This document shows, in pieces, positions 1 to 57,013 of a DNA stretch of 57,013 nucleotides. The DNA lies in IMG/VR virus record IMGVR_UViG_3300033148_007689, positions 1 to 57,013 of that record; one strand, given 5' to 3'. The position numbers and the translations under genes were made by a program. Numbering within the stretch: the stretch's first letter is position 1; each line of letters begins with the position of its first letter. Below the pieces are notes generated by a model. It had not been told where the DNA came from. It worked only from the letters and a program-made list of their open reading frames with translations, and did not search any database. Origin of the DNA: a virus.

Positions 1-98
1 ACGAGTGCCCTGCATCCTATAAATAGGATGAAGATATAGTCCGAGCTATATAGTAATATATAGAAATAGAATTTAAATGATTCTGTGATAACAAACTG
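1..98 (+). ncRNA. Group I intron, 3' half (intron 1)
   Basis: The 3' half of a self-splicing group I intron. A P8-like hairpin (arms in 13-30, catcct...aggatg) is followed by the P7 3' strand gatatagtcc. A P9-like hairpin has arms tagaat (71-76) and attctg (84-89). The predicted terminal G is base 98. These elements align almost base for base with intron 2 at 239-500, and the P9 arms differ by compensating changes. The 5' half and 5' splice site lie before the window. No endonuclease gene is seen in the visible part. Confidence 0.8.
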
Positions 99-143
99 TT
101 TGAAAGAACCACAATAGGCAGCCCGTTTACAGGTGCAGCATAA
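99..143 (+). CDS. Last exon of an unidentified structural gene (partial)
   Basis: After the intron's terminal G at 98 an open frame runs FERTTIGSPFTGAA and stops with TAA at 141-143. It is the 3' exon of the gene that hosts intron 1. Its position just before the tail-tube gene suggests a head-tail joining or tail terminator protein, but 14 residues cannot identify it. The bases ACAATAGGC just inside this exon resemble ACTATAGGC in the exon after intron 2, which may reflect related target sites. Confidence 0.6.
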   Translation, partial: FERTTIGSPFTGAA

Positions 144-156
144 ATATAACATATAA

Positions 157-187
157 ATTGAGGTGTATATTAAAAATACACCTCAAT
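157..187 (+). other. Perfect 12-bp stem-loop between genes
   Basis: Arms attgaggtgtat (157-168) and atacacctcaat (176-187) are perfect complements around a 7-base loop. No run of T follows, so it is not a typical intrinsic terminator. It may stabilise or process the mRNA between the upstream gene and the tail-tube gene. Confidence 0.6.
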
Positions 188-220
188 ATTAAAACAAATA
201 AAAAGGAAGGTGAAAAATAA

Positions 221-1076
221 ATGTCGACAATAAGCGATCAATAGGGTCGCCTTATCTTGAAAGAGATATTGAAAAACGGGGTGAATTGCTGGGATCTCCC
301 CCACAAGGGGACAATCAGCAGCCAAGCTTGGAAAGTAATTTCCTTGAAGGTTCAGAGACTAACGTCCGACTCCTACCGCATAGCGGGGAGAGTAATGACG
401 ACACGAGTGCCCTGCATCCTATAAATAGGATGATGATATAGTCCAAGCTTATAGGTAACTATAAGAAACAAAGTTTAAATGACTTTGTGATAATAAACTG
501 TCAAATTATACTATAGGCGGAATCGACCTATATTTCTCTGCTACTGTAGCTGATACTGATTTAGATAAAGGGACTACTACTGGTGCAGGAAGCGACTTCA
601 GAACTACTACAAAGAATTTGGGTAATATTGTTACAGCAGAACTTGCTCCTGATGTAACATTCCTAGAGCATTTTATTACTACAGCTGATGGAGATAGAAG
701 GAAAGATCATATAATTGCCTCTACAAAGAATTTAACTATACCATTCACGTTTGATGAAATGAATGAGGCTAATTTAAGACGGTTTTTCTTAGGACACAAT
801 ACCACTGCTTCTGTAGCCAACTCATTTACAGTTTTAGAAAATGCAAAACAAATTGGTAGTGCACAGGTATATTTTCATACAGATATAGGCAGGGATTTTG
901 TGTATATGATTCCTAAAGTTATGCTTCGTCCAGACGGAAATCTTGCAATGAATATTGAAGATTTTTGGAGTGGTCCTATGGCTCTTGATGTTCTATATTA
1001 TGACTGGACTCCAACTAACGAAGCAAGTCCTATATTAAGTGCTCACTATGGAGTGATGATGACAGCAGCATTCTAA
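221..1076 (+). CDS. Major tail tube protein, split by a group I intron
   Basis: Exon 1 is 221-238 (MSTISD) and exon 2 is 501-1076 (SNYTIGGIDLYF...), giving a 197-residue protein after splicing. The start ATG at 221 follows AAGGAAGGTG at 203-212. Both exons end on codon boundaries, so the join keeps frame. The function rests on position: it lies directly before the frameshifted chaperone pair and the tape measure, where siphophages keep the tail tube gene. Residues around DVTFLEHF and a C-terminal beta-rich part fit that fold, but no signature motif is decisive. Without splicing, translation stops at 242-244 after seven residues. Confidence 0.75.
239..500 (+). ncRNA. Group I intron, complete, ORF-less (intron 2)
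   Basis: A 262-nt intron. The 5' splice site is predicted after the U of exon GCGAU, which pairs with GUCGC at 245-249 (P1 with a terminal U.G pair). The core contains acaatcagcagccaag (311-326), P7 strands agacta and tatagtcc, a P8 hairpin catcct/aggatg and a P9 hairpin caaagt/actttg. The terminal G is base 500. Size and core resemble small group IA introns of phages. It has no room for a homing endonuclease. The 3' half is nearly identical to intron 1. Confidence 0.85.
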
Positions 1077-1085
1077 CAGATTCTA

Positions 1086-1118
1086 TGTGGTTGGAGCAAC
1101 AATACTGCTCCAACCGCA
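1086..1118 (+). other. 13-bp stem-loop after the tail tube gene
   Basis: Arms tgtggttggagca (1086-1098) and tgctccaaccgca (1106-1118) pair with one G.U. It lies in the 3' untranslated gap between the tail-tube gene and the next gene. No T-tract follows, so partial termination or protection of the abundant tube mRNA is more likely than a full stop. Confidence 0.55.
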
Positions 1119-1142
1119 CAATAAACAGAGGTGAATATGATT

Positions 1143-1367
1143 ATGAAAAGTGTAATTTGTGATGTATGTGGAGGGGATGCAGGAATATCAGAAGACGTAA
1201 GCACCTGGCAATGTAGTTATTGCGGAGCCATCCACGTAGTAGAAAAACCCTTGAAGAAGAAACCTAAGTTGGAGGACGAAAATGTCGGAAGACAAAATAT
1301 CTCAAGAAGTACCCCAGGTCGAAAACCAGAAGAAACCCCAGACTGGGGATACAAAAAAGAAGAGTGA
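1143..1367 (+). CDS. Small zinc-ribbon protein
   Basis: 74 residues. Two CxxC pairs, CDVCGG and CSYCGA, lie about 18 residues apart at the N-terminus, a zinc-ribbon layout. The tail is basic and hydrophilic. ATG 1143 is chosen because AGAGGTGA (1127-1134) sits 8 nt upstream; the in-frame GTG 1131 and ATG 1137 are too close to it. The last 86 bases overlap the chaperone gene in another frame, so the C-terminus may be constrained by that overlap. Function unknown. Confidence 0.6.
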   Translation: MKSVICDVCGGDAGISEDVSTWQCSYCGAIHVVEKPLKKKPKLEDENVGRQNISRSTPGRKPEETPDWGYKKEE

Positions 1368-1719
1368 GGAGCAAATACTGTTCCCAGAAGCTAAGGTTGG
1401 TGATATAACAATCAAGCCTTGGTCTTTTGGAAAGTTGTTTGATCTATCTGTCTTACTGGAGCGTGTGCTTGATAAGGTAGAGGAGAAGAAAATAGACTTC
1501 AACTTTGAGAGTAATATAATCCCCTATTCTACCATAGCAAGATTGTTTACTATTGCTAGCCCAGAAGTTCTTAAGATAATCTCTATTACACTAAATAAGA
1601 GTGAAGAAGAGGTTAAAGAGTTGGGTATGGTAGAGGGTATAAGAATAGCAATGGTAATCTATCAACAGAACTCCGAGATCATAAAAAACGGGCTCAGTCC
1701 TCTTCTGAACCTAGCATAG
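1282..1719 (+). CDS. Tail assembly chaperone (lambda G-like)
   Basis: 145 residues, between the tail tube and tape-measure genes, the position of lambda gpG and its relatives. The charged N-terminus is followed by a compact helical domain. Most ribosomes should stop at 1717-1719, but a slippery A AAA AAC at 1683-1689, in frame, lets some shift -1 and make a G-T fusion. Such chaperones coat the tape measure during tail assembly and are absent from the mature virion. The role is from gene order and the frameshift, not from sequence similarity I can verify. Confidence 0.8.
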   Translation: MSEDKISQEVPQVENQKKPQTGDTKKKSEEQILFPEAKVGDITIKPWSFGKLFDLSVLLERVLDKVEEKKIDFNFESNIIPYSTIARLFTIASPEVLKIISITLNKSEEEVKELGMVEGIRIAMVIYQQNSEIIKNGLSPLLNLA

Positions 1720-1732
1720 ATGAGAAGAGGAC
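1683..1732 (+). promoter_or_regulatory. Programmed -1 ribosomal frameshift signal
   Basis: The heptamer A AAA AAC (1683-1689) is in the correct phase of the G frame. Seven bases later a perfect 10-bp stem forms between gtcctcttct (1697-1706) and agaagaggac (1723-1732) with a 16-nt loop. The -1 frame is open from 1689 to 2120. All three elements match known frameshift sites of siphophage chaperone genes. The loop contains the zero-frame stop codon. Confidence 0.9.
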
Positions 1733-2120
1733 GAAGAAGCAGAAGAAGTTAACCCTCAGTGAGATATTCCAGACCTTAGTTGACCACAATCACTCTATTG
1801 ATGATATAATCCACACTTATACTGTAGACCAAGTCTATCTGTTTTACGAGCAATGCAAAAAGAGGGAGATGGACTCAGATAAAATGAATGCGATCATCCT
1901 AGCAAACGCATTGGTCTATACTTCTCCAAGTAGTGACAAAAATGCTATGAGATCAAAACAGCAGACATGGAATAACTTTCTAAAAATATTAGACTGGGAC
2001 AGCAAAACAAAAACTGAAAAGAAAAACAAGATGACAAATCCAGTTGTTTCTTTGCAGAGGTTGGGTATACCTGTAATGGGGGAGCTGCCTAAAAAAGAGA
2101 AAGATGTTAATAAGGAGTAA
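1689..2120 (+). CDS. T part of the G-T chaperone fusion (made by -1 frameshift)
   Basis: This frame has no start of its own with a good ribosome site; it is entered from the G frame at the slippery site. The fusion is about 279 residues: 136 from G and 143 from T. The T part starts with a basic linker, then a helical segment (LTLSEIFQTLVDHNHSIDD). By analogy with lambda gpGT it would link the tail tube subunits to the tape-measure complex. An internal ATG at 1869 could give a short product, but no convincing ribosome site precedes it. Confidence 0.8.
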   Translation, partial: RAQSSSEPSIDEKRTKKQKKLTLSEIFQTLVDHNHSIDDIIHTYTVDQVYLFYEQCKKREMDSDKMNAIILANALVYTSPSSDKNAMRSKQQTWNNFLKILDWDSKTKTEKKNKMTNPVVSLQRLGIPVMGELPKKEKDVNKE

Positions 2121-2124
2121 AGTC

Positions 2125-2376
2125 GTGGCAGAAGATACTTTTAAAGATGGACTAGAAATAAAATTATCTATAATAGATAAAAATGGAAAAGGTTTTTATT
2201 GTGGTAGACGATTTGCTTTTCAATCGGATGAACTTCCAATGTCTAACGAAATGAGAGAAAAACTCATAAAAGAAATGATAATACAAGCTGCTCAAGGAAT
2301 AATTCAAAGTAAAGATAAAATAATGGATAGTGTGAGAAAAGAAGGATTAACATTTTATAAGGAGATGAACAAGTAA
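2125..2376 (+). CDS. Hypothetical protein, paralogue of the 33019-33372 product
   Basis: 83 residues from GTG 2125, chosen because AAGGAG (2112-2117) lies 7 nt upstream; ATG 2104 would sit before that site. It shares QSDELPMS, an AAQGI segment and KIMDSVRKEGLT with the protein at 33019-33372, so the phage has two copies, one in the tail block and one in the early block. Function unknown. The gene fits tightly between the chaperone and the tape measure. Confidence 0.65.
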   Translation: MAEDTFKDGLEIKLSIIDKNGKGFYCGRRFAFQSDELPMSNEMREKLIKEMIIQAAQGIIQSKDKIMDSVRKEGLTFYKEMNK

Positions 2377-2378
2377 AT

Positions 2379-5300
2379 ATGGCTGTTTCAATTGGTGGAA
2401 TTCAGATCGGAGTTGGCGTAGATGTCTCTCACTTGCTAGATGGATTTAATGCTGCAAAAGCCAACATAGAAACCTTCAGAAAAGATATAGCTAAAATCAG
2501 AGTTGAAGGATTAGTAAAGGGAGATCCCTTTTCTGCTACTAGAAAACATCTCAGCAAAACGAGAGAGGCAATAAACGATGTGTTTAAATCCTGGGCTACA
2601 GCTATGAAAGATACCACCAAAGACATCAATAAGTTTGCTGCATTATCCAAAAAGTCAACAGAAAAGATAATGAAAGATTGGGCCAAATTAGGTGGTAAGA
2701 GAAAAATAGAGTTAGCATCTGAACTTACGACCTTTGCAAATCTAAAAGAAAAATTTGGGTTTGGAGAAGTAGCAGGTAGAGCACCAAAAGGTGGACGAGC
2801 TATGTGGCAATGGTTCTCTTCTGCAGATATAAGTGAACTAAACAAATATATACAAAAATGGAAGAGAGCTACTCCAGAAGTTGCAAAAGCTTTACAAGAC
2901 TTTAGTAACAGGTTTACTAGTGGTATAAAGACATCAAAAAAGAATGCAGAAGCAGAGTTTAAGAAATTATACAATACGTTAAAGGGTGCAAGACAAAGGG
3001 TAGTAAACGAATATAAAGGGTTCGGTGAAGATCTTAGAAAGGCCCAGCTAAGACAAACTAGAATTGAATGGGCAGCCAAGGGTGCAGAAGCTAGAAGCCC
3101 TGAAGCTCTTATGAAAAGAAGAAGAGAAGCACTACTTAAACTAACTGTAGCATATAGAAGATATTATCTAGAGCGTGAAAAAGGATATAATGTAGAAGCT
3201 ATGAATGAAGCTATAGGTAAAAACCTTTTAGCTAGACAACGGTGGGGAGCAAAGCTAACTAAGGAGCAGACTAAAGAACTAAAGAGATATAATAAAGAAC
3301 TAGCAAAACAAAAAGCAGGAGAATATCTATTTTCAAAACAGTGGATGCTAAATCGTGCTAGATGGTTTGTACAGTTACGTTTGTTCTGGAGTATATATAG
3401 AAATACAATAGAGGCAATAAAAGACTTAGTAGATTATCAGTATCAACTAGCTAGAGCCATGAGAACTGCACAATCAGAAACGATGACAACAACTAGGGTT
3501 ACTGAGGCATATGCCGATGCAATGAAATCAGCAGTCGTAATACACGGAGTAGGTTGGAAAGATGTTGGAGAAGCTTTATATCAATTAGGATCTGCTGGAT
3601 TAACTGCAGAAGAAAGTTTAGCTGCTTTAGATTCAACTATGTCATTAATAGTTGGTACAGAAGGCGATGTTAGAGATGTTACAAAAGCAGTAGCTGGAAT
3701 CTATAATAATTTTGCGGATACTATTACTCACGTCAATACTATACAAGAGAAATTTCAGTATATTAATAATGTTATAGCTGCAACATGGAAGTCCCACCAA
3801 GTTGAAATTGAGGAATTAACTATGGGTTACAAAAGAGCTTCTATGATGGCAGATAAAGTAGGAGTAAACTTTCTTGAATTAACTTCTATGCTTGGAGTAC
3901 TGAATGATCATATGATAAAAGGGGGGCGTGCAGGTAGGTCATTAGTTAGTGTATGGTCAAGGATGTCTAGAGGAATACATGAGTTCTCAAGAGAATTTAA
4001 TATAGCAATTGATCCAAATAAACCTCTAGATTTTATGGATATAATGACTAGATTAAGTGCTAAATTAAGCAAAGGCAAAACTTCTGTATTTGAAGTTGCT
4101 GCTGCTTTTGAAAGGCTAGGACTACGTGGTGCTCCTACATTCATAACTCTTATAAAAAATTGGGATGAAGTTAGTGAAGCTATGGCAGATATTAGTAGAG
4201 ATTCTGATGCTCTTGCAAAAAATGAAGAAACATTACTTGATACAATAAGTGGAAGATGGAAACAGTTTCTAGGAGGGTTAAGAGTATACGTAACTGAAGC
4301 AGAAGGTATTATAAGTTACCTCAAAGACGTTCTAAAAGAAGGAGCAGATTGGTTTGAGTCAAAACATATGCAGAGAGTTGAGCAGAGACTAATAGGGTTA
4401 GCTAAGACTAGACCTTTGGGTGCAGTTAATATTGCAACTGGTAAACCTAATCAGTTTTTGAGAGACGAGATAAGACTTTTATCAGTAAGAGAAAAAATAG
4501 CCTTAAAGGAAGATGCTATATTATACTCAAGAGAAGGAGGCTGGGGCTGGACTAAGAAAGAAATAGAATACTGGAAAGCAATATTAGAGATACTTGATGA
4601 TATAGAAATTGCAACTAAAAAGAAAAAAAAGGAGGAAGCAACTACTTTAAAAATAACCGAAACTTTGGCAGAAAAAAAAGTCAGAATGGCAGATACTAAT
4701 TTAGCTATTGAAGAAAGGATACTTATAGCAGAGGAATTACTTGCTAAAGCAACTCAAAAAGTTGAAGACAGAGAAGCCGACCTAAATAGAGAGAGAGCAA
4801 AAGCTATACCAATTTATGCAAATATTGTTGGTAATGCCAAATTGTTAGAAGAAGCAATGAAAGAGCGAATTGCTCTTGAAAGAACACTGGCTAGATTACG
4901 TAAAGAGTGGTCAGGCCCAGCAACAAAACAAACTATTGAAAGTCTCCAAATGCAGAAAGAAGATCTTGATTATGAGAACAAGCAACTTCAAGCAGAAAGT
5001 GATAGATATGCTTTAAAAGGAGTCACCAGTGATGAAGAAGAAAAGATGCTCGCTATAAGTAAGAGACAATATGAGATAGCAGTTAAACAATTAGAATTAG
5101 AACTAAGAATAAGTAGGATTAAAGGAGAAGGAGTATTAGAAACTGGGAAAAAAGCCCTTAGAGGGGTAGAGGAAGCAAGGGCAGCAAAGTTACTTAGGGA
5201 TGAGAAGATACATAATCAAGCTATTGCAGAATTAAAGAGACAACAAACTATTGAGACCAATAAACTACTTATAGCTAAAGATAAAGAGATTTCTTTGGCT

Positions 5301-6314
5301 AAAATAGGAAATGCTGAAGCAATTGAAATTTTAAAGTTAGAAAAAGATAGACTAGACATAAGACTAAAAGATCTTGACATTGTAGAAGAGCTTGTAAAAA
5401 AAGATGCTGATGCTGTTGATAGAATACATAATAAAAGAAGACGAATAGAAATAGAAATCACAGAAAACCTTGAAAAACAAAGACGAGCTATGCATCCCCT
5501 TTATGATGCATACAAAAAAATAGAAGCTTCAGTTAAATCAGTTAACGAATTCATCTCTGATATAACTGTCCAGACAGCACGAGGCATAGCTGGAGGTCTA
5601 ACAGATATAGTATATGATCTAACTGGTGGCTTTCAAGAACAACAGCAAGAAGCTGAAAATCTTAAAGGTAGGCTCGCAGAATTAAATAAAGAGTATAATA
5701 ATCTTTTTGAAGAAGATGAGGGAAGAGCAAAAGAGATCACAGAGGAAATGGCTAGATTAAGAAAAGAAATTGATGATCTAGAAGACCCAATCCATAATCT
5801 TAAAGAGGCATTCAAGGACTTTTTTAAAGATTTAATTGATCAAATCCGTAAAGCAATTATACAGTGGATAGCTCTAAGAGCTGTACAAGCAGGTATGAGC
5901 TGGGCTGGATTTAATATAGGTGGTAATGCAGGTGGAGTTTCCCCAGGAGATTTGGGGTATGCAAACTGGGGAGGTTGGACTCTTCCAAAGAAAACTGGAG
6001 GAATACTCCCCGAGATAAAAGCTTTCAAGCAATTCTCTAGTGGGGGTATAACTTCTAGACCAACATTGTTAGCATTAGCTGGGGATAACAAATCTGGCAG
6101 AGAACTAATAATCCCTGAAGAGAATATTAAGTCTGATGAAGTATCAGGCTATGTTAGAGAAGGTGGAGGAGATATTTATATAGGTAATTTTATAACGGAA
6201 GGGGATTTATTAGCTGCCACTGCAGGAGCTAATGGAAAAAGAGTAGTTATAAATCATGTTTTGGAGGATATTGATAATCAAGGCCCTGTGTGGCAAAGGA
6301 TAGGGGGCAGATGA
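2379..6314 (+). CDS. Tail tape measure protein
   Basis: 1311 residues, following the chaperone genes. Residues about 340-560 look like the TP901-type tape-measure core (WKDVGEALYQLGSAGLTAEE, then conserved turns with GVNFLEL and GRAGRSLVSVW). Long charged coiled-coil stretches follow (about 750-1130), then a glycine- and aromatic-rich C-terminus. Length should set tail length; by the usual ~1.5 angstrom per residue the tail would be near 190-200 nm (inference). The protein spans the tail lumen and is ejected with the DNA. The final codons overlap the next start. Confidence 0.92.
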   Translation: MAVSIGGIQIGVGVDVSHLLDGFNAAKANIETFRKDIAKIRVEGLVKGDPFSATRKHLSKTREAINDVFKSWATAMKDTTKDINKFAALSKKSTEKIMKDWAKLGGKRKIELASELTTFANLKEKFGFGEVAGRAPKGGRAMWQWFSSADISELNKYIQKWKRATPEVAKALQDFSNRFTSGIKTSKKNAEAEFKKLYNTLKGARQRVVNEYKGFGEDLRKAQLRQTRIEWAAKGAEARSPEALMKRRREALLKLTVAYRRYYLEREKGYNVEAMNEAIGKNLLARQRWGAKLTKEQTKELKRYNKELAKQKAGEYLFSKQWMLNRARWFVQLRLFWSIYRNTIEAIKDLVDYQYQLARAMRTAQSETMTTTRVTEAYADAMKSAVVIHGVGWKDVGEALYQLGSAGLTAEESLAALDSTMSLIVGTEGDVRDVTKAVAGIYNNFADTITHVNTIQEKFQYINNVIAATWKSHQVEIEELTMGYKRASMMADKVGVNFLELTSMLGVLNDHMIKGGRAGRSLVSVWSRMSRGIHEFSREFNIAIDPNKPLDFMDIMTRLSAKLSKGKTSVFEVAAAFERLGLRGAPTFITLIKNWDEVSEAMADISRDSDALAKNEETLLDTISGRWKQFLGGLRVYVTEAEGIISYLKDVLKEGADWFESKHMQRVEQRLIGLAKTRPLGAVNIATGKPNQFLRDEIRLLSVREKIALKEDAILYSREGGWGWTKKEIEYWKAILEILDDIEIATKKKKKEEATTLKITETLAEKKVRMADTNLAIEERILIAEELLAKATQKVEDREADLNRERAKAIPIYANIVGNAKLLEEAMKERIALERTLARLRKEWSGPATKQTIESLQMQKEDLDYENKQLQAESDRYALKGVTSDEEEKMLAISKRQYEIAVKQLELELRISRIKGEGVLETGKKALRGVEEARAAKLLRDEKIHNQAIAELKRQQTIETNKLLIAKDKEISLAKIGNAEAIEILKLEKDRLDIRLKDLDIVEELVKKDADAVDRIHNKRRRIEIEITENLEKQRRAMHPLYDAYKKIEASVKSVNEFISDITVQTARGIAGGLTDIVYDLTGGFQEQQQEAENLKGRLAELNKEYNNLFEEDEGRAKEITEEMARLRKEIDDLEDPIHNLKEAFKDFFKDLIDQIRKAIIQWIALRAVQAGMSWAGFNIGGNAGGVSPGDLGYANWGGWTLPKKTGGILPEIKAFKQFSSGGITSRPTLLALAGDNKSGRELIIPEENIKSDEVSGYVREGGGDIYIGNFITEGDLLAATAGANGKRVVINHVLEDIDNQGPVWQRIGGR

Positions 6315-6985
6315 TGCGTGTATTTCCTATGGGATTAATCAACGGGACAGATTCAACGGCAACTTTAGATACCACAGGTCTCTCATACTCATTTTTTGAA
6401 CCAAACCAAGGATGTAAAAGTGCCCCTATTTATCCAACACTTAAGACCACATATGAGAACCAAATAATATCAACTAGAAGAAAAGCTCTGCCCTACCTTA
6501 CAATTAATTACAAATATAAGGACATTTGGGATAGAGAGAAGCAAGAAATCGACCACTTTATTAACAAAGTTGGAGGGGAATTAAATTCCTTCTATGTTGC
6601 TGATATATCTTCTATGGAAACTCCCTCAGATGTTGTGGATAATGGTAGCACATGGACAATAAGTATTGGAAGAACAAGAATTTATAGCTCTGTAGCTAAT
6701 CAGCGTTCTAATTATGGGATGCTTTGGGATGGTAGTAAATTCAAAATTGGGAGTATATCCAGTGTATCTGCTGGGGTTTCAATAACAATCACTGAGACTT
6801 ATGGAGATTTAACAGCCGCTGATGCAAAAACCAGTGGAGTACTTTATCCTCTATACCGATGTTATTTTAACTCAGTTCCAGATTTTACACCAACAGTTTT
6901 TATAGACGGTAATGTAGCCACATCTACAGATGCAGGGTATATGTGGTCAGGGGAAGCAAATTTTATATCAAAATATAAGATTTAA
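6311..6985 (+). CDS. Minor/distal tail protein
   Basis: About 224 residues. Two adjacent ATGs (6311, 6314) follow AGGGGG at 6302-6307; the first overlaps the tape-measure stop as ATGATG. The next genes are L-, K- and J-like, so this is the lambda M-like or distal tail position. The middle is beta-strand rich (LTINYKYKDIWDREKQEID, then FYVADISS). No catalytic motif. It probably caps the tube and joins the tape measure to the tail tip. The assignment is by gene order. Confidence 0.7.
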   Translation: MMRVFPMGLINGTDSTATLDTTGLSYSFFEPNQGCKSAPIYPTLKTTYENQIISTRRKALPYLTINYKYKDIWDREKQEIDHFINKVGGELNSFYVADISSMETPSDVVDNGSTWTISIGRTRIYSSVANQRSNYGMLWDGSKFKIGSISSVSAGVSITITETYGDLTAADAKTSGVLYPLYRCYFNSVPDFTPTVFIDGNVATSTDAGYMWSGEANFISKYKI

Positions 6986-6996
6986 GGAAGTTAGCA

Positions 6997-7698
6997 ATGG
7001 CATATGATGTAACAGCCACATTCCAGGCGGAACAAGTAAAGCTTGAAAATACCTTCGTAATTAATATGTACGTCATTAATGCTAGTCAGAGTGGTCATGA
7101 TTTTTTATATTATTGGAATGGCAACCAAGATATATATGGTTTCCAACTCAACTCTAATGGCAGTGTTACTGCAACAGAACAAGTATATATTGGACTCCCC
7201 ATTAGCCAAGATTCTCTAAAAACCAATATCTCTGGGGAGATCCCCCAACTGTCAATTTCTATACCTAATACTGATAGAACAGTTGAAGCTGTTATCCAAA
7301 ATAATGATTATCTGCGAGGTAGAGAAATACATGTTTTAACCTGCTTTGCTAAGCATCTTCCTTCTGGAGCTACAGCTAAGCATATAGGGAGTTCACCAGA
7401 TCACAATGCTGTTTTAAAAGAAAAGATGTACATTGACTCTACCACGAGCAATGAACAAGCTGTTACTTTTATATGTAAACCTAAATTTAATATAAAGAAT
7501 ATTATAGTTCCGGGTAGAAAATTTAGTAGAGAATGTGCGTGGAATTATTTGGGAACGGAATGTGATCCTGACGGTAATATTAATGCTGAAGCATTCCCCA
7601 CATGTGATGGTACACTGAAACAATGCAGGGAAAGAGGAAATACCTACAGATTTGGGGGGTGGCCTTCTATCCCCCAAAAAGCAATTATAGTCGCATGA
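6997..7698 (+). CDS. Lambda gpL-like tail tip protein with a likely Fe-S cluster
   Basis: 233 residues. The C-terminal third holds four cysteines in the gpL spacing: CAWNYLGTEC, then FPTCDGTLKQC, followed by a conserved GG-W/F-P turn (FGGWPSIP). In lambda gpL these cysteines bind an iron-sulfur cluster at the baseplate. The N-terminal part is beta-rich. It precedes the NlpC/P60 and J-like genes, the same order as lambda L-K-I-J. The cluster is an inference from the cysteines. Confidence 0.8.
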   Translation: MAYDVTATFQAEQVKLENTFVINMYVINASQSGHDFLYYWNGNQDIYGFQLNSNGSVTATEQVYIGLPISQDSLKTNISGEIPQLSISIPNTDRTVEAVIQNNDYLRGREIHVLTCFAKHLPSGATAKHIGSSPDHNAVLKEKMYIDSTTSNEQAVTFICKPKFNIKNIIVPGRKFSRECAWNYLGTECDPDGNINAEAFPTCDGTLKQCRERGNTYRFGGWPSIPQKAIIVA

Positions 7699-7720
7699 TA
7701 ATTAAAAAAGGTATAGAATT

Positions 7721-7762
7721 GTGAAATGGACAAAAGAAGAAGCTAATGCGGGGGGAACATAA
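7721..7762 (+). CDS. Possible 13-codon leader peptide
   Basis: GTG 7721 to TAA encodes VKWTKEEANAGGT and its stop overlaps the next ATG as TAATG. A weak AAGG lies 10 nt upstream. It could couple translation into the NlpC/P60 gene, or be chance. Confidence 0.3.
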   Translation: MKWTKEEANAGGT

Positions 7763-8181
7763 TGGCCCAATTTGACCGCTATATAGGTATACCCTACCAA
7801 AATCTTGGCAGATCCTTCTCTGGAGTCGACTGTTTCGGTCTTTTTTTTTTAGTGTATAAAAATGAACTTGGAATTACACTTCCTGATTTCACTGAACTCC
7901 AATACCCCCAAGATTGGTACAAAAATAGTGGAAACTATATCTTAGATAATATATGGGGAGATTGGGTAGAAGTAAATCCTCCTTATCAAATATTTGATGC
8001 TCTATTATTTTATAACTCCTCACGAAGAGTAGTTGTCAACCATATAGGGGTATACATAAATGATGATAAATTTCTCCATATAATGGAAGGTACTACTTCA
8101 CAGATAAGTCGGTTAACAGGTTATTGGGAAAGCAAACTATATAAAGGACTAAGATTAAAGGATGCCCAAAGTAACATTTAA
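7762..8181 (+). CDS. NlpC/P60 cysteine peptidase (lambda gpK-like)
   Basis: 139 residues. The Cys nucleophile lies in GVDCFGL and the His in VVVNHIGVYI, followed by a polar HIMEGTTSQISRL strand; this is the NlpC/P60 fold order. Such tail-tip peptidases cut peptide bridges of the cell wall during entry or assist tail assembly. The last 20 bases overlap the J-like gene. A run of ten T (7841-7850) encodes LFFL within the active-site helix and could slip during replication or sequencing. Confidence 0.85.
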   Translation: MAQFDRYIGIPYQNLGRSFSGVDCFGLFFLVYKNELGITLPDFTELQYPQDWYKNSGNYILDNIWGDWVEVNPPYQIFDALLFYNSSRRVVVNHIGVYINDDKFLHIMEGTTSQISRLTGYWESKLYKGLRLKDAQSNI

Positions 8182-11100
8182 AAATTTACTTGATGATAAA
8201 TCTAAATTCAGAGAAATCAGTAAGAGAAATCTCCTCTCTGCAGTCTATGAATATGCCAGAACTAGCTCAGACTCTGAGATTTACCATACCATTCTTAATC
8301 AAAAGATCACTATATCAGTAAATAATAAAGTCATCCACCCAGACAACTGGCATATGTTTGAGTTAAAGAAAAAAGATAAAGTCATTATAACCCCTACTTT
8401 AGAAGGAGGAACTAGCGGGGGTTGGCTCCAGATAGGGATAGGGGCAGCTTTAATGACTCTTGCTGTAGCAAATCCTGCTTGGTTGCCTTTTGCTGCCAAA
8501 TACGTATTTGCAACAGGTGCAGCATTGGCTCTTGGTGGTGTATCTCAATTATTATTTACACCAGATCTCCCATCTATGCCTTCAATAAGCGGAGATAAAC
8601 AGACCCAGACATATAATTGGTCCGGTGTAAAGACCGTAGCAAAAGCTGACTCCCCTATACCTATAGTATATGGAACACATCCGGTAGGAGGAAACATAGT
8701 ATCTATATTCACCGAGAGTTATGGAGAAGATAGCTATTTATGTATGCTATTAGCTCTTTGTGAAGGAGAAATTGATGGTATATGCCAAGAGGCTGACCAT
8801 ACACAAGTATGTTCGACATCTAATCAAAGTCTAAGAGACACTACCTATAAAGACCCAGCAATAAAGATAGATGACCAACCACTTAGAGTATATAATGATG
8901 TAGAATGGTGGTATAGGAAAGGTACTAACACTAGAACAGCAGAGAGTAATTATGATCCATATGACCCAACTGTTCAAAATAAAATACCACACTTTGATGG
9001 AGCAAGAATTCAATTTGATGATGGCAGAGAGTTAACCGTTGATGGAATTAAATATACAACTACCAAAGAAGTTGATATGGTTACTGTTAATGTTAGAGCT
9101 CCAGCATTATTTGACTCCTCTGGAGGAAATATTGTCTCAGCAACTGCTAGCTATAAAATAGAATTTTGGAATGATTCAGAAACAGAAGAAAATGCTCATG
9201 CCTATGCTATTAAAAAATGGTCTCCGTCTGTTAGTGGTACTAGAGATGGAGGTACAATGGCAGATGCCAGTAGCTATTGTATTTGTACCACATATAGAGA
9301 GGATGAATATAAATATGGAGATATTCAAGACCCAACATATACTGTTAAAATATTGAATAATAACTTTAGAAATTTTACAGAGGGAGAACGAAGAGTAGAA
9401 TATACAATAAATATAGAAATATATGATAGTTCAAGTAATTTAATAGAATCAAAATCTATAACCCAGTCTATGAGCAGAACAGCATATTATAAGAGCTCTA
9501 CAGAAGAGGAGGGGGGCTGTGGCCATTATGTATACGGAGAAACAACACACAGTTATACACAATTTCTAGTTAATGATTACTTGGTTAAACTTACACATAA
9601 TGTAGCTGCTAATGATATATTTACAATATCCTCAGTTCAATCTGGTGATACTGAAAGTTTACATCTTACAGGTAAAACAAAAACTGGAAAAGGAAATTCT
9701 ATAACAATTAACTTCTTAGACGAAGGCACTACTGGTGCAAATGGAAAAGATGTATATACAATTAAACTTTCTAGAACTGATGACGGTAAATCGTCCTCTA
9801 TGTTGAAAGAAAATAACTTGATTCTGAAATCAGTTGTAGAAGTAGTTCAGGGGGAGTTTATTTATCCTAATACTGCCCTATTAGGATTAAGAATAAAAGC
9901 TACTGGACAATTATCTGGTAGCCCGCCTAATGTAGTTACATTAGTAAGAGGAACCAAAATCCCTGTACCAGATTTAAGTGGTACTGATGAAGCTTTTGAT
10001 GATCATTTTTGGAGTGTTGATAATAATAGATGGGAATATGATGGGGAAGCAAGAACATGGGATGGTTCATCCTGGACTACAGAATATTCAAACAACGCCA
10101 TGTTGTGTGTTAGGGATTTAATGCTTAATACAAGATATGGTCTTGGAAGGTATATTAATAGTACCGATTTATATTCTACAGGAATTACCACCGCTATTAA
10201 AGAATGTCATAAAGAGTATGATCCAACAGAACCAGATCATTTAGATTGGTGGGATGAAGGTGGAGACACATTTGATAAAAATATTAGATCTCTTGGTACT
10301 TCATCTTCTGAAAATATAAGTATAGATAATAGCGCAAAGACAATAACTTTTAGTGGTGCATGGTTATATTCCTTCTATATTAAATTATCTGCTCCTTTAA
10401 TTATAGATAGAGAATATACATTTAGTATTACACTTAGTAGTCTATCCTCAAATTGCACTGTGGGTTTTAGAATAAGTCCTGACCAAATAACAAAACACTT
10501 CACCTATGTTGGAGCTTCCTCAAATAAAGGAGATGGGACTCATTCCTTTACTTGGACATGCACTCATAGTGAACTAAGCCTCTTAAAACTTACAGTAGAA
10601 AGATATGCAGGCTCATCAACTAATCTTTCAGGAGTAATTGAAGATATATCTATTACAGACACTAGTAACAAGCTACATTATCACACATGGAACGGTGTAT
10701 TAGAAAGTGGACAGTCTGCGCCCACAGCTCTAATAGAAATATGTGATTCATTCAGATGTTGGCCTGTATGGTACAATGGGCAATTTAACTTCGTTATTGA
10801 TACAGATGATACCCCAATCCATACTTTAACAACTAGTAATATGACAAGTTTCTCACAATCTTTTTCTCCTATTTCAGAGATACCTTATAAGTTAATAGGT
10901 CAGTATACCGATGAAGATACTAATTATGATATGAGATCACTTATAGCAAGATCAACTTCTACTACCCTCACTAAATTAAACGAAAGAACAGTAGGTTTAA
11001 AAGGTATAACCAATAGAAGGAAAGCTGAGAGAGAATTAGTATGGAAATTAAATAAAGTAACAAATTGCACACATATGATAAACTTCAAATGTGGTTTAGA

Positions 11101-12622
11101 TATGATACATGCCACAGCTGGAGATATAGTATATGTACAACATGATCTACCATCTTGGGGTCAAGGGGGTAGATTATTAGATTATGATTCTACTAATGCT
11201 AGTATTACTATAGATGCTGCTTATACATTTACTGCAACCCCAGATTCTGCTGCTTCCTACTTGATAAGATACCAGACAGACACAGACAGTTTTGTTGTTG
11301 CTACAGTAGAAGCTAGTGGATTAAGTCTAAACGATTCAAAACAAACTATATCCGTTAAATCTTGGCCTGCAACAGATCCTTGTGATGATGCTGTATATGC
11401 TATTGGAAAATCTCCATCTTATATAAAGAAATTCAGATTAATATCAGCAGCTAGATTTAAAGAAAATGAAGTTGAAGCAGCAGCTTTAGAGCATCTCTCC
11501 AGTCTCTATTCTAGTGAACCCACAATAACAGTGGTAGAAGATGACTATTCACAATTGCCAAATCCACTAGAAATACCAGGAGAACCAATTAATGTATCTG
11601 TAGGGTGTACAAGTATCGCTGAGGGAATAGGATTTATACTTAAAGCAGACCCACCACAGGGAGACAGTAATGTTATTGAAATAATTGTTCAAATGTCAGA
11701 TGCAAACGATTTACAGTATGAAACCATAGCAGCAATACCAGTTGAAAGAGGAGGAACAAAGTACATAGACAATAATTTAGAACTAGATCATACTTATTAT
11801 TTTAGATTCTTTTGTAGAACAAAATTCAAAAGTAGTAGGCCAGTTAACGCTGTTTATGAACTAAAAAAAGATAATTATTTACTGAGTCCACCGACAGGTA
11901 TCCATATAAAAGGGGCTAACCCAAACGATCATACGTTCGATGGAAGAGACGTTACAATAATGTGGGATCCTGTAGGCTCTTCGTACTCAACTTCATTTTC
12001 TGTTTCTGGATACAAAGTAGAGGTGTATCATACCAGCGTATCATCCGCAAATCTATTGAGAACTGAATATGTAAGCTCAGAAGAGTATACTTATAGCTTA
12101 GATAATAATCTAGAAGATTGTGCTCAGGCCACTCCATACAGCTCTCTCATATTCATATTGTATACAAGAAATGTAGCTATGATTGAGTCTGTAGGGTCTA
12201 CTTATTTTCCAGTTAGTAACAGTATCCCTGCTAATATAAATGGCCTCTCCGCAAAATCTATTGTATCTGGAGTAAGTTTTAGTTGGACAAAAAGTACTGA
12301 AACTGACCTTAAATGTTATTATTATCGAACAAGGGTAGGATCAGACTCGTGGTCAAGTTGGGCAGATATAGAAGATAATACTCTTACAAGAACTCTTACA
12401 GCTTCAGAGATTACCAGTCACGGAACTTTGGTTACTATTACAATAGAGGTCAAAGCAAAAGATGTCTACAACCAACTCTCAGCTACTGCAGCCACTACTA
12501 GTGCAACCTCCAACCAAGTGGCCGATAATATATTTGCTTTAATAGCCTCAAAATCAGCAGGTTCTGGAACTTTATCTGAACTCTACGATGGAACTAGAGA
12601 TAGTGGAGGTGTTACAATTTGA
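8162..12622 (+). CDS. Tail tip attachment protein, I-J fusion (lambda J-like)
   Basis: 1486 residues. Residues 1-85 look like the lambda gpI ubiquitin-like domain, followed by a glycine-rich hydrophobic stretch (about 85-135, GGTSGGWLQIGIGAALM). From about 140 the J-type core begins (SPIPIVYGTHPVGGNIVS). The last ~350 residues contain repeated beta-sandwich domains of fibronectin type III character. It forms the central tail tip and contacts the receptor. Lambda makes I and J as separate proteins; here they appear fused. The start follows aaagg at 8156-8160. Confidence 0.85.
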   Translation: MPKVTFKNLLDDKSKFREISKRNLLSAVYEYARTSSDSEIYHTILNQKITISVNNKVIHPDNWHMFELKKKDKVIITPTLEGGTSGGWLQIGIGAALMTLAVANPAWLPFAAKYVFATGAALALGGVSQLLFTPDLPSMPSISGDKQTQTYNWSGVKTVAKADSPIPIVYGTHPVGGNIVSIFTESYGEDSYLCMLLALCEGEIDGICQEADHTQVCSTSNQSLRDTTYKDPAIKIDDQPLRVYNDVEWWYRKGTNTRTAESNYDPYDPTVQNKIPHFDGARIQFDDGRELTVDGIKYTTTKEVDMVTVNVRAPALFDSSGGNIVSATASYKIEFWNDSETEENAHAYAIKKWSPSVSGTRDGGTMADASSYCICTTYREDEYKYGDIQDPTYTVKILNNNFRNFTEGERRVEYTINIEIYDSSSNLIESKSITQSMSRTAYYKSSTEEEGGCGHYVYGETTHSYTQFLVNDYLVKLTHNVAANDIFTISSVQSGDTESLHLTGKTKTGKGNSITINFLDEGTTGANGKDVYTIKLSRTDDGKSSSMLKENNLILKSVVEVVQGEFIYPNTALLGLRIKATGQLSGSPPNVVTLVRGTKIPVPDLSGTDEAFDDHFWSVDNNRWEYDGEARTWDGSSWTTEYSNNAMLCVRDLMLNTRYGLGRYINSTDLYSTGITTAIKECHKEYDPTEPDHLDWWDEGGDTFDKNIRSLGTSSSENISIDNSAKTITFSGAWLYSFYIKLSAPLIIDREYTFSITLSSLSSNCTVGFRISPDQITKHFTYVGASSNKGDGTHSFTWTCTHSELSLLKLTVERYAGSSTNLSGVIEDISITDTSNKLHYHTWNGVLESGQSAPTALIEICDSFRCWPVWYNGQFNFVIDTDDTPIHTLTTSNMTSFSQSFSPISEIPYKLIGQYTDEDTNYDMRSLIARSTSTTLTKLNERTVGLKGITNRRKAERELVWKLNKVTNCTHMINFKCGLDMIHATAGDIVYVQHDLPSWGQGGRLLDYDSTNASITIDAAYTFTATPDSAASYLIRYQTDTDSFVVATVEASGLSLNDSKQTISVKSWPATDPCDDAVYAIGKSPSYIKKFRLISAARFKENEVEAAALEHLSSLYSSEPTITVVEDDYSQLPNPLEIPGEPINVSVGCTSIAEGIGFILKADPPQGDSNVIEIIVQMSDANDLQYETIAAIPVERGGTKYIDNNLELDHTYYFRFFCRTKFKSSRPVNAVYELKKDNYLLSPPTGIHIKGANPNDHTFDGRDVTIMWDPVGSSYSTSFSVSGYKVEVYHTSVSSANLLRTEYVSSEEYTYSLDNNLEDCAQATPYSSLIFILYTRNVAMIESVGSTYFPVSNSIPANINGLSAKSIVSGVSFSWTKSTETDLKCYYYRTRVGSDSWSSWADIEDNTLTRTLTASEITSHGTLVTITIEVKAKDVYNQLSATAATTSATSNQVADNIFALIASKSAGSGTLSELYDGTRDSGGVTI

Positions 12623-12729
12623 GTAAGGAGTTAACTCTAGAATATGTAAAAGCAGGGACCAAACAGAAAGCTAAAAGACATGGATGTCTAAGTAAACTTT
12701 ATTATCAATTTAAGAAGGAAGTGAGTTAA
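12619..12729 (+). CDS. Micro-protein (36 residues) before the long fibre gene
   Basis: TTG 12619 overlaps the J-like stop (TTGA) and follows GGAGGTG at 12606-12612, a strong site. The C-terminus LYYQFKKE recurs in the micro-ORF at 21345-21413 (LYYQFEKE), with 17 identical bases. Each copy directly precedes a fibre gene that lacks an ATG start. A role in coupled translation of the fibre gene is inferred. Confidence 0.55.
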   Translation: MSKELTLEYVKAGTKQKAKRHGCLSKLYYQFKKEVS

Positions 12730-12784
12730 AATCGCATTTCAATACATCGAATATCAATATCCAACAGAACATGACTTTGAGAAG

Positions 12785-15700
12785 ATGCTCTTGTGGGTAG
12801 ATTCCACATGTCGTTTGTATTTTGCTCTAAAGGGTAAAGATAGTGATAGTTGGACATATTTCTCAGGAGAGTCAGATCATACTCTTGCTACTAACTCTGT
12901 ACTAGTAAATAGAGGTTCTTCAGAAGCAAATGCTCAAACAAATTATTGGTTAGCGACCCCTGACTCTGATAATAAAATCATTGCTATTTTGCCTACTATC
13001 TTTTTGGCTAAGTACGTCCGAGCTTATATTGATGATGAGAATAATAATCCTACACAAATTTATGAATTTAGACCAAGCACGAGACTTCTCGCCGATGAGC
13101 TTGTAAGTGGACAACTTCATATTACAGATCAATTTGCAAGCCCTCCTCTTATCAAAGTTACTAAATCTAGTGTTGACCGAATAAAAATTGGCAACTTTAC
13201 AGGAGATACCTATGGCCTAGTAGGCTATGATGCAAGCTCAAATATGATTTTTGAGCTATCTGATGCTCAGACTAAAATTGCTGGATGGACTTTAGCAGAA
13301 CATAATCTCTCTTCAGGTAGTATGACTCTTGATTCCTCTACCCCAGCCATTACTATGGGCGATGCCACAGATTACCTTACAGGCGCAGGTATCTTTGAGG
13401 GCTATAGCGGAGGCGCATGGAAATTTCATTTCGGTGATCCGAGTGCCGACTACATAGGTTATGATGGCGCAGGGAATTTGCATATTACAGGTGAATTCAG
13501 TGGCTCAGCTTCTATAGATGGCACATCTGCTAATACCTTCACAGTGAACAGCGATCTCGATGATGTTAATGTTCAACTCATTCTTGGCAGAACTACAGGC
13601 GGGAATGCAGCAATCCAATGGAATGGCAGCGAGTTGACCTCTAATATTGCCACCGATAGCAATGGAAGTTTACAGCAAATCGTTACAAAGGAATATGTCG
13701 ATTATTCTGTTACCAGTCTTGGAGCTTCTTATTACATGCTGGATACAAGTTCGGGGGTTGCTGACTACAAACTATGCTCCTTAATCCCATCCGAAGATGC
13801 CGAGACTTATCTGGAGGCTGCTGACCTAAGTGATAATGATTATATTGGCGGATGGATTTCGGATGCAGGAGACATGCCAAGTATACTCTTGACCGGAAAT
13901 TTCAACTTTTATATTACTGCAGAAAAAACTACGGGTACGAAAACCTTGAAACTGTACTGGAAGATGTATGAGCGAAAAGCAGATACATCTGAAGTATTGA
14001 TTGCAACGTCTTCAGTTACAAACGAAGTTACGGACAAGGATACATTTGTCCTTCCGTTTCTTCTTACCTCTGATTATATCCCAGAGTCTGGTTCACGAAT
14101 TGTCGGAAAGATATATGCTTCAGTTACTGGTGGTGGGAATGCACCTACTGTACGTATTTACTACCGAGGCAATACCTCCGCAAGGTGGGATATTCCTGCA
14201 AACAGTGAAGTTTTTCGGAATATCTTTGTACCTTACGCAAACGCAGTTCAGGATGTCGACCTCAACTCCAAGAACTTGACAGGAATAGGTAAAATATCCG
14301 CTACGGGGACTCTTTCTGGCGGAGGAAGGGCTTATTCTTTTGATCCTAATTGGTCAACTGTTACAAGCAATGTTACCAGATACGAGAAAGGAATTTCTCT
14401 TAATGAGTATGATTTACCTATTTCTTCAGGAGTAAAAGATTCTGGTTATCGGGTAGGCATAGACTCTCAGATATTCGTTGATGGTGCCGATTTTCAAGGA
14501 ACTTTAAGTGACCAATATGCTGGGTGGTTTAGGGCAGGAACATATTCTACTGATCCTACAGGTACTATAGAGGATGCCAGAGCCATTTATGCAGAAGTGC
14601 TTTATGGAGCTAACAGCACTATTGATAATGCCTATGGTATTTATATAGTAAACGCAAGTGGGCCTACAAATAATTGGGGAGTTTATCAGGCTTCAAGTTG
14701 TGCAGATAACTATTTTGCAGGTAAGGTTGGCGTTAATACAAACAGTCCCCGCAAACAGATAGACTCTCTCTCTACCTCTCAGGCTCAACTTAGGCTAAGC
14801 TACTCTGATGATTCAGTTTATGCAGATTTTAGAGTGAATTCTAATGGCAACCTCACAGTTTCACCTACAGGAGATTTTGTATTCGATCCAACAGGAAATG
14901 ACATCTATCCAAACACAAACTATGATCTCAATCTCGGTCTTATCAATAAGAAATTTCTCACCCTTCATGCTGCCGAGCTTTGGGTAGAGACCCTTGTAGC
15001 ACAGGAGACATTAGCCACCATAGGTGGACGTATTGTCGTAGCACCTACTACAACATTGACCTCTGATATTGGCACTGGAGATACTACCATCTATGTCAAA
15101 CACAACAACCTCGCCAATGGTGATCGCATATACATGGAGGCGAATGGCAAGGTTGAGTTTATGGCTGTAACGAGTAGTGCAGGAGGATCGGGGCCATATA
15201 GCTATAGTGTAACAAGAAACCTTGATGGTACTGGGGCAAATACGTGGTATGCAGGAGATGCCATTCTCAATACTGGCACTACAGGCGATGGGTTTATTGA
15301 CATTTATTCTCTGCGAGGCATAAAAGAATCCTCAGATTATGGCCCAACTATTGTAGGCAATATTAGAAACTCTTCTACCTATAATGACTGGACAGAGGCA
15401 TGGGCAATTGGAAACCTTAATGGACTGTATGGCTATGGAATTGATACCTATGGTGCAGCATTTGGAAAATATTCTGCTGCCGATTATATTACTATCGACC
15501 CCACTAATGGTATACGGTTCTTTGATAGTTCAGATGTAATACAGGCACAGCTAAAAAGCTCAGAATGGACGATCGGGCAAGTTGCAGCATCCAAGAGTAA
15601 TATTCGTATCTCCAGTGGCGTATTGCAATTACGAAACAATACAACTGTAAAGACACAGCTAAATACTGATGGCTCAGGCTGGTTAGCTGGTGATGGGAAA

Positions 15701-18646
15701 TTTAACTGGGATACATCTGGTAATATTACGATGACAGGCTCAATTACTTTAACGAATCAAATTAGTTCTTCTGATATTTCAGATGTAGAAGCAAATGCAG
15801 ATGCAACACGATTTGTTAATAGCGCTGATTCAAATGGCACAGGCTGGCGGAGAGTAGCTCATATTGACGGCAATGCAGGTAGAGGTTCACAGATTGTTTC
15901 TATTTATACCACAGGCGGTGATTTTGTACCCCAATGTACAACTGTGCAATGGTTTCATGACTGGGGTTCAGGGACTTCAATTACAGTTTTACATCATACT
16001 TCTTCTGCTTATTGGAATCAAGTTCGTATAACAGACGATGGAACAAATTCTTATCTTGAGTTTAATTTTACCACAGATGTTACAAGTCTGAAGATAGAGT
16101 TACAGCGGATAGGTTATTTTAGAGGAGATATTTACAGTGGTACATTATCTGCTGGTGGCGATACAGTACGAGAAACACAAACCCTTGCAGGAAATCCTGA
16201 CAAGACTTCTGCTCAATTCTCCAATTCTCTCACCACAATAGACGCCTCTACAGATAAAGTAGAATTAGGGCTGAATAGCTCAGGCGCATTGATTACAAAA
16301 GTAATACCAGCGTCTAACGTAGCTCCTTCTGGTGCTGGGTTATATATGGGCGCAGATTATCTTGGTTATTACGACTCCTCAGCATGGAAGACCTACATGG
16401 ATAATTCTGGCAATTTCTATCTTGGCGGAACTTCTGGGCCTCTGCAATGGAATGCGGGGACATCGACCTTGACACTTGGTGTTGACGCATTTGCCAATCT
16501 ACCTTCAGACGAAGACCTCGTAGGCTATTGGGCATTTGACGATGGTAGTGGAAGTGTTGCGGTTGATGGTTCAGGAAGTAGTCGGAGTCTTACTCTTTAC
16601 AATGCTCCTACGTGGGTGTCAGGAATAGTGGGAACAGCCTTAGATTTTGAAGCAGGCTCCTCCCAATACGGCACTACGGAAGCTTTTGCTATATCAGGAG
16701 ATACAAGCTTATTCATGTGGATTACCCCTGAATCATTCTCCACACTTTGTAACTCGATATCTATATATCGCTATGGCGGAGGATCCGATAGAGCAGGATG
16801 GGGTTTTTCCGTAGAAGATGCCAACCTTAGAATTGGATACGCCAGTAATGCAACCACACATGGAACTCTTTTTCTAAGTTACGACTTTGTGGCTGGAACA
16901 AAGTATTTTGTCGGAGTTTGTTATGATGATAGTGAAAACCTATTTACTGCCTATGTGAATGGAGAGGTTATAGGAACTGCCTCTCCGACCGACGTCAGGT
17001 GGTCTGGAAATATAGGTGTTGCTGTTGGTAGATATCATTATGACCGAGATGCCTATTATAGTGATGGTGTATTTGACGAAGTCCGCATCTACAACCGTGC
17101 CCTCACCCCCTCCGAAGTCAAAGCTCTGTTCCTCTATCCCGCAGGGAACAAAGCCACAAAGATAAGTGGCAGCCAGATAACCACAGGTAAAATTCAATCC
17201 ACAAATTGGGTAGATGGCACAAGTGGAAGTATGCTTGATCTTAACAATGAGCTTTTTGCTATTAAAGATGATACTTTTGGCAACTCAGGCATACAAATTA
17301 TGTGGGATAGCGGGGCGAAGTTTTATGCGGGGGATGGGAGTAATAAATATTTCAAGTTTGATGGCACAAATATCTCTTGGAAAGGTGTAAATACTGAGCT
17401 TACTGCTGCTGGAGCTTTCACAGCGTCTAATGCTACTATTACAGGTACAATAAATGCCTCTGGGGGTACATTCACAGGTAACGTAACAGCAGGCACTGCT
17501 AAGTTTGGTGTTGATGTCACTTCAGGCAATGATGGCATCTGGCTTGATGCCAACAATTATTGGTATACAACTGGTGTAAAAGCTGTAACAGGTACAATAG
17601 GAGGCTGGACACTTTCTTCAACTACCTTAGCAAATGGAACTAATATAATTCTTGACGCATCGAACAAGAAAATATCAATCAAGAATGCTACTTTTGGGAA
17701 TGAAGGAATACAATTAGAGTATAATGCAGGCACTCCTCGATTTTATGTCGGTGATGGCTCTAATGAATACCTAAAATATATTCAAGGCACTGGATTATCT
17801 CTAAGCACAGCGCAAGCAAATGCGATTACGATTAAGAATGGAGGGTCTATAAAACTGGAGGTTGGTGGAGATGTCAATTTTGGGCTGAGCGATACAAATC
17901 CTTCTCTGTTGAACTGGGGTGATATATATCATATGGGAGCAGCCTCAACTATATCAAGGGGGTTGTGTATATGGCCTGAGACTGCCAATCAAGGGAGACT
18001 TCGGATAGGCTATAATCCTGTCACAGAGACAACCAGTGAATTTGAGTATATCTATCTCGATAGCAATCATAGTATTATTCTTAATGCTTATTATGATGAG
18101 TATTATTATACACACTTATATAATATAGCAGATTCTACTTCTGGATATATTTCATTAGTTGCAAGAGCTGGAGGCAATATTTCTGAAGCAAGACTAAGTG
18201 GTGGAGATGAGGCTTTCAGGCCACAAACTACAGATCAACTTGATTTAGGTACGACATCAAACAGATGGAAAAATGCCTACTTTTCTGGATACGTAACCAC
18301 TTCTGGTGTTCCCTCAGGAAGTCCTGTAGCCAATGCCCTCTATAAAGATAATATTATTAAAGCTTGGATAAATTTCAACGGTACTGGAACAATCGCAATA
18401 AATGACAGTTTTAACGTAAGCTCAATTACTGATAATGGAACTGGTAATTACACAATTACATGGACTACTGATTTTGCTAATAGTGTTTATGCTGTGAGTG
18501 GTGCAGCGCATCACTCAGGCGGATCTAATTTAAGTGTCGGAATTATTTCTGTGGCAGTTGGAACAACCACTATAGGTGTATGGGATACGACTAATGTTGC
18601 ACGAGATGGAGATATTGTAACATTGATGGCAATAGGAGATCAATAA
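12785..18646 (+). CDS. Very long tail fibre / receptor-binding protein with LamG-like domain
   Basis: 1953 residues from the first ATG, but the frame is open back to 12725 and reads protein-like (IAFQYIEYQYPTEHDFEK). A strong AAGGAAG (12714-12720) sits 10 nt before an ATC at 12731, so a non-standard start is possible. Residues about 1230-1450 form a LamG/concanavalin-like jellyroll (LVGYWAFDDGSG through FDEVRIYNRALTPSEVKALF), a carbohydrate-binding fold. The rest is repetitive beta-structure (FGNSGIQI, FGNEGIQLEY). Parts from about 13.3 to 17.2 kb look richer in G+C than the flanks, suggesting mosaic origin. Confidence 0.85.
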   Translation: MLLWVDSTCRLYFALKGKDSDSWTYFSGESDHTLATNSVLVNRGSSEANAQTNYWLATPDSDNKIIAILPTIFLAKYVRAYIDDENNNPTQIYEFRPSTRLLADELVSGQLHITDQFASPPLIKVTKSSVDRIKIGNFTGDTYGLVGYDASSNMIFELSDAQTKIAGWTLAEHNLSSGSMTLDSSTPAITMGDATDYLTGAGIFEGYSGGAWKFHFGDPSADYIGYDGAGNLHITGEFSGSASIDGTSANTFTVNSDLDDVNVQLILGRTTGGNAAIQWNGSELTSNIATDSNGSLQQIVTKEYVDYSVTSLGASYYMLDTSSGVADYKLCSLIPSEDAETYLEAADLSDNDYIGGWISDAGDMPSILLTGNFNFYITAEKTTGTKTLKLYWKMYERKADTSEVLIATSSVTNEVTDKDTFVLPFLLTSDYIPESGSRIVGKIYASVTGGGNAPTVRIYYRGNTSARWDIPANSEVFRNIFVPYANAVQDVDLNSKNLTGIGKISATGTLSGGGRAYSFDPNWSTVTSNVTRYEKGISLNEYDLPISSGVKDSGYRVGIDSQIFVDGADFQGTLSDQYAGWFRAGTYSTDPTGTIEDARAIYAEVLYGANSTIDNAYGIYIVNASGPTNNWGVYQASSCADNYFAGKVGVNTNSPRKQIDSLSTSQAQLRLSYSDDSVYADFRVNSNGNLTVSPTGDFVFDPTGNDIYPNTNYDLNLGLINKKFLTLHAAELWVETLVAQETLATIGGRIVVAPTTTLTSDIGTGDTTIYVKHNNLANGDRIYMEANGKVEFMAVTSSAGGSGPYSYSVTRNLDGTGANTWYAGDAILNTGTTGDGFIDIYSLRGIKESSDYGPTIVGNIRNSSTYNDWTEAWAIGNLNGLYGYGIDTYGAAFGKYSAADYITIDPTNGIRFFDSSDVIQAQLKSSEWTIGQVAASKSNIRISSGVLQLRNNTTVKTQLNTDGSGWLAGDGKFNWDTSGNITMTGSITLTNQISSSDISDVEANADATRFVNSADSNGTGWRRVAHIDGNAGRGSQIVSIYTTGGDFVPQCTTVQWFHDWGSGTSITVLHHTSSAYWNQVRITDDGTNSYLEFNFTTDVTSLKIELQRIGYFRGDIYSGTLSAGGDTVRETQTLAGNPDKTSAQFSNSLTTIDASTDKVELGLNSSGALITKVIPASNVAPSGAGLYMGADYLGYYDSSAWKTYMDNSGNFYLGGTSGPLQWNAGTSTLTLGVDAFANLPSDEDLVGYWAFDDGSGSVAVDGSGSSRSLTLYNAPTWVSGIVGTALDFEAGSSQYGTTEAFAISGDTSLFMWITPESFSTLCNSISIYRYGGGSDRAGWGFSVEDANLRIGYASNATTHGTLFLSYDFVAGTKYFVGVCYDDSENLFTAYVNGEVIGTASPTDVRWSGNIGVAVGRYHYDRDAYYSDGVFDEVRIYNRALTPSEVKALFLYPAGNKATKISGSQITTGKIQSTNWVDGTSGSMLDLNNELFAIKDDTFGNSGIQIMWDSGAKFYAGDGSNKYFKFDGTNISWKGVNTELTAAGAFTASNATITGTINASGGTFTGNVTAGTAKFGVDVTSGNDGIWLDANNYWYTTGVKAVTGTIGGWTLSSTTLANGTNIILDASNKKISIKNATFGNEGIQLEYNAGTPRFYVGDGSNEYLKYIQGTGLSLSTAQANAITIKNGGSIKLEVGGDVNFGLSDTNPSLLNWGDIYHMGAASTISRGLCIWPETANQGRLRIGYNPVTETTSEFEYIYLDSNHSIILNAYYDEYYYTHLYNIADSTSGYISLVARAGGNISEARLSGGDEAFRPQTTDQLDLGTTSNRWKNAYFSGYVTTSGVPSGSPVANALYKDNIIKAWINFNGTGTIAINDSFNVSSITDNGTGNYTITWTTDFANSVYAVSGAAHHSGGSNLSVGIISVAVGTTTIGVWDTTNVARDGDIVTLMAIGDQ

Positions 18647-18648
18647 AA

Positions 18649-18924
18649 ATGAAGGTACGAATAATTTATAAATCAGATGGCTCTGTAGGAGTAATTTATC
18701 CAGCTCTAAAGTCTAAACGAGGAGATGAAACTGAAGAGCAATGGCTTAAAAGAGTGTTTGACAAAGCTACACCTGAAGATGTAGAATATGAAGATGTTGA
18801 GGACTCAGAAATACCTCAAGACAGAGAGTTTCGGGACGCATGGATAGGTAAAAAAGGTAAAGGTATAAGTATTGATAAAGTTAAAAAGCAGGAGATAATC
18901 AATGCCAAAAATAAAATACATTAA
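18649..18924 (+). CDS. Small protein after the fibre gene
   Basis: 91 residues, acidic in the middle (EDVEYEDVEDSE), starting 2 nt after the fibre stop with AGGAG at 18632-18636. The opening MKVRIIYKSDGSVGVIYPA predicts a short beta-hairpin. Small proteins in this position are common behind phage fibres. A fibre chaperone or attachment role is only a guess. Confidence 0.65.
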   Translation: MKVRIIYKSDGSVGVIYPALKSKRGDETEEQWLKRVFDKATPEDVEYEDVEDSEIPQDREFRDAWIGKKGKGISIDKVKKQEIINAKNKIH

Positions 18925-18958
18925 AAAATCCATCTATTCTGTTTTTAGAAGGATACAT

Positions 18959-19312
18959 ATGAAGAAACTTTTACTTGTAATCTCTATTCTTTTACTTTCT
19001 GCTTGTGCTACAAATACAAATTGTCTAATATCTGCTTTAACACAGGCAGAAAAAGTACAGGATAAAAGTACCATTATCTTTGTAGAAGGTTGGGTTGTAC
19101 GTCCTGATGCACGTCATGTTCAATTATGGGTATTCAATAAAGAAAAAGGAATCTTTGAAATTAGATCAGGCAAGATGTCGCAGTTCTATGGTGTGAAATT
19201 CTATTCCTATAGACAGTATATAGACAGAGTGAATAATAACCATTGGCTTGATAAGAAGAAAGATAAATGTCAAAGAAAATCCACTAATAAATCAAAAGGA
19301 GGGAGCAAATGA
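18959..19312 (+). CDS. Small lipoprotein
   Basis: 117 residues from ATG 18959, preceded by agaagga (18948-18954). The signal MKKLLLVISILLLSAC has a basic start, a hydrophobic core and a lipobox (LSAC), so the Cys at residue 16 should be lipidated after export. The remaining ~100 residues are soluble and end in a lysine-rich tail. A phage lipoprotein could act in superinfection exclusion or as an outer-membrane spanin; nothing here decides between them. It suggests a host with lipoprotein sorting. Confidence 0.7.
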   Translation: MKKLLLVISILLLSACATNTNCLISALTQAEKVQDKSTIIFVEGWVVRPDARHVQLWVFNKEKGIFEIRSGKMSQFYGVKFYSYRQYIDRVNNNHWLDKKKDKCQRKSTNKSKGGSK

Positions 19313-19887
19313 CAAAAAAAGGTAAAGACACAACTAAAACCAATGAGAACCAAATTAAGATAACGTATAATGAACTACGTAACTTAATGTTATTTTCAGT
19401 TCGCCCAGGTGAACCTTCTGCTTGGTCAAAGCTCATCAATCCTATACAGCCTGAGAGGATGTCGGGGAAGGCAAAGATTAAGCTGATGAGATTATCTACG
19501 AGACTCAATCCAATTCTGGAGGTTGCAGAGAAACTACGAAAAGAACTGATAGAGAAATATTGCTTAAAGGATGAGAAAGGGGAATATAAGGTAAGACCTT
19601 TGGATAAGTTCATACCAAAATATACAAAGCGGGATAGTAAGGGAAAGCCTATATTAGACAAAGAAGGCAACCCTGTAATTGAAATACCTGATAATCCACC
19701 TGAGAATGAAATGACATACGATCTGGGTGAGAATGAAGAGAAATTTAATAAGGAGTTGAATGAGGCTTTTAGTGTTGATGCGGAAGTACCAGGCGAAAGA
19801 ATTACTATTGATGCGAACGATATACCGAATAATATATCACCAATTGAACTAAGTGGATTGGAAAAGGTGATAAAATTTGAGGAGTAG
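19309..19887 (+). CDS. Hypothetical protein
   Basis: 192 residues with GGAGGGAG just upstream and a 4-base overlap with the lipoprotein gene. Mostly charged and helical; residues 95-130 contain a strand-turn-strand repeat feel (KRDSKGKPILDKEGNPVI). No recognised family. The IsrB element begins directly after its stop, so the original downstream neighbour is the gene now at 21161. Confidence 0.6.
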   Translation: MTKKGKDTTKTNENQIKITYNELRNLMLFSVRPGEPSAWSKLINPIQPERMSGKAKIKLMRLSTRLNPILEVAEKLRKELIEKYCLKDEKGEYKVRPLDKFIPKYTKRDSKGKPILDKEGNPVIEIPDNPPENEMTYDLGENEEKFNKELNEAFSVDAEVPGERITIDANDIPNNISPIELSGLEKVIKFEE

Positions 19888-20146
19888 AATCAAGAGCCTA
19901 ATAGCAGTTGATAGGAAAATAATAATAGTAGGGAGCTTAGCAGCAGTTGATAAAAAATAACCAAAACTTATCAAAAATAACCAGAAATGGTAAGGGCTCC
20001 GAGGCTGAGGACGGTAGTAAGTGGACTGTTGCCATCAAGTGGCGTCCTATGTTAGTTCTCACAAAATACCTTGTCATTGGCTCAGTGGCAAGCTCTATGA
20101 GAACAACGTTGCCGAGAGCAAAAATTACTATTTAAGGAGTGCTTAA
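19888..20146 (+). ncRNA. Guide RNA-like leader of the IsrB element (HEARO/omega RNA type)
   Basis: The 259 bases before the IsrB start hold a dense set of stems: aggacg/cgtcct (20009-20050 area), gttctca (20057-20063)/tgagaac (20097-20103), and inside it cttgtca/tggcaag (20073-20095 area). IscB and IsrB genes are known to be preceded by such structured RNAs (the HEARO family), which carry the target guide at their 5' end. The gene's ribosome site (aaggag) lies at the RNA's 3' end. Exact ends are not visible; the guide would derive from the left flank near 19870-19900. Confidence 0.7.
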
Positions 20147-21100
20147 ATGCAAACTAAACAGGTCAAAGTCTTTGTAGTTGATACAGAAGGGAAACCCTGT
20201 CTGCCTACACGGTCAGCAAGGGCAAGACGGTTATTGCGAGATGGCAAGGCTAAGGTGGTTCAGGTTATGCCGTTCACGATTCAGTTAAAACGGATTGTTG
20301 CTAATCCGGTTGGCTCTTTTAAAGTTGGAATTGATGATGGTGCAAAGTATGTTGGTGTTGCAGTAATCAATGATAAAACAAATGAAGCAGTGTTCAAAGG
20401 GCAAATTGAGTTAAGGCAAGATGTTAAACGTTTGATGGAACAAAGGAGGAATTATAGACGTTCTCGAAGGTCAAGGAAATTAAGATATAGACAACCAAGG
20501 TTTAATAATCGAATTAGTTACAAACTACCACATTCTATTCGGTGCAGAAAAGATTCTATTTTGAGATTTTTAAGGGATATGATGAAAAGAGCTAATATTG
20601 TTGGTATAGTAGTTGAAGAAGTTAAGTTCAACCATTCCAAATATAGATGGGGTAAACAGTTTTCTTTAGTTGAACAGGGCAAAAATTATTTAAAGGAACA
20701 AATATTAATTTTAGGATTACTGTATCGTTCTGTTCTTGGTTACGAAACTAAAGCAAAAAGGTTAAATTTAGGATTGTCAAAAACACATAGTAATGATGCC
20801 GTTGCTATAGTTTGTGATAAAAACCCTGTCATTAAAAGTCTTGAATGGATTGTAAAACCAAGAAGAACTAAAGTCTGGGAAGATAACCCTACAAAAACCT
20901 GTATAGAAAAGAATGGATTTAGACATTTTGACATTGTCAAAAGTTATAACAGAAATAAGGGTAAAATAATTGGCTCTATAAGAAGTCTTAAAGCCAGAGC
21001 AATAACACTCAGGACTTCTTTTGATGACAACTTTGCTGTATCATATAATAAAACCAAGTTACTTCAACGACCGAAGGGTTTGGTTTATTTACAGGGATGA
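20147..21100 (+). CDS. isrB: IsrB-type RNA-guided nuclease (IscB family, HNH missing)
   Basis: 317 residues. An N-terminal PLMP-like domain (KPCLPTRSARARRLL) is followed by RuvC-I (GIDDG, D63), an arginine-rich bridge helix (98-121), RuvC-II (GIVVEE, E157/E158) and RuvC-III (SKTHSNDA, H214, D217). Where IscB carries an HNH domain between RuvC-II and RuvC-III there are only about 55 residues with no HNH motif, so it resembles IsrB, known as an RNA-guided nickase. RuvC residues look intact. It sits co-directional with the tail genes and is a mobile insert. Confidence 0.8.
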   Translation: MQTKQVKVFVVDTEGKPCLPTRSARARRLLRDGKAKVVQVMPFTIQLKRIVANPVGSFKVGIDDGAKYVGVAVINDKTNEAVFKGQIELRQDVKRLMEQRRNYRRSRRSRKLRYRQPRFNNRISYKLPHSIRCRKDSILRFLRDMMKRANIVGIVVEEVKFNHSKYRWGKQFSLVEQGKNYLKEQILILGLLYRSVLGYETKAKRLNLGLSKTHSNDAVAIVCDKNPVIKSLEWIVKPRRTKVWEDNPTKTCIEKNGFRHFDIVKSYNRNKGKIIGSIRSLKARAITLRTSFDDNFAVSYNKTKLLQRPKGLVYLQG

Positions 21101-21155
21101 AGAAAGGCGTCCTTCAAAAACTACCTACCTATTTTTGGTGGTTTTTGTAAACCAG
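21101..21155 (+). repeat. Transposon right end, copy 1
   Basis: Starts right after the isrB stop: agaaaggcgtccttc, then ctacct...tttttggtggtttttgtaaaccag. Copies on the other strand at 33839-33891 and 37603-37655 match over most of this length. The inverted core (ggttt...aaacc) is typical of the subterminal hairpins bound by Y1 transposases. Confidence 0.75.
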
Positions 21156-21160
21156 ATAAA

Positions 21161-21355
21161 ATGATTAAGCATCAATTTGAAAAGTGTCCAGACTGCGAAG
21201 GCAGAGGTTATATCCCCATTCAAATGCCATCGGGCAGGGAGATGGGGGTATTCACCTGCCCATACTGTAAAGACTCACCAAAGCCTGGCTATATCGTGAA
21301 GAGGGTCGAGGATACTACAAGAAATCAAGACTTGACAGAAGGAAATGAATTATGA
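21161..21355 (+). CDS. Small DnaJ-like zinc-finger protein
   Basis: 64 residues with CPDCEGRGYI and CPYCK, the CxxCxGxG pattern of DnaJ zinc fingers, about 27 residues apart. ATG 21161 lies only 5 nt after the transposon right end and has no Shine-Dalgarno sequence, so the insertion may have cut off the original ribosome site. It overlaps the micro-ORF at 21345. Likely a small adaptor or chaperone-like factor; role unknown. Confidence 0.6.
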   Translation: MIKHQFEKCPDCEGRGYIPIQMPSGREMGVFTCPYCKDSPKPGYIVKRVEDTTRNQDLTEGNEL

Positions 21356-21413
21356 ACTTTATTATCAATTTGAAAAAGAAACAAAGGAGATGAAAACCAT
21401 TGTCCGTCTATAA
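21345..21413 (+). CDS. Micro-ORF (22 residues) before a fibre gene
   Basis: ATG 21345 encodes MNYELYYQFEKETKEM..., ending inside the next gene's start region. Seventeen bases (aactttattatcaattt) are identical to part of the 12619-12729 micro-gene. Its AAGGAG serves the downstream TTG start at 21400, so it is probably a coupling peptide. Confidence 0.4.
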   Translation: MNYELYYQFEKETKEMKTIVRL

Positions 21414-22209
21414 TACTGGAAACGTAAAGCTAAGAGCTGGAAGCAGTATAGTTGTTGGTTCTGGGACATCCTTTAATACCCATGTTTCATCAGGGTATCT
21501 CTTTAAGCTAACTTCTGAAGCAGTGTGTTATTCCATCGCAGCAGTAAACAGTGCTACTAGATTAACCCTGAGCTCCAGATATACAAATACCTCATATCAA
21601 ACTGCACGAGCAGAAAATATTGCTTCGATAACAACTGCAACACGGGTTTATTCTGGTACGCTAGACCATACGCCTGTCATACAAAGTGAACTTACAATAA
21701 ATGCTAGTATAGAAAAATTCACCGATGACGGGGCCGGTGTGTTGACAGGTAGCTGTGGGGGAAGCGGAACGGTTTCTTATGACGATGGAGAAATCAATAT
21801 CACTCTAGGTACATCTGCCCTCGCCACAACAAATATGAGCGCTAGCTACTATTCGGGGGATACTATGAATAGTATGCCCTTTCAAATCGTTACAGACTAC
21901 ACTCCACATTATCGCTTTCCAGAAATCAGTGCAAATGACGTTAGTTTCCCACATCTGTACACAAAGGCCGTCCGCCTCATCGACTCCAAAATGTACTCTG
22001 CAAGCGTTGATACGATAAAAGTCGTCAGCCATCTAAAAATGGGCAGCCATCAATACCTCCTGTTTGGAGATGCAAACAACCAAGCATCTGTCGAAGCAGC
22101 AGCTACTGCTGTTGACGCTTCGTGCAAAGGATCAATGTATATGAGCACTGCTGGTACTCTCTGGTTTATGACATCAGATAATACAGCAGCGTCTGTAACG
22201 CTAACATGA
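21400..22209 (+). CDS. Fibre-like structural protein
   Basis: 269 residues from TTG 21400, 11 nt after AAGGAG (21383-21388). Composition is that of a beta-rich structural protein (many S, T, A, G; no catalytic motif). The opening SVYNTGNVKLRAGSSIVVGSGTSF resembles the starts of phage fibre or collar proteins. Its lower A+T content than neighbours suggests recent exchange. It lies between the fibre genes and the lysis genes. Confidence 0.6.
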   Translation: MSVYNTGNVKLRAGSSIVVGSGTSFNTHVSSGYLFKLTSEAVCYSIAAVNSATRLTLSSRYTNTSYQTARAENIASITTATRVYSGTLDHTPVIQSELTINASIEKFTDDGAGVLTGSCGGSGTVSYDDGEINITLGTSALATTNMSASYYSGDTMNSMPFQIVTDYTPHYRFPEISANDVSFPHLYTKAVRLIDSKMYSASVDTIKVVSHLKMGSHQYLLFGDANNQASVEAAATAVDASCKGSMYMSTAGTLWFMTSDNTAASVTLT

Positions 22210-22224
22210 TAAAGGAGCGTGTAT

Positions 22225-22644
22225 ATGAAAATGGATTATACCACTAAATTTTTCAAGCTCTATGAGTTAGTTCCAAAAGCTACATATGAGTTATTAAAAA
22301 ATAGACCCTGGGTAATATGGCAACTCTTTGATGAGCGGATACTGTATTCTGCCGACCGTATACGAAAACGATATGGAAAAATGCTTGCTAATACTTGGTA
22401 CTGGGGTGGGGGACACCAATATAGAGGTTGGCGTCCACCTGATTGTGGGGTTGGAGCAGTATATTCACAACATAGATTCGGTCGGGCTATAGATCTTGAA
22501 CCTATAGAGGTTACAGCTGAAGAAATTCGTCAGGATATTAAAAAGGGAGAAAATTTTCGATACATAACCTGTATTGAAGAAAATGTTCCCTGGCTTCATA
22601 TAGATGTTCGCAACTATAAAGGATTATTAATAGTTAGCCCGTAG
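22225..22644 (+). CDS. Endolysin, M15-type peptidase
   Basis: 139 residues from ATG 22225 (aaggagcg upstream). Motifs SQHRFGRAIDLE and PWLHIDVR provide the His, Asp and His zinc ligands of the M15 D-Ala-D-Ala carboxypeptidase / VanY-like fold; several phage endolysins use this domain. It would cut peptide stems of peptidoglycan at lysis. No signal peptide, so it needs the holin encoded 14 nt downstream. Confidence 0.82.
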   Translation: MKMDYTTKFFKLYELVPKATYELLKNRPWVIWQLFDERILYSADRIRKRYGKMLANTWYWGGGHQYRGWRPPDCGVGAVYSQHRFGRAIDLEPIEVTAEEIRQDIKKGENFRYITCIEENVPWLHIDVRNYKGLLIVSP

Positions 22645-22658
22645 AAAGGAGAAGTGAA

Positions 22659-23225
22659 ATGAAATTAGGCAGTATTTTAGCAAAGGTAGGTACATCAGTT
22701 CTTAGGAACGTAGTACCAGGAAGTGGATTTATTATTGATGCAGTTAATGAGTTTCTACCAAAAGATAAAAAACTCCCTACAGAAGCTACAGGAACTCAGA
22801 TTACACAAGCAGTGAACACTCTTCCACCTGATCAACAAGTCCAGCTATTATCAAAAGAGTATGATGTTGAAATAGCAGAGATTAACTCTTGGACTCAAGT
22901 ACAAGGATCTCTAGCTGAGGTGGATAAGGTAGGAGCATCAACAAGGCCACAAATCGCTATGATGATGGCAAAAGTTACTTCTTTTGTCATAATTGCATTT
23001 TCTACTATATGGATGGTAGCTGTGCTTAACAACCAAGTAGCTATGATTAAGACATTAGCAGATTCTTGGCCTTTAATGTTAACTGTTATTGCAACACCTA
23101 CAGCTCTGCTCAGAGCATATTTTGGAATGAGAAGCAAAGAAAAAAAGAACCGTTACAGTGCTGCAGTAGGACAACCTATACAGTCAAACTTATTGACAAA
23201 TATCATCAGTATGATAAGAAAGTGA
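22659..23225 (+). CDS. Holin, 3TM type
   Basis: 188 residues. An amphipathic N-terminus, then a proline-rich middle, then RPQIAMMMAKVTSFVIIAFS and a second hydrophobic stretch (SWPLMLTVIATPTALLRAYF). The RP before the first helix and the YFGMRS ending fit the holin superfamily seen in gene transfer agents and phages (GTA_holin_3TM). It follows the endolysin with aaaggag and is the last gene of the rightward block. Confidence 0.7.
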   Translation: MKLGSILAKVGTSVLRNVVPGSGFIIDAVNEFLPKDKKLPTEATGTQITQAVNTLPPDQQVQLLSKEYDVEIAEINSWTQVQGSLAEVDKVGASTRPQIAMMMAKVTSFVIIAFSTIWMVAVLNNQVAMIKTLADSWPLMLTVIATPTALLRAYFGMRSKEKKNRYSAAVGQPIQSNLLTNIISMIRK

Positions 23226-23319
23226 TTCTTTCCAGGATAGCGTCTTAGAGAATGACCCCTCCATGTTAGACACGGACTGATGTGAAGGGGTATCTCTGGA
23301 GCCATAAGACTTACTTGTC
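23226..23319. other. Convergence zone between the two transcription blocks
   Basis: About 95 bases between the holin stop and the facing 54-residue gene. acccct (23255-23260 area) and aggggt (23286-23291 area) can pair around a 26-nt loop, but no T-tract is seen on either side. A bidirectional terminator is expected here and could not be demonstrated. Confidence 0.35.
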
Positions 23320-23484
23320 CTATGAAGTATCCTTCTTCTTTTCATAGACTCCCTTTACTAGATTTATTATTTCATCTACCTCCTCTTTCTTCAGAGCTGT
23401 AGCAGTTTTTACTTCATCAATAAACCCATTAACCTCTTTATAAAAAGATTCTTTTTCTTTATCATCCAAATACTCCTTTTCCAT
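23320..23484 (-). CDS. Small acidic/helical protein (54 residues)
   Basis: Opens with MEKEYLDDKEKESFYKEV and is almost entirely charged helix. GGAGG lies 6 nt before ATG 23484. Its stop precedes the holin end on the facing strand. No family recognised; it is the last gene of the leftward block. Confidence 0.55.
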   Translation of the reverse strand: MEKEYLDDKEKESFYKEVNGFIDEVKTATALKKEEVDEIINLVKGVYEKKKDTS

Positions 23485-23495
23485 TTATTTCCTCC

Positions 23496-24452
23496 CTACC
23501 TTGCTACCGTTGTCACTAAGGCTTTACGTTTTTCTTTACTTAAAGTTGAAATTCTTTCTCTCCCAATGGATCCACACTCATTACACCTAAATGCTCTAAA
23601 CTTACTAACACTTGTGTAGTAGTATCCTCTCCAATCAAGATTAGTACTACCACATGTAGGACAGACTGGTTTATCAGATTCAACATATAACCCAGTATTT
23701 ATACTACTCTTAATCCAAGGTCTTAATTTTACATACAGTTCCTCTAATGCTACTACATCCTGCCTGTTATACTCCTCCATATACTTTAGAGCTTCTCTAT
23801 CTCCTTTAATGCATTTCTTCCACAGGTCGTAGGATGTATCTAGCTTATTAGACAAACCAAACATATTACAAACATATGAAAGAGTATAAGACGAAAATGC
23901 AAAATACCTTTTTACAACCTGTAAGGTATCTACAACTTGATAAGGCATTGGTGGCATTAAACCATGTTTTATAAAACGAGCATTAGCTTTCCTAACATCA
24001 AAGCGAGAGCAATTATGCGCTATAGCGACATCGGCCTCATCCAATAAACTCCATATTCCTTTCATTATTCTCTTATCATCTTTGGCAATTGCCTCCTTTG
24101 GAGAGAGAATGTCTGACATAATCTCCGAGTCGAAGAGCCACTTCGCCGACCACCCAAGACAAAACCAATCTTCTATAATGTTAGATGGGGGGATAGCTTG
24201 TCGATACAAACCCCAGACGTATACTTCCATCATAGCTGTCTCAATATCAAATAGTAAAATCTTTGGTGCTTGAGGGGCTTCCTGCCCCAAGGCAAGCCTT
24301 TTGGCCTTAAGCCAAGAACCAAACCTCCTTCGTAAAGTCCTACCTGCTGGTTTATCTTTATCTTTTAATGTATCATACTTTGCAGCTGAGATATTCTCAC
24401 CATGAACTAGAAGCATCTGTTTGAACCTTCTTAGTAAAGTATCATCGTCCAT
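23496..24452 (-). CDS. DnaQ-like 3'-5' exonuclease with C-terminal zinc ribbon
   Basis: 318 residues. From about residue 62: LLFDIETA (Exo I, D-x-E), AHNCSRFDV (Exo II) and EYNRQDVVALEEL (Exo III), the DEDD order of RNase H-like exonucleases close to the YprB/RNase_H_2 group. The end carries CPTCG and CNECG, a zinc ribbon. It could proofread, trim DNA ends or act in recombination; no polymerase is in the window. The start lies 6 nt downstream of a transposon right end, which may supply its 5' leader. Confidence 0.75.
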   Translation of the reverse strand: MDDDTLLRRFKQMLLVHGENISAAKYDTLKDKDKPAGRTLRRRFGSWLKAKRLALGQEAPQAPKILLFDIETAMMEVYVWGLYRQAIPPSNIIEDWFCLGWSAKWLFDSEIMSDILSPKEAIAKDDKRIMKGIWSLLDEADVAIAHNCSRFDVRKANARFIKHGLMPPMPYQVVDTLQVVKRYFAFSSYTLSYVCNMFGLSNKLDTSYDLWKKCIKGDREALKYMEEYNRQDVVALEELYVKLRPWIKSSINTGLYVESDKPVCPTCGSTNLDWRGYYYTSVSKFRAFRCNECGSIGRERISTLSKEKRKALVTTVAR

Positions 24453-24457
24453 TTTTC

Positions 24458-24555
24458 TGGTTTATCAAACTTATAAAAAGTTTGAATGGGCCTCCTTTAA
24501 ACCCATTAAACGTTTATGTTGATTTCCTGCTTCACAGACAACAGTTTCACTTCAG
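24458..24555 (-). repeat. tnpB element right end and probable guide-RNA 3' region
   Basis: Downstream of tnpB on the minus strand: an imperfect set of stems, then aaactt/aagttt (24468-24484) and the terminal gataaaccag. The ending AAACCAG is shared with the isrB-type right ends. In tnpB elements the right end and the tnpB 3' end encode the guide RNA scaffold, and the bases just past the boundary (here the start of the exonuclease gene) act as guide. Confidence 0.6.
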
Positions 24556-25653
24556 CTAGGCTGAGGCCAGAGCTCTCGTCTCCACAGGCTTAGCTTTGGG
24601 CAAACCCTGCCCTAGTATGTTAATTGCGGCATTCAAATCTCTATCGAGAGTTAAACCACAATCACATTTATAAACTCTCTGATGTAAAGGCATGTCCTGT
24701 ATCTTCCCACACTTAGAACACATTTTTGAACTAGGGAAGAATCTATCAATGACCCTTACTTCCTCACATTTACTGGCTAAGAATTGTTTTATTTTGTAAA
24801 AGTTAGCTCTTGAAACAGCTTTACTTAAATGTCTGTTTTTCTGCATTCCCTTTACATTCAAATCCTCAAGTACAACAGTATGATAGTTGTTAGCTATGTA
24901 GTGTGTCATTTTATGTATGTAGTCATCTATCACACATTTAATCTTATAGTGAAGTTTAGCTATCCTCAATCTTGCTTTGGCTCTGTTCTTACTACCCTTC
25001 TTCTTACGGGATAAACTCTTTTGAGCACGTCTGAGCTGTTTATCATATTTGTAGTATGTTTTCGGATTCTCGAAAACAGTCCCGTCAGAGAGTGTGGCTA
25101 GTGTCTTTATCCCCAAATCAATCCCGACAGCGCCTGAAACTTGGTTCTCGCTTTCAGTCTTGTCAGTTTCAACTGATATAGAAACAAACCACTTACCTGC
25201 TCTCTGCTTAATTGTAGCTGACATTAACTTGCCTGTAAACCTCAGCTCCTCAGTCATTCGTACCCATCCGAGTCTCGGTATTCTTATCTTCTTACCATCA
25301 ACAACAAATTTGCTGTTATCCACTGTAAAAGATTCGTGAATACCTTTTTTATGAAACTTGGGATACTTACTTCTCTTTCTAAAGAAGTTTATAAATGCCC
25401 TGTTGAGGTTTTCAAAAGCTGCATCAACCACACATTTTGTCACTTCCATAACAAAAGGAAACTCGGCTCTTTTAATAGTTGTAAACTCCTTCTTAAGCTC
25501 CCTGCTGTTTGGTTTATTTCCCTTCTCATATTCTTCTTTCCATCTAGCAAGCCCCCAGTTATAGACAAACCGTTGAACGCCACAGGCTTTCTGTAAATAT
25601 GTAGCCCGTTTATTGTTTGGCCTTAGCTGCATAACATGTGAGCGTATTTTCAT
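24556..25653 (-). CDS. tnpB: TnpB, RNA-guided transposon nuclease (intact)
   Basis: 365 residues, full length for the family. An N-terminal OrfB helix-turn-helix part (VQRFVYNWGLARW), a beta-barrel region, then RuvC residues D179 (GIDLG), E263 (VVLEDLNVKGM) and D337/D339 (LDRDLNAAIN), plus a zinc finger C312, C315, C330, C332. All look intact. Its ATG overlaps the previous stop (TAATG), so it is translated in the phage operon. No tnpA is nearby. TnpB cuts DNA next to a TAM with an omega RNA and helps keep the element at its site. Confidence 0.9.
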   Translation of the reverse strand: MKIRSHVMQLRPNNKRATYLQKACGVQRFVYNWGLARWKEEYEKGNKPNSRELKKEFTTIKRAEFPFVMEVTKCVVDAAFENLNRAFINFFRKRSKYPKFHKKGIHESFTVDNSKFVVDGKKIRIPRLGWVRMTEELRFTGKLMSATIKQRAGKWFVSISVETDKTESENQVSGAVGIDLGIKTLATLSDGTVFENPKTYYKYDKQLRRAQKSLSRKKKGSKNRAKARLRIAKLHYKIKCVIDDYIHKMTHYIANNYHTVVLEDLNVKGMQKNRHLSKAVSRANFYKIKQFLASKCEEVRVIDRFFPSSKMCSKCGKIQDMPLHQRVYKCDCGLTLDRDLNAAINILGQGLPKAKPVETRALASA

Positions 25654-25814
25654 TATTTGCTTTCCTTTATTTCTTTTAATTCTTCCTCAATAACCTTCCT
25701 TTTGCCCCTCCTCAACTTATCCTTGTCGTATCTTCTCTTTTTTCCAAAAGGGAAACCAGGAGGAGGAACGCTCCTGCGTATTTCTTTGTAAGGGTCTAGT
25801 TTTTCTTTTCCCAT
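25653..25814 (-). CDS. Small basic protein (53 residues)
   Basis: Encodes MGKEKLDPYKEIRRSV..., rich in Lys and Arg, with a PPPGFPFGKKRRYDKDK segment. The stop overlaps tnpB's start. It reads as a nucleic-acid-binding small phage protein, not part of the transposon family. Function unknown. Confidence 0.55.
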   Translation of the reverse strand: MGKEKLDPYKEIRRSVPPPGFPFGKKRRYDKDKLRRGKRKVIEEELKEIKESK

Positions 25815-25819
25815 AGTGT

Positions 25820-25963
25820 TTACCAAAAAATGAGTATCAATATTAACAAAGTCAGTGGAATCGTTACTGGAAAAAACATAAGGTACAGAGCAAAAAGAGA
25901 CACTACAGTTGAACCTAGAATTGCTAACGCCCCAAGCATAATGTTTTTAATACAGTCCATCAT
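25820..25963 (-). CDS. Small membrane protein (47 residues)
   Basis: After MMDCIKNIM two hydrophobic stretches (LGALAILGSTVVSLFALYLM and PVTIPLTLLILILIFW) can form a helical hairpin in the membrane. ATG 25963 lies within the last codons of the upstream gene. Phage early regions often carry such peptides; role unknown. Confidence 0.5.
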   Translation of the reverse strand: MMDCIKNIMLGALAILGSTVVSLFALYLMFFPVTIPLTLLILILIFW

Positions 25964-26156
25964 CTTCTGTCACCTCAATTTTTAGATCTCCTTTACCAAA
26001 CTTATTGTATATCTTCACTCTTCTTCTTTTGAAACCTTTTACTCCAATCAACATGCTAATTAGTCTTTCACCACCCACAGGATCCCCGCTAGTATGCGCA
26101 CCATACCAAGTTTTCAACCACTTCTCTTTCTTAGATGCTGGTATTGTTATAATCAT
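25947..26156 (-). CDS. Hypothetical protein downstream of the reductase
   Basis: 69 residues; ATG 26156 overlaps the reductase stop (TAATG), so the two are coupled. Basic and beta-rich (FKRRRVKIYNKFGKGDLKIEV). No family recognised. Coupling suggests dosage linked to the reductase, not proof of a shared task. Confidence 0.55.
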   Translation of the reverse strand: MIITIPASKKEKWLKTWYGAHTSGDPVGGERLISMLIGVKGFKRRRVKIYNKFGKGDLKIEVTEDDGLY

Positions 26157-29100
26157 TATATGTCACATACCCCTGATCTGCAAGACACATCTTTTTCAGA
26201 TAAAGAATCAGAGACTCCTTTTTCATCCTTAATGTATTTCTCTATCTCTTTTCTAGACATCCTATAATATACTTGCTTCTCTCTGCTCTCATCTCTATAG
26301 ACTGTTACCCCTTTAAGATCGTAAATGTACTCTAATAATATTTTACTTAAATCTTCTGCTGTTGAAGATTTAGGCAACAAGATAGTCTTTGATACACTCC
26401 CATCCAAATATTTAGCTATAGTGGATTGCATTTCTAAATGTTCTTCTGGTTTTAAATCATAACTATCTACAAACCATTCACTATCATAATGTTCTTTACA
26501 CAGTGGGTGTATATAAATTCTATCACTAACACGATCTGATCTTAAGTACCCTTTAAAGGGTAAGGGCTCTATACCACCAACAACATCAGCCAATAATGAA
26601 GTTGTATTATGAGTGATAAAACCATTAGCTATATAAGTATGTGAATCTTCATATATTTCGAGATCATTTACATGCATATTATCATACACATTCGTTTCTG
26701 ATACTACATCAAAACATAAATCATTTTTAACAAACCAATTCATACTATCTATCCTCGAAATATAATTTGCTTTAGTAGTACAGATTACATTATTATTAGA
26801 TGAAAACCTATCCTTTGTATATGAAAGATGCTGACTATTAAAATGCATTAATTCATCTGGAGTTAGTATGATCAATTCCCTATCTCCATTTTTTGGTAAA
26901 GACACGTCAATATTATACAATAATTTCAACAATTTTACCGAGTTATATCTGTTTACAGAAATTCTATAGGCTTTACCTCTGGCAAACACTTCTCTACCTT
27001 CAATAATAGAATTGTTTTCCTTTGTTTCTTTTAAATGAGATACAAATCCAAGACCCAACAATATAGTTTGTATTTGATTGGCCATTGTTTCTGAAATAGT
27101 AGTAAATCCTATACGGTTATCTTCCTTTCTTATATGACCATTGCCTCTGTGGTAACCGCTTATAAAAGAAATTATATTGTTTAATGAACCGCTTAATATT
27201 ATATCAGGAATAAAAGCATTTATAGCTCCATATTTTATACATCCATGTTTTTGAAACCAATCATATAATTGTTTATTGCCAATCTCTAATCTCACAGATT
27301 TACTATCTAATCTATCACGTTTATATACTTTGATTTTAAACACATCCCCAAAAGACTTATATATCAAATTTGATATATATTCTGCTTCATTATTATTAGA
27401 AGTCTCAAAATATAATCTATGACTTCTTCCATTTACAGTCCACCAACCATCTGCCATATAATATCCTAATAATTCAGCTTTATGATCAGATAACCATGTT
27501 TGTCTCTTGTCGTACAGAAACCCTTTCTTCAACACAACTAAATCTCCTTTTTCTATATCACCCAAAGATTTCCAACTATACCCGTTCCCATCAGTTAATA
27601 CCCTCACTTTATGATCAAACGTTCCTTGAAGCTTATAACCATGTTTAGTTTTTATACTTTTAGTTTTAGCGATCCCCTGATCATAATATGCTTTTATATG
27701 TACATCCTTAAAATCTGATTTAGTAGAATTTCTTCCTCTACCAACTCTTAAATTAATCTTTTTATAATCTTCAATTCTTTTAGTACCAATCTCTGATGAT
27801 ATAAGAGTACCATCTACCAAACAACCCGTCGGAGCTGCTGTAGTCAACGTTACGTTACGAATTGAGTTTTCTTTTATGAGCATCCTTATTTTAGCAGGTA
27901 ATTTTCTAACAAAAGAGGCACTAGCATAATCTATTCTATTATATTTTGGGAATGCCCCTTTTTCTTTTGCTAGTTCCACAGAGGCTATGTAAGCTTCATC
28001 TCTGATAAATCTATATAATTTTTCTACTTCCGCAATGGCTCGTTCTGAACCATATCTTATCTCTTTCATAAAAAGATAGTCTGCAAGACCCATTGTACCG
28101 AGCCCGATCCTGCGAGCATTTTTAACAACTATTTCTTGTTGTGGGATTGGGTAGTAAGCTAGATCAATTACGTTGTCCATAAATCTTACAGCTATTTTAA
28201 TAGTCCTAGATAGTTTTTTCCAGTCAGTGTTTTTATTTATAATAAAATGTGGTAACACAAGAGCGCCCAGATTACAACATCCAAACTCTTCGAGCGGCAG
28301 TTCACCGCACTGTAAGTTGTTGATATAATTGAACTTTTTCTTTCCGTTCTCTGTCTTGCTCTCACTAACCATAACATAAAAATTATGAAATTCGTCCACT
28401 GTCCCATTGTATACATCTTCATATCCATCTTCTTCTATAGATACTATATTATAATTCATCATTCGATGCTTATATCCTTTTTCCATTGCGTACTTAACTT
28501 GACCAAGAAAAGCAGCCTTAGAAGTACCTGCACATCTAGTAGAACAATATGACTGTTCTCTCCTATGCCACTTGACAGAGAAAATTCTTCCACAATTCTC
28601 ACATTGCTTATTTACCCAAATACTACCGTTCTCAAAAAAAACATCAAGATCAGTTGTATCTTTAAGAACAAGAAACTTCCTATATGCTTTTAACTCGTAC
28701 CCTTTCATATATACTCCCGCTTCTTTAGCGGCAGCTTTAAGCATTGAACTAGCACTTTTATATTTTCCAAAAGCACAATTAGACCAAGGTATACTATTTG
28801 TTTTGCAGTACTTCTGCCACTCATCCTTGGTTACTTTCCTTCCTATATTTCTCATTAAATCAATGGCTATTTGGAATATTTCTTCTGGTGTAAGTCCCGT
28901 CCACCTACCGTTATTTTTACCCGACCAATTTTGTTTAATAAGCCAGTTTTTCTCAGGAAACCTATTCACTGGGTTATTCCTACCAAGCATATCTTGTGCA
29001 TGTAATTTATCATGATCTTTTTTTAACATAGGTTCAAGATTTACCCATTCATTATTAAGACCATTAAAATCATTATGATGCACTATTTCACCAGGTTTCA

Positions 29101-30304
29101 ACTTACGACCCAAATTAAACTCTGCAATAATTCTGTGTTCTGCTTTATTTGTAGATTTACCAACATTCCACCACACATAATCTTGTGATCTACTATTCGC
29201 CCTAAGAAATACATCTTTAAATGATGCATGAAATTTAACTGCGTGATGAAGCCTATCATTTTCTTTTAATTCGTCAGCCCGCTTATAAGTACCATCAAGC
29301 ATAAGGATCCCATGATTTTCAGTACATCTAATTATAGACCCATCATTAAGGGTTATCTTCAAAATTCTTTCTTTATACCCAGTGATTCTAGGGTTTCTCA
29401 TTAAACGTACAGTAACATTATTATTACTATCACTACAAAATACTGGCACATCTTTACCTTCATCAGCCAATTGTTTTATAGGAACATTGCCCCTACCGTC
29501 TGCTACAGCCACTAAAGTATTTCCCGTCACGCAAGGATTGACCCCCCGAATTGGACTGAAATAATATGAATTATTCTTTCTCAAATTGTCCCAATTTATC
29601 AAACCTGGCTCACTATGCTCCAACATATTATTAAGAATCATATCCCACAATTCTCTTGCTCTTACTGTTTCATATACTTTACCAGCAAATTTAAGATCCC
29701 ACTCATTGTCCTCTTCTACCGCTTTTAAAAAACCTGAATCTACAATTACTGAAATATTAAATTGTGTTAATTTATTGTGCTTTATTTTAGCATTAATAAA
29801 TTCTCTGATTTCAGGATGAGAGATATGGCACAAGGCAATCCCCGCACTTCTTCTCGCCCCACCAGTTTCTATTCTTTTCCCAGCATGATTAAATATTTCC
29901 ATAAAGGAAACTAGTCCTGAACTATTACCGCCTTTTGTAATAAGAGGAGCACCTTTAGGTCTCAAAGCAGAAAAATCTATCCCATTCCCACCACCATATG
30001 AAGAAATAATTAAATAATTCTTGAGTGTTTCTCCTATAGATTCAATACTATCTTCCAGAGGTAGAAAATTACAATTACTTGTAGATGGTCTCAGTTTACC
30101 AAGATTCCTTAGAATTCTTCCTGCAGGTATAAAATCCAAAGGTTCTATAATAGAGTAAAACTCCCCATAATACTTCTCTGCTTTGTCTCCTTCATTCTTA
30201 GCATTCTCTCTACATATTCTTTCTGCTAGGTGATCCCATTTAGTTTCATTGTCCCAGAAATATCTGCTCTCAGCTATCTTCTGGGCATTAGCGCTTAATT
30301 CCAT
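26156..30304 (-). CDS. nrdJ: Class II (B12-dependent) ribonucleotide reductase with two inteins
   Basis: 1382 residues from ATG 30304; an in-frame ATG at 30325 would translate the AAGGAGGAGGAGAAGG ribosome site as MRRRRRR and is rejected. Without inteins the enzyme is about 568 residues. NCNFLPLEDS, GGGNGIDFS and RRSAGIAL fit the NrdJ family; NP/CGE holds the thiyl-radical cysteine, and the C-terminus CRSGVC is the redox pair. It reduces ribonucleotides to deoxyribonucleotides using adenosylcobalamin and needs no oxygen or small subunit. Intein 1 is residues 258-665, intein 2 828-1233. It sits with a phosphoesterase and a nucleotidase gene. Confidence 0.88.
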   Translation of the reverse strand: MELSANAQKIAESRYFWDNETKWDHLAERICRENAKNEGDKAEKYYGEFYSIIEPLDFIPAGRILRNLGKLRPSTSNCNFLPLEDSIESIGETLKNYLIISSYGGGNGIDFSALRPKGAPLITKGGNSSGLVSFMEIFNHAGKRIETGGARRSAGIALCHISHPEIREFINAKIKHNKLTQFNISVIVDSGFLKAVEEDNEWDLKFAGKVYETVRARELWDMILNNMLEHSEPGLINWDNLRKNNSYYFSPIRGVNPCVTGNTLVAVADGRGNVPIKQLADEGKDVPVFCSDSNNNVTVRLMRNPRITGYKERILKITLNDGSIIRCTENHGILMLDGTYKRADELKENDRLHHAVKFHASFKDVFLRANSRSQDYVWWNVGKSTNKAEHRIIAEFNLGRKLKPGEIVHHNDFNGLNNEWVNLEPMLKKDHDKLHAQDMLGRNNPVNRFPEKNWLIKQNWSGKNNGRWTGLTPEEIFQIAIDLMRNIGRKVTKDEWQKYCKTNSIPWSNCAFGKYKSASSMLKAAAKEAGVYMKGYELKAYRKFLVLKDTTDLDVFFENGSIWVNKQCENCGRIFSVKWHRREQSYCSTRCAGTSKAAFLGQVKYAMEKGYKHRMMNYNIVSIEEDGYEDVYNGTVDEFHNFYVMVSESKTENGKKKFNYINNLQCGELPLEEFGCCNLGALVLPHFIINKNTDWKKLSRTIKIAVRFMDNVIDLAYYPIPQQEIVVKNARRIGLGTMGLADYLFMKEIRYGSERAIAEVEKLYRFIRDEAYIASVELAKEKGAFPKYNRIDYASASFVRKLPAKIRMLIKENSIRNVTLTTAAPTGCLVDGTLISSEIGTKRIEDYKKINLRVGRGRNSTKSDFKDVHIKAYYDQGIAKTKSIKTKHGYKLQGTFDHKVRVLTDGNGYSWKSLGDIEKGDLVVLKKGFLYDKRQTWLSDHKAELLGYYMADGWWTVNGRSHRLYFETSNNNEAEYISNLIYKSFGDVFKIKVYKRDRLDSKSVRLEIGNKQLYDWFQKHGCIKYGAINAFIPDIILSGSLNNIISFISGYHRGNGHIRKEDNRIGFTTISETMANQIQTILLGLGFVSHLKETKENNSIIEGREVFARGKAYRISVNRYNSVKLLKLLYNIDVSLPKNGDRELIILTPDELMHFNSQHLSYTKDRFSSNNNVICTTKANYISRIDSMNWFVKNDLCFDVVSETNVYDNMHVNDLEIYEDSHTYIANGFITHNTTSLLADVVGGIEPLPFKGYLRSDRVSDRIYIHPLCKEHYDSEWFVDSYDLKPEEHLEMQSTIAKYLDGSVSKTILLPKSSTAEDLSKILLEYIYDLKGVTVYRDESREKQVYYRMSRKEIEKYIKDEKGVSDSLSEKDVSCRSGVCDI
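26606..27823 (-). mobile_element. Intein 2 (406 residues) with LAGLIDADG endonuclease
   Basis: Begins CLVDGTLISSEIG and ends GFITHN before extein Thr, with block B at GTFDHKVRV. It splits the reductase motif APTG/TTSLL. The first LAGLIDADG motif is ELLGYYMADGWW; the second, FISGYHRGNGHI, has Asn where the acidic residue is expected. Splicing residues (Cys1, His-Asn, Thr+1) look complete. Confidence 0.85.
28310..29533 (-). mobile_element. Intein 1 (408 residues) with HNH endonuclease
   Basis: Begins CVTGNTLVAV (block A), has CTENHGILM (block B) and VYNGTVDEFHNFYVMVS (block F), and ends YINNLQ before the extein Cys. The insert lies between NP and CGE, directly before the catalytic thiyl cysteine. 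An HNH motif (GEIVHHNDFNGLNNEWVN... LHAQ) lies near its middle. The last residue is Gln, not Asn, an atypical but known intein ending. Confidence 0.85.
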
Positions 30305-30325
30305 CCTTCTCCTCCTCCTTCTCAT

Positions 30326-30892
30326 TCATCTTTCATCACTCTTCTTCTTACTTTTTGAAATGAAATTTGGGTTATCAGGTTTATTCACCATAATTTCCTT
30401 TATTTGATCAAGCGAGTATGGATAGTAATTATTCGTGTCAACTCCTACATCCATAGATTTTCCTATTGATGGTAGTCTGCTGTGGCTGTGGCCGTAAACG
30501 TGCCAACTGTTCCAGTGGGAGCGTCTCCATGTTCGCATTGCGTAATGGCAAGCGACTATGAGTATACCTTCATCCTTGAAGGTCTTTTCATATATATAGC
30601 CAACAAATTGAAAGTTACCTTCTGATTTAGGGGATTTCCCCAACCATCTGTCGTGGCTTCCACGTATAAAAATGTGAGTCCCCTTAAGTTGCTTGAACAC
30701 TCTTTCCATAGTCCAACCTCTTGACCCCATACTGAAATCCCCAACATGAACAACAATGTCAGACTCCCCCACCACTTCATTATGATTTTTGATTAAGGTC
30801 TCATTCATCTCTCTGACGTTAGAAAAAGGTCTATTGCAAAATTTTATAATATTAGCATGATTATAATGCTCATCTGCTGTATAAAAAAACAT
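30326..30892 (-). CDS. Calcineurin-like metallophosphoesterase
   Basis: 188 residues. Motifs in order: FYTADEHYNH, VVHVGDFS, IFIRGSHDRW, CHYAMRTW and VYGHSHS, a complete set of metal ligands for the MPE superfamily; the usual GNHD is GSHD. It lies directly before the reductase gene, whose ribosome site is inside this gene's 3' end. Small phage MPEs may be nucleotidases or phosphatases; the substrate is unknown. Confidence 0.82.
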   Translation of the reverse strand: MFFYTADEHYNHANIIKFCNRPFSNVREMNETLIKNHNEVVGESDIVVHVGDFSMGSRGWTMERVFKQLKGTHIFIRGSHDRWLGKSPKSEGNFQFVGYIYEKTFKDEGILIVACHYAMRTWRRSHWNSWHVYGHSHSRLPSIGKSMDVGVDTNNYYPYSLDQIKEIMVNKPDNPNFISKSKKKSDER

Positions 30893-30939
30893 TATTCTAT
30901 TTCCTCCAATAGCACCTCGCAGGACAAGCTTTGTGGCTT

Positions 30940-31125
30940 CTACACTGAATTTTTATCTATTTCCTTATCCATCGAAGTGTTAGATTGTGAATCAACATAA
31001 GCTCTACAAACATCATAGACAAAAGCTCTAATTCTTGTTAGATTTAAAATGTCATATGCTAAACTTCCCTCTAACTCATAAAATTCAAGTTCCCTATCAT
31101 ATATTTTTTTAAAATTATCTAACAC
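30940..31125 (-). CDS. Hypothetical protein (61 residues)
   Basis: GTG 31125 follows aagggg with a 6-nt gap. Acidic, helical (MLDNFKKIYDRELEFYELEG). It lies just downstream of the multi-stem element at 31144-31260, which could control its translation. No family recognised. Confidence 0.5.
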   Translation of the reverse strand: MLDNFKKIYDRELEFYELEGSLAYDILNLTRIRAFVYDVCRAYVDSQSNTSMDKEIDKNSV

Positions 31126-31143
31126 ATTTATCCCCTTTTTGGT

Positions 31144-31260
31144 GCTGAGAAGATAAGGTCAGTAGCATCGGGAGCCCATCCCATCCGATATTTTTCACTC
31201 TGGGCAAGAGTACGAGATCACGTCTCTACTGACTACTCGTTTTTTACTTACCCTCTCAGC
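31144..31260 (-). other. Multi-stem intergenic structure
   Basis: On the minus strand a 14-bp outer stem with G.U pairs (31247-31260 with 31144-31157) encloses an 8-bp stem (gtcagtag/ctactgac) and smaller hairpins (gaga/tctc, actct/agagt, atcgg/ccgat). The outer 5' arm is the last codons and stop of the nucleotidase gene. It ends just before the ribosome site of the 61-residue gene. It shares ATGCTACTG with the element at 32574-32658. Confidence 0.5.
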
Positions 31261-31820
31261 ATATCAAAATAATCTTTTATCTCGTCCCAATCCTTTACTC
31301 TCATAATATTATCAACATTAGAAAGGTCCAACTGATTCCAGCTACGATCTAACAAAAGGATTTTAATATCCTGTCTTGCTAAGTCAATTGCAATTTTGAG
31401 CCTATCTTCAACAAATACCTTAATATTCTTTCTGATAATAGGCTGTATTTTATAGATCCCTCGCACAAAATGAGCCTCCCAAGGAAGCTCTGGTAAATGC
31501 AAGCGTAGCCACTTTATAGTATTCTCCTTATCCTGACGTGCACTAACAAATATAATAGGGTCATTAGTTATCTTATGATAATAGTTTAGAAATTCAATGG
31601 CATTGGAGTATGGCAATAGTCTATCCACAGATGCAATTGTTAAGCTGACACACCTATCAACCTGTTCCTTTGATAGGGAAGTGCACTCTTCAATAGAGTA
31701 CTTGATGATGTCATTTACCTCAAGTTTGTAACCATATTCCTTTTCAATATTGTCCAAAAGAATTGGTATCATATTCACTATACAACCATCAAGATCGAAT
31801 CCCCATTTTATCATAATCAC
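31248..31820 (-). CDS. 5'(3')-deoxyribonucleotidase-like HAD phosphatase
   Basis: 190 residues. GFDLDGCIVN is HAD motif I (DxD), FVSARQDK motif II, and FVEDR motif III/IV. Size and the C-terminal LLLDRSWNQ match the NT5C-type nucleotidases found in phages, which remove phosphate from deoxynucleoside monophosphates. With the class II reductase it would shape the dNTP pool. The last codons form one arm of a long stem. Confidence 0.8.
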   Translation of the reverse strand: MIMIKWGFDLDGCIVNMIPILLDNIEKEYGYKLEVNDIIKYSIEECTSLSKEQVDRCVSLTIASVDRLLPYSNAIEFLNYYHKITNDPIIFVSARQDKENTIKWLRLHLPELPWEAHFVRGIYKIQPIIRKNIKVFVEDRLKIAIDLARQDIKILLLDRSWNQLDLSNVDNIMRVKDWDEIKDYFDMLRG

Positions 31821-31833
31821 CTTTTTTAAAATG

Positions 31834-32181
31834 TCAAGTTTTCTTTATGTCCTCATTGTGGGTTCTGCTTAGATGAAAACCTGCTTTGATCCAAATCAGA
31901 TACATATACGCTGTTATTTTGAGCAGATCTTTCTCCTGACCAAAATTCTTGAAGCGACCTAAGTACTTCAAACATGTCCCAAGCACCCAGTCAACTCCAG
32001 TCTTTCCAGGAACGAACTCGCATATGAGATCAGTCATCTCCTTATCTTCTAATAGCTGATATTTATCCCCACCATGCTCAAGTTGGTTCCTGATCAGTTT
32101 TACGAATTTATCAAAGTTCTCTTTCTTTTCTTTCAGAGAAGAATTGTATATTTTTCTAGTAGCCGTTTTATTTCTTTTCAT
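31834..32181 (-). CDS. Hypothetical protein, possibly nucleotide-related
   Basis: About 115 residues from ATG 32181 (a GTG at 32193 is also in frame). The end GVDWVLGTCLKYLGRFKNF...DLLKITAYMYL resembles the pattern of small phage DUF3310-type helices (G..KY..R...K..DL.K...Y), a similarity too weak to name. It overlaps the gene upstream by 14 bases. Confidence 0.55.
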   Translation of the reverse strand: MKRNKTATRKIYNSSLKEKKENFDKFVKLIRNQLEHGGDKYQLLEDKEMTDLICEFVPGKTGVDWVLGTCLKYLGRFKNFGQEKDLLKITAYMYLIWIKAGFHLSRTHNEDIKKT

Positions 32182-32548
32182 TAAATTCCCCACTCATCAC
32201 TTTATCCAAGAATATAGACAAATTCTCTATCTCTTCTTCATTAGGAGATTTCTTAGCATATATTATATTATGTATAGTACCTACTACAAACTCATCCATA
32301 ATATCAGATACCAACATATGTAGAGCATCTTCTTTAAAGATCTCATCCTCCTTACCTCTCCTACTTTGAGACAGAAAATGTTTTAAGAGGTTTATCTGCG
32401 AGGGGGATAAATGCAATGCAATTGGAATTACACCTATACCCTCTTTCCTCTCTGCTTCATTTCTATATTCCTCCTCAAACCTTGATAATACCGCTTCAAA
32501 GAGAGATTCTTGTAATTTTCGTATTTTCCACCTTTTAAATATATTCAT
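32168..32548 (-). CDS. Hypothetical helical protein
   Basis: 126 residues. Basic N-terminus (MNIFKRWKIRKLQ) then acidic helices (FEEEYRNEAERKEG). No motif recognised. It lies downstream of the structured element at 32574-32658. Confidence 0.5.
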   Translation of the reverse strand: MNIFKRWKIRKLQESLFEAVLSRFEEEYRNEAERKEGIGVIPIALHLSPSQINLLKHFLSQSRRGKEDEIFKEDALHMLVSDIMDEFVVGTIHNIIYAKKSPNEEEIENLSIFLDKVMSGEFNEKK

Positions 32549-32573
32549 AGGTTGACCCCTTTTTTATGATCCT

Positions 32574-32658
32574 AACCATAGCCTAATAGGAAGTGCAGTA
32601 GCATGGGTGCTAGTGCACTCTAGCCTTAATTCCCATAACTTACCGTTCGGCTATGGTT
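32574..32658 (-). other. Stem-loop element overlapping a gene end
   Basis: Perfect 10-bp outer stem (aaccatagcc 32574-32583 with ggctatggtt 32649-32658). Inside is a hairpin with gtgca/tgcac and tagca/tgcta around CCCA. The minus-strand 5' arm is the final codons (TIAE) of the PDDEXK gene. ATGCTACTG is shared with 31144-31260. No T-tract. Confidence 0.5.
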
Positions 32659-33011
32659 AAGCTTTTATTATAAATCTTAAAGAATACCTTAGCATCCATT
32701 ATTACAACAGGCTGCTCATTATTCCTCTTGCAGAATAACAACCAATCGGTTCCCTCCAGCTGATTAGCCTTCGCTTGCTTTATCCATTCATGGATAGAAT
32801 ACTTCTCAGCATTTTTACACTCCACACTATAAGGAAAGAGCTCTTTGGCTTTGCCATAGAGTTTTAGGTCTACACCTCCTTGCCCCATTTCTCTTCCTTG
32901 GATTAGTTCATCTTTCCCCCAGGGGATGTCTAATATATTAGACACCTGCTGGGCAATCCAATTCTGCAGTCTTCTGCCCTTAGCTTTTCTCGATTTTATC
33001 GAAATTGTCAT
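32640..33011 (-). CDS. PDDEXK-type nuclease (resolvase-like)
   Basis: 123 residues. KAKGRRLQNWIAQQV helix, then GGVDLKL and YSVECKNAEKYS give the D...ExK core of PDDEXK enzymes, with a basic C-terminal part. Phage proteins of this size are Holliday-junction resolvases or debranching nucleases, which fits the Rad50/Mre11 and RecA genes nearby. The exact substrate is not shown by the sequence. Confidence 0.75.
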   Translation of the reverse strand: MTISIKSRKAKGRRLQNWIAQQVSNILDIPWGKDELIQGREMGQGGVDLKLYGKAKELFPYSVECKNAEKYSIHEWIKQAKANQLEGTDWLLFCKRNNEQPVVIMDAKVFFKIYNKSLTIAER

Positions 33012-33018
33012 TATAATC

Positions 33019-33372
33019 TTATCTCCATGTTAGTCCTTCTCTTCTTACACTATCCATTATTTTATTTCTAGCATGAAATATTCCTTGAGCAGCTCGTACT
33101 ATCAGTTTCTTCAGAAATTTCTCTCTTTCTTTATCAGACATTGGGAACTCGTCTGATTGAAAATCAATTTGCCTAGCATAATTAATAACTTTCCTATTTT
33201 TATCTGCTATCAATAATTGTACACCCATACCATCTTTAAGAGAAATAAAATGTTTAACAGAAATAGCTTCTTTGCAGGACGCCCCTGCTGTCTCTTTCCC
33301 TTTGGCAATTCTTGGAAAAAATAAACTTAAGAATAGAAAAGGAACTGATTTTATAAATTCTCTTCTTCTCAT
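33019..33372 (-). CDS. Exported-looking paralogue of the 2125-2376 product
   Basis: 117 residues. N-terminus MRRREFIKSVPFLFLSLFF is a signal-like stretch with an RRxFIK twin-arginine motif. The rest shares QSDEFPMS, AAQGI and KIMDSVRREGLTW with the 83-residue protein in the tail block, which lacks the signal. So one copy looks targeted to the membrane or exported and the other cytoplasmic. Function unknown. Confidence 0.6.
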   Translation of the reverse strand: MRRREFIKSVPFLFLSLFFPRIAKGKETAGASCKEAISVKHFISLKDGMGVQLLIADKNRKVINYARQIDFQSDEFPMSDKEREKFLKKLIVRAAQGIFHARNKIMDSVRREGLTWR

Positions 33373-33373
33373 A

Positions 33374-33859
33374 TTACTCCTCCTTATACCTTAGTACTCC
33401 ACCTTCAGGAACTAAACACAATTTTCCCCAGAAATTCTGCCATTTTCCTACACTAAACCACATAGGTTCTCTGCCCAGGTTTTGAGGTAAACCTAATGTA
33501 AAAGCCCCCATATCCTTAAACTCAGCAATGAATGCCTTTTTATCAAACCTATTTAAAGGGCACTTAAAGTCCAAACATGTGTGTGCCCTTTCACAATATT
33601 GGTGTGTAGGCTCAACCTCTATGGTAGTGATCATTGTTGTCTTATCCCAATCTAAAGGAGTAATAGCAAACACCCCCTTGGGGAAATGGCAAACCCCAAA
33701 GAAGCATCGGCTCCACTTCTTATCGTGTCTAAAGATAATTCTCCCATCTATCCAAGTTACCCCTACTGAGATCGCTCCTGGGGGAACTATTAACTTTTGT
33801 TCTACAATATGCTCCCTTTCTTGTTTGTCCACCTTATTCTGGTTTACAAAACCTACCAA
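33374..33859 (-). CDS. Hypothetical cysteine-rich protein
   Basis: 161 residues from TTG 33859, but the first ~11 codons are inside the transposon right end; GTG 33832 would avoid most of it. VEPTHQYCERAHTCLDFKCP and FFGVCHFPKG hold a Cys/His cluster that may bind metal. No family recognised. The right-end insertion has probably replaced the native start region. Confidence 0.5.
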   Translation of the reverse strand: MVGFVNQNKVDKQEREHIVEQKLIVPPGAISVGVTWIDGRIIFRHDKKWSRCFFGVCHFPKGVFAITPLDWDKTTMITTIEVEPTHQYCERAHTCLDFKCPLNRFDKKAFIAEFKDMGAFTLGLPQNLGREPMWFSVGKWQNFWGKLCLVPEGGVLRYKEE

Positions 33860-33891
33860 AAATAATAGGTTTTGAAGGCAGCCTTTCTTCT
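33839..33891 (-). repeat. Solo transposon right end, copy 2
   Basis: agaaaggctgccttcaaaac...tttttggtaggttttgtaaaccag on the minus strand, matching 21101-21155 and 37603-37655. No nuclease gene accompanies it; an MT-A70 gene ends just before it. Its terminal hairpin is ggttt/aaacc. Confidence 0.75.
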
Positions 33892-33896
33892 ACCTG

Positions 33897-34551
33897 TTAG
33901 TATGTTCCATCAGCAATTTTTTTAAGTGAATCTCTAATGTCTTGTCCGTCAACATCGTGACCAACATTTACCCATCCATTTTCAAATTTCTGAGATGAGC
34001 GAGCAAAGAGTTCTATTCTCGGCAAATCACCACACAATTTGACTATTTTGTCCCTAACAATAGTAGGTTTCTTTGAATGCTCTGTTCTAGGATGAATTAA
34101 CACACTTGAAATTGTATTATCTATTACAATAGGTTTCCCTTTCACTCCAATTAAACACACTTCACAATTGGATTTAGTATAATAACCTATCCCAAAAAAT
34201 GGTCGACCATTGATTTTATTTGTTTTAATCCAACTGAATCCAAGTGTTTTATATTGAAATCCCCACGCTTTTATTACATCTAATGCTTCCTGTAAATTTG
34301 GAAATGTAGCCCATAAAAATAGCATACAATTTCTATCAGCAATTGTGCCAACAGGGATACTCTTTATATCTTCTATATCCATAACATCATAATGAACCAC
34401 CGCTCCCCCACAGAATCGTGTATGTTTATTTCTTCTGTCGTTATATCTCCACGGTGAGTTATGGGTCTGCGTAAATGATTTGATATTTCTTATTACGCAG
34501 ACCTTTGGCATCACCCCCTTCAGAACCTGAGGTAATCCTTAATTGTTCCAT
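33897..34551 (-). pseudogene. MT-A70 DNA adenine methyltransferase, frameshifted in DPPW
   Basis: The 5' part starts at ATG 34551, overlapping the Rad50-like stop, and reads ...LRNKKYQIIYADP before TAA at 34459-34461. The rest continues in another frame from PWRYNDRRNK to the end at 33897 and is intact MT-A70. The seven bases TAACTCA sit between the two prolines of ADP/PW. The downstream open frame begins at 34511 with an unrelated N-terminus (TQTHNSPW) and lacks the catalytic Asp. So the enzyme is probably inactive unless the shift is bypassed or a sequencing error. Confidence 0.75.
34464..34503. repeat. 11-bp inverted repeat beside the frameshift
   Basis: ggtctgcgtaa (34464-34474) and ttacgcagacc (34493-34503) are perfect complements and lie 2 nt from the premature stop of the MT-A70 gene. 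A hairpin here could promote replication slippage. Confidence 0.6.
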
Positions 34552-36335
34552 TACCCAGCTCCTACAATAGTTGAAATCCCATCACTTTTCTCAACATTAA
34601 TGATATTACTAAACCTGTCTTGAATTTGTGAATGAGACATAACAAAAATAGAACCCACATCCTGAGACTTCAATCGTAGAAGATCTACCACTGAATCACA
34701 GCCTGCTCCATCTAACGACCCCTCAAGCACTTCATCTAAAAATAGAAAGTTGAAATCACTCATCAACTCATGGAATGCAAACATATCAGCAACCCTGACT
34801 CGTTGTTTTTCACCGCCAGAGAAGCTGTGGTAATCACGTGATCTACCACTTGAATCAATCACTTTATAAGATATTTTTTCTCTACTCTCTTTAGATTTCA
34901 GTTGAGATTGTGCTGATAATTTTACTGATGTATTACTTACCTGTGATAAATAACTGTTAATTAAATCCTCTAAATCTCCGAGCATACCCTCTATTTTAAG
35001 ATTGGGTATGCCTTGCTTACCAAAACCTTTTATCCAAAATTCATAATATTTATATTCATCAGATAATTTAGCATTCTCATTTTTCTTATCTTTAATCCAA
35101 CCTGCAGTTTGATCAATCTTATCGTTTATTCCTTGTCTAATTTCTTCATATGGATTCTGTTCTGCACTAATCTCTTTTATTCTCTCATCTATAGAAATTA
35201 TCTCTTTTTCAATATTTACGTTCTCATATCTTATTCTCTCTATTTCTTTTTCATGCTCTTGTATCTGTCTTACTATTTTGTTATCTTCTTCTATTTCCTT
35301 TTCATACTTTTCAATCTTTGTCTCTATGTCTTTTAGTTTAAGTGTAAGTTTTGTATTCTTCTTATTAAGTTTATTTAATTTTGGAGTATATATTTCTTTA
35401 ACTTTATTAGATTCTTCGGTCAGTCGTGAGCACTCATCTTTAAATATAGGACATATATTGTTTTCAGATTCATTTAATTGTTGTGTTATAAGTTTTATTT
35501 CTTGTTGTATTTCTATTCTGTTTTTAGTTAGTTCTTTTCTATTTTGTTCTATAGTATTATATTCTTCTATATTCGGTATAATTCTATTTGAATGCAAATC
35601 AGCTATTTCTGATTCTAAATCTGAAGTATCTTTTGGTTTCAAATTATCTTTTTTCAGTAACAGTTCTGCTATTTTCGTCCTTTTTTCTACATCAAAATTA
35701 CTAATTTTGTTATCATAACTTTTCAGTTCTTCTTTTAATTCCTCTATACTTTTCTCATAATAATTTATTTTTATGTTATTATCATTTATATTATGCTCTA
35801 TTTCATTACATTTTTCTTTTGCTCTGTCTTGAAATACGTCATATTTACCTAGATCTAAAAACTTGTATAATATATCTTTTCTCTGGGAGTCCTTAGCTTC
35901 AGCAAAAGAGGAGGAGTACTGAGAAAAAATGGTAGACATAAACAAATTACTAGTATCTAATAACTTGTCTATCTCTTTTTGGGTATCCCTCCTGTCAGTA
36001 TGAGTAAAACTATCACTCCCATTTAATTTTAGTATAGTATCATTTTTGTGCTTTTTGCTATTTCTATATTTTGTTATTTCAATAATATCATTATCTTTCT
36101 CTAACTTACAATACATTTTACACTCAGTGTTTCCCTCTCTAGGAAACTCTTCCAGAGGAATAGAATCTGAAATAGTGTCTGTCAGAAGATATTCAACAGC
36201 TTGTCTAATAGAAGACTTCCCACTTCCATTTGATCCCTGAATCAAAGTGAGACCTCTGCTATCTAAGTTGGTTAAATTTAATTCTTTCCAACTCCTAAAA
36301 TTTTGGAGTTCTAGTGTTTTTAACCTAATAGTCAT
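34551..36335 (-). CDS. Rad50/SbcC-like recombination ATPase (T4 gp46-like)
   Basis: 594 residues. Walker A GSNGSGKS near residue 35, long coiled coils (about 180-430), ABC signature FSGGEKQR and Walker B FLFLDEVLEG near the end, with a late His in MSHSQ. The coil tip has ICPIFKDEC instead of a standard CPxC zinc hook. With the Mre11-like protein at 40733-41716 it forms an end-processing nuclease for recombination and repair. The stop overlaps the MT-A70 start. Shorter than bacterial SbcC, normal for phage versions. Confidence 0.88.
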   Translation of the reverse strand: MTIRLKTLELQNFRSWKELNLTNLDSRGLTLIQGSNGSGKSSIRQAVEYLLTDTISDSIPLEEFPREGNTECKMYCKLEKDNDIIEITKYRNSKKHKNDTILKLNGSDSFTHTDRRDTQKEIDKLLDTSNLFMSTIFSQYSSSFAEAKDSQRKDILYKFLDLGKYDVFQDRAKEKCNEIEHNINDNNIKINYYEKSIEELKEELKSYDNKISNFDVEKRTKIAELLLKKDNLKPKDTSDLESEIADLHSNRIIPNIEEYNTIEQNRKELTKNRIEIQQEIKLITQQLNESENNICPIFKDECSRLTEESNKVKEIYTPKLNKLNKKNTKLTLKLKDIETKIEKYEKEIEEDNKIVRQIQEHEKEIERIRYENVNIEKEIISIDERIKEISAEQNPYEEIRQGINDKIDQTAGWIKDKKNENAKLSDEYKYYEFWIKGFGKQGIPNLKIEGMLGDLEDLINSYLSQVSNTSVKLSAQSQLKSKESREKISYKVIDSSGRSRDYHSFSGGEKQRVRVADMFAFHELMSDFNFLFLDEVLEGSLDGAGCDSVVDLLRLKSQDVGSIFVMSHSQIQDRFSNIINVEKSDGISTIVGAG

Positions 36336-36357
36336 TTTTTCTCCTTCAACCTAATTA

Positions 36358-36543
36358 CTAGTGTGGATAAACAAATTTAATTCCACATTCAGAGCAGAAC
36401 GCTTCTACAACCTTTTCACTATCTGAAGGTACATACCCCCACTCAAAAACGGATTCTACTTCCCCAGACTCTGTAATTTCTAAAATTCTGACCTTTTTCT
36501 GTCCCCTGCAGACAGGACACTCACTATCATAAATATTAAACAT
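36358..36543 (-). CDS. Small two-CxxC zinc protein (61 residues)
   Basis: CPVCRG and CSECGI about 36 residues apart, an acidic middle and a hydrophobic YPH end. Likely a zinc-ribbon adaptor. Located just before the Rad50-like gene in the transcript. Confidence 0.55.
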   Translation of the reverse strand: MFNIYDSECPVCRGQKKVRILEITESGEVESVFEWGYVPSDSEKVVEAFCSECGIKFVYPH

Positions 36544-36567
36544 TTTAACCCCATCTCCATATTTTAG

Positions 36568-36744
36568 TCAATCATCTATTTTATCAAATATCTGAACAGG
36601 CGTGTCGTCTTGCTGACTTAATATCTCATTCAAAAGTCGAAGTCGAGTGTTATGGCTCAAAGATAAATAACCTTTTATATCCATTTTTAATGAATCTTGC
36701 AAAATGTAAACCAGCCAATGTGCTTGTTTATCTGTTAGAATCAT
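36568..36744 (-). CDS. Hypothetical protein (58 residues)
   Basis: ATG 36744, opening MILTDKQAHWLVYILQDSL, overlaps the stop of the upstream gene (ATGA-like). Helical. Reads like a small phage regulator, but no motif supports a name. Confidence 0.5.
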   Translation of the reverse strand: MILTDKQAHWLVYILQDSLKMDIKGYLSLSHNTRLRLLNEILSQQDDTPVQIFDKIDD

Positions 36745-36953
36745 TTAACCCCCTCCTTTTTAATTTTATATGGAATGCCTTGTTTCTTCAGCAAGTTTTC
36801 ATATGCCTTTGCTAACTTAAAGATATCTTCACCTTTTGTAAGTGTAATTGTGATCATCTTATCTTTCCACATGAAAAATACACTAAACGGCACATCTTGA
36901 TCGTTTATAGAAATAGATTCAGCCTCTTCGTTACTCATCAACCAATTTCTCAC
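36741..36953 (-). CDS. Hypothetical protein (70 residues)
   Basis: Beta-alpha pattern (FSVFFMWKDKMITITLTKGED then IFKLAKAYENLLKK). No family recognised. It overlaps the 58-residue gene at its stop. Confidence 0.5.
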   Translation of the reverse strand: MRNWLMSNEEAESISINDQDVPFSVFFMWKDKMITITLTKGEDIFKLAKAYENLLKKQGIPYKIKKEGVK

Positions 36954-36969
36954 TATTGCACTCCTTTTT

Positions 36970-37056
36970 TCAATTCAGGCTTACCTTAAGGGTCAAATAT
37001 ATCACTGCAGGCATCCTCCAGACAGGCATTAAAATTATGAAACTAACATAGTTCAT
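36970..37056 (-). CDS. Possible 28-residue hydrophobic peptide
   Basis: ATG 37056 follows GAGGTGG by 3-4 nt and encodes MNYVSFIILMPVW..., then TGA. It may be a membrane peptide. Short and unsupported beyond the start signal. Confidence 0.3.
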   Translation of the reverse strand: MNYVSFIILMPVWRMPAVIYLTLKVSLN

Positions 37057-37064
37057 CTTCCACC

Positions 37065-37355
37065 TCAAACTTCTTGTTTGATTTTACTGATGCTCTCATG
37101 TACATCGTTCCTTTCCCCCACAACATCTCGAAGTGCCAGATAAACTAGATCCCAGATTGACATGTCCAGACGAGGGAAACCTTTTACTACACCTTTTTCC
37201 CACACCCTCATTCTCTCATTTGGTGTAGTATTAATCGCTTTATAATTACCTACAGCCTGTGTACCCGTTCCATCATTTATAATCTTGGCTTTACCTATAG
37301 TTTTCTTCAGGCTCTCAATGCCAAATGGTACAATCTCAAGCGTTACTCTAATCAC
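37065..37355 (-). CDS. Hypothetical phage protein (96 residues)
   Basis: MIRVTLEIVPFGIESLKKTIGKAKI is a beta-strand opening of a type common in small phage proteins. C-terminus helical (WDLVYLALRDVVGERND). No function assigned. It overlaps the upstream stop by 8 bases. Confidence 0.5.
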   Translation of the reverse strand: MIRVTLEIVPFGIESLKKTIGKAKIINDGTGTQAVGNYKAINTTPNERMRVWEKGVVKGFPRLDMSIWDLVYLALRDVVGERNDVHESISKIKQEV

Positions 37356-37593
37356 TTATCTTCCTCACATGGCAAATGATAACCTGTTCACCAACTATTG
37401 CATCAAAGAGTTCATGACTTATTGCAGTTACTTCAAACTCTGCTACAGCCTCTTTCTCTTCAGAGAGAGGCTGGTACAATTTGAATTTATCTCCCTCTTT
37501 ATAAATATAAGATGGATTTGGTATTGGGGGAATCACAAAATCTCCTCCCCCCTCGATCTCAAATTCAATTCTGTGATCTGCTTTTATTTCCAT
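37348..37593 (-). CDS. Hypothetical beta-rich protein (81 residues)
   Basis: FVIPPIPNPSYIYKEGDKFK and AEFEVTAISHELF suggest a small beta-barrel, a PUA/ASCH-like shape. ATG 37593 lies 10 nt after a transposon right end. Confidence 0.45.
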   Translation of the reverse strand: MEIKADHRIEFEIEGGGDFVIPPIPNPSYIYKEGDKFKLYQPLSEEKEAVAEFEVTAISHELFDAIVGEQVIICHVRKISD

Positions 37594-37602
37594 AATTTAA
37601 TC

Positions 37603-37655
37603 CTGGTTTACAAAACCTACCAAAGATAGTAGATTCTGAAGGATGCCTTTCTCAT
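37603..37655 (-). repeat. Transposon right end, copy 3
   Basis: gagaaaggcatccttcagaat...tttggtaggttttgtaaaccag on the minus strand, closely matching the isrB right end and the solo copy. It follows a tnpB remnant, showing that tnpB and isrB elements share this end. Confidence 0.75.
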
Positions 37656-37690
37656 CCCGAAGTAGTTAAAAAATGTGAATGCTCCCCCGG

Positions 37691-37972
37691 CTATAAGCTG
37701 TGGGCTTCTAAGGGTAAGGACTGACGTCCTTTTCCTAAGCTCTGCATTCCCAGAACTAAAATATTTTTGGCAGCATTAACATCACGATTTAAATGGAGAT
37801 TACAAATAGGGCAATGGTATACCCTTTCAGACAATTCAAGTTTATGCCTATTTCCACATTGAGAACATATCTGGCTGGTATAGGCAGGGTTGACCTTAAC
37901 CGTCCGACCCCCGGCCCATGCTGCCTTGAAGTCGAGAAGGTTAAGAAATTGTCTCCATGCTGCATCTCCAAT
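37691..37972 (-). pseudogene. tnpB: tnpB remnant (C-terminal ~93 codons)
   Basis: Reads IGDAAWRQFLNLLDFKAAW, then VNPAYTSQICSQCGNR and HLNRDVNAAKN, i.e. the RuvC-III and zinc-finger end of TnpB with a normal stop at 37691. The N-terminal two thirds, with the RuvC-I and -II residues, are missing; the frame joins directly to the end of the 48-residue gene. It is a degraded transposon tail followed by its right end. Confidence 0.8.
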
Positions 37973-38118
37973 TAATCGGCATCAATTTCGTGGTCGGCTT
38001 CAGTGCCCTTGTTAGGGAACGGCTCTAATTCATCTAATAACTGCCACGCTTTTTGTTGATCTCTTTGGGATCTATCGAATGTATAACGTATTACTCTTTT
38101 AAAGATTTTGATTTTCAT
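37972..38118 (-). CDS. Hypothetical protein (48 residues)
   Basis: Opens MKIKIFKRVIRYTFDRSQRD and overlaps the stop of the 27-residue peptide (ATGA). Its stop touches the tnpB remnant, so the transposon probably inserted at or just past its 3' end. Confidence 0.5.
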   Translation of the reverse strand: MKIKIFKRVIRYTFDRSQRDQQKAWQLLDELEPFPNKGTEADHEIDAD

Positions 38119-38198
38119 TTTAATACCCTAACAGTAACATATATCAATAAAGATAAAACGCCTAATACTATTGAATACAAGCCAAGAAATGCTTTCAT
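38115..38198 (-). CDS. Membrane peptide (27 residues)
   Basis: MKAFLGLYSIVLGVLSLLIY...; one membrane helix. ATG and TGA both overlap neighbours, so it is translated by coupling. Too short for a family. Confidence 0.45.
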   Translation of the reverse strand: MKAFLGLYSIVLGVLSLLIYVTVRVLK

Positions 38199-38389
38199 AT
38201 ACGTTTAGCTTCCTCCTCTGCAAAATGACGACGTTTCTCTTCAGCATCTCTCAAGGAAAGGAAAGCTGATAGACATGCCTGACTCCATGTAATCCGCTTT
38301 CGCTTTGGGGTTTCAATTTCTGAAATACAAAGAGGTCTCTTGCTATTCTGCTTAATTATTTTTTTAATTAGCCATTCCTTAAAGTTCAT
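38195..38389 (-). CDS. Hypothetical protein (64 residues)
   Basis: Basic, opens MNFKEWLIKKIIKQNSKRPL with a C-terminal charged helix (LRDAEEKRRHFAEEEAK). It overlaps the stop of the TerD-like gene. Function unknown. Confidence 0.5.
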   Translation of the reverse strand: MNFKEWLIKKIIKQNSKRPLCISEIETPKRKRITWSQACLSAFLSLRDAEEKRRHFAEEEAKRI

Positions 38390-40272
38390 ATCAATAACCT
38401 TATTATTGTATCCTTTTCTAATTTCTGTGGTGAAAGGTCTATGTCACAGTTCTCAACATCCTCTACCATTGTTGCACCAGCTTTTTCTAAAATATCATTC
38501 AAACTAATTGTGTTAGTGTAAAAATCAAACAGATATTTTCTACTACGGTCAACAAACTCAGAGCCGGTTGATGTTATTGACTTACCTAAATAAGTTTCTG
38601 CAAAGTAAAATTTAGACTCGTTCTCTGTTGTTGCTATTAATCCTAGTACCTTTTGTTTTTGGTTGATAGTTGAATTAGCAATAGCTTTTACGTTATTTGG
38701 GTCAACCATATAATTCTTCTTAAACCTATTCGCTTGCTCTTTTGCTACTAATATTTTGAAGGGCACTTCTATACTAGCATCAAAGTTATAATAATTGACA
38801 AACATTATTAATGATGCCTCATTCTGTCGTTTAACATAAAATAATTCTGTAGCCCTATTTTTACCACTAGCATCTGTCATGTCTCCAGAGAATAGTATAG
38901 TTCCTGCCCCATCCCTATAATTACCATCCCAACCAAACTTAGTACCTGCATTTATTATGGATAGATCAAGGTCTATCCTCTTATGGTTTATATTGTTCCA
39001 ATGGATGCCAAAAATCATATCATTGGGAACAGATACATAAGAACCAGATGGGAAGTTGCCAGTGAACATCTTTTCGGTTGCTGGAAGAGTATAATGTATA
39101 TAGTCAGGGATATAAATTCTCTTACCAGTTACCTTCTCACTAATATCTTCAATGATAGACTCAAGAACAATATTCAATGCTTCTTTGGCCTTTTCTCGCT
39201 CAAAAAAAGAAAAATCTGTAGCATAGCTTTTTCCATTGCGAATACGGAAAAGAATTGAATCATGCTCTTTTGTTCTGAATTTCAATGCATAAGCCAATCT
39301 TATTTTCCTGAAAATATTTACCCGATCTAACTCCTGTCTTAATATGTCTATATCTATTTCATTACCGTGTTTTATCAGAGAAGTTATGTCATTAAGATAA
39401 TCTGGTTTCATCGGTTTATGATATTTAACAGACAGCTTCCTCAATTTATTTATAATCTTGTTCAACTGTGGGTTTGTCTTGAAGGCAAGAAATAATGGTT
39501 TGAACCGCAGGAAAATTTCAGCCAGTTTTTTCAATCCATATTCTCTATCATAATCCTTAAAAAGCTTAATGATTTTGAGATTTTTGTTACCTTTTATTTC
39601 CTTTATCAGTTCAGCAGACTTTATCAGTAAGGTCTGTTCTGTTGATTGATATACAATATATCTAAGAAATTCAATAGGGTTCTGAGGAACTATATTTAGG
39701 TAGCTATATAAAGCAATCCTAACCTCTTTGTTCTCGATATTCTCTATTTCCTCTACATCTAGCTCCAACCAAAGAGCTATATCAACTACATCATTTATTG
39801 TGTTTTGTTTTAAAGCAATACCTGAAGCTAAGAGGCTTATCAATTTCTCTTTAATCTCACTCTTGGTGTAACCCTTGATAACAACAAGACTAATATTGTC
39901 AATATCGGGTATATCTAATTCCTCTCTAGGAATATAAACAGAGTCTGGGCTATAAACTCCAAAAAGCTCAAAACCATACGTAGTGATATAATGAATCACC
40001 TGCTCTAAAAATAACTGCTCAATATCTGCCTCTTTTATCTTCTTCCAAGATTTGTGGAAAGAGTTATTCATCTGTTCAGGAGTAAGACCAATTTCCTGTT
40101 CAATTATCTCAGTTAACTCAACCAATTCTTTTGTGGAATAATTAGCAACCACATCAGGAGAGAAGATGAAACCTTTCTGTATTGTTTTCTTAAGTAAAGT
40201 TTCACTTACCTTTTCTTTTCTTTTATCTCTTATTGGTAGAGCTTTAAACAGTCGTAGTGTTGAGTAAGTCAT
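38386..40272 (-). CDS. Large protein with a TerD-like domain
   Basis: 628 residues. A helical N-terminal two thirds, then (about 410-560) SGSYVSVPNDMIFGIHWNN, RIDLDLSIINAG, TILFSGDMTD and RATELFYVKR, matching the pattern of TerD-like domains in bacterial proteins of the MXAN_6230/SCO0854 type (W...DLDLS...SGD...A.E). Such domains bind calcium and appear in stress or phage-defence related operons. In a phage this suggests a membrane- or host-stress role, but none is shown. It is the second gene after the triple RNA-like array. Similarity is by eye. Confidence 0.5.
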   Translation of the reverse strand: MTYSTLRLFKALPIRDKRKEKVSETLLKKTIQKGFIFSPDVVANYSTKELVELTEIIEQEIGLTPEQMNNSFHKSWKKIKEADIEQLFLEQVIHYITTYGFELFGVYSPDSVYIPREELDIPDIDNISLVVIKGYTKSEIKEKLISLLASGIALKQNTINDVVDIALWLELDVEEIENIENKEVRIALYSYLNIVPQNPIEFLRYIVYQSTEQTLLIKSAELIKEIKGNKNLKIIKLFKDYDREYGLKKLAEIFLRFKPLFLAFKTNPQLNKIINKLRKLSVKYHKPMKPDYLNDITSLIKHGNEIDIDILRQELDRVNIFRKIRLAYALKFRTKEHDSILFRIRNGKSYATDFSFFEREKAKEALNIVLESIIEDISEKVTGKRIYIPDYIHYTLPATEKMFTGNFPSGSYVSVPNDMIFGIHWNNINHKRIDLDLSIINAGTKFGWDGNYRDGAGTILFSGDMTDASGKNRATELFYVKRQNEASLIMFVNYYNFDASIEVPFKILVAKEQANRFKKNYMVDPNNVKAIANSTINQKQKVLGLIATTENESKFYFAETYLGKSITSTGSEFVDRSRKYLFDFYTNTISLNDILEKAGATMVEDVENCDIDLSPQKLEKDTIIRLLI

Positions 40273-40304
40273 CTTCCTCCCCCTTTCTTAGTTTATTGCT
40301 TAAT

Positions 40305-40481
40305 TTATTCAACGTCCGATAGAGCGTTCCAGAATTTAACTCTCATATCTCTTTCCTCTTCTGGCTCTTCATCTGGATTACCACGAAGAGGATTCTGTAC
40401 TACGCTCTTCAACCACCTCGCCTCTTTTTCAGTAAGCTCAAGAATAATCTTTTGTACTATTTCAGTTTGCCTTCTCATCAT
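40305..40481 (-). CDS. Small acidic protein (58 residues)
   Basis: ATG 40481 (a second ATG at 40478) after GGAGGATAAG. MRRQTEIVQKIILELTEKEA then an acidic middle (NPDEEPEEERD). First gene downstream of the triple structured array, so translation control by that array would act here first. No family recognised. Confidence 0.55.
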   Translation of the reverse strand: MMRRQTEIVQKIILELTEKEARWLKSVVQNPLRGNPDEEPEEERDMRVKFWNALSDVE

Positions 40482-40503
40482 CTTATCCTCCTTTCAATTG
40501 GTA

Positions 40504-40682
40504 GGGCGAGGGGTAATAATCCCCAATGATTTTTTATAGGAACCCCATTTGCCTTAAATTAAGGAGCGAGCAATAGTTAATTTAGCAGTTAACTTGTTAG
40601 GAATTGCCTATGCTCCTTTTATTCAAAAGGCGGGCAGTAGTTGTATCCAAATTATACTTTATAGGAACTGCTCTCTGCCTTT
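40504..40682 (-). repeat. Triple array of a ~55-nt structured repeat (RNA-like)
   Basis: Three units, plus coordinates: 40504-40555, 40561-40618, 40625-40682. Each has an outer stem (unit 2 AAGGAGC/GCTCCTT; unit 3 AAAGGC/GCCTTT; unit 1 only 3 bp), an inner stem (GGGGT/ACCCC; GCAAT/ATTGC; GCAG/CTGC) and a third hairpin (AATC/GATT; GTTAA/TTAAC; GTAT/ATAC). A strand TAGGAA, minus TTCCTA, is invariant. Stem sequences change while pairing is kept. A promoter at 40691-40718 starts transcription at the array. Confidence 0.7.
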
Positions 40683-40690
40683 AAAACTAG

Positions 40691-40718
40691 AACATAATCA
40701 TTAATTCTCATTTGTCAA
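40691..40718 (-). promoter_or_regulatory. Promoter facing the array
   Basis: Minus strand: TTGACA (40713-40718), 16-base spacer, TATGTT (40691-40696). The -35 and spacer AAATGAGAATTAATGA match the promoters at 51.9 and 52.3 kb. Predicted start near 40684, the 5' edge of the array. Confidence 0.75.
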
Positions 40719-40732
40719 GTGGTAAAATCAAT

Positions 40733-41716
40733 TTATTTTGCCAACTCCTCCCCCACTTTAAGAAGTCTACTATAATCCAATTTCGGTTTTGAGATCTTTA
40801 TATATTCTTTTAATTCATCCCCCTTCCTTAAATTTTTCTTCAGTCGGACTTCTCGTTCCTTCACTTTTATTTCACCTACACTTACATTAAACTTTTTAAA
40901 AACAGGATCACTTAATAGCCTTGAGTCTACATCAATTCTATAAAAGTTCCGGCTATCCCCCATAATAGTCTTCTTAATCTTATCGTTCAGCCCACTGAAC
41001 GTAAAGAATCTTGGGCAAGCTGTAGGGACAGAAATAACCTCACCATCCTTATAATGAATGAATCTTTTTACATCATCTATCTCCCCAAAATCCTGAGCCA
41101 TCGGAGAACCAATATTCACTATATTCCCAAGGGTTTGAGGTTTATGGATATGACTATTAAACACGATATCCCAACTTCCAAATATCTGGCTCTTTAACTT
41201 TGCCCCACTTGTATAATCAGACGGACCAAGCTTAAGTCCAGCAATATCTTCATGTGTAAATAATATAGTTTTATTAAATCCTTTTGGGATAGATAGATTT
41301 CCTTCTACCATCCCATAGGGGATAATACGTATTAGAGTACTATCATATTTGAGATCCTCTGGTTCACAAACTACTCTCACATTGTCAGAAAAAGGCAACA
41401 ATGAAGATTTTCTTCTATCTAAGCTATAAAAATCATGATTGCCAGTATTCATTATAATATCAAAACTTTTGGAGTATTCTCTGTATAAACTCCAAACTAT
41501 ATTTAAAGTATCAAAGTCAATTCTGTTTTTTATCTCAAAGAGATCACCATTAAATATCACAAGATTTATATTATTATCCTTAGCATAACTAAAGATTTGA
41601 TGGGTCACTTGTATTTGCTCCCAGAGCCAGCTATTCATACCATCTGGTCTCGTATAGGACTTAGATGGATTAGTATAGTATTGAATATCCCCATATGTAA
41701 CAAAATTAAGGCTCAT
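40733..41716 (-). CDS. Mre11/SbcD-like nuclease (T4 gp47-like)
   Basis: 327 residues. Metal motifs GDIQ (residue Q where DxH has His), FNGDLFE, TGNHDFYS, FTHEDI and SHIHKP, the Mre11 order. The cap domain and basic C-terminus follow. It partners the Rad50-like ATPase at 34551-36335, though the genes are 4 kb apart with insertions between. It would process DNA ends for the RecA-like recombinase. The altered first motif is unusual for the family. Confidence 0.85.
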   Translation of the reverse strand: MSLNFVTYGDIQYYTNPSKSYTRPDGMNSWLWEQIQVTHQIFSYAKDNNINLVIFNGDLFEIKNRIDFDTLNIVWSLYREYSKSFDIIMNTGNHDFYSLDRRKSSLLPFSDNVRVVCEPEDLKYDSTLIRIIPYGMVEGNLSIPKGFNKTILFTHEDIAGLKLGPSDYTSGAKLKSQIFGSWDIVFNSHIHKPQTLGNIVNIGSPMAQDFGEIDDVKRFIHYKDGEVISVPTACPRFFTFSGLNDKIKKTIMGDSRNFYRIDVDSRLLSDPVFKKFNVSVGEIKVKEREVRLKKNLRKGDELKEYIKISKPKLDYSRLLKVGEELAK

Positions 41717-41719
41717 TTT

Positions 41720-42895
41720 TTATCTCCCGTTTAACCTAATTAATCTCTTAGAAGCTATCCTACAATATTCTATTTCTTTCTCTATTAAGAGACATTTTCG
41801 TTTCTGTTTCTTGCAAGCTAATCCTGTCGTACCACTACCACTAAACGGATCCAAGACTATCCCACCCGTAGGAGTCTTGGTCAGCTTAACAAGATATTCC
41901 ATAAGAGATAAAGGTTTGACTGCAGGATGTTTATTATATTTCCCACGTTCAGATTTTGAGGCCTTAGCGCAGTAGTAAAAGCGAGAGGCTCCTGTTCGAC
42001 TATCTCTATAGGCAGGATTAGTACCTTGAGATACTAAACCAAACATCCCCTTAATTTCCCTATTAGTTACATTATCTCCTGTTTTACACTTCCCACTCTG
42101 CTCATCCAGCATCTCTGCTGCTTCTTCATCAAGGATAAGGTTTGCAGGAAAACGACCTTGAGGCGGAGTTATTTTATTATCACCATATATCTTAGCCTCT
42201 GTATATTGATTAGACTTATAAACCCTTTTAGCTGAACCAGAAGGTTGGGCTTCACCGTTAAGGGGTATCCTCCCTCCATTAATATTTAATCCTCCTACGC
42301 CCCACTTTAAGGCATTATTGGCAAAAGTACCATCAAGAGGCTTCATAGCTACTACGATAGGTTCCCATGCTGGTTTCATGGCAGTACCATAGCCATTCCA
42401 GGCTTGGGCTTCAGGAGTAGTTACATTTTTTATAGTAAAGTTTTTACCAACCTTCCCAGATTTATATAAATCCTCTTTAACATTAGGTCTCGACACCGGA
42501 CTAACAATTTTAGTATCCTCTAACTCTATACCTTGTAGTTTTTGTATACTTTTTGCTATATCTAACGACTTAGGAAATCCACTCCCATAAAGCCACATCA
42601 GACAATCCCTTATTTCCCATCCTGCATCCTCTATAGCACAGGTCAAACGATGAAAGGTACGAGTTCCACCAAAGGCAAGGAGAAAAGCTCCTGGTTTAGC
42701 TACTTGTAAACACTCAACCCATGTTTCTTTACTTGGCAATGTCTTATCCCAGTCTTTACCCATGAACTTTAATGCATAGGGAGGGTCTGTTATTATACTG
42801 TCAATGGAATTAGGCTCCATTTGTCGCATAATATTTAGGTTATTACCGTTATATAATGTACAGTAATCATCTTGGTAAAAAACGTCTAACTCCAT
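41720..42895 (-). CDS. DNA methyltransferase (N6_N4 type)
   Basis: 391 residues. Catalytic ITDPPYALKF near residue 37 and SAM motif LDPFSGSGTTGLAC near the end, i.e. DPPY before FxGxG (beta class). The long insert (residues 110-310) should carry target recognition. A DPPY motif with this order can methylate adenine N6 or cytosine N4. No restriction enzyme nearby, so it is probably a solitary phage methylase for evading host restriction. Confidence 0.85.
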   Translation of the reverse strand: MELDVFYQDDYCTLYNGNNLNIMRQMEPNSIDSIITDPPYALKFMGKDWDKTLPSKETWVECLQVAKPGAFLLAFGGTRTFHRLTCAIEDAGWEIRDCLMWLYGSGFPKSLDIAKSIQKLQGIELEDTKIVSPVSRPNVKEDLYKSGKVGKNFTIKNVTTPEAQAWNGYGTAMKPAWEPIVVAMKPLDGTFANNALKWGVGGLNINGGRIPLNGEAQPSGSAKRVYKSNQYTEAKIYGDNKITPPQGRFPANLILDEEAAEMLDEQSGKCKTGDNVTNREIKGMFGLVSQGTNPAYRDSRTGASRFYYCAKASKSERGKYNKHPAVKPLSLMEYLVKLTKTPTGGIVLDPFSGSGTTGLACKKQKRKCLLIEKEIEYCRIASKRLIRLNGR

Positions 42896-42905
42896 TTTTA
42901 TTCTT

Positions 42906-43115
42906 TTATCTTAGAGATACATGATAATTAAAAAACACCCCTGATAGGAAACTTAAGCACCAAGCTTGTCCCAAACTTATCTCTTTTAAATCAAACAGAT
43001 AAGGCATCACGTAGTCCCAACACCATTTAACTGGACAGGCTACGAGTATTGAGAGGAGCCCTAGTATTAGGACACCTCCTATAAATATAGTTATAGCTTC
43101 TACAACTTTATCCAT
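42906..43115 (-). CDS. Small membrane protein (69 residues)
   Basis: Two hydrophobic helices (IFIGGVLILGLLSILVACPV and WCLSFLSGVFFNYHVSL). Overlaps the upstream stop. Position gives no role. Confidence 0.5.
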   Translation of the reverse strand: MDKVVEAITIFIGGVLILGLLSILVACPVKWCWDYVMPYLFDLKEISLGQAWCLSFLSGVFFNYHVSLR

Positions 43116-43491
43116 ATTGCCTCCTTATTAAAACACTTTTGTTAGAAATACCAGAAAGCTCCAACACCCTCTCTATGTGCCTCTTTGTCCATGTCATCGG
43201 AAATTCTTCATAGTTACTTCGTATGCGATCAGAAGAAACACCCCTTAAAAGAGCTTTTAAAGCACGTCCTGCAGCCTTATTTTTACCAACACGACCATCA
43301 AACCTATCAAGGATGCTACAGATAGCCCATCCTTGACCAACAACCCCAGCTTCAGTTGTGATCTTACAAGTTACAAACTTAGGATATTCGACAGAGAAGT
43401 CTACTGATACTGGCTTTAGTTCTAATATTGACCCTATTAGTTTTTTATTTAAACCTTTCATCCACTTATTCTTTTTTTTATCCCTTTTCAT
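43108..43491 (-). CDS. Hypothetical basic protein (127 residues)
   Basis: Starts MKRDKKKNKWMKGLNKK; a beta-rich centre (PKFVTCKITTEAGVVGQGWAIC), then helices with many Arg/Lys. Looks nucleic-acid binding. No family recognised. Confidence 0.5.
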   Translation of the reverse strand: MKRDKKKNKWMKGLNKKLIGSILELKPVSVDFSVEYPKFVTCKITTEAGVVGQGWAICSILDRFDGRVGKNKAAGRALKALLRGVSSDRIRSNYEEFPMTWTKRHIERVLELSGISNKSVLIRRQYG

Positions 43492-43532
43492 TTGTCCCCT
43501 CCTTTGCTAAGTTGCCCATCTTTTTGAGTCAG

Positions 43533-43742
43533 TTATATAGGCTTGTTAGTTTTATCTTGGTCTTCCAAATACCATTCTGCAAATTTCTTGAAGCTTCTAT
43601 GATCTATTTTTATTCGCACATAGGGTTCAATCTCCAAGATAACACCTGATGAATCAATTATTATTTTTTTATTATTGAAAGCAATACCTTGAGCATCCAA
43701 TTCTTCAACATCAGTCACGCTTCTACAATTACACGGTTTCAT
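43533..43742 (-). CDS. Hypothetical protein (69 residues)
   Basis: N-terminus MKPCNCRSVTD with Cys pair, then short strands and helix. It follows the methyltransferase start by 9 bases. No function visible. Confidence 0.45.
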   Translation of the reverse strand: MKPCNCRSVTDVEELDAQGIAFNNKKIIIDSSGVILEIEPYVRIKIDHRSFKKFAEWYLEDQDKTNKPI

Positions 43743-43751
43743 AATTTACCT

Positions 43752-44531
43752 CTAAGAAAACAACCTTTGCTGAGCCAGACGTTTTTTGGCTATTTCACAG
43801 TAGGGTTCTGATAATTCTATACCTATCCATCTTCTGCCTAATTTCTCACAGGCAGCTGCTGTCGTACCCGAACCTAGAAACGGATCAAGAATTAAATCAT
43901 CTTGCCAAGTATAAAGTTTTGTCAATCTGTAAGGTAATTCCTCTGGGAAAGGAGCAGGATGGATTCTGCTGCGTTCTGGGGCAAAATACCAGCAATTTGT
44001 GGTAAATTTCATAAATTCTTCTATAGAAATATCATTTTGTCCTTTCTTATCTATTCTCTTATGATTTTTCTTATCCATTATAATAATAAATTCTGAGGCA
44101 TCTCTTAAATAGGGACAACTTGGGCTTCGCCAACTCCCCCAAGCAGTAGACCTCCCAGGGGGTTGAAAGTTAGGGGCTTTTACCCAACTAATCCATTCTC
44201 TGTCTATAAAACCAATTTCTCTCATTATCAAAACATAATCTAAGGTTAAATATGCCATTCTCGATTTAGAACTTTGAAGAATAGAGCTTAGTAAATTTAT
44301 GCTCATACGTCCCCCATTTATCAAAACTCTATAGCACTCAATTAAAACTTCTTTCATAAAAGAAAGATATTCTTTATAATTCCTTCTATCATTAGTTCCA
44401 TAATTCATTCCAACATTATAAGGGGGAGAAGTAATGATACAATCTATACTTTCATCAGGAATATCCTTCATTACTTCCAGACAATCTCCACAGAAAAGCT
44501 TTCCCAACCTGGTCTCAAAGTAAGGCTTCAT
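43752..44531 (-). CDS. DNA methyltransferase (TSPPY type)
   Basis: 259 residues. [13 protein letters not shown] near residue 35, then [14 protein letters not shown] and [17 protein letters not shown] at the end, beta-class order. TSPPY is common in cytosine-N4 and some adenine enzymes. Its C-terminus is nearly the same as the methyltransferase remnant at 48756-48938, so the two were once copies. Confidence 0.85.
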
Positions 44532-44551
44532 ATCATTTCCTCATATTTTCA

Positions 44552-45574
44552 TCACTCTTTTCCTTCATAAAATTCTGGATACCTATCAAACCTTAACTCA
44601 GAATGCTTCTCCAAAAAGGATTCAATCTCAAACTCATTTACTTTTTCTTTGTCTTTATAAATTAAAGTATGAGACTTCATAGTTTTAAACTCCTGCTTGT
44701 TCTTAGGTACTAGATAATTTCTATCTGCTAACAATCTTGCATACCCACCATAATAGGGAACTCCACTCTCATAGAAAAAAGGAACATAGCAATTTCGGTA
44801 GCATGGACCAAGTCTTGTTTTTATGACCTCAATACCCAACCAACTACCTATAACTTCGTTGCCTTTTTTCTCATCTATTATCTTTCTTTTATCCTCTAAT
44901 GCAAATCTAACCGTGTTAAAATACTTAAGTCCTTCCCCACCACTAGCTCGTTTAGGATCTCCGAAACTTACACCTACAGCATAATAAAAGTGGTTAACTA
45001 TTAGGACCATTACCTTATCATCTATATATCCCAACAACTTTCTCAGACCATCTTTAGTGCTCTTTTGTTTTCTTCCAGAATCTGACTTCTCTAAGTCTAC
45101 ATCTTTATCAAAAGCTGATATTGAATCTATTATTACTACTATATGTCTATCTTCATCCTGAGCACGTATTACCTCTATGGAATCTAGGATAAAAGAAAAA
45201 GCATCTGAAACTAATAAGACATCTTTAGGAAGAGCTCTGATAACCTTATCTGTATCTATACCTAATTCCCTAGCTCGCTTATCCATAAAAGCTTTTTCTC
45301 TATCTACTACTATACCAATAGCTCCATACTTTTTTTGAGCATTGGCCAAAATGATCTGGCAAAAAAGGCTCTTGCCAGATTGAGAAAAACCAATGAACTC
45401 AACACTTGAACCAAAAGGAACTCCTCCGTCTGCAATTAAATCAAATGCTAAATTCCCTGTAGAGACCATTTCTAGTTTTTCCTCTTCGTTGGAAGAAGAA
45501 ACAATTGATACTCCAGAATATTTCTTCTTTAGAAGTTCTGTTACTTTAGATAAATTAATCTCTTTATTAGTCAT
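44552..45574 (-). CDS. RecA/UvsX-like recombinase
   Basis: 340 residues. Walker A GFSQSGKS near residue 62, Walker B VVIIDSISAF near 146, a basic loop with KQKSTKDGLRK, and the L1/L2-like KRASGGEGLKYFN. Order and length match RecA/UvsX proteins, which form filaments on ssDNA for strand exchange. Genes for an ssDNA-binding protein, a UvsY-like candidate and Mre11/Rad50 are in the same operon set. Walker A has Q-S-G-K-S, with no large change. Confidence 0.85.
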   Translation of the reverse strand: MTNKEINLSKVTELLKKKYSGVSIVSSSNEEEKLEMVSTGNLAFDLIADGGVPFGSSVEFIGFSQSGKSLFCQIILANAQKKYGAIGIVVDREKAFMDKRARELGIDTDKVIRALPKDVLLVSDAFSFILDSIEVIRAQDEDRHIVVIIDSISAFDKDVDLEKSDSGRKQKSTKDGLRKLLGYIDDKVMVLIVNHFYYAVGVSFGDPKRASGGEGLKYFNTVRFALEDKRKIIDEKKGNEVIGSWLGIEVIKTRLGPCYRNCYVPFFYESGVPYYGGYARLLADRNYLVPKNKQEFKTMKSHTLIYKDKEKVNEFEIESFLEKHSELRFDRYPEFYEGKE

Positions 45575-45643
45575 ATTGTCCCCCCGAAAGCCAACCTTTA
45601 TATTCTCATGTTCTTACTGCTTTCCCTACATTCTCTTCTACCA

Positions 45644-46054
45644 TTATTTGTTATCTGGCTCATTTGGACTATTAGATCGCCATTTTCCAATCAAAATATC
45701 CTGAGCCTTAGCGATTTGATCTTCATTGAAAAATTGCAATAACAACTTTCTTATTTCGCTATATTTCATTTTCTCTGTTTTTTTACAATTCCACATTGAA
45801 AAACTAAGCAACTCAACACACAATCTCAAAGGATATTCTATTTCTGATAGCGTCCTTGATTGATTGTATAATAGTTCTGTTTCTTCTCTACTGAGTACAC
45901 GGTCGAATGTTTGAACATCTTGGAAAGCCTGATTTACATCTACATAGGTTAACTTACCATCAATGTAAAGCTTGTTATTGACAATTTGAACACCATGGAA
46001 TTTACCATCTTCAAAAAAACACTGTGCAATTTCGTTAAAGTTTTTTAGCCACAT
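45644..46054 (-). CDS. Hypothetical protein with LamG-like piece, paralogue of 55419-55778
   Basis: 136 residues. Residues 25-60 (LYIDGKL, then VQTFDRVLSREETELLYN) resemble the last strands of a LamG jellyroll. The last 65 (EIEYPLRLCVELLSFSMW, KKTEK) match the end of the 55.4-kb protein. So it may be a fusion of a fibre fragment with a phage-encoded module. Function unknown. Confidence 0.45.
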   Translation of the reverse strand: MWLKNFNEIAQCFFEDGKFHGVQIVNNKLYIDGKLTYVDVNQAFQDVQTFDRVLSREETELLYNQSRTLSEIEYPLRLCVELLSFSMWNCKKTEKMKYSEIRKLLLQFFNEDQIAKAQDILIGKWRSNSPNEPDNK

Positions 46055-46130
46055 ATTATTTCTCCTTCTTTAAAGTATAACATATTGGCTGATCTGCAGT
46101 GGCCTTTTGCCATCAGAGTCAAGTAGCTGA

Positions 46131-46322
46131 TCAGAGCTCTTTCAATATTTTTGCAAACTCGTTTTTAGCTACTTTTTCGTATTTCTTAGCCCACTCTTTA
46201 CCGTTCTCTCCCCAGAAATCTCGAAAGCCAATGATAAATTCAAACATCTTGCCTCTTGCAAATGCTTCTCTCACCATTTCTTTTACTACCAGTTCAGTAA
46301 TATCTGTAGTGTTATTAGCCAT
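46131..46322 (-). CDS. Hypothetical helical protein (63 residues)
   Basis: MANNTTDITELVVKEMVREA and a lysine-rich helix (GKEWAKKYEKVAKNEFAKIL). No motif. AT-rich leader. Confidence 0.4.
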   Translation of the reverse strand: MANNTTDITELVVKEMVREAFARGKMFEFIIGFRDFWGENGKEWAKKYEKVAKNEFAKILKEL

Positions 46323-46421
46323 ATTTATTCAAACCCCTAGTGAACAGCCTTTTACACTTTGCCGTAAGACATTTAACGTTAAGTTCAGCGGGAGGCTTTT
46401 GTGCTCTGCTAAAACGACTTG

Positions 46422-46682
46422 TTATATCTTTCTCCATCCCTTGTCAGTTACCTGATATTTTGTGCCATCCGACATTTCCACAATATCACCATTATCGTGG
46501 AGATTTAGCGCAACGAGTTGTTTTGTTTTCTTTGCTATGGCCGACATCTTTTTCTGGGGGGTCATCGACAGATTTTCCAAAAGAACATTTTTTCTGTCCA
46601 TGACTACTATTTTTTCACCAAATGCCTTTTTTATTGCTTCAACCGTCTCTTCATTCATTGGCTTTTCAAATTGCATACTCAT
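46422..46682 (-). CDS. Hypothetical protein (86 residues)
   Basis: ATG 46682 with GGAG upstream; MSMQFEKPMNEETVEAIKKA, then a lysine-rich helix and a beta hairpin (GDIVEMSDGTKYQVTDKGW). The end looks like a small SH3-like module. Function unknown. Confidence 0.45.
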   Translation of the reverse strand: MSMQFEKPMNEETVEAIKKAFGEKIVVMDRKNVLLENLSMTPQKKMSAIAKKTKQLVALNLHDNGDIVEMSDGTKYQVTDKGWRKI

Positions 46683-46712
46683 ATCTTTTCTCCTTTGTCT
46701 AGAGTATAACAT

Positions 46713-47209
46713 TTAGGGCAACTTGCGAGAAATAAATGACTCCCACCCTAATTAAGACGCCCCCCAATTACTTATTTTGATACCTTCATTTCTATTGCCA
46801 TCATTTATTTCTCATCAAGCTTACCCATTTGCTATGCGTGTCCAGGTCGCTCATATCTAATTGTTATCAATTATTAAGATGCGCTCCTCCGGCTGGTACA
46901 CACCAATATGCCCTCGATGCACACATAACGATTATGGCTAACCTGCTGTGAGAAGGGGACAGAACCCCCCCTACTCGGCTCACGAACCTTCATATATGCT
47001 CTAGGTAATCCTGAACCCCACAGGTTCCCACAGTCAATTCTATCAGGTGTGCCAATAAATATGGCTCATACGTCCTCGACACTGGAGGATTGCCACTATA
47101 GCCTGCCATGCCTCCATGCGACCGTATCCTTTCCTCTGAACTGGGATAACTACAGTTTTCCACCCAGACCTCCATCATTTATCGGCACACTTAACAGTCA
47201 TAGTTTTAT
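46713..47209. other. Long intergenic stretch with inverted repeats
   Basis: About 500 bases without a convincing gene. gagaaataaatga (46737-46749) pairs with tcatttatttctc (46801-46813). A G+C-rich hairpin near 46927-46970 has gtgag/ctcac and gggg/cccc arms. A 62-codon frame at 46990-47178 (minus) exists but has no ribosome site and odd composition, so it is not called. Possibly a structured RNA or a decayed insert. Confidence 0.4.
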
Positions 47210-47443
47210 CTATCTCAATTTCTCTGTTTTAATTGATTTACTCCGAAATCTCTGTTGATAATTATAGTTAGGTGCTCCCTTGTTTTTATCACCCACTCCA
47301 TCGGTTGACATGTTTTTTCTTTTTGTATTAGCTGCCCTGCACCACTGACATAGGAATATGGGATATTTCTTTCCTTTCCAGCTGTATTCACCAACCACTT
47401 TTACTTCTCGTTTCTTATTGCAGTTAAAACAATATCGTATCAT
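47210..47443 (-). CDS. Zinc-finger protein (77 residues)
   Basis: ATG 47443 (aagggg upstream) gives MIRYCFNCNKKREV with CxxC, then FLCQWC: two CxxC pairs about 27 apart, the zinc-ribbon arrangement, and a basic tail. Likely DNA- or RNA-binding. Confidence 0.55.
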   Translation of the reverse strand: MIRYCFNCNKKREVKVVGEYSWKGKKYPIFLCQWCRAANTKRKNMSTDGVGDKNKGAPNYNYQQRFRSKSIKTEKLR

Positions 47444-47462
47444 AGAGAACCCCTTCCTAACC

Positions 47463-48044
47463 TTAAGCAAAAGTTTTATTCTCTGCAAGCAATTTTAAGC
47501 TTTCTCGTATATCCCTCCCATCAATGTCATATCCTATTGCATCCCAGCCCTCTCGCATTTGCCTTGCAAATATATCAACTTTATTTTCAGCTAAGGATTC
47601 TACCATCTCATAAAATTTATCTGGTTTTTGGGAATGCTTAATATTTGGTGCTGAAAAGGCCAAAGGGATTAGTGGTCGCCTCGGCCATAAATCAGGTTTT
47701 CTCTTATACCCAACCAATATAAATTCAACATTCCACCTGAAACCAAATAATGGCATCCCAGCAGATTTACCATATGTTTTTTCCCATACACCTGTAGCAA
47801 GGTAACTAAAGCCCCACGCTTCTGCTATCTCTTTTGCATCAAAAAGAAACTTTTGTGTAGTCCATAGGAATAGCCAACAATTATTATCAGCAATATTATT
47901 TATGGGTAAAGACTTAATCTCTTGTATGCTCATAGTCTCATAATCCATTGTTACCTGTTTTGACCTTGCCTTACGTGTAAGTTTCTTTACCTGCCAGGGT
48001 GGATCAACAACAATTAGCCCATATTTTTTTAGTGGTTCACTCAT
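47463..48044 (-). CDS. MT-A70 DNA adenine methyltransferase (intact)
   Basis: 193 residues. YGLIVVDPPWQVKK holds DPPW near residue 16, then LFLWTTQKF, and the MT-A70 ending EGWDAIGYDIDGRDIR. It methylates adenine N6 and is the intact relative of the frameshifted gene at 33897-34551. Short for the family but complete. The start overlaps the upstream gene end by 8 bases. Confidence 0.85.
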   Translation of the reverse strand: MSEPLKKYGLIVVDPPWQVKKLTRKARSKQVTMDYETMSIQEIKSLPINNIADNNCWLFLWTTQKFLFDAKEIAEAWGFSYLATGVWEKTYGKSAGMPLFGFRWNVEFILVGYKRKPDLWPRRPLIPLAFSAPNIKHSQKPDKFYEMVESLAENKVDIFARQMREGWDAIGYDIDGRDIRESLKLLAENKTFA

Positions 48045-48219
48045 TTCTTTCCTCTTGCTTTAATTTATTCATCACCTCAATTACCTGGCGATCCACTTCC
48101 ATAGACACAGCGTAGATATCTGCTACAAGCCCAACCTTGCTTTTCCTCTGTTTAGCTTCTTCTAAAATTAGAGTTACTATTTCAGTAATTCTATTCTGAT
48201 TTACAGTCAAGTCTATCAT
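48037..48219 (-). CDS. Hypothetical protein (60 residues)
   Basis: Starts at ATG 48219 inside the previous stop (ATGA), not the upstream frame at 48282. MIDLTVNQNRITEIVTLILE, then a charged helix. Reads like a small regulatory or membrane-associated peptide. Confidence 0.5.
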   Translation of the reverse strand: MIDLTVNQNRITEIVTLILEEAKQRKSKVGLVADIYAVSMEVDRQVIEVMNKLKQEERNE

Positions 48220-48362
48220 CTCCACATACACTCCCGCATAAGGTCTTGCCACCACTGGATAGTACCTTTCATGCCGTACCAAAGAAAAGCAATAGGCGTA
48301 CCCATGATGGCGACTATGAGGAGAAGAATGTTAAAGATAGTGTTACTAACTTTCTGGTTCAT
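48216..48362 (-). CDS. Membrane protein (48 residues)
   Basis: MNQKVSNTIFNILLLIVAIM, GTPIAFLWYGMKG...: one membrane helix followed by a Trp-rich tail. Ends in ATGA overlap. Confidence 0.5.
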   Translation of the reverse strand: MNQKVSNTIFNILLLIVAIMGTPIAFLWYGMKGTIQWWQDLMRECMWR

Positions 48363-48375
48363 AATTGCTCATTCC

Positions 48376-48528
48376 CTATCTATTATAGTTTACTTCACGC
48401 AGTGTTCTTAAATATCGAAACCGAATCCTACATAATGGTGTCCATCTATACCCAAATAGGTATAATCTTTCCCAAATAAACCACATTCCTGCCGAAGAAC
48501 TCCACTTCCCTAATCTTGGTAAAATCAT
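48376..48528 (-). CDS. Small Trp/Arg-rich protein (50 residues)
   Basis: MILPRLGKWSSSAGMWFIW..., then TPLCRIRFRYLRTLREV. Overlaps the upstream stop (TAAATG). Possibly membrane-active. No family recognised. Confidence 0.4.
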   Translation of the reverse strand: MILPRLGKWSSSAGMWFIWERLYLFGYRWTPLCRIRFRYLRTLREVNYNR

Positions 48529-48744
48529 TTACACCAATCCCCGCTTAATAGTATAAATTAGCTGAGAGTGATAGTCGCCATGCCTAATTGTAATTCTGAG
48601 ACATTTCCATGCAGTATCATATTTGGCTGGTAGTGTATAGCATTTAGCATGTCTTTCTCGTACACACCAAATAGCCAACCAATATTTTGTCGGCCAAAAG
48701 CGGATGTATAGAGGTAAGAATCGTTTACAGAATTTGTCAAACAT
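48529..48744 (-). CDS. Small basic protein (71 residues)
   Basis: ATG 48744 behind AAAGGAGG, a strong site, is preferred to the upstream start at 48804 that reads through the methyltransferase remnant. MFDKFCKRFLPLYIRFWPTK; aromatic and basic. Function unknown. Confidence 0.5.
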   Translation of the reverse strand: MFDKFCKRFLPLYIRFWPTKYWLAIWCVRERHAKCYTLPAKYDTAWKCLRITIRHGDYHSQLIYTIKRGLV

Positions 48745-48755
48745 TAAGCCTCCTT

Positions 48756-48938
48756 TCAAATATCCAACCTTTGCTGAGCTAAACGTTTTTTTGCTATTTG
48801 GCAATAGGGTTCTGATAATTCTATGCCAATCGCTTTACACCCTAATTTCTTTGCTACAAGAAGAGTCGTACCTGCGCCCATGAATGGATCTAAAACTGTA
48901 CCAGACTCCCATTTATTTCCTGCTCGTCCATCTCTTAT
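48756..48938 (-). pseudogene. Methyltransferase remnant (C-terminal part)
   Basis: Reads TVLDPFMGAGTTLLVAKKLG and [17 protein letters not shown], the SAM-binding end of a beta-class methyltransferase, with an in-frame stop just upstream (48939-48941). No DPPY part remains. The ending nearly equals that of the 43752 gene, so it is a truncated copy. Confidence 0.8.
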
Positions 48939-48945
48939 TTACCCC

Positions 48946-49119
48946 CTATGTAAATCTCTCCTTTAAATTTCTGTTAATATCGCTTATTACTGTTACTACA
49001 CTTGTCCAATCCCTTTTTTCTTCATCGTAATAAATCTTAATCTTCCAAGAATATTCGTTTTTTGCATTTCTATTTATTTCTATACTACTTTGCTTTTCTG
49101 TCTTAATTTCTTCTGCCAT
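48946..49119 (-). CDS. Hypothetical protein (57 residues)
   Basis: MAEEIKTEKQSSIEINRNAK, then beta strands (YSWKIKIYYDEEKRDW). ATG 49119 with GGAG upstream. Lies just after the clamp-loader gene. No family recognised. Confidence 0.5.
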   Translation of the reverse strand: MAEEIKTEKQSSIEINRNAKNEYSWKIKIYYDEEKRDWTSVVTVISDINRNLKERFT

Positions 49120-49128
49120 AACGTTCTC

Positions 49129-50049
49129 CTAATTAAACATCAGATATGATCTATATAATCCAACTATCAAACTACTCTTCTCTGGGTAACCAGTATTAGA
49201 TAAATAGTCGTATGCCCTAGATAATCTTTCTCCCTCTTCCTTGTTCTTCAAGTAATCTGATATTAATCTAGATGATATTAAATTTAACATACCCACTCTC
49301 AGAGATTCTGGGCTATTGTTTTTCAAGGCTCTGCTTAACACATCTTTAATACGGGTCCAATCCCCTCCTCCAATAATTAATTTCATGATGTCCAATGCAT
49401 CACCATTCTCTTCAAGAGAGGTCATATCTAACAGATATTTAGCCTCTACCTCATCCTCTACACTTTTTATTTTATCTAACCCTATCAGAAGTCTTCGGGG
49501 AATCCCCTCACTCTTAGAGATTAGTAATGCTTTCTTCCATTTCTGAAGAAGAATATTCTCTCTTTTACAAATTCCATCAAGTAGTTTACTACTTTCCAAA
49601 GAGGAGAGAGGTTGTACTTTAAACCTCATAAACCTTTCAACCAGTGTCCCAATTAGTTTGGCTGTAGTAGTAGTACATGCTATAACCAACACATTATCAG
49701 GTAAATTCTCTAATGGTTTTAATAATACCTGTTGTGTCTTCGGGGATAACTCATGAATTTCATCTAGTATTAAAATCTTCTCATTACCAAACAAAGATGA
49801 TTTATACAGCTTGTCTAATCTGTCCCGCATATCCTCCACTTTTGAATAGTACACACAATTTAGATCCGTGATATTTTCAGGTGAAGCACCAAATTTGTCT
49901 GCTAAGATATAGGCTAGAGTTGTTTTCCCCAAACCAGCATCTCCTTCAAACATGATTGGCTTATTCAATTCCATATTCTGAAGAGAGTTCTTGAGATAAG
50001 AATTACCTACAAATTCAGCAAATGTTTTTGGTCGATATTTAAGATGCAT
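49129..50049 (-). CDS. Clamp loader ATPase (RFC/gp44-like)
   Basis: 306 residues. Walker A EGDAGLGKTT near residue 36, Walker B ILILDEIHEL near 95, sensor 1 ACTTTT near 125, then a helical collar domain. This is the AAA+ fold of phage clamp loaders (T4 gp44). The usual SRC arginine-finger box reads VERFMRF here. No sliding clamp or polymerase gene is in the window. It opens the clamp at primer ends. Confidence 0.85.
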   Translation of the reverse strand: MHLKYRPKTFAEFVGNSYLKNSLQNMELNKPIMFEGDAGLGKTTLAYILADKFGASPENITDLNCVYYSKVEDMRDRLDKLYKSSLFGNEKILILDEIHELSPKTQQVLLKPLENLPDNVLVIACTTTTAKLIGTLVERFMRFKVQPLSSLESSKLLDGICKRENILLQKWKKALLISKSEGIPRRLLIGLDKIKSVEDEVEAKYLLDMTSLEENGDALDIMKLIIGGGDWTRIKDVLSRALKNNSPESLRVGMLNLISSRLISDYLKNKEEGERLSRAYDYLSNTGYPEKSSLIVGLYRSYLMFN

Positions 50050-50090
50050 AAAATATCCTTGTTAAAAAGAATAGGAGTGTGTCAATTAAC

Positions 50091-50246
50091 CTAGCGGGGT
50101 CTTCCACAGCCACACACAGCGGTATTGGTATCACCCCTATTCAGAACTTTTTCTTTTAGTTTCTCTACATACCCAAGTCTCTTATCCATTCTTTCTTTTA
50201 CTTTCTTGAGAAACTCCTCATCAGTTTCTTCCTCTTCATCCTCCAT
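50091..50246 (-). CDS. Small acidic protein (51 residues)
   Basis: MEDEEEETDEEFLKKVKERM, then a Cys-rich end (AVCGCGRPR). Between the clamp-loader and ssDNA-binding genes. It could be a loader small subunit or regulator, which the sequence does not show. Confidence 0.45.
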   Translation of the reverse strand: MEDEEEETDEEFLKKVKERMDKRLGYVEKLKEKVLNRGDTNTAVCGCGRPR

Positions 50247-50265
50247 TTCTGTTTCCCCTCAATAA

Positions 50266-51171
50266 TTAGGCTCCACTCTTCTCTGCCGCTTTCTTTGCTA
50301 CTATACGTGCACATGCCTTGAAATCCTTACAATTCTTACACTCTTCATCATTTTCATCAAAACATGCTTCATTACCAAAACAAGCTTCGTGCTCTTCATC
50401 AGCAGAAGGAGCTGTATCTGCGGTCTGCTCCACTTTCTCTACTTTCTCTTCCTCCTTCGCTGTATCCCACAGGGTTTGAGTATCTTCCTCTTTATATTCT
50501 AATATAGCAGTCTCACCGTTCACCTCTGCTTCTGTAACTCCCCAATGATACCACATCGGTTTCATAATCTTTTTGTTTCCTTTACCATCATCCCATGCAG
50601 GTAGTATTCTAAAGGTCAAAGTCTCATCCATTTTTAGAGTAGCTACGTTGAGGATGTCTTCTGTTTTAAGAAGCTCCAACATATTAGAAAGATTATACCT
50701 ACTATTAAGAGTTTCATCAGGAACATCATAGTCTGCTGGATTAAGAGCAGGATTAGTAGGATACTCATTAAATCCTCCGTTCCCTCTTTTCTTGGTAATC
50801 TTTATCTCCCGACCCTTTCCCTTCTTAGGGTGAGTAATGTTGCCCCACTCCTGTAGGTTTATTCCATCAAGAATAGCATTAGCAGCTTTGATACCAAGTT
50901 CAATTATAACTACTTTTGATGGGTTGCTGGGAAGTACCGCATTAACATATATTGTTGGCTTTGCGCTAAGGCGTTTTGCCATATCAATTTTGTCTTGCTC
51001 CCCACTATCAAATAGAGACTGAACCTTTTCACATACAAAGCATCTTCCCCCAATGTCTTTGTTGACCTTAGGGCAGAGAGTCCTTTGTCGCCTTCCCCTA
51101 ATCTCCGATTGAATCTCGGACTGGGCACTTATATCTAATTCCCAAGGGTCTTTATTCATTTGTTTTGCCAT
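50266..51171 (-). CDS. ssDNA-binding protein (gp32-like)
   Basis: 301 residues. The core ends with FRILPAWDDG and MWYHWGV, similar to the OB-fold segment of T4 gp32-type proteins, preceded by an N-terminal CPKVNKDIGGRCFVCEKV zinc-like cluster. The tail is acidic (YKEEDTQTLWDTAKEEE), then a C-terminal Cys cluster (ACFDENDEECKNCKDFKAC). The acidic tail fits an interaction region for recombinase and loader. AGGAG lies 7 nt upstream of ATG 51171. The promoter at 51230 drives it. Confidence 0.75.
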   Translation of the reverse strand: MAKQMNKDPWELDISAQSEIQSEIRGRRQRTLCPKVNKDIGGRCFVCEKVQSLFDSGEQDKIDMAKRLSAKPTIYVNAVLPSNPSKVVIIELGIKAANAILDGINLQEWGNITHPKKGKGREIKITKKRGNGGFNEYPTNPALNPADYDVPDETLNSRYNLSNMLELLKTEDILNVATLKMDETLTFRILPAWDDGKGNKKIMKPMWYHWGVTEAEVNGETAILEYKEEDTQTLWDTAKEEEKVEKVEQTADTAPSADEEHEACFGNEACFDENDEECKNCKDFKACARIVAKKAAEKSGA

Positions 51172-51229
51172 TTCGTTTCTCCTTTCTGTTTTTGGTTTTC
51201 AGTTTTCAATCTGTTTTTGGTTACGTTTA

Positions 51230-51257
51230 GTTATAATCATTAATTTTTGTTTGTCAA
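51230..51257 (-). promoter_or_regulatory. Promoter before the ssDNA-binding gene
   Basis: Minus: TTGACA (51252-51257), 16 bases, TATAAC (51230-51235). Spacer AACAAAAATTAATGAT shares ATTAATGAT with the other promoters. Confidence 0.75.
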
Positions 51258-51320
51258 GTCTTTTTTTGATTTTAATTCGATTTGTTTTCAATTTCTTTAT
51301 CATAATAAACAGTATATTTT

Positions 51321-51842
51321 TCATTCCTGCAAAATTTTAGAAGCTCTGCCAAGCTTCGTTTCAAAATCTTCCTCTCCAAATTTTATAGCTTCACCTCCCT
51401 TCCCCTGATAGATTCGAGGCTCTGGTAACATTATATCAGAGCTTAGTTGAACTAGCTCCCGCAGTCTAAATCCTCTCCCTCTCCATGCCTCTACAAAACC
51501 TTCTAAAATAGCTGCTGTTTCTTTAGCTTCGGCGAGTCTCTTCTTGACTTTCTGGTATCTCTTATCCAGAGGTACTTTACTTTTCCGTAAAGAATCCAAA
51601 GCATAAGCAGAAAGAGGCTTCTTATTTCTTTCTGCTTCCTTATCAAATTCATCTAAAATTTCTGCTACTACAATCTCCAAATTTAGAGTTAGTCTATCTA
51701 CCTCTCGCACACTTTCAGCAAGCCATCTAAAATATTTCGCTGTCTTTTTTGGATGTGAAAGGAGCTCCCGTTCTAGGGAGAACAGGCTTGCATTGTTTAT
51801 TTTTAACTCTTCTTCAAATTCATCAAGATTTATTGTTTCCAT
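51321..51842 (-). CDS. Hypothetical protein, UvsY-like candidate
   Basis: 173 residues from METINLDEF; the upstream frame start would lie in the -10 box. Helical and acidic then basic, with SDIMLPEPRIYQ near the end. In T4 the recombination mediator UvsY is a small helical protein beside this gene set, so a mediator is a guess. Position next to the ssDNA-binding gene is the only support. Confidence 0.45.
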   Translation of the reverse strand: METINLDEFEEELKINNASLFSLERELLSHPKKTAKYFRWLAESVREVDRLTLNLEIVVAEILDEFDKEAERNKKPLSAYALDSLRKSKVPLDKRYQKVKKRLAEAKETAAILEGFVEAWRGRGFRLRELVQLSSDIMLPEPRIYQGKGGEAIKFGEEDFETKLGRASKILQE

Positions 51843-51852
51843 AACATCTCCT

Positions 51853-51880
51853 AGTATAACCATTAATTCTCATTTGTCAA
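51853..51880 (-). promoter_or_regulatory. Promoter before the UvsY-like candidate
   Basis: TTGACA (51875-51880), 16 bases, TATACT (51853-51858). The ribosome site AGGAG (51848-51852) touches the -10 box, and the start codon is about 10 nt further, so the predicted mRNA leader is only a few bases. Confidence 0.8.
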
Positions 51881-51935
51881 GAGGTAAAACCAAAAATATT
51901 CAATTTAATGTTTCACATCCAGTGTGGCTTCCCTT

Positions 51936-52112
51936 TCACTTCGGTAATAAGTCAAAAAAAGGCAAGTGGTTTGTCTCCACCACTCTTAAATCAAACATAT
52001 CCAACAGCTTTACAGCTGCTGGAGCCTTTTTAGCATCTGTAAAAAGATGGTAAAACAGCGGCAGCTCGAACTTTTCTCGTTCCAACCAAACTTTATATAT
52101 ATCTTTTTCCAT
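51936..52112 (-). CDS. Hypothetical protein (58 residues)
   Basis: MEKDIYKVWLEREKFELPLF; aromatic and charged. It lies directly after the 36-bp repeats and is the first gene of that transcript. No family recognised. Confidence 0.55.
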   Translation of the reverse strand: MEKDIYKVWLEREKFELPLFYHLFTDAKKAPAAVKLLDMFDLRVVETNHLPFFDLLPK

Positions 52113-52149
52113 TTTTGCTTTCCTCTGTTTTCAAACGCTTCCTGTCAAT

Positions 52150-52319
52150 GGGTTTCTTATTTAAGATGGCTCGCTTACGTGCTGTGGGTTTCTTGAGACG
52201 ACTGGCTCGCTTTAAGCTTGTGGGTTCCTTCCTGATAATGGCTCACTTGTATTTTTGGGTTTCTTTACGAACTTGGCTCACTTGTCCCGCATGGGTTTCT
52301 TCGCATCTTTGGCCTATTT
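52150..52319 (-). repeat. 36-bp direct repeats in a leader
   Basis: GGGTTTCTT at 52150, 52186, 52222 (GGGTTCCTT), 52257 and 52293, and TGGCTC(A/G)CTT at 52167, 52203, 52239 and 52274, with a partial fifth at 52310. The period is 36, 36, 35, 36. Between them are 7-8 variable bases. The 35-base step breaks any reading frame, so it is not coding. It lies between a promoter (52322-52349) and the 58-residue gene. Confidence 0.75.
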
Positions 52320-52321
52320 CT

Positions 52322-52349
52322 ATTATAATCATTAATTTTCATTTGTCAA
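52322..52349 (-). promoter_or_regulatory. Strong promoter before the 36-bp repeats
   Basis: TTGACA (52344-52349), 16 bases, TATAAT (52322-52327); both boxes are perfect. Predicted start near 52315, the first repeat. The gene at 52339-52533 ends inside this promoter. Confidence 0.9.
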
Positions 52350-52533
52350 GGGGCATTTGTGTTTTTTTAAGATCTTTTCCTAAATAGAGTCCATCAGTAG
52401 TAGTATTATCAGGTCTATTATATCTTTCATCGGTGATAGTGTTTTCGGCAGGAGATGTCTCTACATATGGGTCTTTTTCACCCTCTTTAAACAGTGTCTC
52501 ACCCCACAGTCCCTTAAGTTTTATTGTCCACAT
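52339..52533 (-). CDS. Hypothetical protein (64 residues)
   Basis: MWTIKLKGLWGETLFKEGEK, then a polar tail ending at the promoter. aaaggagac upstream of ATG 52533. Function unknown. Confidence 0.5.
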   Translation of the reverse strand: MWTIKLKGLWGETLFKEGEKDPYVETSPAENTITDERYNRPDNTTTDGLYLGKDLKKTQMPLDK

Positions 52534-52571
52534 TTAAGTCTCCTTTCCTTTTCATTGGAGCTATTTTTCTT

Positions 52572-52751
52572 TCAACCATTTTTAGTTTTGATCTCTATCT
52601 TCTGAATTGTTTCTATTAGATTGCTTAGTAAATTTCTAATGTCTAACAAAGTCTCAAGTTTTGCATACTCTAAATACCAAGCCCCCTCAGGTTTATTGCT
52701 AAGGCTTTGGCATTCTCCCAGCATTTTCAATATCTCATTCTTTGTTCTCAT
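52572..52751 (-). CDS. Hypothetical helical protein (59 residues)
   Basis: MRTKNEILKMLGECQSLSNK and a leucine-rich helix. GGAGG 9 nt upstream. It overlaps the next stop by ATGA. No family recognised. Confidence 0.5.
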   Translation of the reverse strand: MRTKNEILKMLGECQSLSNKPEGAWYLEYAKLETLLDIRNLLSNLIETIQKIEIKTKNG

Positions 52752-52933
52752 TCTTTAATACCTCCTTTGCCTACTCTCTCTGTCATATGCTCCCAACAGT
52801 CTTCTTTATCAGCTGCTATAAACATAGATTCAGAAGGGCTTGTGTAAATAATTTCCCCTTCTTCATCTTCCCAAATCGTGCAACCATATTCATCTTCCCC
52901 AATAGGGACTTTTTTTACTTGGCCTTTATACAC
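52748..52933 (-). CDS. Hypothetical acidic protein (61 residues)
   Basis: MYKGQVKKVPIGEDEYGCTI, WEDEEGEIIY. Small beta-rich acidic protein, overlapping the next start. Downstream of the tnpB pseudogene region. Confidence 0.5.
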   Translation of the reverse strand: MYKGQVKKVPIGEDEYGCTIWEDEEGEIIYTSPSESMFIAADKEDCWEHMTERVGKGGIKE

Positions 52934-52934
52934 G

Positions 52935-53028
52935 GTTTAAATTACCTCCTTGTGATTTTGTACCAGCTTTATCAACTGTATCGCATAGCCGAGTCACAAC
53001 CCCTAATAGTTACCTTTCCCATAGTGTT
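52935..53028 (-). repeat. tnpB-2 right-end region
   Basis: After the tnpB-2 stop the minus strand reads ggtaactattaggggttgtg...cggctatgcgatacagttgataaagctgg, a scaffold of short stems with no similarity to copies 1-3. Probably the right end and guide-RNA region of a different tnpB family. Confidence 0.5.
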
Positions 53029-54064
53029 TCATGGAACCGGCTGTAAGGCATGAGGACTATAAACTCCCATGTGTGATAAATTAATAGCTGCGTTTAGATC
53101 CGCATCTATTTTATTACCACAAGCACATTCATAAACCTTCCCTTTACGGTTTGATTTACAAATGACTCCGCAATTACAGCATTTCTGGCTTGTATAAGCT
53201 GGGTTGACTTTTGTGAACAAGACACCGGCTTCCTCAGTCATTTGGAGGAGTTTCTGTAAGACCCTTACATAACTCCAACGCTGTAATTTGTTTGTGAATT
53301 TCTTTCGTATTTTCCCTTTACTTTTATGTTTTACATTTTTTAAGTTCTCAACAACCAGTTCACGAATATTAGATAAATCTATTTTATTTAAACTTTGATT
53401 TATAAGATTATTTCTTTCAACCAAAGCCCGTTTAAAGGCTTTACTCCCCTGTTTTTTCCTACTAATCTTTTCATAGATTTGTTCCATGCCATCATCATAA
53501 GATTTATTTTCTGATGTTTTGATAAGCTCTCTGTAACCACAGTCAAGCCCAACAACCCTTCCTTTTTGTTTCAATTCGGGCGTTTTTTTCTCAAAAAGAA
53601 CTTCAATAAACCATTTATTATATTTCTTTATCAAACGTATTGACTTGTTTTGTTTCCAGTCTTTGAATTTATTGAAGTGTTTATGTGTTTTTACTGGAAG
53701 CTTGATCTGAATTCGCTTGCCAATAGAAGACAAACGGATCCATAAATCAAAATATTTCCCATTTTTAAAATCTGTAAACCTTGAGTCAAGAGTAAAAGAG
53801 AATTTTTTAAAAATTGGCCTAGTTTTCTTTCTTCTCTTACGTTGTGATTTAACTATTTCAAGTGCTTGCTTGGCATTGCTGCATTCTTGCTGATAACCAA
53901 GTATCAACTTTGCAGTTAACAAACTTAGAAGAGAAGTCTTTCTGCTCCCAAATTAGATCAATAAAAAGATTAACAACTCTTTGCATTTCAAATGCAATGG
54001 AATCTAATTGGATTAATTTACCTTCATTTGCTTCATTTATAGATAAAATTGATCTTCTAATCAT
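53029..54064 (-). pseudogene. tnpB: tnpB-2 with a frameshift
   Basis: The N-terminal part from ATG 54064 (AGGAAG upstream) reads MIRRSILSINEANEGKLIQL... and the C-terminal 297 codons, in another frame, hold RuvC D (GLDCGYRELI), E (VVENLKNV) and D (DADLNAAINL) plus CCNCG...CACG. The frames cross between about 53900 and 53945. RuvC residues persist, so the inactivation is recent or a sequencing error. Different from tnpB-1 in sequence. Confidence 0.75.
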
Positions 54065-54132
54065 TTTACAACTTCCTAATTTGCTTGGAGTATTCACTTA
54101 CTTTCACGGTTATATTTTAATAATCTTTTAAA

Positions 54133-54160
54133 TTACTATGAAATATATTCTATTTGTCAA
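54133..54160 (-). promoter_or_regulatory. Weak promoter-like site before tnpB-2
   Basis: TTGACA (54155-54160), 16 bases, TAGTAA (54133-54138). Fits the promoter family at the -35 but not the -10. Confidence 0.4.
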
Positions 54161-54171
54161 GTAATTTTTGT

Positions 54172-54390
54172 TTATACATCTTTCTCTCCCCCCTTGTCTG
54201 TCAGACCACTCAGCGACTGCTCTCCATGTGCATGCAGTGACAGTATTATTTTCTGATGAGCCTCTCCCTCTTTAATAGCCGCTTCTCTGGTGCTGTGCCA
54301 CACCCCTCTCATGCCATTATAAAGGCTATAAAACCGATATTCGTGCACATGATAACCTTCCCTTCTTACGATACGATATATTTTCTCCAT
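54172..54390 (-). CDS. Hypothetical protein (72 residues)
   Basis: MEKIYRIVRREGYHVHEYRF, then SLYNGMRGVWHSTRE. A beta-alpha start, with two His. No family recognised. Confidence 0.5.
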   Translation of the reverse strand: MEKIYRIVRREGYHVHEYRFYSLYNGMRGVWHSTREAAIKEGEAHQKIILSLHAHGEQSLSGLTDKGGEKDV

Positions 54391-54404
54391 ATTCTTTTTT
54401 CTCC

Positions 54405-54581
54405 TTATTTTCTGTTTAATATATAAAGAATCTCAACAACATGCTGCAACGTATCACACCCCCATCTGGGCATGTACCATTGCCCATCCACTATTTGCGC
54501 TCCTTCCCCAACAGCTTCTGGCTCAACGGGGTCATATCCAATGTCCAATATTGCTTTAACTACTTCGGACGGGTTTTTCAT
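54405..54581 (-). CDS. Hypothetical acidic protein (58 residues)
   Basis: MKNPSEVVKAILDIGYDPVE, then MPRWGCDTLQHVVEIL. ATG overlaps the stop of the upstream gene. No family recognised. Confidence 0.5.
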   Translation of the reverse strand: MKNPSEVVKAILDIGYDPVEPEAVGEGAQIVDGQWYMPRWGCDTLQHVVEILYILNRK

Positions 54582-54778
54582 TATTTACGCCTCTCTGTAT
54601 CTTCTTTCCCCAGCACCTCTGGATATTCTATAACATTCATTCGGTGTAAGAGATGTTGATAGTTATTCTCTATCTCCTCTATTCGATGGAGTAGGGTCTG
54701 CTGTATACGACATGTAAACAGCAAGTTAAGTATAACAGTGAGTGCTAATATGATTATGGATAAGGCTAATGTTTTCAT
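54581..54778 (-). CDS. Membrane-anchored coiled-coil protein (65 residues)
   Basis: MKTLALSIIILALTVILNLL is one membrane helix; the rest is heptad-like (IEEIENNYQHLLHRM). An Rz-type inner-membrane spanin is one option but the position far from the lysis genes argues against it. Confidence 0.5.
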   Translation of the reverse strand: MKTLALSIIILALTVILNLLFTCRIQQTLLHRIEEIENNYQHLLHRMNVIEYPEVLGKEDTERRK

Positions 54779-54796
54779 GCTTTCTCCTCTCTATAT

Positions 54797-54994
54797 TTAA
54801 CCCAAGTCATCTCCACAATTCCTACAATGCATATTTGGTTCTATGCCACCAGGGTTGTACCACCACACCCCTGCAGGATGATTTCTCACTCTGCATATTG
54901 CAGTCCTAATTCTGCCAAGGTCTGAATTGCTATTCCTCGGAGCGAAAAGATATTTCCACCATTCTATAGAGAGCCATTTTGTAAAAGGCCACAT
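54797..54994 (-). CDS. Hypothetical Trp-rich protein (65 residues)
   Basis: MWPFTKWLSIEWWKYLF with a membrane-like start and a final CRNCGDD. One Cys pair could bind metal. Function unknown. Confidence 0.45.
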   Translation of the reverse strand: MWPFTKWLSIEWWKYLFAPRNSNSDLGRIRTAICRVRNHPAGVWWYNPGGIEPNMHCRNCGDDLG

Positions 54995-55007
54995 CGTTTT
55001 TCTCTCC

Positions 55008-55418
55008 TTATGAATTTTCTTCTTCCCATTGTTTTATTGCTTTTTCAAATGAACTCTGCCAGTAAAGTGTCGTACAGCATTCTATAACCCAAAACTTCTG
55101 ATCTGTATCAGGGGGAGTCCACTCCAAAAGCTGGGGTTCTTTACCACATTTTTTACACTTGGTTAATTTCACCTTTTTTATCGAGAAAACACAGTATCCT
55201 TCTTGGATACCGAATAGAGGGCCGTGCTGGATATAGATAATTTCATAGGGGCCTAGTTCTTTTCCTGTTTCAATTCCATTGGCCATCTCTGTAAAAGAGA
55301 TTATATCATGCTTTTGATAATTTCTGTCATTTTTCCGACATTCAAAGGTCTTAATCCCTTCCTCTATCGCTTGATAATAGAGGGCTTCAATCTTGAGATG
55401 ATGATGTTGTCTTATCAT
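55008..55418 (-). CDS. DUF3850/ASCH-like domain protein with zinc ribbon
   Basis: 136 residues. HHHLKIEALYYQAIEEGIKT and RKNDRNYQKHDIISFTE match the DUF3850 ASCH-type fold, thought to bind RNA or nucleic acid. The end (CKKCGKEPQLLEW, then ECC, SSFEKAIKQW) resembles Lar-like restriction alleviation zinc domains. The joined form is common in phage accessory regions. Confidence 0.65.
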   Translation of the reverse strand: MIRQHHHLKIEALYYQAIEEGIKTFECRKNDRNYQKHDIISFTEMANGIETGKELGPYEIIYIQHGPLFGIQEGYCVFSIKKVKLTKCKKCGKEPQLLEWTPPDTDQKFWVIECCTTLYWQSSFEKAIKQWEEENS

Positions 55419-55778
55419 TTATCTTCTCCTGAAACCTCCAATTCCCAAAATTTTCAATGCTTCATCTATTTCCTCTTGAGTAAAGAAGTTCAACAGCATT
55501 TTCTTTATTTCATATGCTGTTTTATCCTCGGTTTTCTTACTTCCCCAGATGCTGAAATGCATTAAATCTATACACAGCCTAACAGGGTATTTAATTTCTT
55601 GTTCATTTTCTCTTTCACCTACCAGATAAGTAATTATCTCAACCCCGAGTTCATTCCGCTTTTTCATTGCTTCTAAGTGGTGAGGTGAACCATCTTCTTT
55701 CATTCCACTATAATAGCCTGCATCATAGGCGGCGTCTATTAGAGACTTTACCAAACCTTCCGCTTTTTCTTTATCCAT
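55419..55778 (-). CDS. Hypothetical protein, paralogue of 45644-46054
   Basis: 119 residues from ATG 55778 (GGAG upstream; 55802 would lie on the ribosome site). Ends EIKYPVRLCIDLMHFSIW and KKTEDKTAYEIKKMLL, matching the 45.6-kb product. The start MDKEKAEGLVKSLIDAAYDA and MKKRNELGVEIITYLVGE is specific. Function unknown. Confidence 0.5.
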   Translation of the reverse strand: MDKEKAEGLVKSLIDAAYDAGYYSGMKEDGSPHHLEAMKKRNELGVEIITYLVGERENEQEIKYPVRLCIDLMHFSIWGSKKTEDKTAYEIKKMLLNFFTQEEIDEALKILGIGGFRRR

Positions 55779-55783
55779 TTTTA

Positions 55784-56065
55784 TTAACTCCTTTCTACCC
55801 ATTCAGGAATATAACCTTCTGCCATTCTTTTAGCACAGTCATAGTAATATGGCTCTGGTGGTTCTGTATCATCTTTTTGATTCCATTCTTGAGAAGTCGG
55901 GTCGTTCATCCAATCTGCTCCATATGCCTCTGCACAGACAGCCTGACCAACATCCCATGTCTTGCCACACCGATTGTCATATATCTCTGCTCCAATATTG
56001 TCAATAATGGCATCTAAAAACTTCATTATTTCATTCCATTGATTGTGCCTTAAAGTGTATCTCAT
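55784..56065 (-). CDS. Hypothetical protein (93 residues)
   Basis: ATG 56065 with GGAG 7 nt upstream. NQWNEIMKFLDAIIDNIGAE, then acidic and aromatic residues (TEPPEPYYYDCAKRMAEGY). No family recognised. Confidence 0.5.
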   Translation of the reverse strand: MRYTLRHNQWNEIMKFLDAIIDNIGAEIYDNRCGKTWDVGQAVCAEAYGADWMNDPTSQEWNQKDDTEPPEPYYYDCAKRMAEGYIPEWVERS

Positions 56066-56069
56066 TCGC

Positions 56070-56288
56070 TTAGCTCCATTCACCCCTTAAATAAGCACCT
56101 CGCATATATTCTGGCACTGGCACAAAGACCGATGTGGGCAAATAATTTTCAACCCAATCTCCACTCGGTAATAAAGCTTGGTTCAGTTGAAACCGTGTAT
56201 ATATCCATCCCCCAGGTACTCGTCTAACTTCTGTACCATCTTCAAGAGTAAGCATTTCGTGTAGTTTTAAATCGTATACTACTTTCAT
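56070..56288 (-). CDS. Hypothetical beta-rich protein (72 residues)
   Basis: ATG 56288 (AAGGAGGGG upstream) gives MKVVYDLKLHEMLTLEDGTE and a strand-turn pattern. Its stop overlaps the next start. No family recognised. Confidence 0.5.
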   Translation of the reverse strand: MKVVYDLKLHEMLTLEDGTEVRRVPGGWIYTRFQLNQALLPSGDWVENYLPTSVFVPVPEYMRGAYLRGEWS

Positions 56289-56317
56289 GAAATTTCCCCT
56301 CCTTTCAGTCATTATAC

Positions 56318-56659
56318 TCAAACCCTCCTCAACAATGCCTTCTCCAGTCGAGTAATAAAGTCTAACTGATAAGAATATTCCTCAATTAGATATGCTGCTC
56401 CTATTAGGTCGGCATATGTCCATTGAGGCAGGTGTCGAGGGTTCTCTTCAGTCAATTCCTCAATTCTTTTCTTAAATGAGTTTATTTTTTGTTGCTTATG
56501 TCCTGACTCTGTAGATCGACCCTTGAGTAGTCTTACATCTACATTGACTCGACTCTGACAAGACGAATCTCTTGCTTGTTGCCGAAGGCGATTAAGTTCA
56601 TGTCTTAATGCCAAAAATTCTTCTGCGGTTACATCCATCGTAAAATGTTTATCAGTCAT
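56318..56659 (-). CDS. Hypothetical helical protein (113 residues)
   Basis: ATG 56659; MTDKHFTMDVTAEEFLALRH and coiled helices to the end. No family recognised. Confidence 0.45.
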   Translation of the reverse strand: MTDKHFTMDVTAEEFLALRHELNRLRQQARDSSCQSRVNVDVRLLKGRSTESGHKQQKINSFKKRIEELTEENPRHLPQWTYADLIGAAYLIEEYSYQLDFITRLEKALLRRV

Positions 56660-56804
56660 AATTTCTCCCATATTTTCAATTAGCTAAGCAGTTACAGAGG
56701 GGACACACATGCTATTGATAGCCGTTTTTAATGTGGTGTCCGTCATCCACTGTCCCTAATTCAGCATGCTCTCTGCAACCGTCTTAGGCATTTTTCCCTT
56801 TTTT
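56660..56804. other. Gap with fragments of a zinc-finger reading
   Basis: About 145 bases. One minus frame reads CREHAELG...NGYQ, TAG, HVCPLCNC. It has no ATG and contains an in-frame TAG, so it is either decayed or chance. No other structure found. Confidence 0.25.
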
Positions 56805-57013
56805 CTATACCCTCAACTTCCACTTCCTTGCTAAATGCCTCCCCAAAACACCGTCTATCAAAACATGACCATCAAAATCGAATATCAGTTCAGATTTTTG
56901 TTCAAGTGAGTCCGCCAGCCTTTTTTTAATTTCTTTGGTGATTGTAATTAACTCTAACGTATCTGATTCTGTTTCTTTCTTTTGAGGACAAAACCAATAT
57001 TCAAGGTCTGGGA
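56805..57013 (-). CDS. Hypothetical protein, partial
   Basis: The minus frame from the window edge (PDLEYWFCPQKKETESD) to TAG at 56805-56807, at least 69 codons. Helical then basic (RHLARKWKLRV). The N-terminus is outside the window. Confidence 0.4.
   Translation of the reverse strand, partial: PDLEYWFCPQKKETESDTLELITITKEIKKRLADSLEQKSELIFDFDGHVLIDGVLGRHLARKWKLRV

Follow-up and report, generated by a model that had tools for sequence, protein, structure and literature searches.

An RNA family found beside the gene of one unnamed protein in phages and bacteria may take part in the joining of tRNA ends

The window analysed here, a 57,013-nucleotide stretch of viral DNA, carries an array of three short structured units that is a member of a large RNA family absent from Rfam. 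Copies of this family are found beside the gene of one unnamed protein, referred to here as the partner protein, and also within tRNA genes. On the evidence of sequence comparison, this RNA and protein pair may be a hitherto unrecognised tRNA-joining machine.

In the 57-kb viral record, the array consists of three tandem units of ~56 nt on the minus strand (40502-40682), located between an SbcD-like gene and a 58-aa ORF. A three-unit tandem structured array on this strand had been proposed in the initial annotation and was confirmed, with the units scoring 50.2-53.4 bits using a covariance model built from 50 copies, the three units themselves among them. Unit 1, the 5'-most (40626..40682, minus strand, 52.8 bits), is made up of P1 (AAAGGC/GCCTTT), P2 (GCAG/CTGC), a UUCCUAU...CUA core and a short apical hairpin. 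Unit 2 (40562..40617, minus strand, 50.2 bits; the outermost P1 pair falls just outside these coordinates) has P1 AAGGAGC/GCTCCTT, P2 GCAA/TTGC and an apical GTTAA/TTAAC hairpin, and unit 3 (40502..40556, minus strand, 53.4 bits) has P1 GGC/GCC and P2 GGGG/CCCC. The changes in both stems had been recognised correctly at the outset, with the exception of the length of P2, which is one to two pairs longer than first given. When folded singly and compared to shuffled sequences, units 1 and 2 were moderately more stable (z of -2.2 and -3.29, respectively) and unit 3 was not (z of -0.26), so that the three units of the window are weak proof when taken alone; the reality of the array is established by the finding of some hundreds of additional copies.

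A promoter-like sequence, TTGACA-16-TATGTT (40691..40718, minus strand), is placed exactly at the start of the array, with its predicted +1 at about 40684, approximately the first base of the array. The promoter suggested previously is present as a consensus match, although 1.7 matches of this type are expected by chance in the region, about as many as were seen. Downstream of the array are the 58-aa ORF (40305..40481, minus strand; phrog_7471, E 1.3e-14) and the 628-aa partner protein gene (38386..40272, minus strand), whose product has a helical N-terminal part and a TerD-fold domain (residues 405-576), and the proposal that the array forms the leader of this TerD-like gene is supported. The SbcD-like phosphoesterase gene upstream of the array (40733..41716, minus strand) marks the 5' boundary; a search with it gave no array-linked relatives, placing it outside the conserved unit. 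No match to the array was obtained by blastn against phage records.

Elsewhere in the window, a group I intron (228-465, plus strand, 90.6 bits) lies close to the edge of the record, and the gene for the ribonucleotide reductase large chain (26156-30325, minus strand) has two intein-like insertions, one with an HNH-like part and the other with a LAGLIDADG part. An IscB-like RRXRR protein, two TnpB/OrfB-like proteins and a TnpB fragment are also all encoded within this one 57-kb phage record (20147-21100, plus strand; 24556-25653, 53029-53922 and 37691-37834, minus strand).

From the outside inwards, the core of the RNA consists of P1 with an inner GGC/GCC, an internal loop with A-N-A on the 5' side and a single C opposite, a P2 of 5-6 bp, and UCCUAU facing UUA. 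Above the core is a variable apical part, here called the payload. The same RNA with quite different stems was found upstream of the partner gene in two other loci (L002 and L004), and DNA patterns of the core only were then used to retrieve further contigs; the matches of the first DNA pattern scan were mostly due to chance, and these later served as a negative control. Pairing was assessed in 80 sites whose 5' and 3' halves had been picked on sequence only, with a limit of 115 nt. In 73 of these the four P2 pairs are all formed (shuffled mean 16.9, maximum 26 in 2,000), with 21 different P2 sequences represented, and the next three P1 pairs form in 69/80 compared to 22.4 after shuffling. GCAG/CTGC is over-represented among the P2 sequences because the DNA scan behind some of the loci required it, while most other loci were not selected for pairing. 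In an alignment of 50 sequences, 93.4% of cells pair and all ten pairs have changed on both sides, with the pairing signal abolished by sliding the partner. An additional covarying pair at the foot of P2 was identified by RNAalifold (G-C in 24/50 sequences and A-U in 19/50), and an invariant U-A closes P2 on the inner side. This covariation is decisive for a structured RNA. A larger alignment had been named beforehand as the place where the proposal of a structured RNA could fail, and it bears that proposal out instead.

The covariance model derived from the 50 copies gave matches in phage, bacterial and archaeal-bin loci, and had no match when run on unrelated viral DNA totalling 618 kb. The array is a leader array as first described, but not one confined to phages, since it is also present in bacterial chromosomes and archaeal genome bins. 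Searches of Rfam at gathering and permissive thresholds yielded chance matches only for the array, in agreement with the earlier failure to assign it to a known class, and no covariance model of the riboswitch, ribozyme or sRNA families of Rfam matched above threshold. One viral contig that also has the array carries a type II hammerhead ribozyme (L144, 8074-8138, minus strand, 42.3 bits).

The linkage of this RNA to the partner protein is tight, as it is seen in both search directions, DNA-pattern-first and protein-first. The same protein gene adjoins the array in nearly all true DNA-pattern matches, and it was a search of viral contigs for relatives of the partner protein that first led to the RNA in L002 and L004. 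Among loci found by protein profile alone, covariance model matches were obtained for 55/58 viral loci and for 73/80 loci of bacterial and archaeal assemblies. In all three viral misses the gene is cut at the contig edge. For the seven genomic misses, three genes are cut and two loci (L236 and L238, the latter in Marinicella meishanensis with three tRNA genes that bear the insert) have tRNA-embedded copies instead; L265 and L290 possess the partner gene with no detectable element upstream, and here the RNA could have been lost or diverged. Some large viral records, which may be fragments, have element copies without the partner protein. The possibility raised initially that the array is a repeat from the end of a mobile element was rejected on the grounds that both P1 and P2 show covariation and that the array goes with a single gene.

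Hosts of the pair include Chryseobacterium chromosomes, Marinicella, Venteria, Selenomonadaceae bins, and bins labelled Lokiarchaeota and Borrarchaeum, the archaeal assignment being that of bin labels, which may be wrong, on contigs that could be viral. The partner protein was found in 50 of 78 sampled Chryseobacterium genomes (about two thirds). Both parts are also present in the Synechococcus phages S-CRM01 and S-CBWM1 and in phage Phass-1, where the partner gene is inside a tRNA cluster and is annotated as hypothetical only. In S-CBWM1, ARAGORN also reports a tmRNA (L135, 17046-17363), with the asterisk that denotes the permuted form.

Members of the partner protein family are 580-670 aa in size, with a helical N-terminus and a TerD-fold C-terminus. 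The AlphaFold2 model of the window protein has a mean pLDDT of 81.6, and a fold search with this model placed a TerD fold at about residues 405-588 (best Z 13.9). The top five fold matches of the C-terminal domain (Z 11.0-13.9) include four TerD or TerD-like proteins, the next unrelated match scoring 5.3, while by sequence no Pfam match to TerD was found in the partner protein. Nor was there a significant match to it in Pfam, NCBIfam or PADLOC, and PHROG gave stray matches only. Modelled alone, the N-terminal half (pLDDT 76.4) had no outstanding structural match. Deinococcus Ro60 (Rsr, 2nvo) aligned to it over 158 residues with Z 5.1 and rmsd 5.4, a score not above that of unrelated helical proteins, and the full model matched 2nvo with an E of 0.28, a weak fold match. 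No TROVE domain was detected by sequence in any of 21 members, hhalign against 10 TROVE proteins gave a probability of 0.6%, and PF05731 had no match in S-CRM01, S-CBWM1 or Phass-1. The partner protein is a family of its own, given that the family libraries and TROVE profiles were negative and the fold match to Ro60 is weak; on the basis of the models, a kinship to Ro60 is possible. Assignment as a HEPN nuclease, considered for an R-x6-H motif near residues 278-285, was dropped because the cyanophage members have lost the R, and no family match suggests a ToxN-like endoribonuclease.

A second setting of the core was revealed by the Rfam tRNA model, which flags tRNAs of 110-116 nt that are missed by ARAGORN. 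What makes them longer is a circularly permuted form of this core in the anticodon arm (order UUA-P2'-YC-GC-loop-GC-ANA-P2-UUCCUAU), an insert of roughly 40 nt occurring in many phages and bacteria, with Marinicella and Desulfobacterales among the sources of element-bearing tRNA genes. The converse is found as well: a normal unit has a permuted tRNA as its payload, 3' half first, and a short loop of a few bases connects the acceptor ends. Such payloads form a minority of copies (L128, L134, L206, L212, L216, L248 and L251) and include Arg(UCG) in L128, Asn(GUU) in L212 and L216, Thr(UGU) in L248 and Lys(UUU) in L251; most free copies have a short hairpin payload only. The two arrangements are one topology, with the core on the anticodon arm and differing only in where the RNA ends lie. 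At element loci, the group I and group II intron models of Rfam gave no match, the families matched being those of tRNA only. No bulge-helix-bulge (3-nt bulge, 4-bp helix, 3-nt bulge) was seen by inspection at the exon-intron borders; these lie in AU-rich arms outside P2, and the sole internal loop (ANA/C) is within the insert.

Among unusual members, one element-bearing tRNA would, once joined, have the anticodon UCA and read UGA (L117, 52-165). Non-decoding payloads also occur: one is a normal-order tRNA-like module with a GCAA-capped anticodon arm (L138, 4669-4786, minus strand), and two tRNA-like genes have an acceptor and T arm only, with the permuted core in place of the D and anticodon arms (L138, ~7670-7735, and L143, ~620-690, both minus strand).

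Insertions are of two classes, with the anticodon stem broken at 29/30 or the insert at 33/34. An arm was regarded as canonical if its stem had five pairs and its loop 7 nt, with U at position 33 and a purine at position 37. In the 29/30 class, joining restores such an arm in 10/12 genes, four permuted ones included, namely Ile(UAU), Gly(UCC) twice, Pro(UGG), Lys(CUU), Arg(UCG), Asn(GUU) twice, Thr(UGU) and Lys(UUU). When bases 30-40 were shuffled, the mean was 0.27 and the maximum 4 in 20,000 trials. No stem is restored by alternative joins that leave a loop of 5 or 6 nt, whereas four are restored with an 8-nt loop and two with a 9-nt loop. For both classes together, 24 of 29 embedded genes, a set that excludes Chryseobacterium and whose members are not all mutually independent, are canonical after joining (shuffled mean 10.2, maximum 16). 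U33 is absent after joining in L002, L139 and S-CRM01, and the tRNA-like copy of Chryseobacterium has a variable anticodon arm that is mostly not restorable. ARAGORN recognised 36/36 genes as joined and 0/36 as encoded; its calls were rejected as proof of joining and are uninformative on the joint, since shuffled anticodon arms were also accepted. At the level of sequence it is shown that joining at 29/30 or 33/34 would restore canonical arms far above chance, and without removal of the insert there is no easy explanation for such arms.

Genes for RNA repair are found close to some copies. The Chryseobacterium locus has the order RtcB, tRNA-like copy, three tandem units and partner gene, with RtcB directly upstream and genes for WYL and RlaP (an RNA-repair nucleotidyltransferase) nearby. 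RtcB lies near 30/80 genomic loci, mostly in one genus; besides Chryseobacterium, it occurs in L224, L231, L236 and the viral L159, and it is absent from the seven phage records examined, the window among them. Salmonella combines Rsr, RtcB and Y RNAs in a comparable operon, rsr-yrlBA-rtcBA (PMC7790460), and the Y RNA YrlA mimics a tRNA in circularly permuted form (PMC11472068, PMC8394870).

We consider it somewhat probable that the copies are a protein-bound RNA element marking tRNA joining points, with those in leaders acting as mimics. The partner protein would recognise the core; in the tRNA-linked copies the core would be cut out and the tRNA ends sealed, presumably by RtcB, whose gene lies close by in Chryseobacterium and a few other cases, and by the RtcB of the host in the case of phages. 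Hairpin copies in leaders, including the three of the window, might be substrate mimics that bind the protein and could either control its own gene (autoregulation) or hold the protein ready. Such a tRNA-joining system would be distinct from group I/II introns and, to the extent observed, from bulge-helix-bulge (BHB) introns as well. The wider proposal of a new tRNA splicing system of phages and bacteria, possibly also archaea, with protein-guided removal of ~40-nt inserts, joining of permuted halves, and free units as mimics or other spliced cargo, stands at about even chances. A mixture, in which some lineages splice and others keep mimics, fits all the data.

The strongest rival to the joining-point reading is a Y-RNA-like ribonucleoprotein without splicing, whose core would be the protein-binding basal stem and whose payload an effector module, often a tRNA mimic. 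The topology of YrlA is seen in the permuted tRNA payloads, whose acceptor end is closed (PMC8394870, PMC11472068), payloads unable to decode exist, the RtcB/RlaP neighbourhood of Chryseobacterium resembles rsr-yrlBA-rtcBA (PMC7790460), and Rsr 2nvo is among the weak fold matches. However, the ten restored arms at 29/30 are left unaccounted for if the tRNA module is purely a mimic, and the partner protein has no sequence-profile likeness to TROVE, with C. culicis possessing a separate true TROVE protein; we regard this alternative as possible but rather doubtful. It is improbable that the tandem units solely regulate the downstream gene in cis, whether the protein binds them to control its own synthesis or they act as a tandem riboswitch. 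The array is indeed mostly just upstream of the partner gene and on the same strand, and in the window it follows the promoter-like site, but copies lie downstream of the gene in S-CRM01, Phass-1, L195 and L211, those of L138 and L143 belong to tRNA clusters where the stretch examined lacks the partner gene, and permuted copies occur inside tRNA genes. A ligand riboswitch, one of the roles initially proposed, is unlikely for this last reason; the window units may be a decoy or a processed small RNA, as had also been suggested. A small self-cleaving or self-joining ribozyme with the protein merely as chaperone would account for the fixed set of conserved unpaired bases (ANA, C, UCCUAU and UUA), and small ribozymes are commonly circularly permuted while keeping the core intact; yet no known ribozyme family of Rfam matches, and a self-sufficient ribozyme needs no strict co-occurrence with one protein, making this very improbable.

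The RNA family and partner protein are covered by no Rfam family, protein family or paper found. No description of either was located in the literature searched, and a prior description could have escaped notice because preprints and most subscription journals were outside the search. The tRNA genes of bacteria and phages are generally thought to be interrupted solely by large self-splicing introns. If the joining-point reading is true, these would be the first tRNA genes of permuted type in bacteria and phages and would represent a new kind of tRNA maturation by a small RNA element and its own protein; it would also explain the tRNA genes missed by annotation programs and provide a natural role for bacterial RtcB. 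Even without splicing, the result is a widespread unnamed RNA-protein pair that is testable in cultivable bacteria.

When compared to known systems, the element resembles group I and II introns in that it interrupts tRNAs of bacteria and phages in the anticodon arm, and differs from them in its size of only about 40 nt and in matching neither model. The RNAs of type III toxin-antitoxin systems (ToxI) are, as here, tandem short structured units directly upstream of a protein gene, whereas the units of this family differ from one another by covarying changes and occur in fusion with tRNAs. With archaeal and eukaryotic BHB introns and the permuted tRNA genes of Cyanidioschyzon, green algae and Thermofilum it shares short inserts in the anticodon arm and joining at an RNA element that is conserved. 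Archaea and animals use RtcB as the ligase, and removal of the insert would, at sequence level, restore a canonical anticodon arm in most genes outside Chryseobacterium. In contrast to these systems, the borders have no bulge-helix-bulge, insertion is at 29/30 and 33/34, and the element occurs in phages and bacteria and is linked to a different protein; as of 2014, permuted tRNA genes were recorded from algae and one archaeon only (PMC3978253). Bacterial Ro60 with YrlA, in which a permuted tRNA-like domain tethers an enzyme (PMC8394870, PMC11472068), is similar in having a noncoding RNA beside the gene of its protein, a basal stem with a variable module, a circularly permuted tRNA-like module with closed acceptor, and an RtcB neighbourhood in some hosts. 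The partner protein differs from Ro60 in having no detectable TROVE sequence and a C-terminus that is TerD-like and not vWA-like, and the RNA differs from YrlA in its core, in its several tandem units and in the insertion of the core also into apparently real tRNA genes.

Follow-up and report, generated by a model that had tools for sequence, protein, structure and literature searches.

A promoter-driven dual-repeat TIGR array in a phage apparently without its own Tas protein

Introduction

Short direct repeats with a period of 36 nt follow a perfect promoter in a viral sequence, and the question raised by this locus is what such repeats are for. The window analyzed here is the whole 57,013-nt stretch of IMG/VR record IMGVR_UViG_3300033148_007689. 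For its repeats the original prediction offered an iteron-type replication origin, a leader array bound by a phage protein, or a regulatory antisense target.

TIGR arrays, described in 2025, are strings of paired short guides for RNA-guided Tas proteins (PMC12045711). They are defined by alternating repeats of 8–12 nt, spacers of about 9 nt (8 nt in SpTIGR) and a unit of about 36 nt; their repeats share box motifs and a 3′ CCA, the edge repeat having an extra pair, and the arrays start with a 5′ truncated edge and finish with a 3′ truncated edge (PMC12045711). We conclude with high confidence that the repeats constitute a promoter-driven dual-repeat TIGR array of the TasH/TasA type (AAG...CCA), carried by a phage that apparently has no Tas, the guides of which would be loaded in trans.

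Array Architecture

Read on the minus strand from 52319 to 52149, the region contains ten 10-nt motifs in which a loop repeat, AAGRAACCCA, alternates with an edge repeat, AAGYGAGCCA. These are two distinct repeats that both begin with AAG and end with CCA; eight of the ten copies are exact, and one GGGTTTCTT copy reads GGGTTCCTT. The register is 18 nt, eight of the nine steps between motifs having this length and one being 17 nt; steps of 17 and 19 are found in other arrays too. The repeat steps of 36, 36, 35 and 36 nt and the two motifs reported by the original prediction are present where it placed them, the 35-nt step arising because spacer B of unit 2 is 7 nt long. The bases between the motifs, which it overlooked, are spacers (guides): all are unique, and all but this one are 8 nt long. 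Against the chain of ten motifs in the window, no chain of four or more occurred in 100 first-order Markov simulations of it.

The array has five units and spans 52136–52319 (minus strand), with edge repeats truncated at both ends, as judged from the motif reading and the identity of its edge repeat to that of Salicola phage CGphi29. It opens with a 5′ truncated or degenerate edge repeat, AAATAGGCCA (52310–52319, minus strand); truncated copies of the ...GCCA type open many other arrays. The units, all on the minus strand, follow in order. Unit 1 (52284–52309) comprises spacer A AAGATGCG, loop AAGAAACCCA (52301–52292) and spacer B TGCGGGAC, and unit 2 (52249–52273) comprises spacer A AGTTCGTA, loop AAGAAACCCA (52265–52256) and the 7-nt spacer B AAAATAC. 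Unit 3 (52213–52238) carries spacer A TTATCAGG, loop AAGGAACCCA (52230–52221) and spacer B CAAGCTTA; unit 4 (52177–52202) spacer A GTCGTCTC, loop AAGAAACCCA (52194–52185) and spacer B CAGCACGT; and unit 5 (52141–52166) spacer A TCTTAAAT, loop AAGAAACCCA (52158–52149) and spacer B TTGACAGG. A 3′ truncated edge, AAGCG (52136–52140, minus strand), closes the array and is followed by TTT, as in a second array described below and in two relatives. The paired repeats, the spacer and unit lengths, the CCA with edge pairing and the truncated ends are those of a TIGR array.

Minus-strand reading frames meet stops inside the spacers, and the repeats are therefore untranslated on that strand, in line with the non-coding character originally proposed. 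A 90-aa frame on the plus strand opposite the array (52115–52387) is a by-product of the stop-free 36-nt period, and similar repeat-driven frames lie opposite arrays at 13 other loci. The array region matched no Rfam family, SNORD10 giving a weak, sub-threshold match at 52267–52309; folding of the leader RNA yielded no more structure than in shuffled sequences, and BLAST of the region against named phages found no significant match.

Related Arrays and the Tas Family

Scanning IMG/VR for the pattern gave 88 stretches, and many of these hold long arrays with both motifs at 18-nt steps. The same repeats were seen at the 18-nt register in 43 further viral records examined, of which 35 encode a Tas, usually adjoining the array. 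Among the remaining records, L079 is probably spurious, its spacing being irregular. The ORFs adjoining arrays form a single family (30 ORFs in 29 loci) with matches to the IS110-type Transposase_20 domain and often to HNH as well, and a profile of this family matches solved TasH (E = 2.5e-98) and the IS110-like chain 9mty (5e-37). Edge and loop repeats of the related arrays, picked by position and not by sequence, pair differently. Among 278 edges, positions 3 and 8 are G-C in 206 and G-U in 68, and positions 4 and 7 are C-G in 260, U-G in 10 and U-A in five; the 316 loops are A-rich with positions 4 and 7 unpaired. This pattern agrees with the published edge/loop rule (PMC12045711).

These comparisons bear on what the repeats bind. 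An iteron-type origin, or protein-binding DNA repeats of another kind, would suit direct repeats close to replication genes; however, an iteron origin would have tandem sites for a single initiator and no variable spacers, whereas many phages have this pair of motifs alternating with unique spacers beside Tas genes, and variation in the edge motif is base-paired at the RNA level, and this explanation is accordingly very improbable. The regulatory antisense target likewise found no support. The leader array binding a phage protein came closest, in that related arrays are guide-RNA precursors bound by Tas, but no recognizable Tas gene is present here.

Promoter and Neighboring Genes

The perfect promoter of the original prediction, a sigma-70-type consensus match (TTGACA-16-TATAAT), lies before the array on the minus strand (52322–52349), and the repeats therefore fall within its transcript. 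The RNA start is predicted about 7 nt past the promoter, at the 5′ truncated edge repeat; in this array and in the second array alike, the first CCA ends 12 nt after the -10 box. Of 78 arrays, eight have TATAAT in the 40-nt stretch that ends at the first repeat, compared with a background rate of 0.9%. Published TIGR arrays typically close with a Rho-independent terminator directly after the array (PMC12045711). In the window, a consensus-only scan placed the nearest hairpin with a T run about 150 nt downstream (51964–51985, minus strand), overlapping the end of a 58-aa ORF, and this hairpin is likely the end of the array transcript.

The 58-aa ORF (51936–52112), which has no family match, is followed on the same minus strand by genes for a UvsY-like recombination mediator (51321–51863) and a gp32-like single-strand DNA-binding protein (SSB; 50266–51171), and the array also lies upstream of clamp-loader genes. 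An early control region, as first proposed, is thus borne out, as are neighboring promoters of the same type at 51880–51853 and 51257. Copies of the promoter-like element stand on the minus strand before the uvsY-like gene (51853–51880), upstream of the SSB gene (51231–51258) and at 40694–40722. Searches of IMG/VR for relatives of the 58-aa ORF, clamp loader and UvsX found none. Replication and recombination genes recur close to several arrays, whether or not Tas is present: within 5 kb, uvsY was found at eight of 57 loci, ssb at seven and recA at five.

Other features of the window may be recorded here. Between the 58-aa ORF and uvsY (51930–51907, minus strand), AAGCCA is followed after 8 nt by GTGAAACATT, possibly a worn remnant of a second array, or chance. 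Upstream of the array is a TnpB-like gene (53029–54097, minus strand) whose beginning is in another frame (53858–54097), and it looks frameshifted. An IscB-type RRXRR protein of 317 aa (20147–21100, plus strand) gave no match to an HNH domain, and a ribonucleotide-reductase-like ORF of 1389 aa (26156–30325, minus strand) seems on inspection by eye to hold two intein-like inserts.

Absence of a Recognizable Tas

Neither the Tas profile HMM nor PF01798 or PF02371 matched the window, and a ParB-like gene was sought there and not found. Contig IMGVR_UViG_3300033148_008638 (59.5 kb) starts with an exact copy of the last 114 bases of the window (56900–57013) and supplies the half of the gene set that the window lacks: DNA polymerase, primase/helicase, terminase, portal, scaffold and head-tail adaptor. 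The two records, compared here without being joined, apparently belong to a single phage genome of at least about 116 kb. In a third contig, 3300033149_002411, sequences with 98.3% and 99.9% identity to these two records are continuous, the capsid region of the other contig being linked to the tail region of the window via a repeated group I intron. This supports a single genome, but the join may be repeat-induced. A group I intron (Rfam RF00028) occupies window positions 228–465, and several similar copies lie within or close to the capsid genes of the overlapping contig (positions ~42,994–45,586, L116/L117); these repeated introns are the likely cause of the assembly breaks. The overlapping contig also has a two-unit array about 1 kb beyond the window end; this second array finishes with AAGCGTTT, as the window array does, and the promoters of the two are nearly identical.

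Tas was also undetected in this contig by the same three models. In a profile-profile search of the 168 ORFs of both contigs, no Tas probability exceeded 4.5%, while five known Tas controls reached at least 99.3%. Absence here means that nothing was recognizable by profile methods in about 116 kb of an incomplete genome with a small head-tail gap.

An ordinary TIGR-Tas system could be present if tas lay in that gap or had diverged too far for recognition. The two contigs do not meet at this end, where the overlapping one has the head-tail adaptor and the window a tail gene and group I intron; no record is known to be complete, and most array-bearing records encode Tas. Yet the gap falls between structural genes, Tas usually adjoins an array where both are seen, and the profile-profile scores set the 168 ORFs far apart from the known Tas proteins. 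Two contigs related at the array site, G020 (12.7 kb) and G043 (58 kb), likewise carry arrays, and no Tas was found in either, though they too are incomplete. We regard a hidden tas as unlikely, but as a possibility with real weight.

Spacer Divergence and Probable Array Maintenance

The arrays of G020 and G043 occupy one shared site between conserved genes, and the gene that follows is 87% identical in the two contigs. Their repeats and AAGCGTTT end are preserved, whereas about 40% of spacer positions agree (manual count on the alignment). One unit of the G043 array is apparently duplicated (TCAAGCGC twice, with GGGGAGCT/GGGTAGCT), a hint of array expansion by unit duplication. The array at L104 1635–1752 (minus strand) has a duplicated unit in which spacer A is the same twice and spacer B near-identical, a pattern that suggests growth through duplicated units.

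Gene order at three loci (L034, L062 and L083) is array-tas-array-uvsY, and the window has the 58-aa ORF where tas and the second array stand, which would fit a decaying remnant that recently lost both. Against decay speak the nearly perfect repeats (eight of ten exact), the perfect promoter and the presence in this phage of another intact array behind a similar promoter, and we consider it quite improbable. Tas acting in trans is preferred because the repeats have been kept while the spacers differ, as expected of a working guide array. The arrays here thus seem to be orphan TIGR arrays kept by phages without recognizable Tas, and presumably served in trans.

Proposed Function and Guide Targets

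The preferred reading, that of a promoter-driven array served in trans, draws on the array anatomy, the edge identity, the Tas genes beside the same repeats elsewhere, the lack of recognizable Tas in 116 kb and the differing spacers; from these, transcription, processing to 36-nt tigRNAs, loading in trans and DNA targets are predicted. The minus strand would be transcribed from the array's own strong promoter into an RNA beginning at the truncated edge repeat, and the guides would load onto a Tas from elsewhere, whether host, prophage or co-infecting phage. Each guide would then direct a Tas dimer to a short DNA site, one strand of which pairs with spacer A and the other with spacer B. From the published cut rule and 8-nt 3′ overhangs (PMC12045711), we infer that the top strand of a target reads spacer B followed by the reverse complement of spacer A, giving TGCGGGACCGCATCTT as the predicted site for unit 1.

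Sites of this form showed no clear excess over control arrangements (24 against 16–23 at one mismatch or fewer; two against none exact), and none lay within the guide's own record. No target enrichment was seen for 600 guide pairs against 0.8 Mb of related array loci, and for the five window guides, the window contained no zero-gap site with up to two mismatches. These negative target searches count against the preferred reading, as do the lack of a Tas gene, which in the described system is encoded beside the array, and the distance between the array and the terminator-like hairpin.

Solitary CRISPR repeats of phages (Racr RNAs) inhibit Cas proteins, and an orphan array transcript might similarly act as a decoy or sponge, tying up a Tas that belongs to a rival phage or to a prophage of the host. 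The lack of a Tas in cis, the strong promoter, the few units and the conserved repeats would all fit a sponge, but a sponge has no need of constant spacer length, related phages carry differing spacers at one site, and the retention of truncated ends and unit structure suggests that the guides themselves matter; a pure decoy is thus improbable. There is about an even chance that a group of phages keeps short promoter-driven arrays with changing spacers and no Tas of its own, and uses or sabotages the Tas of a host, prophage or competing phage; split guide arrays would then be a trans-acting weapon or counter-weapon.

Published arrays were located by searching near Tas genes (PMC12045711), an approach that would miss arrays without Tas, and a literature search of limited scope found no paper on orphan TIGR arrays. 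The finding of differing spacers at one site in orphan arrays implies that Tas acts in trans or that the arrays themselves provide counter-defense, and pairs such as G043 and G020 provide natural material for the study of spacer replacement.

Comparison With Known Systems

The closest described system is the SpTIGR array of the TasH system in Salicola phage CGphi29 (HQ634153.1; PMC12045711). Read directly, that array has edge AAGCGAGCCA, loop AAGACAACCA, 8-nt spacers and an 18-nt register; its edge is found identically in the window, and loop length, CCA end, 8-nt spacers and 36-nt unit are common to both. The CGphi29 array is longer and directly follows tasH, whereas the window array has five units, its own promoter and no recognizable tas. 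At phage TIGR-TasA/tasParB loci the same repeats stand beside solo-Nop TasA and, in seven loci, beside ParB-like genes; in contrast, both TasA and ParB are undetected in the window phage. Phage CRISPR mini-arrays and solitary repeats are also promoter-driven guide arrays without effector genes. Unlike them, the window array has two alternating 10-nt repeats and split 8-nt spacers, and bears no relation to Cas.
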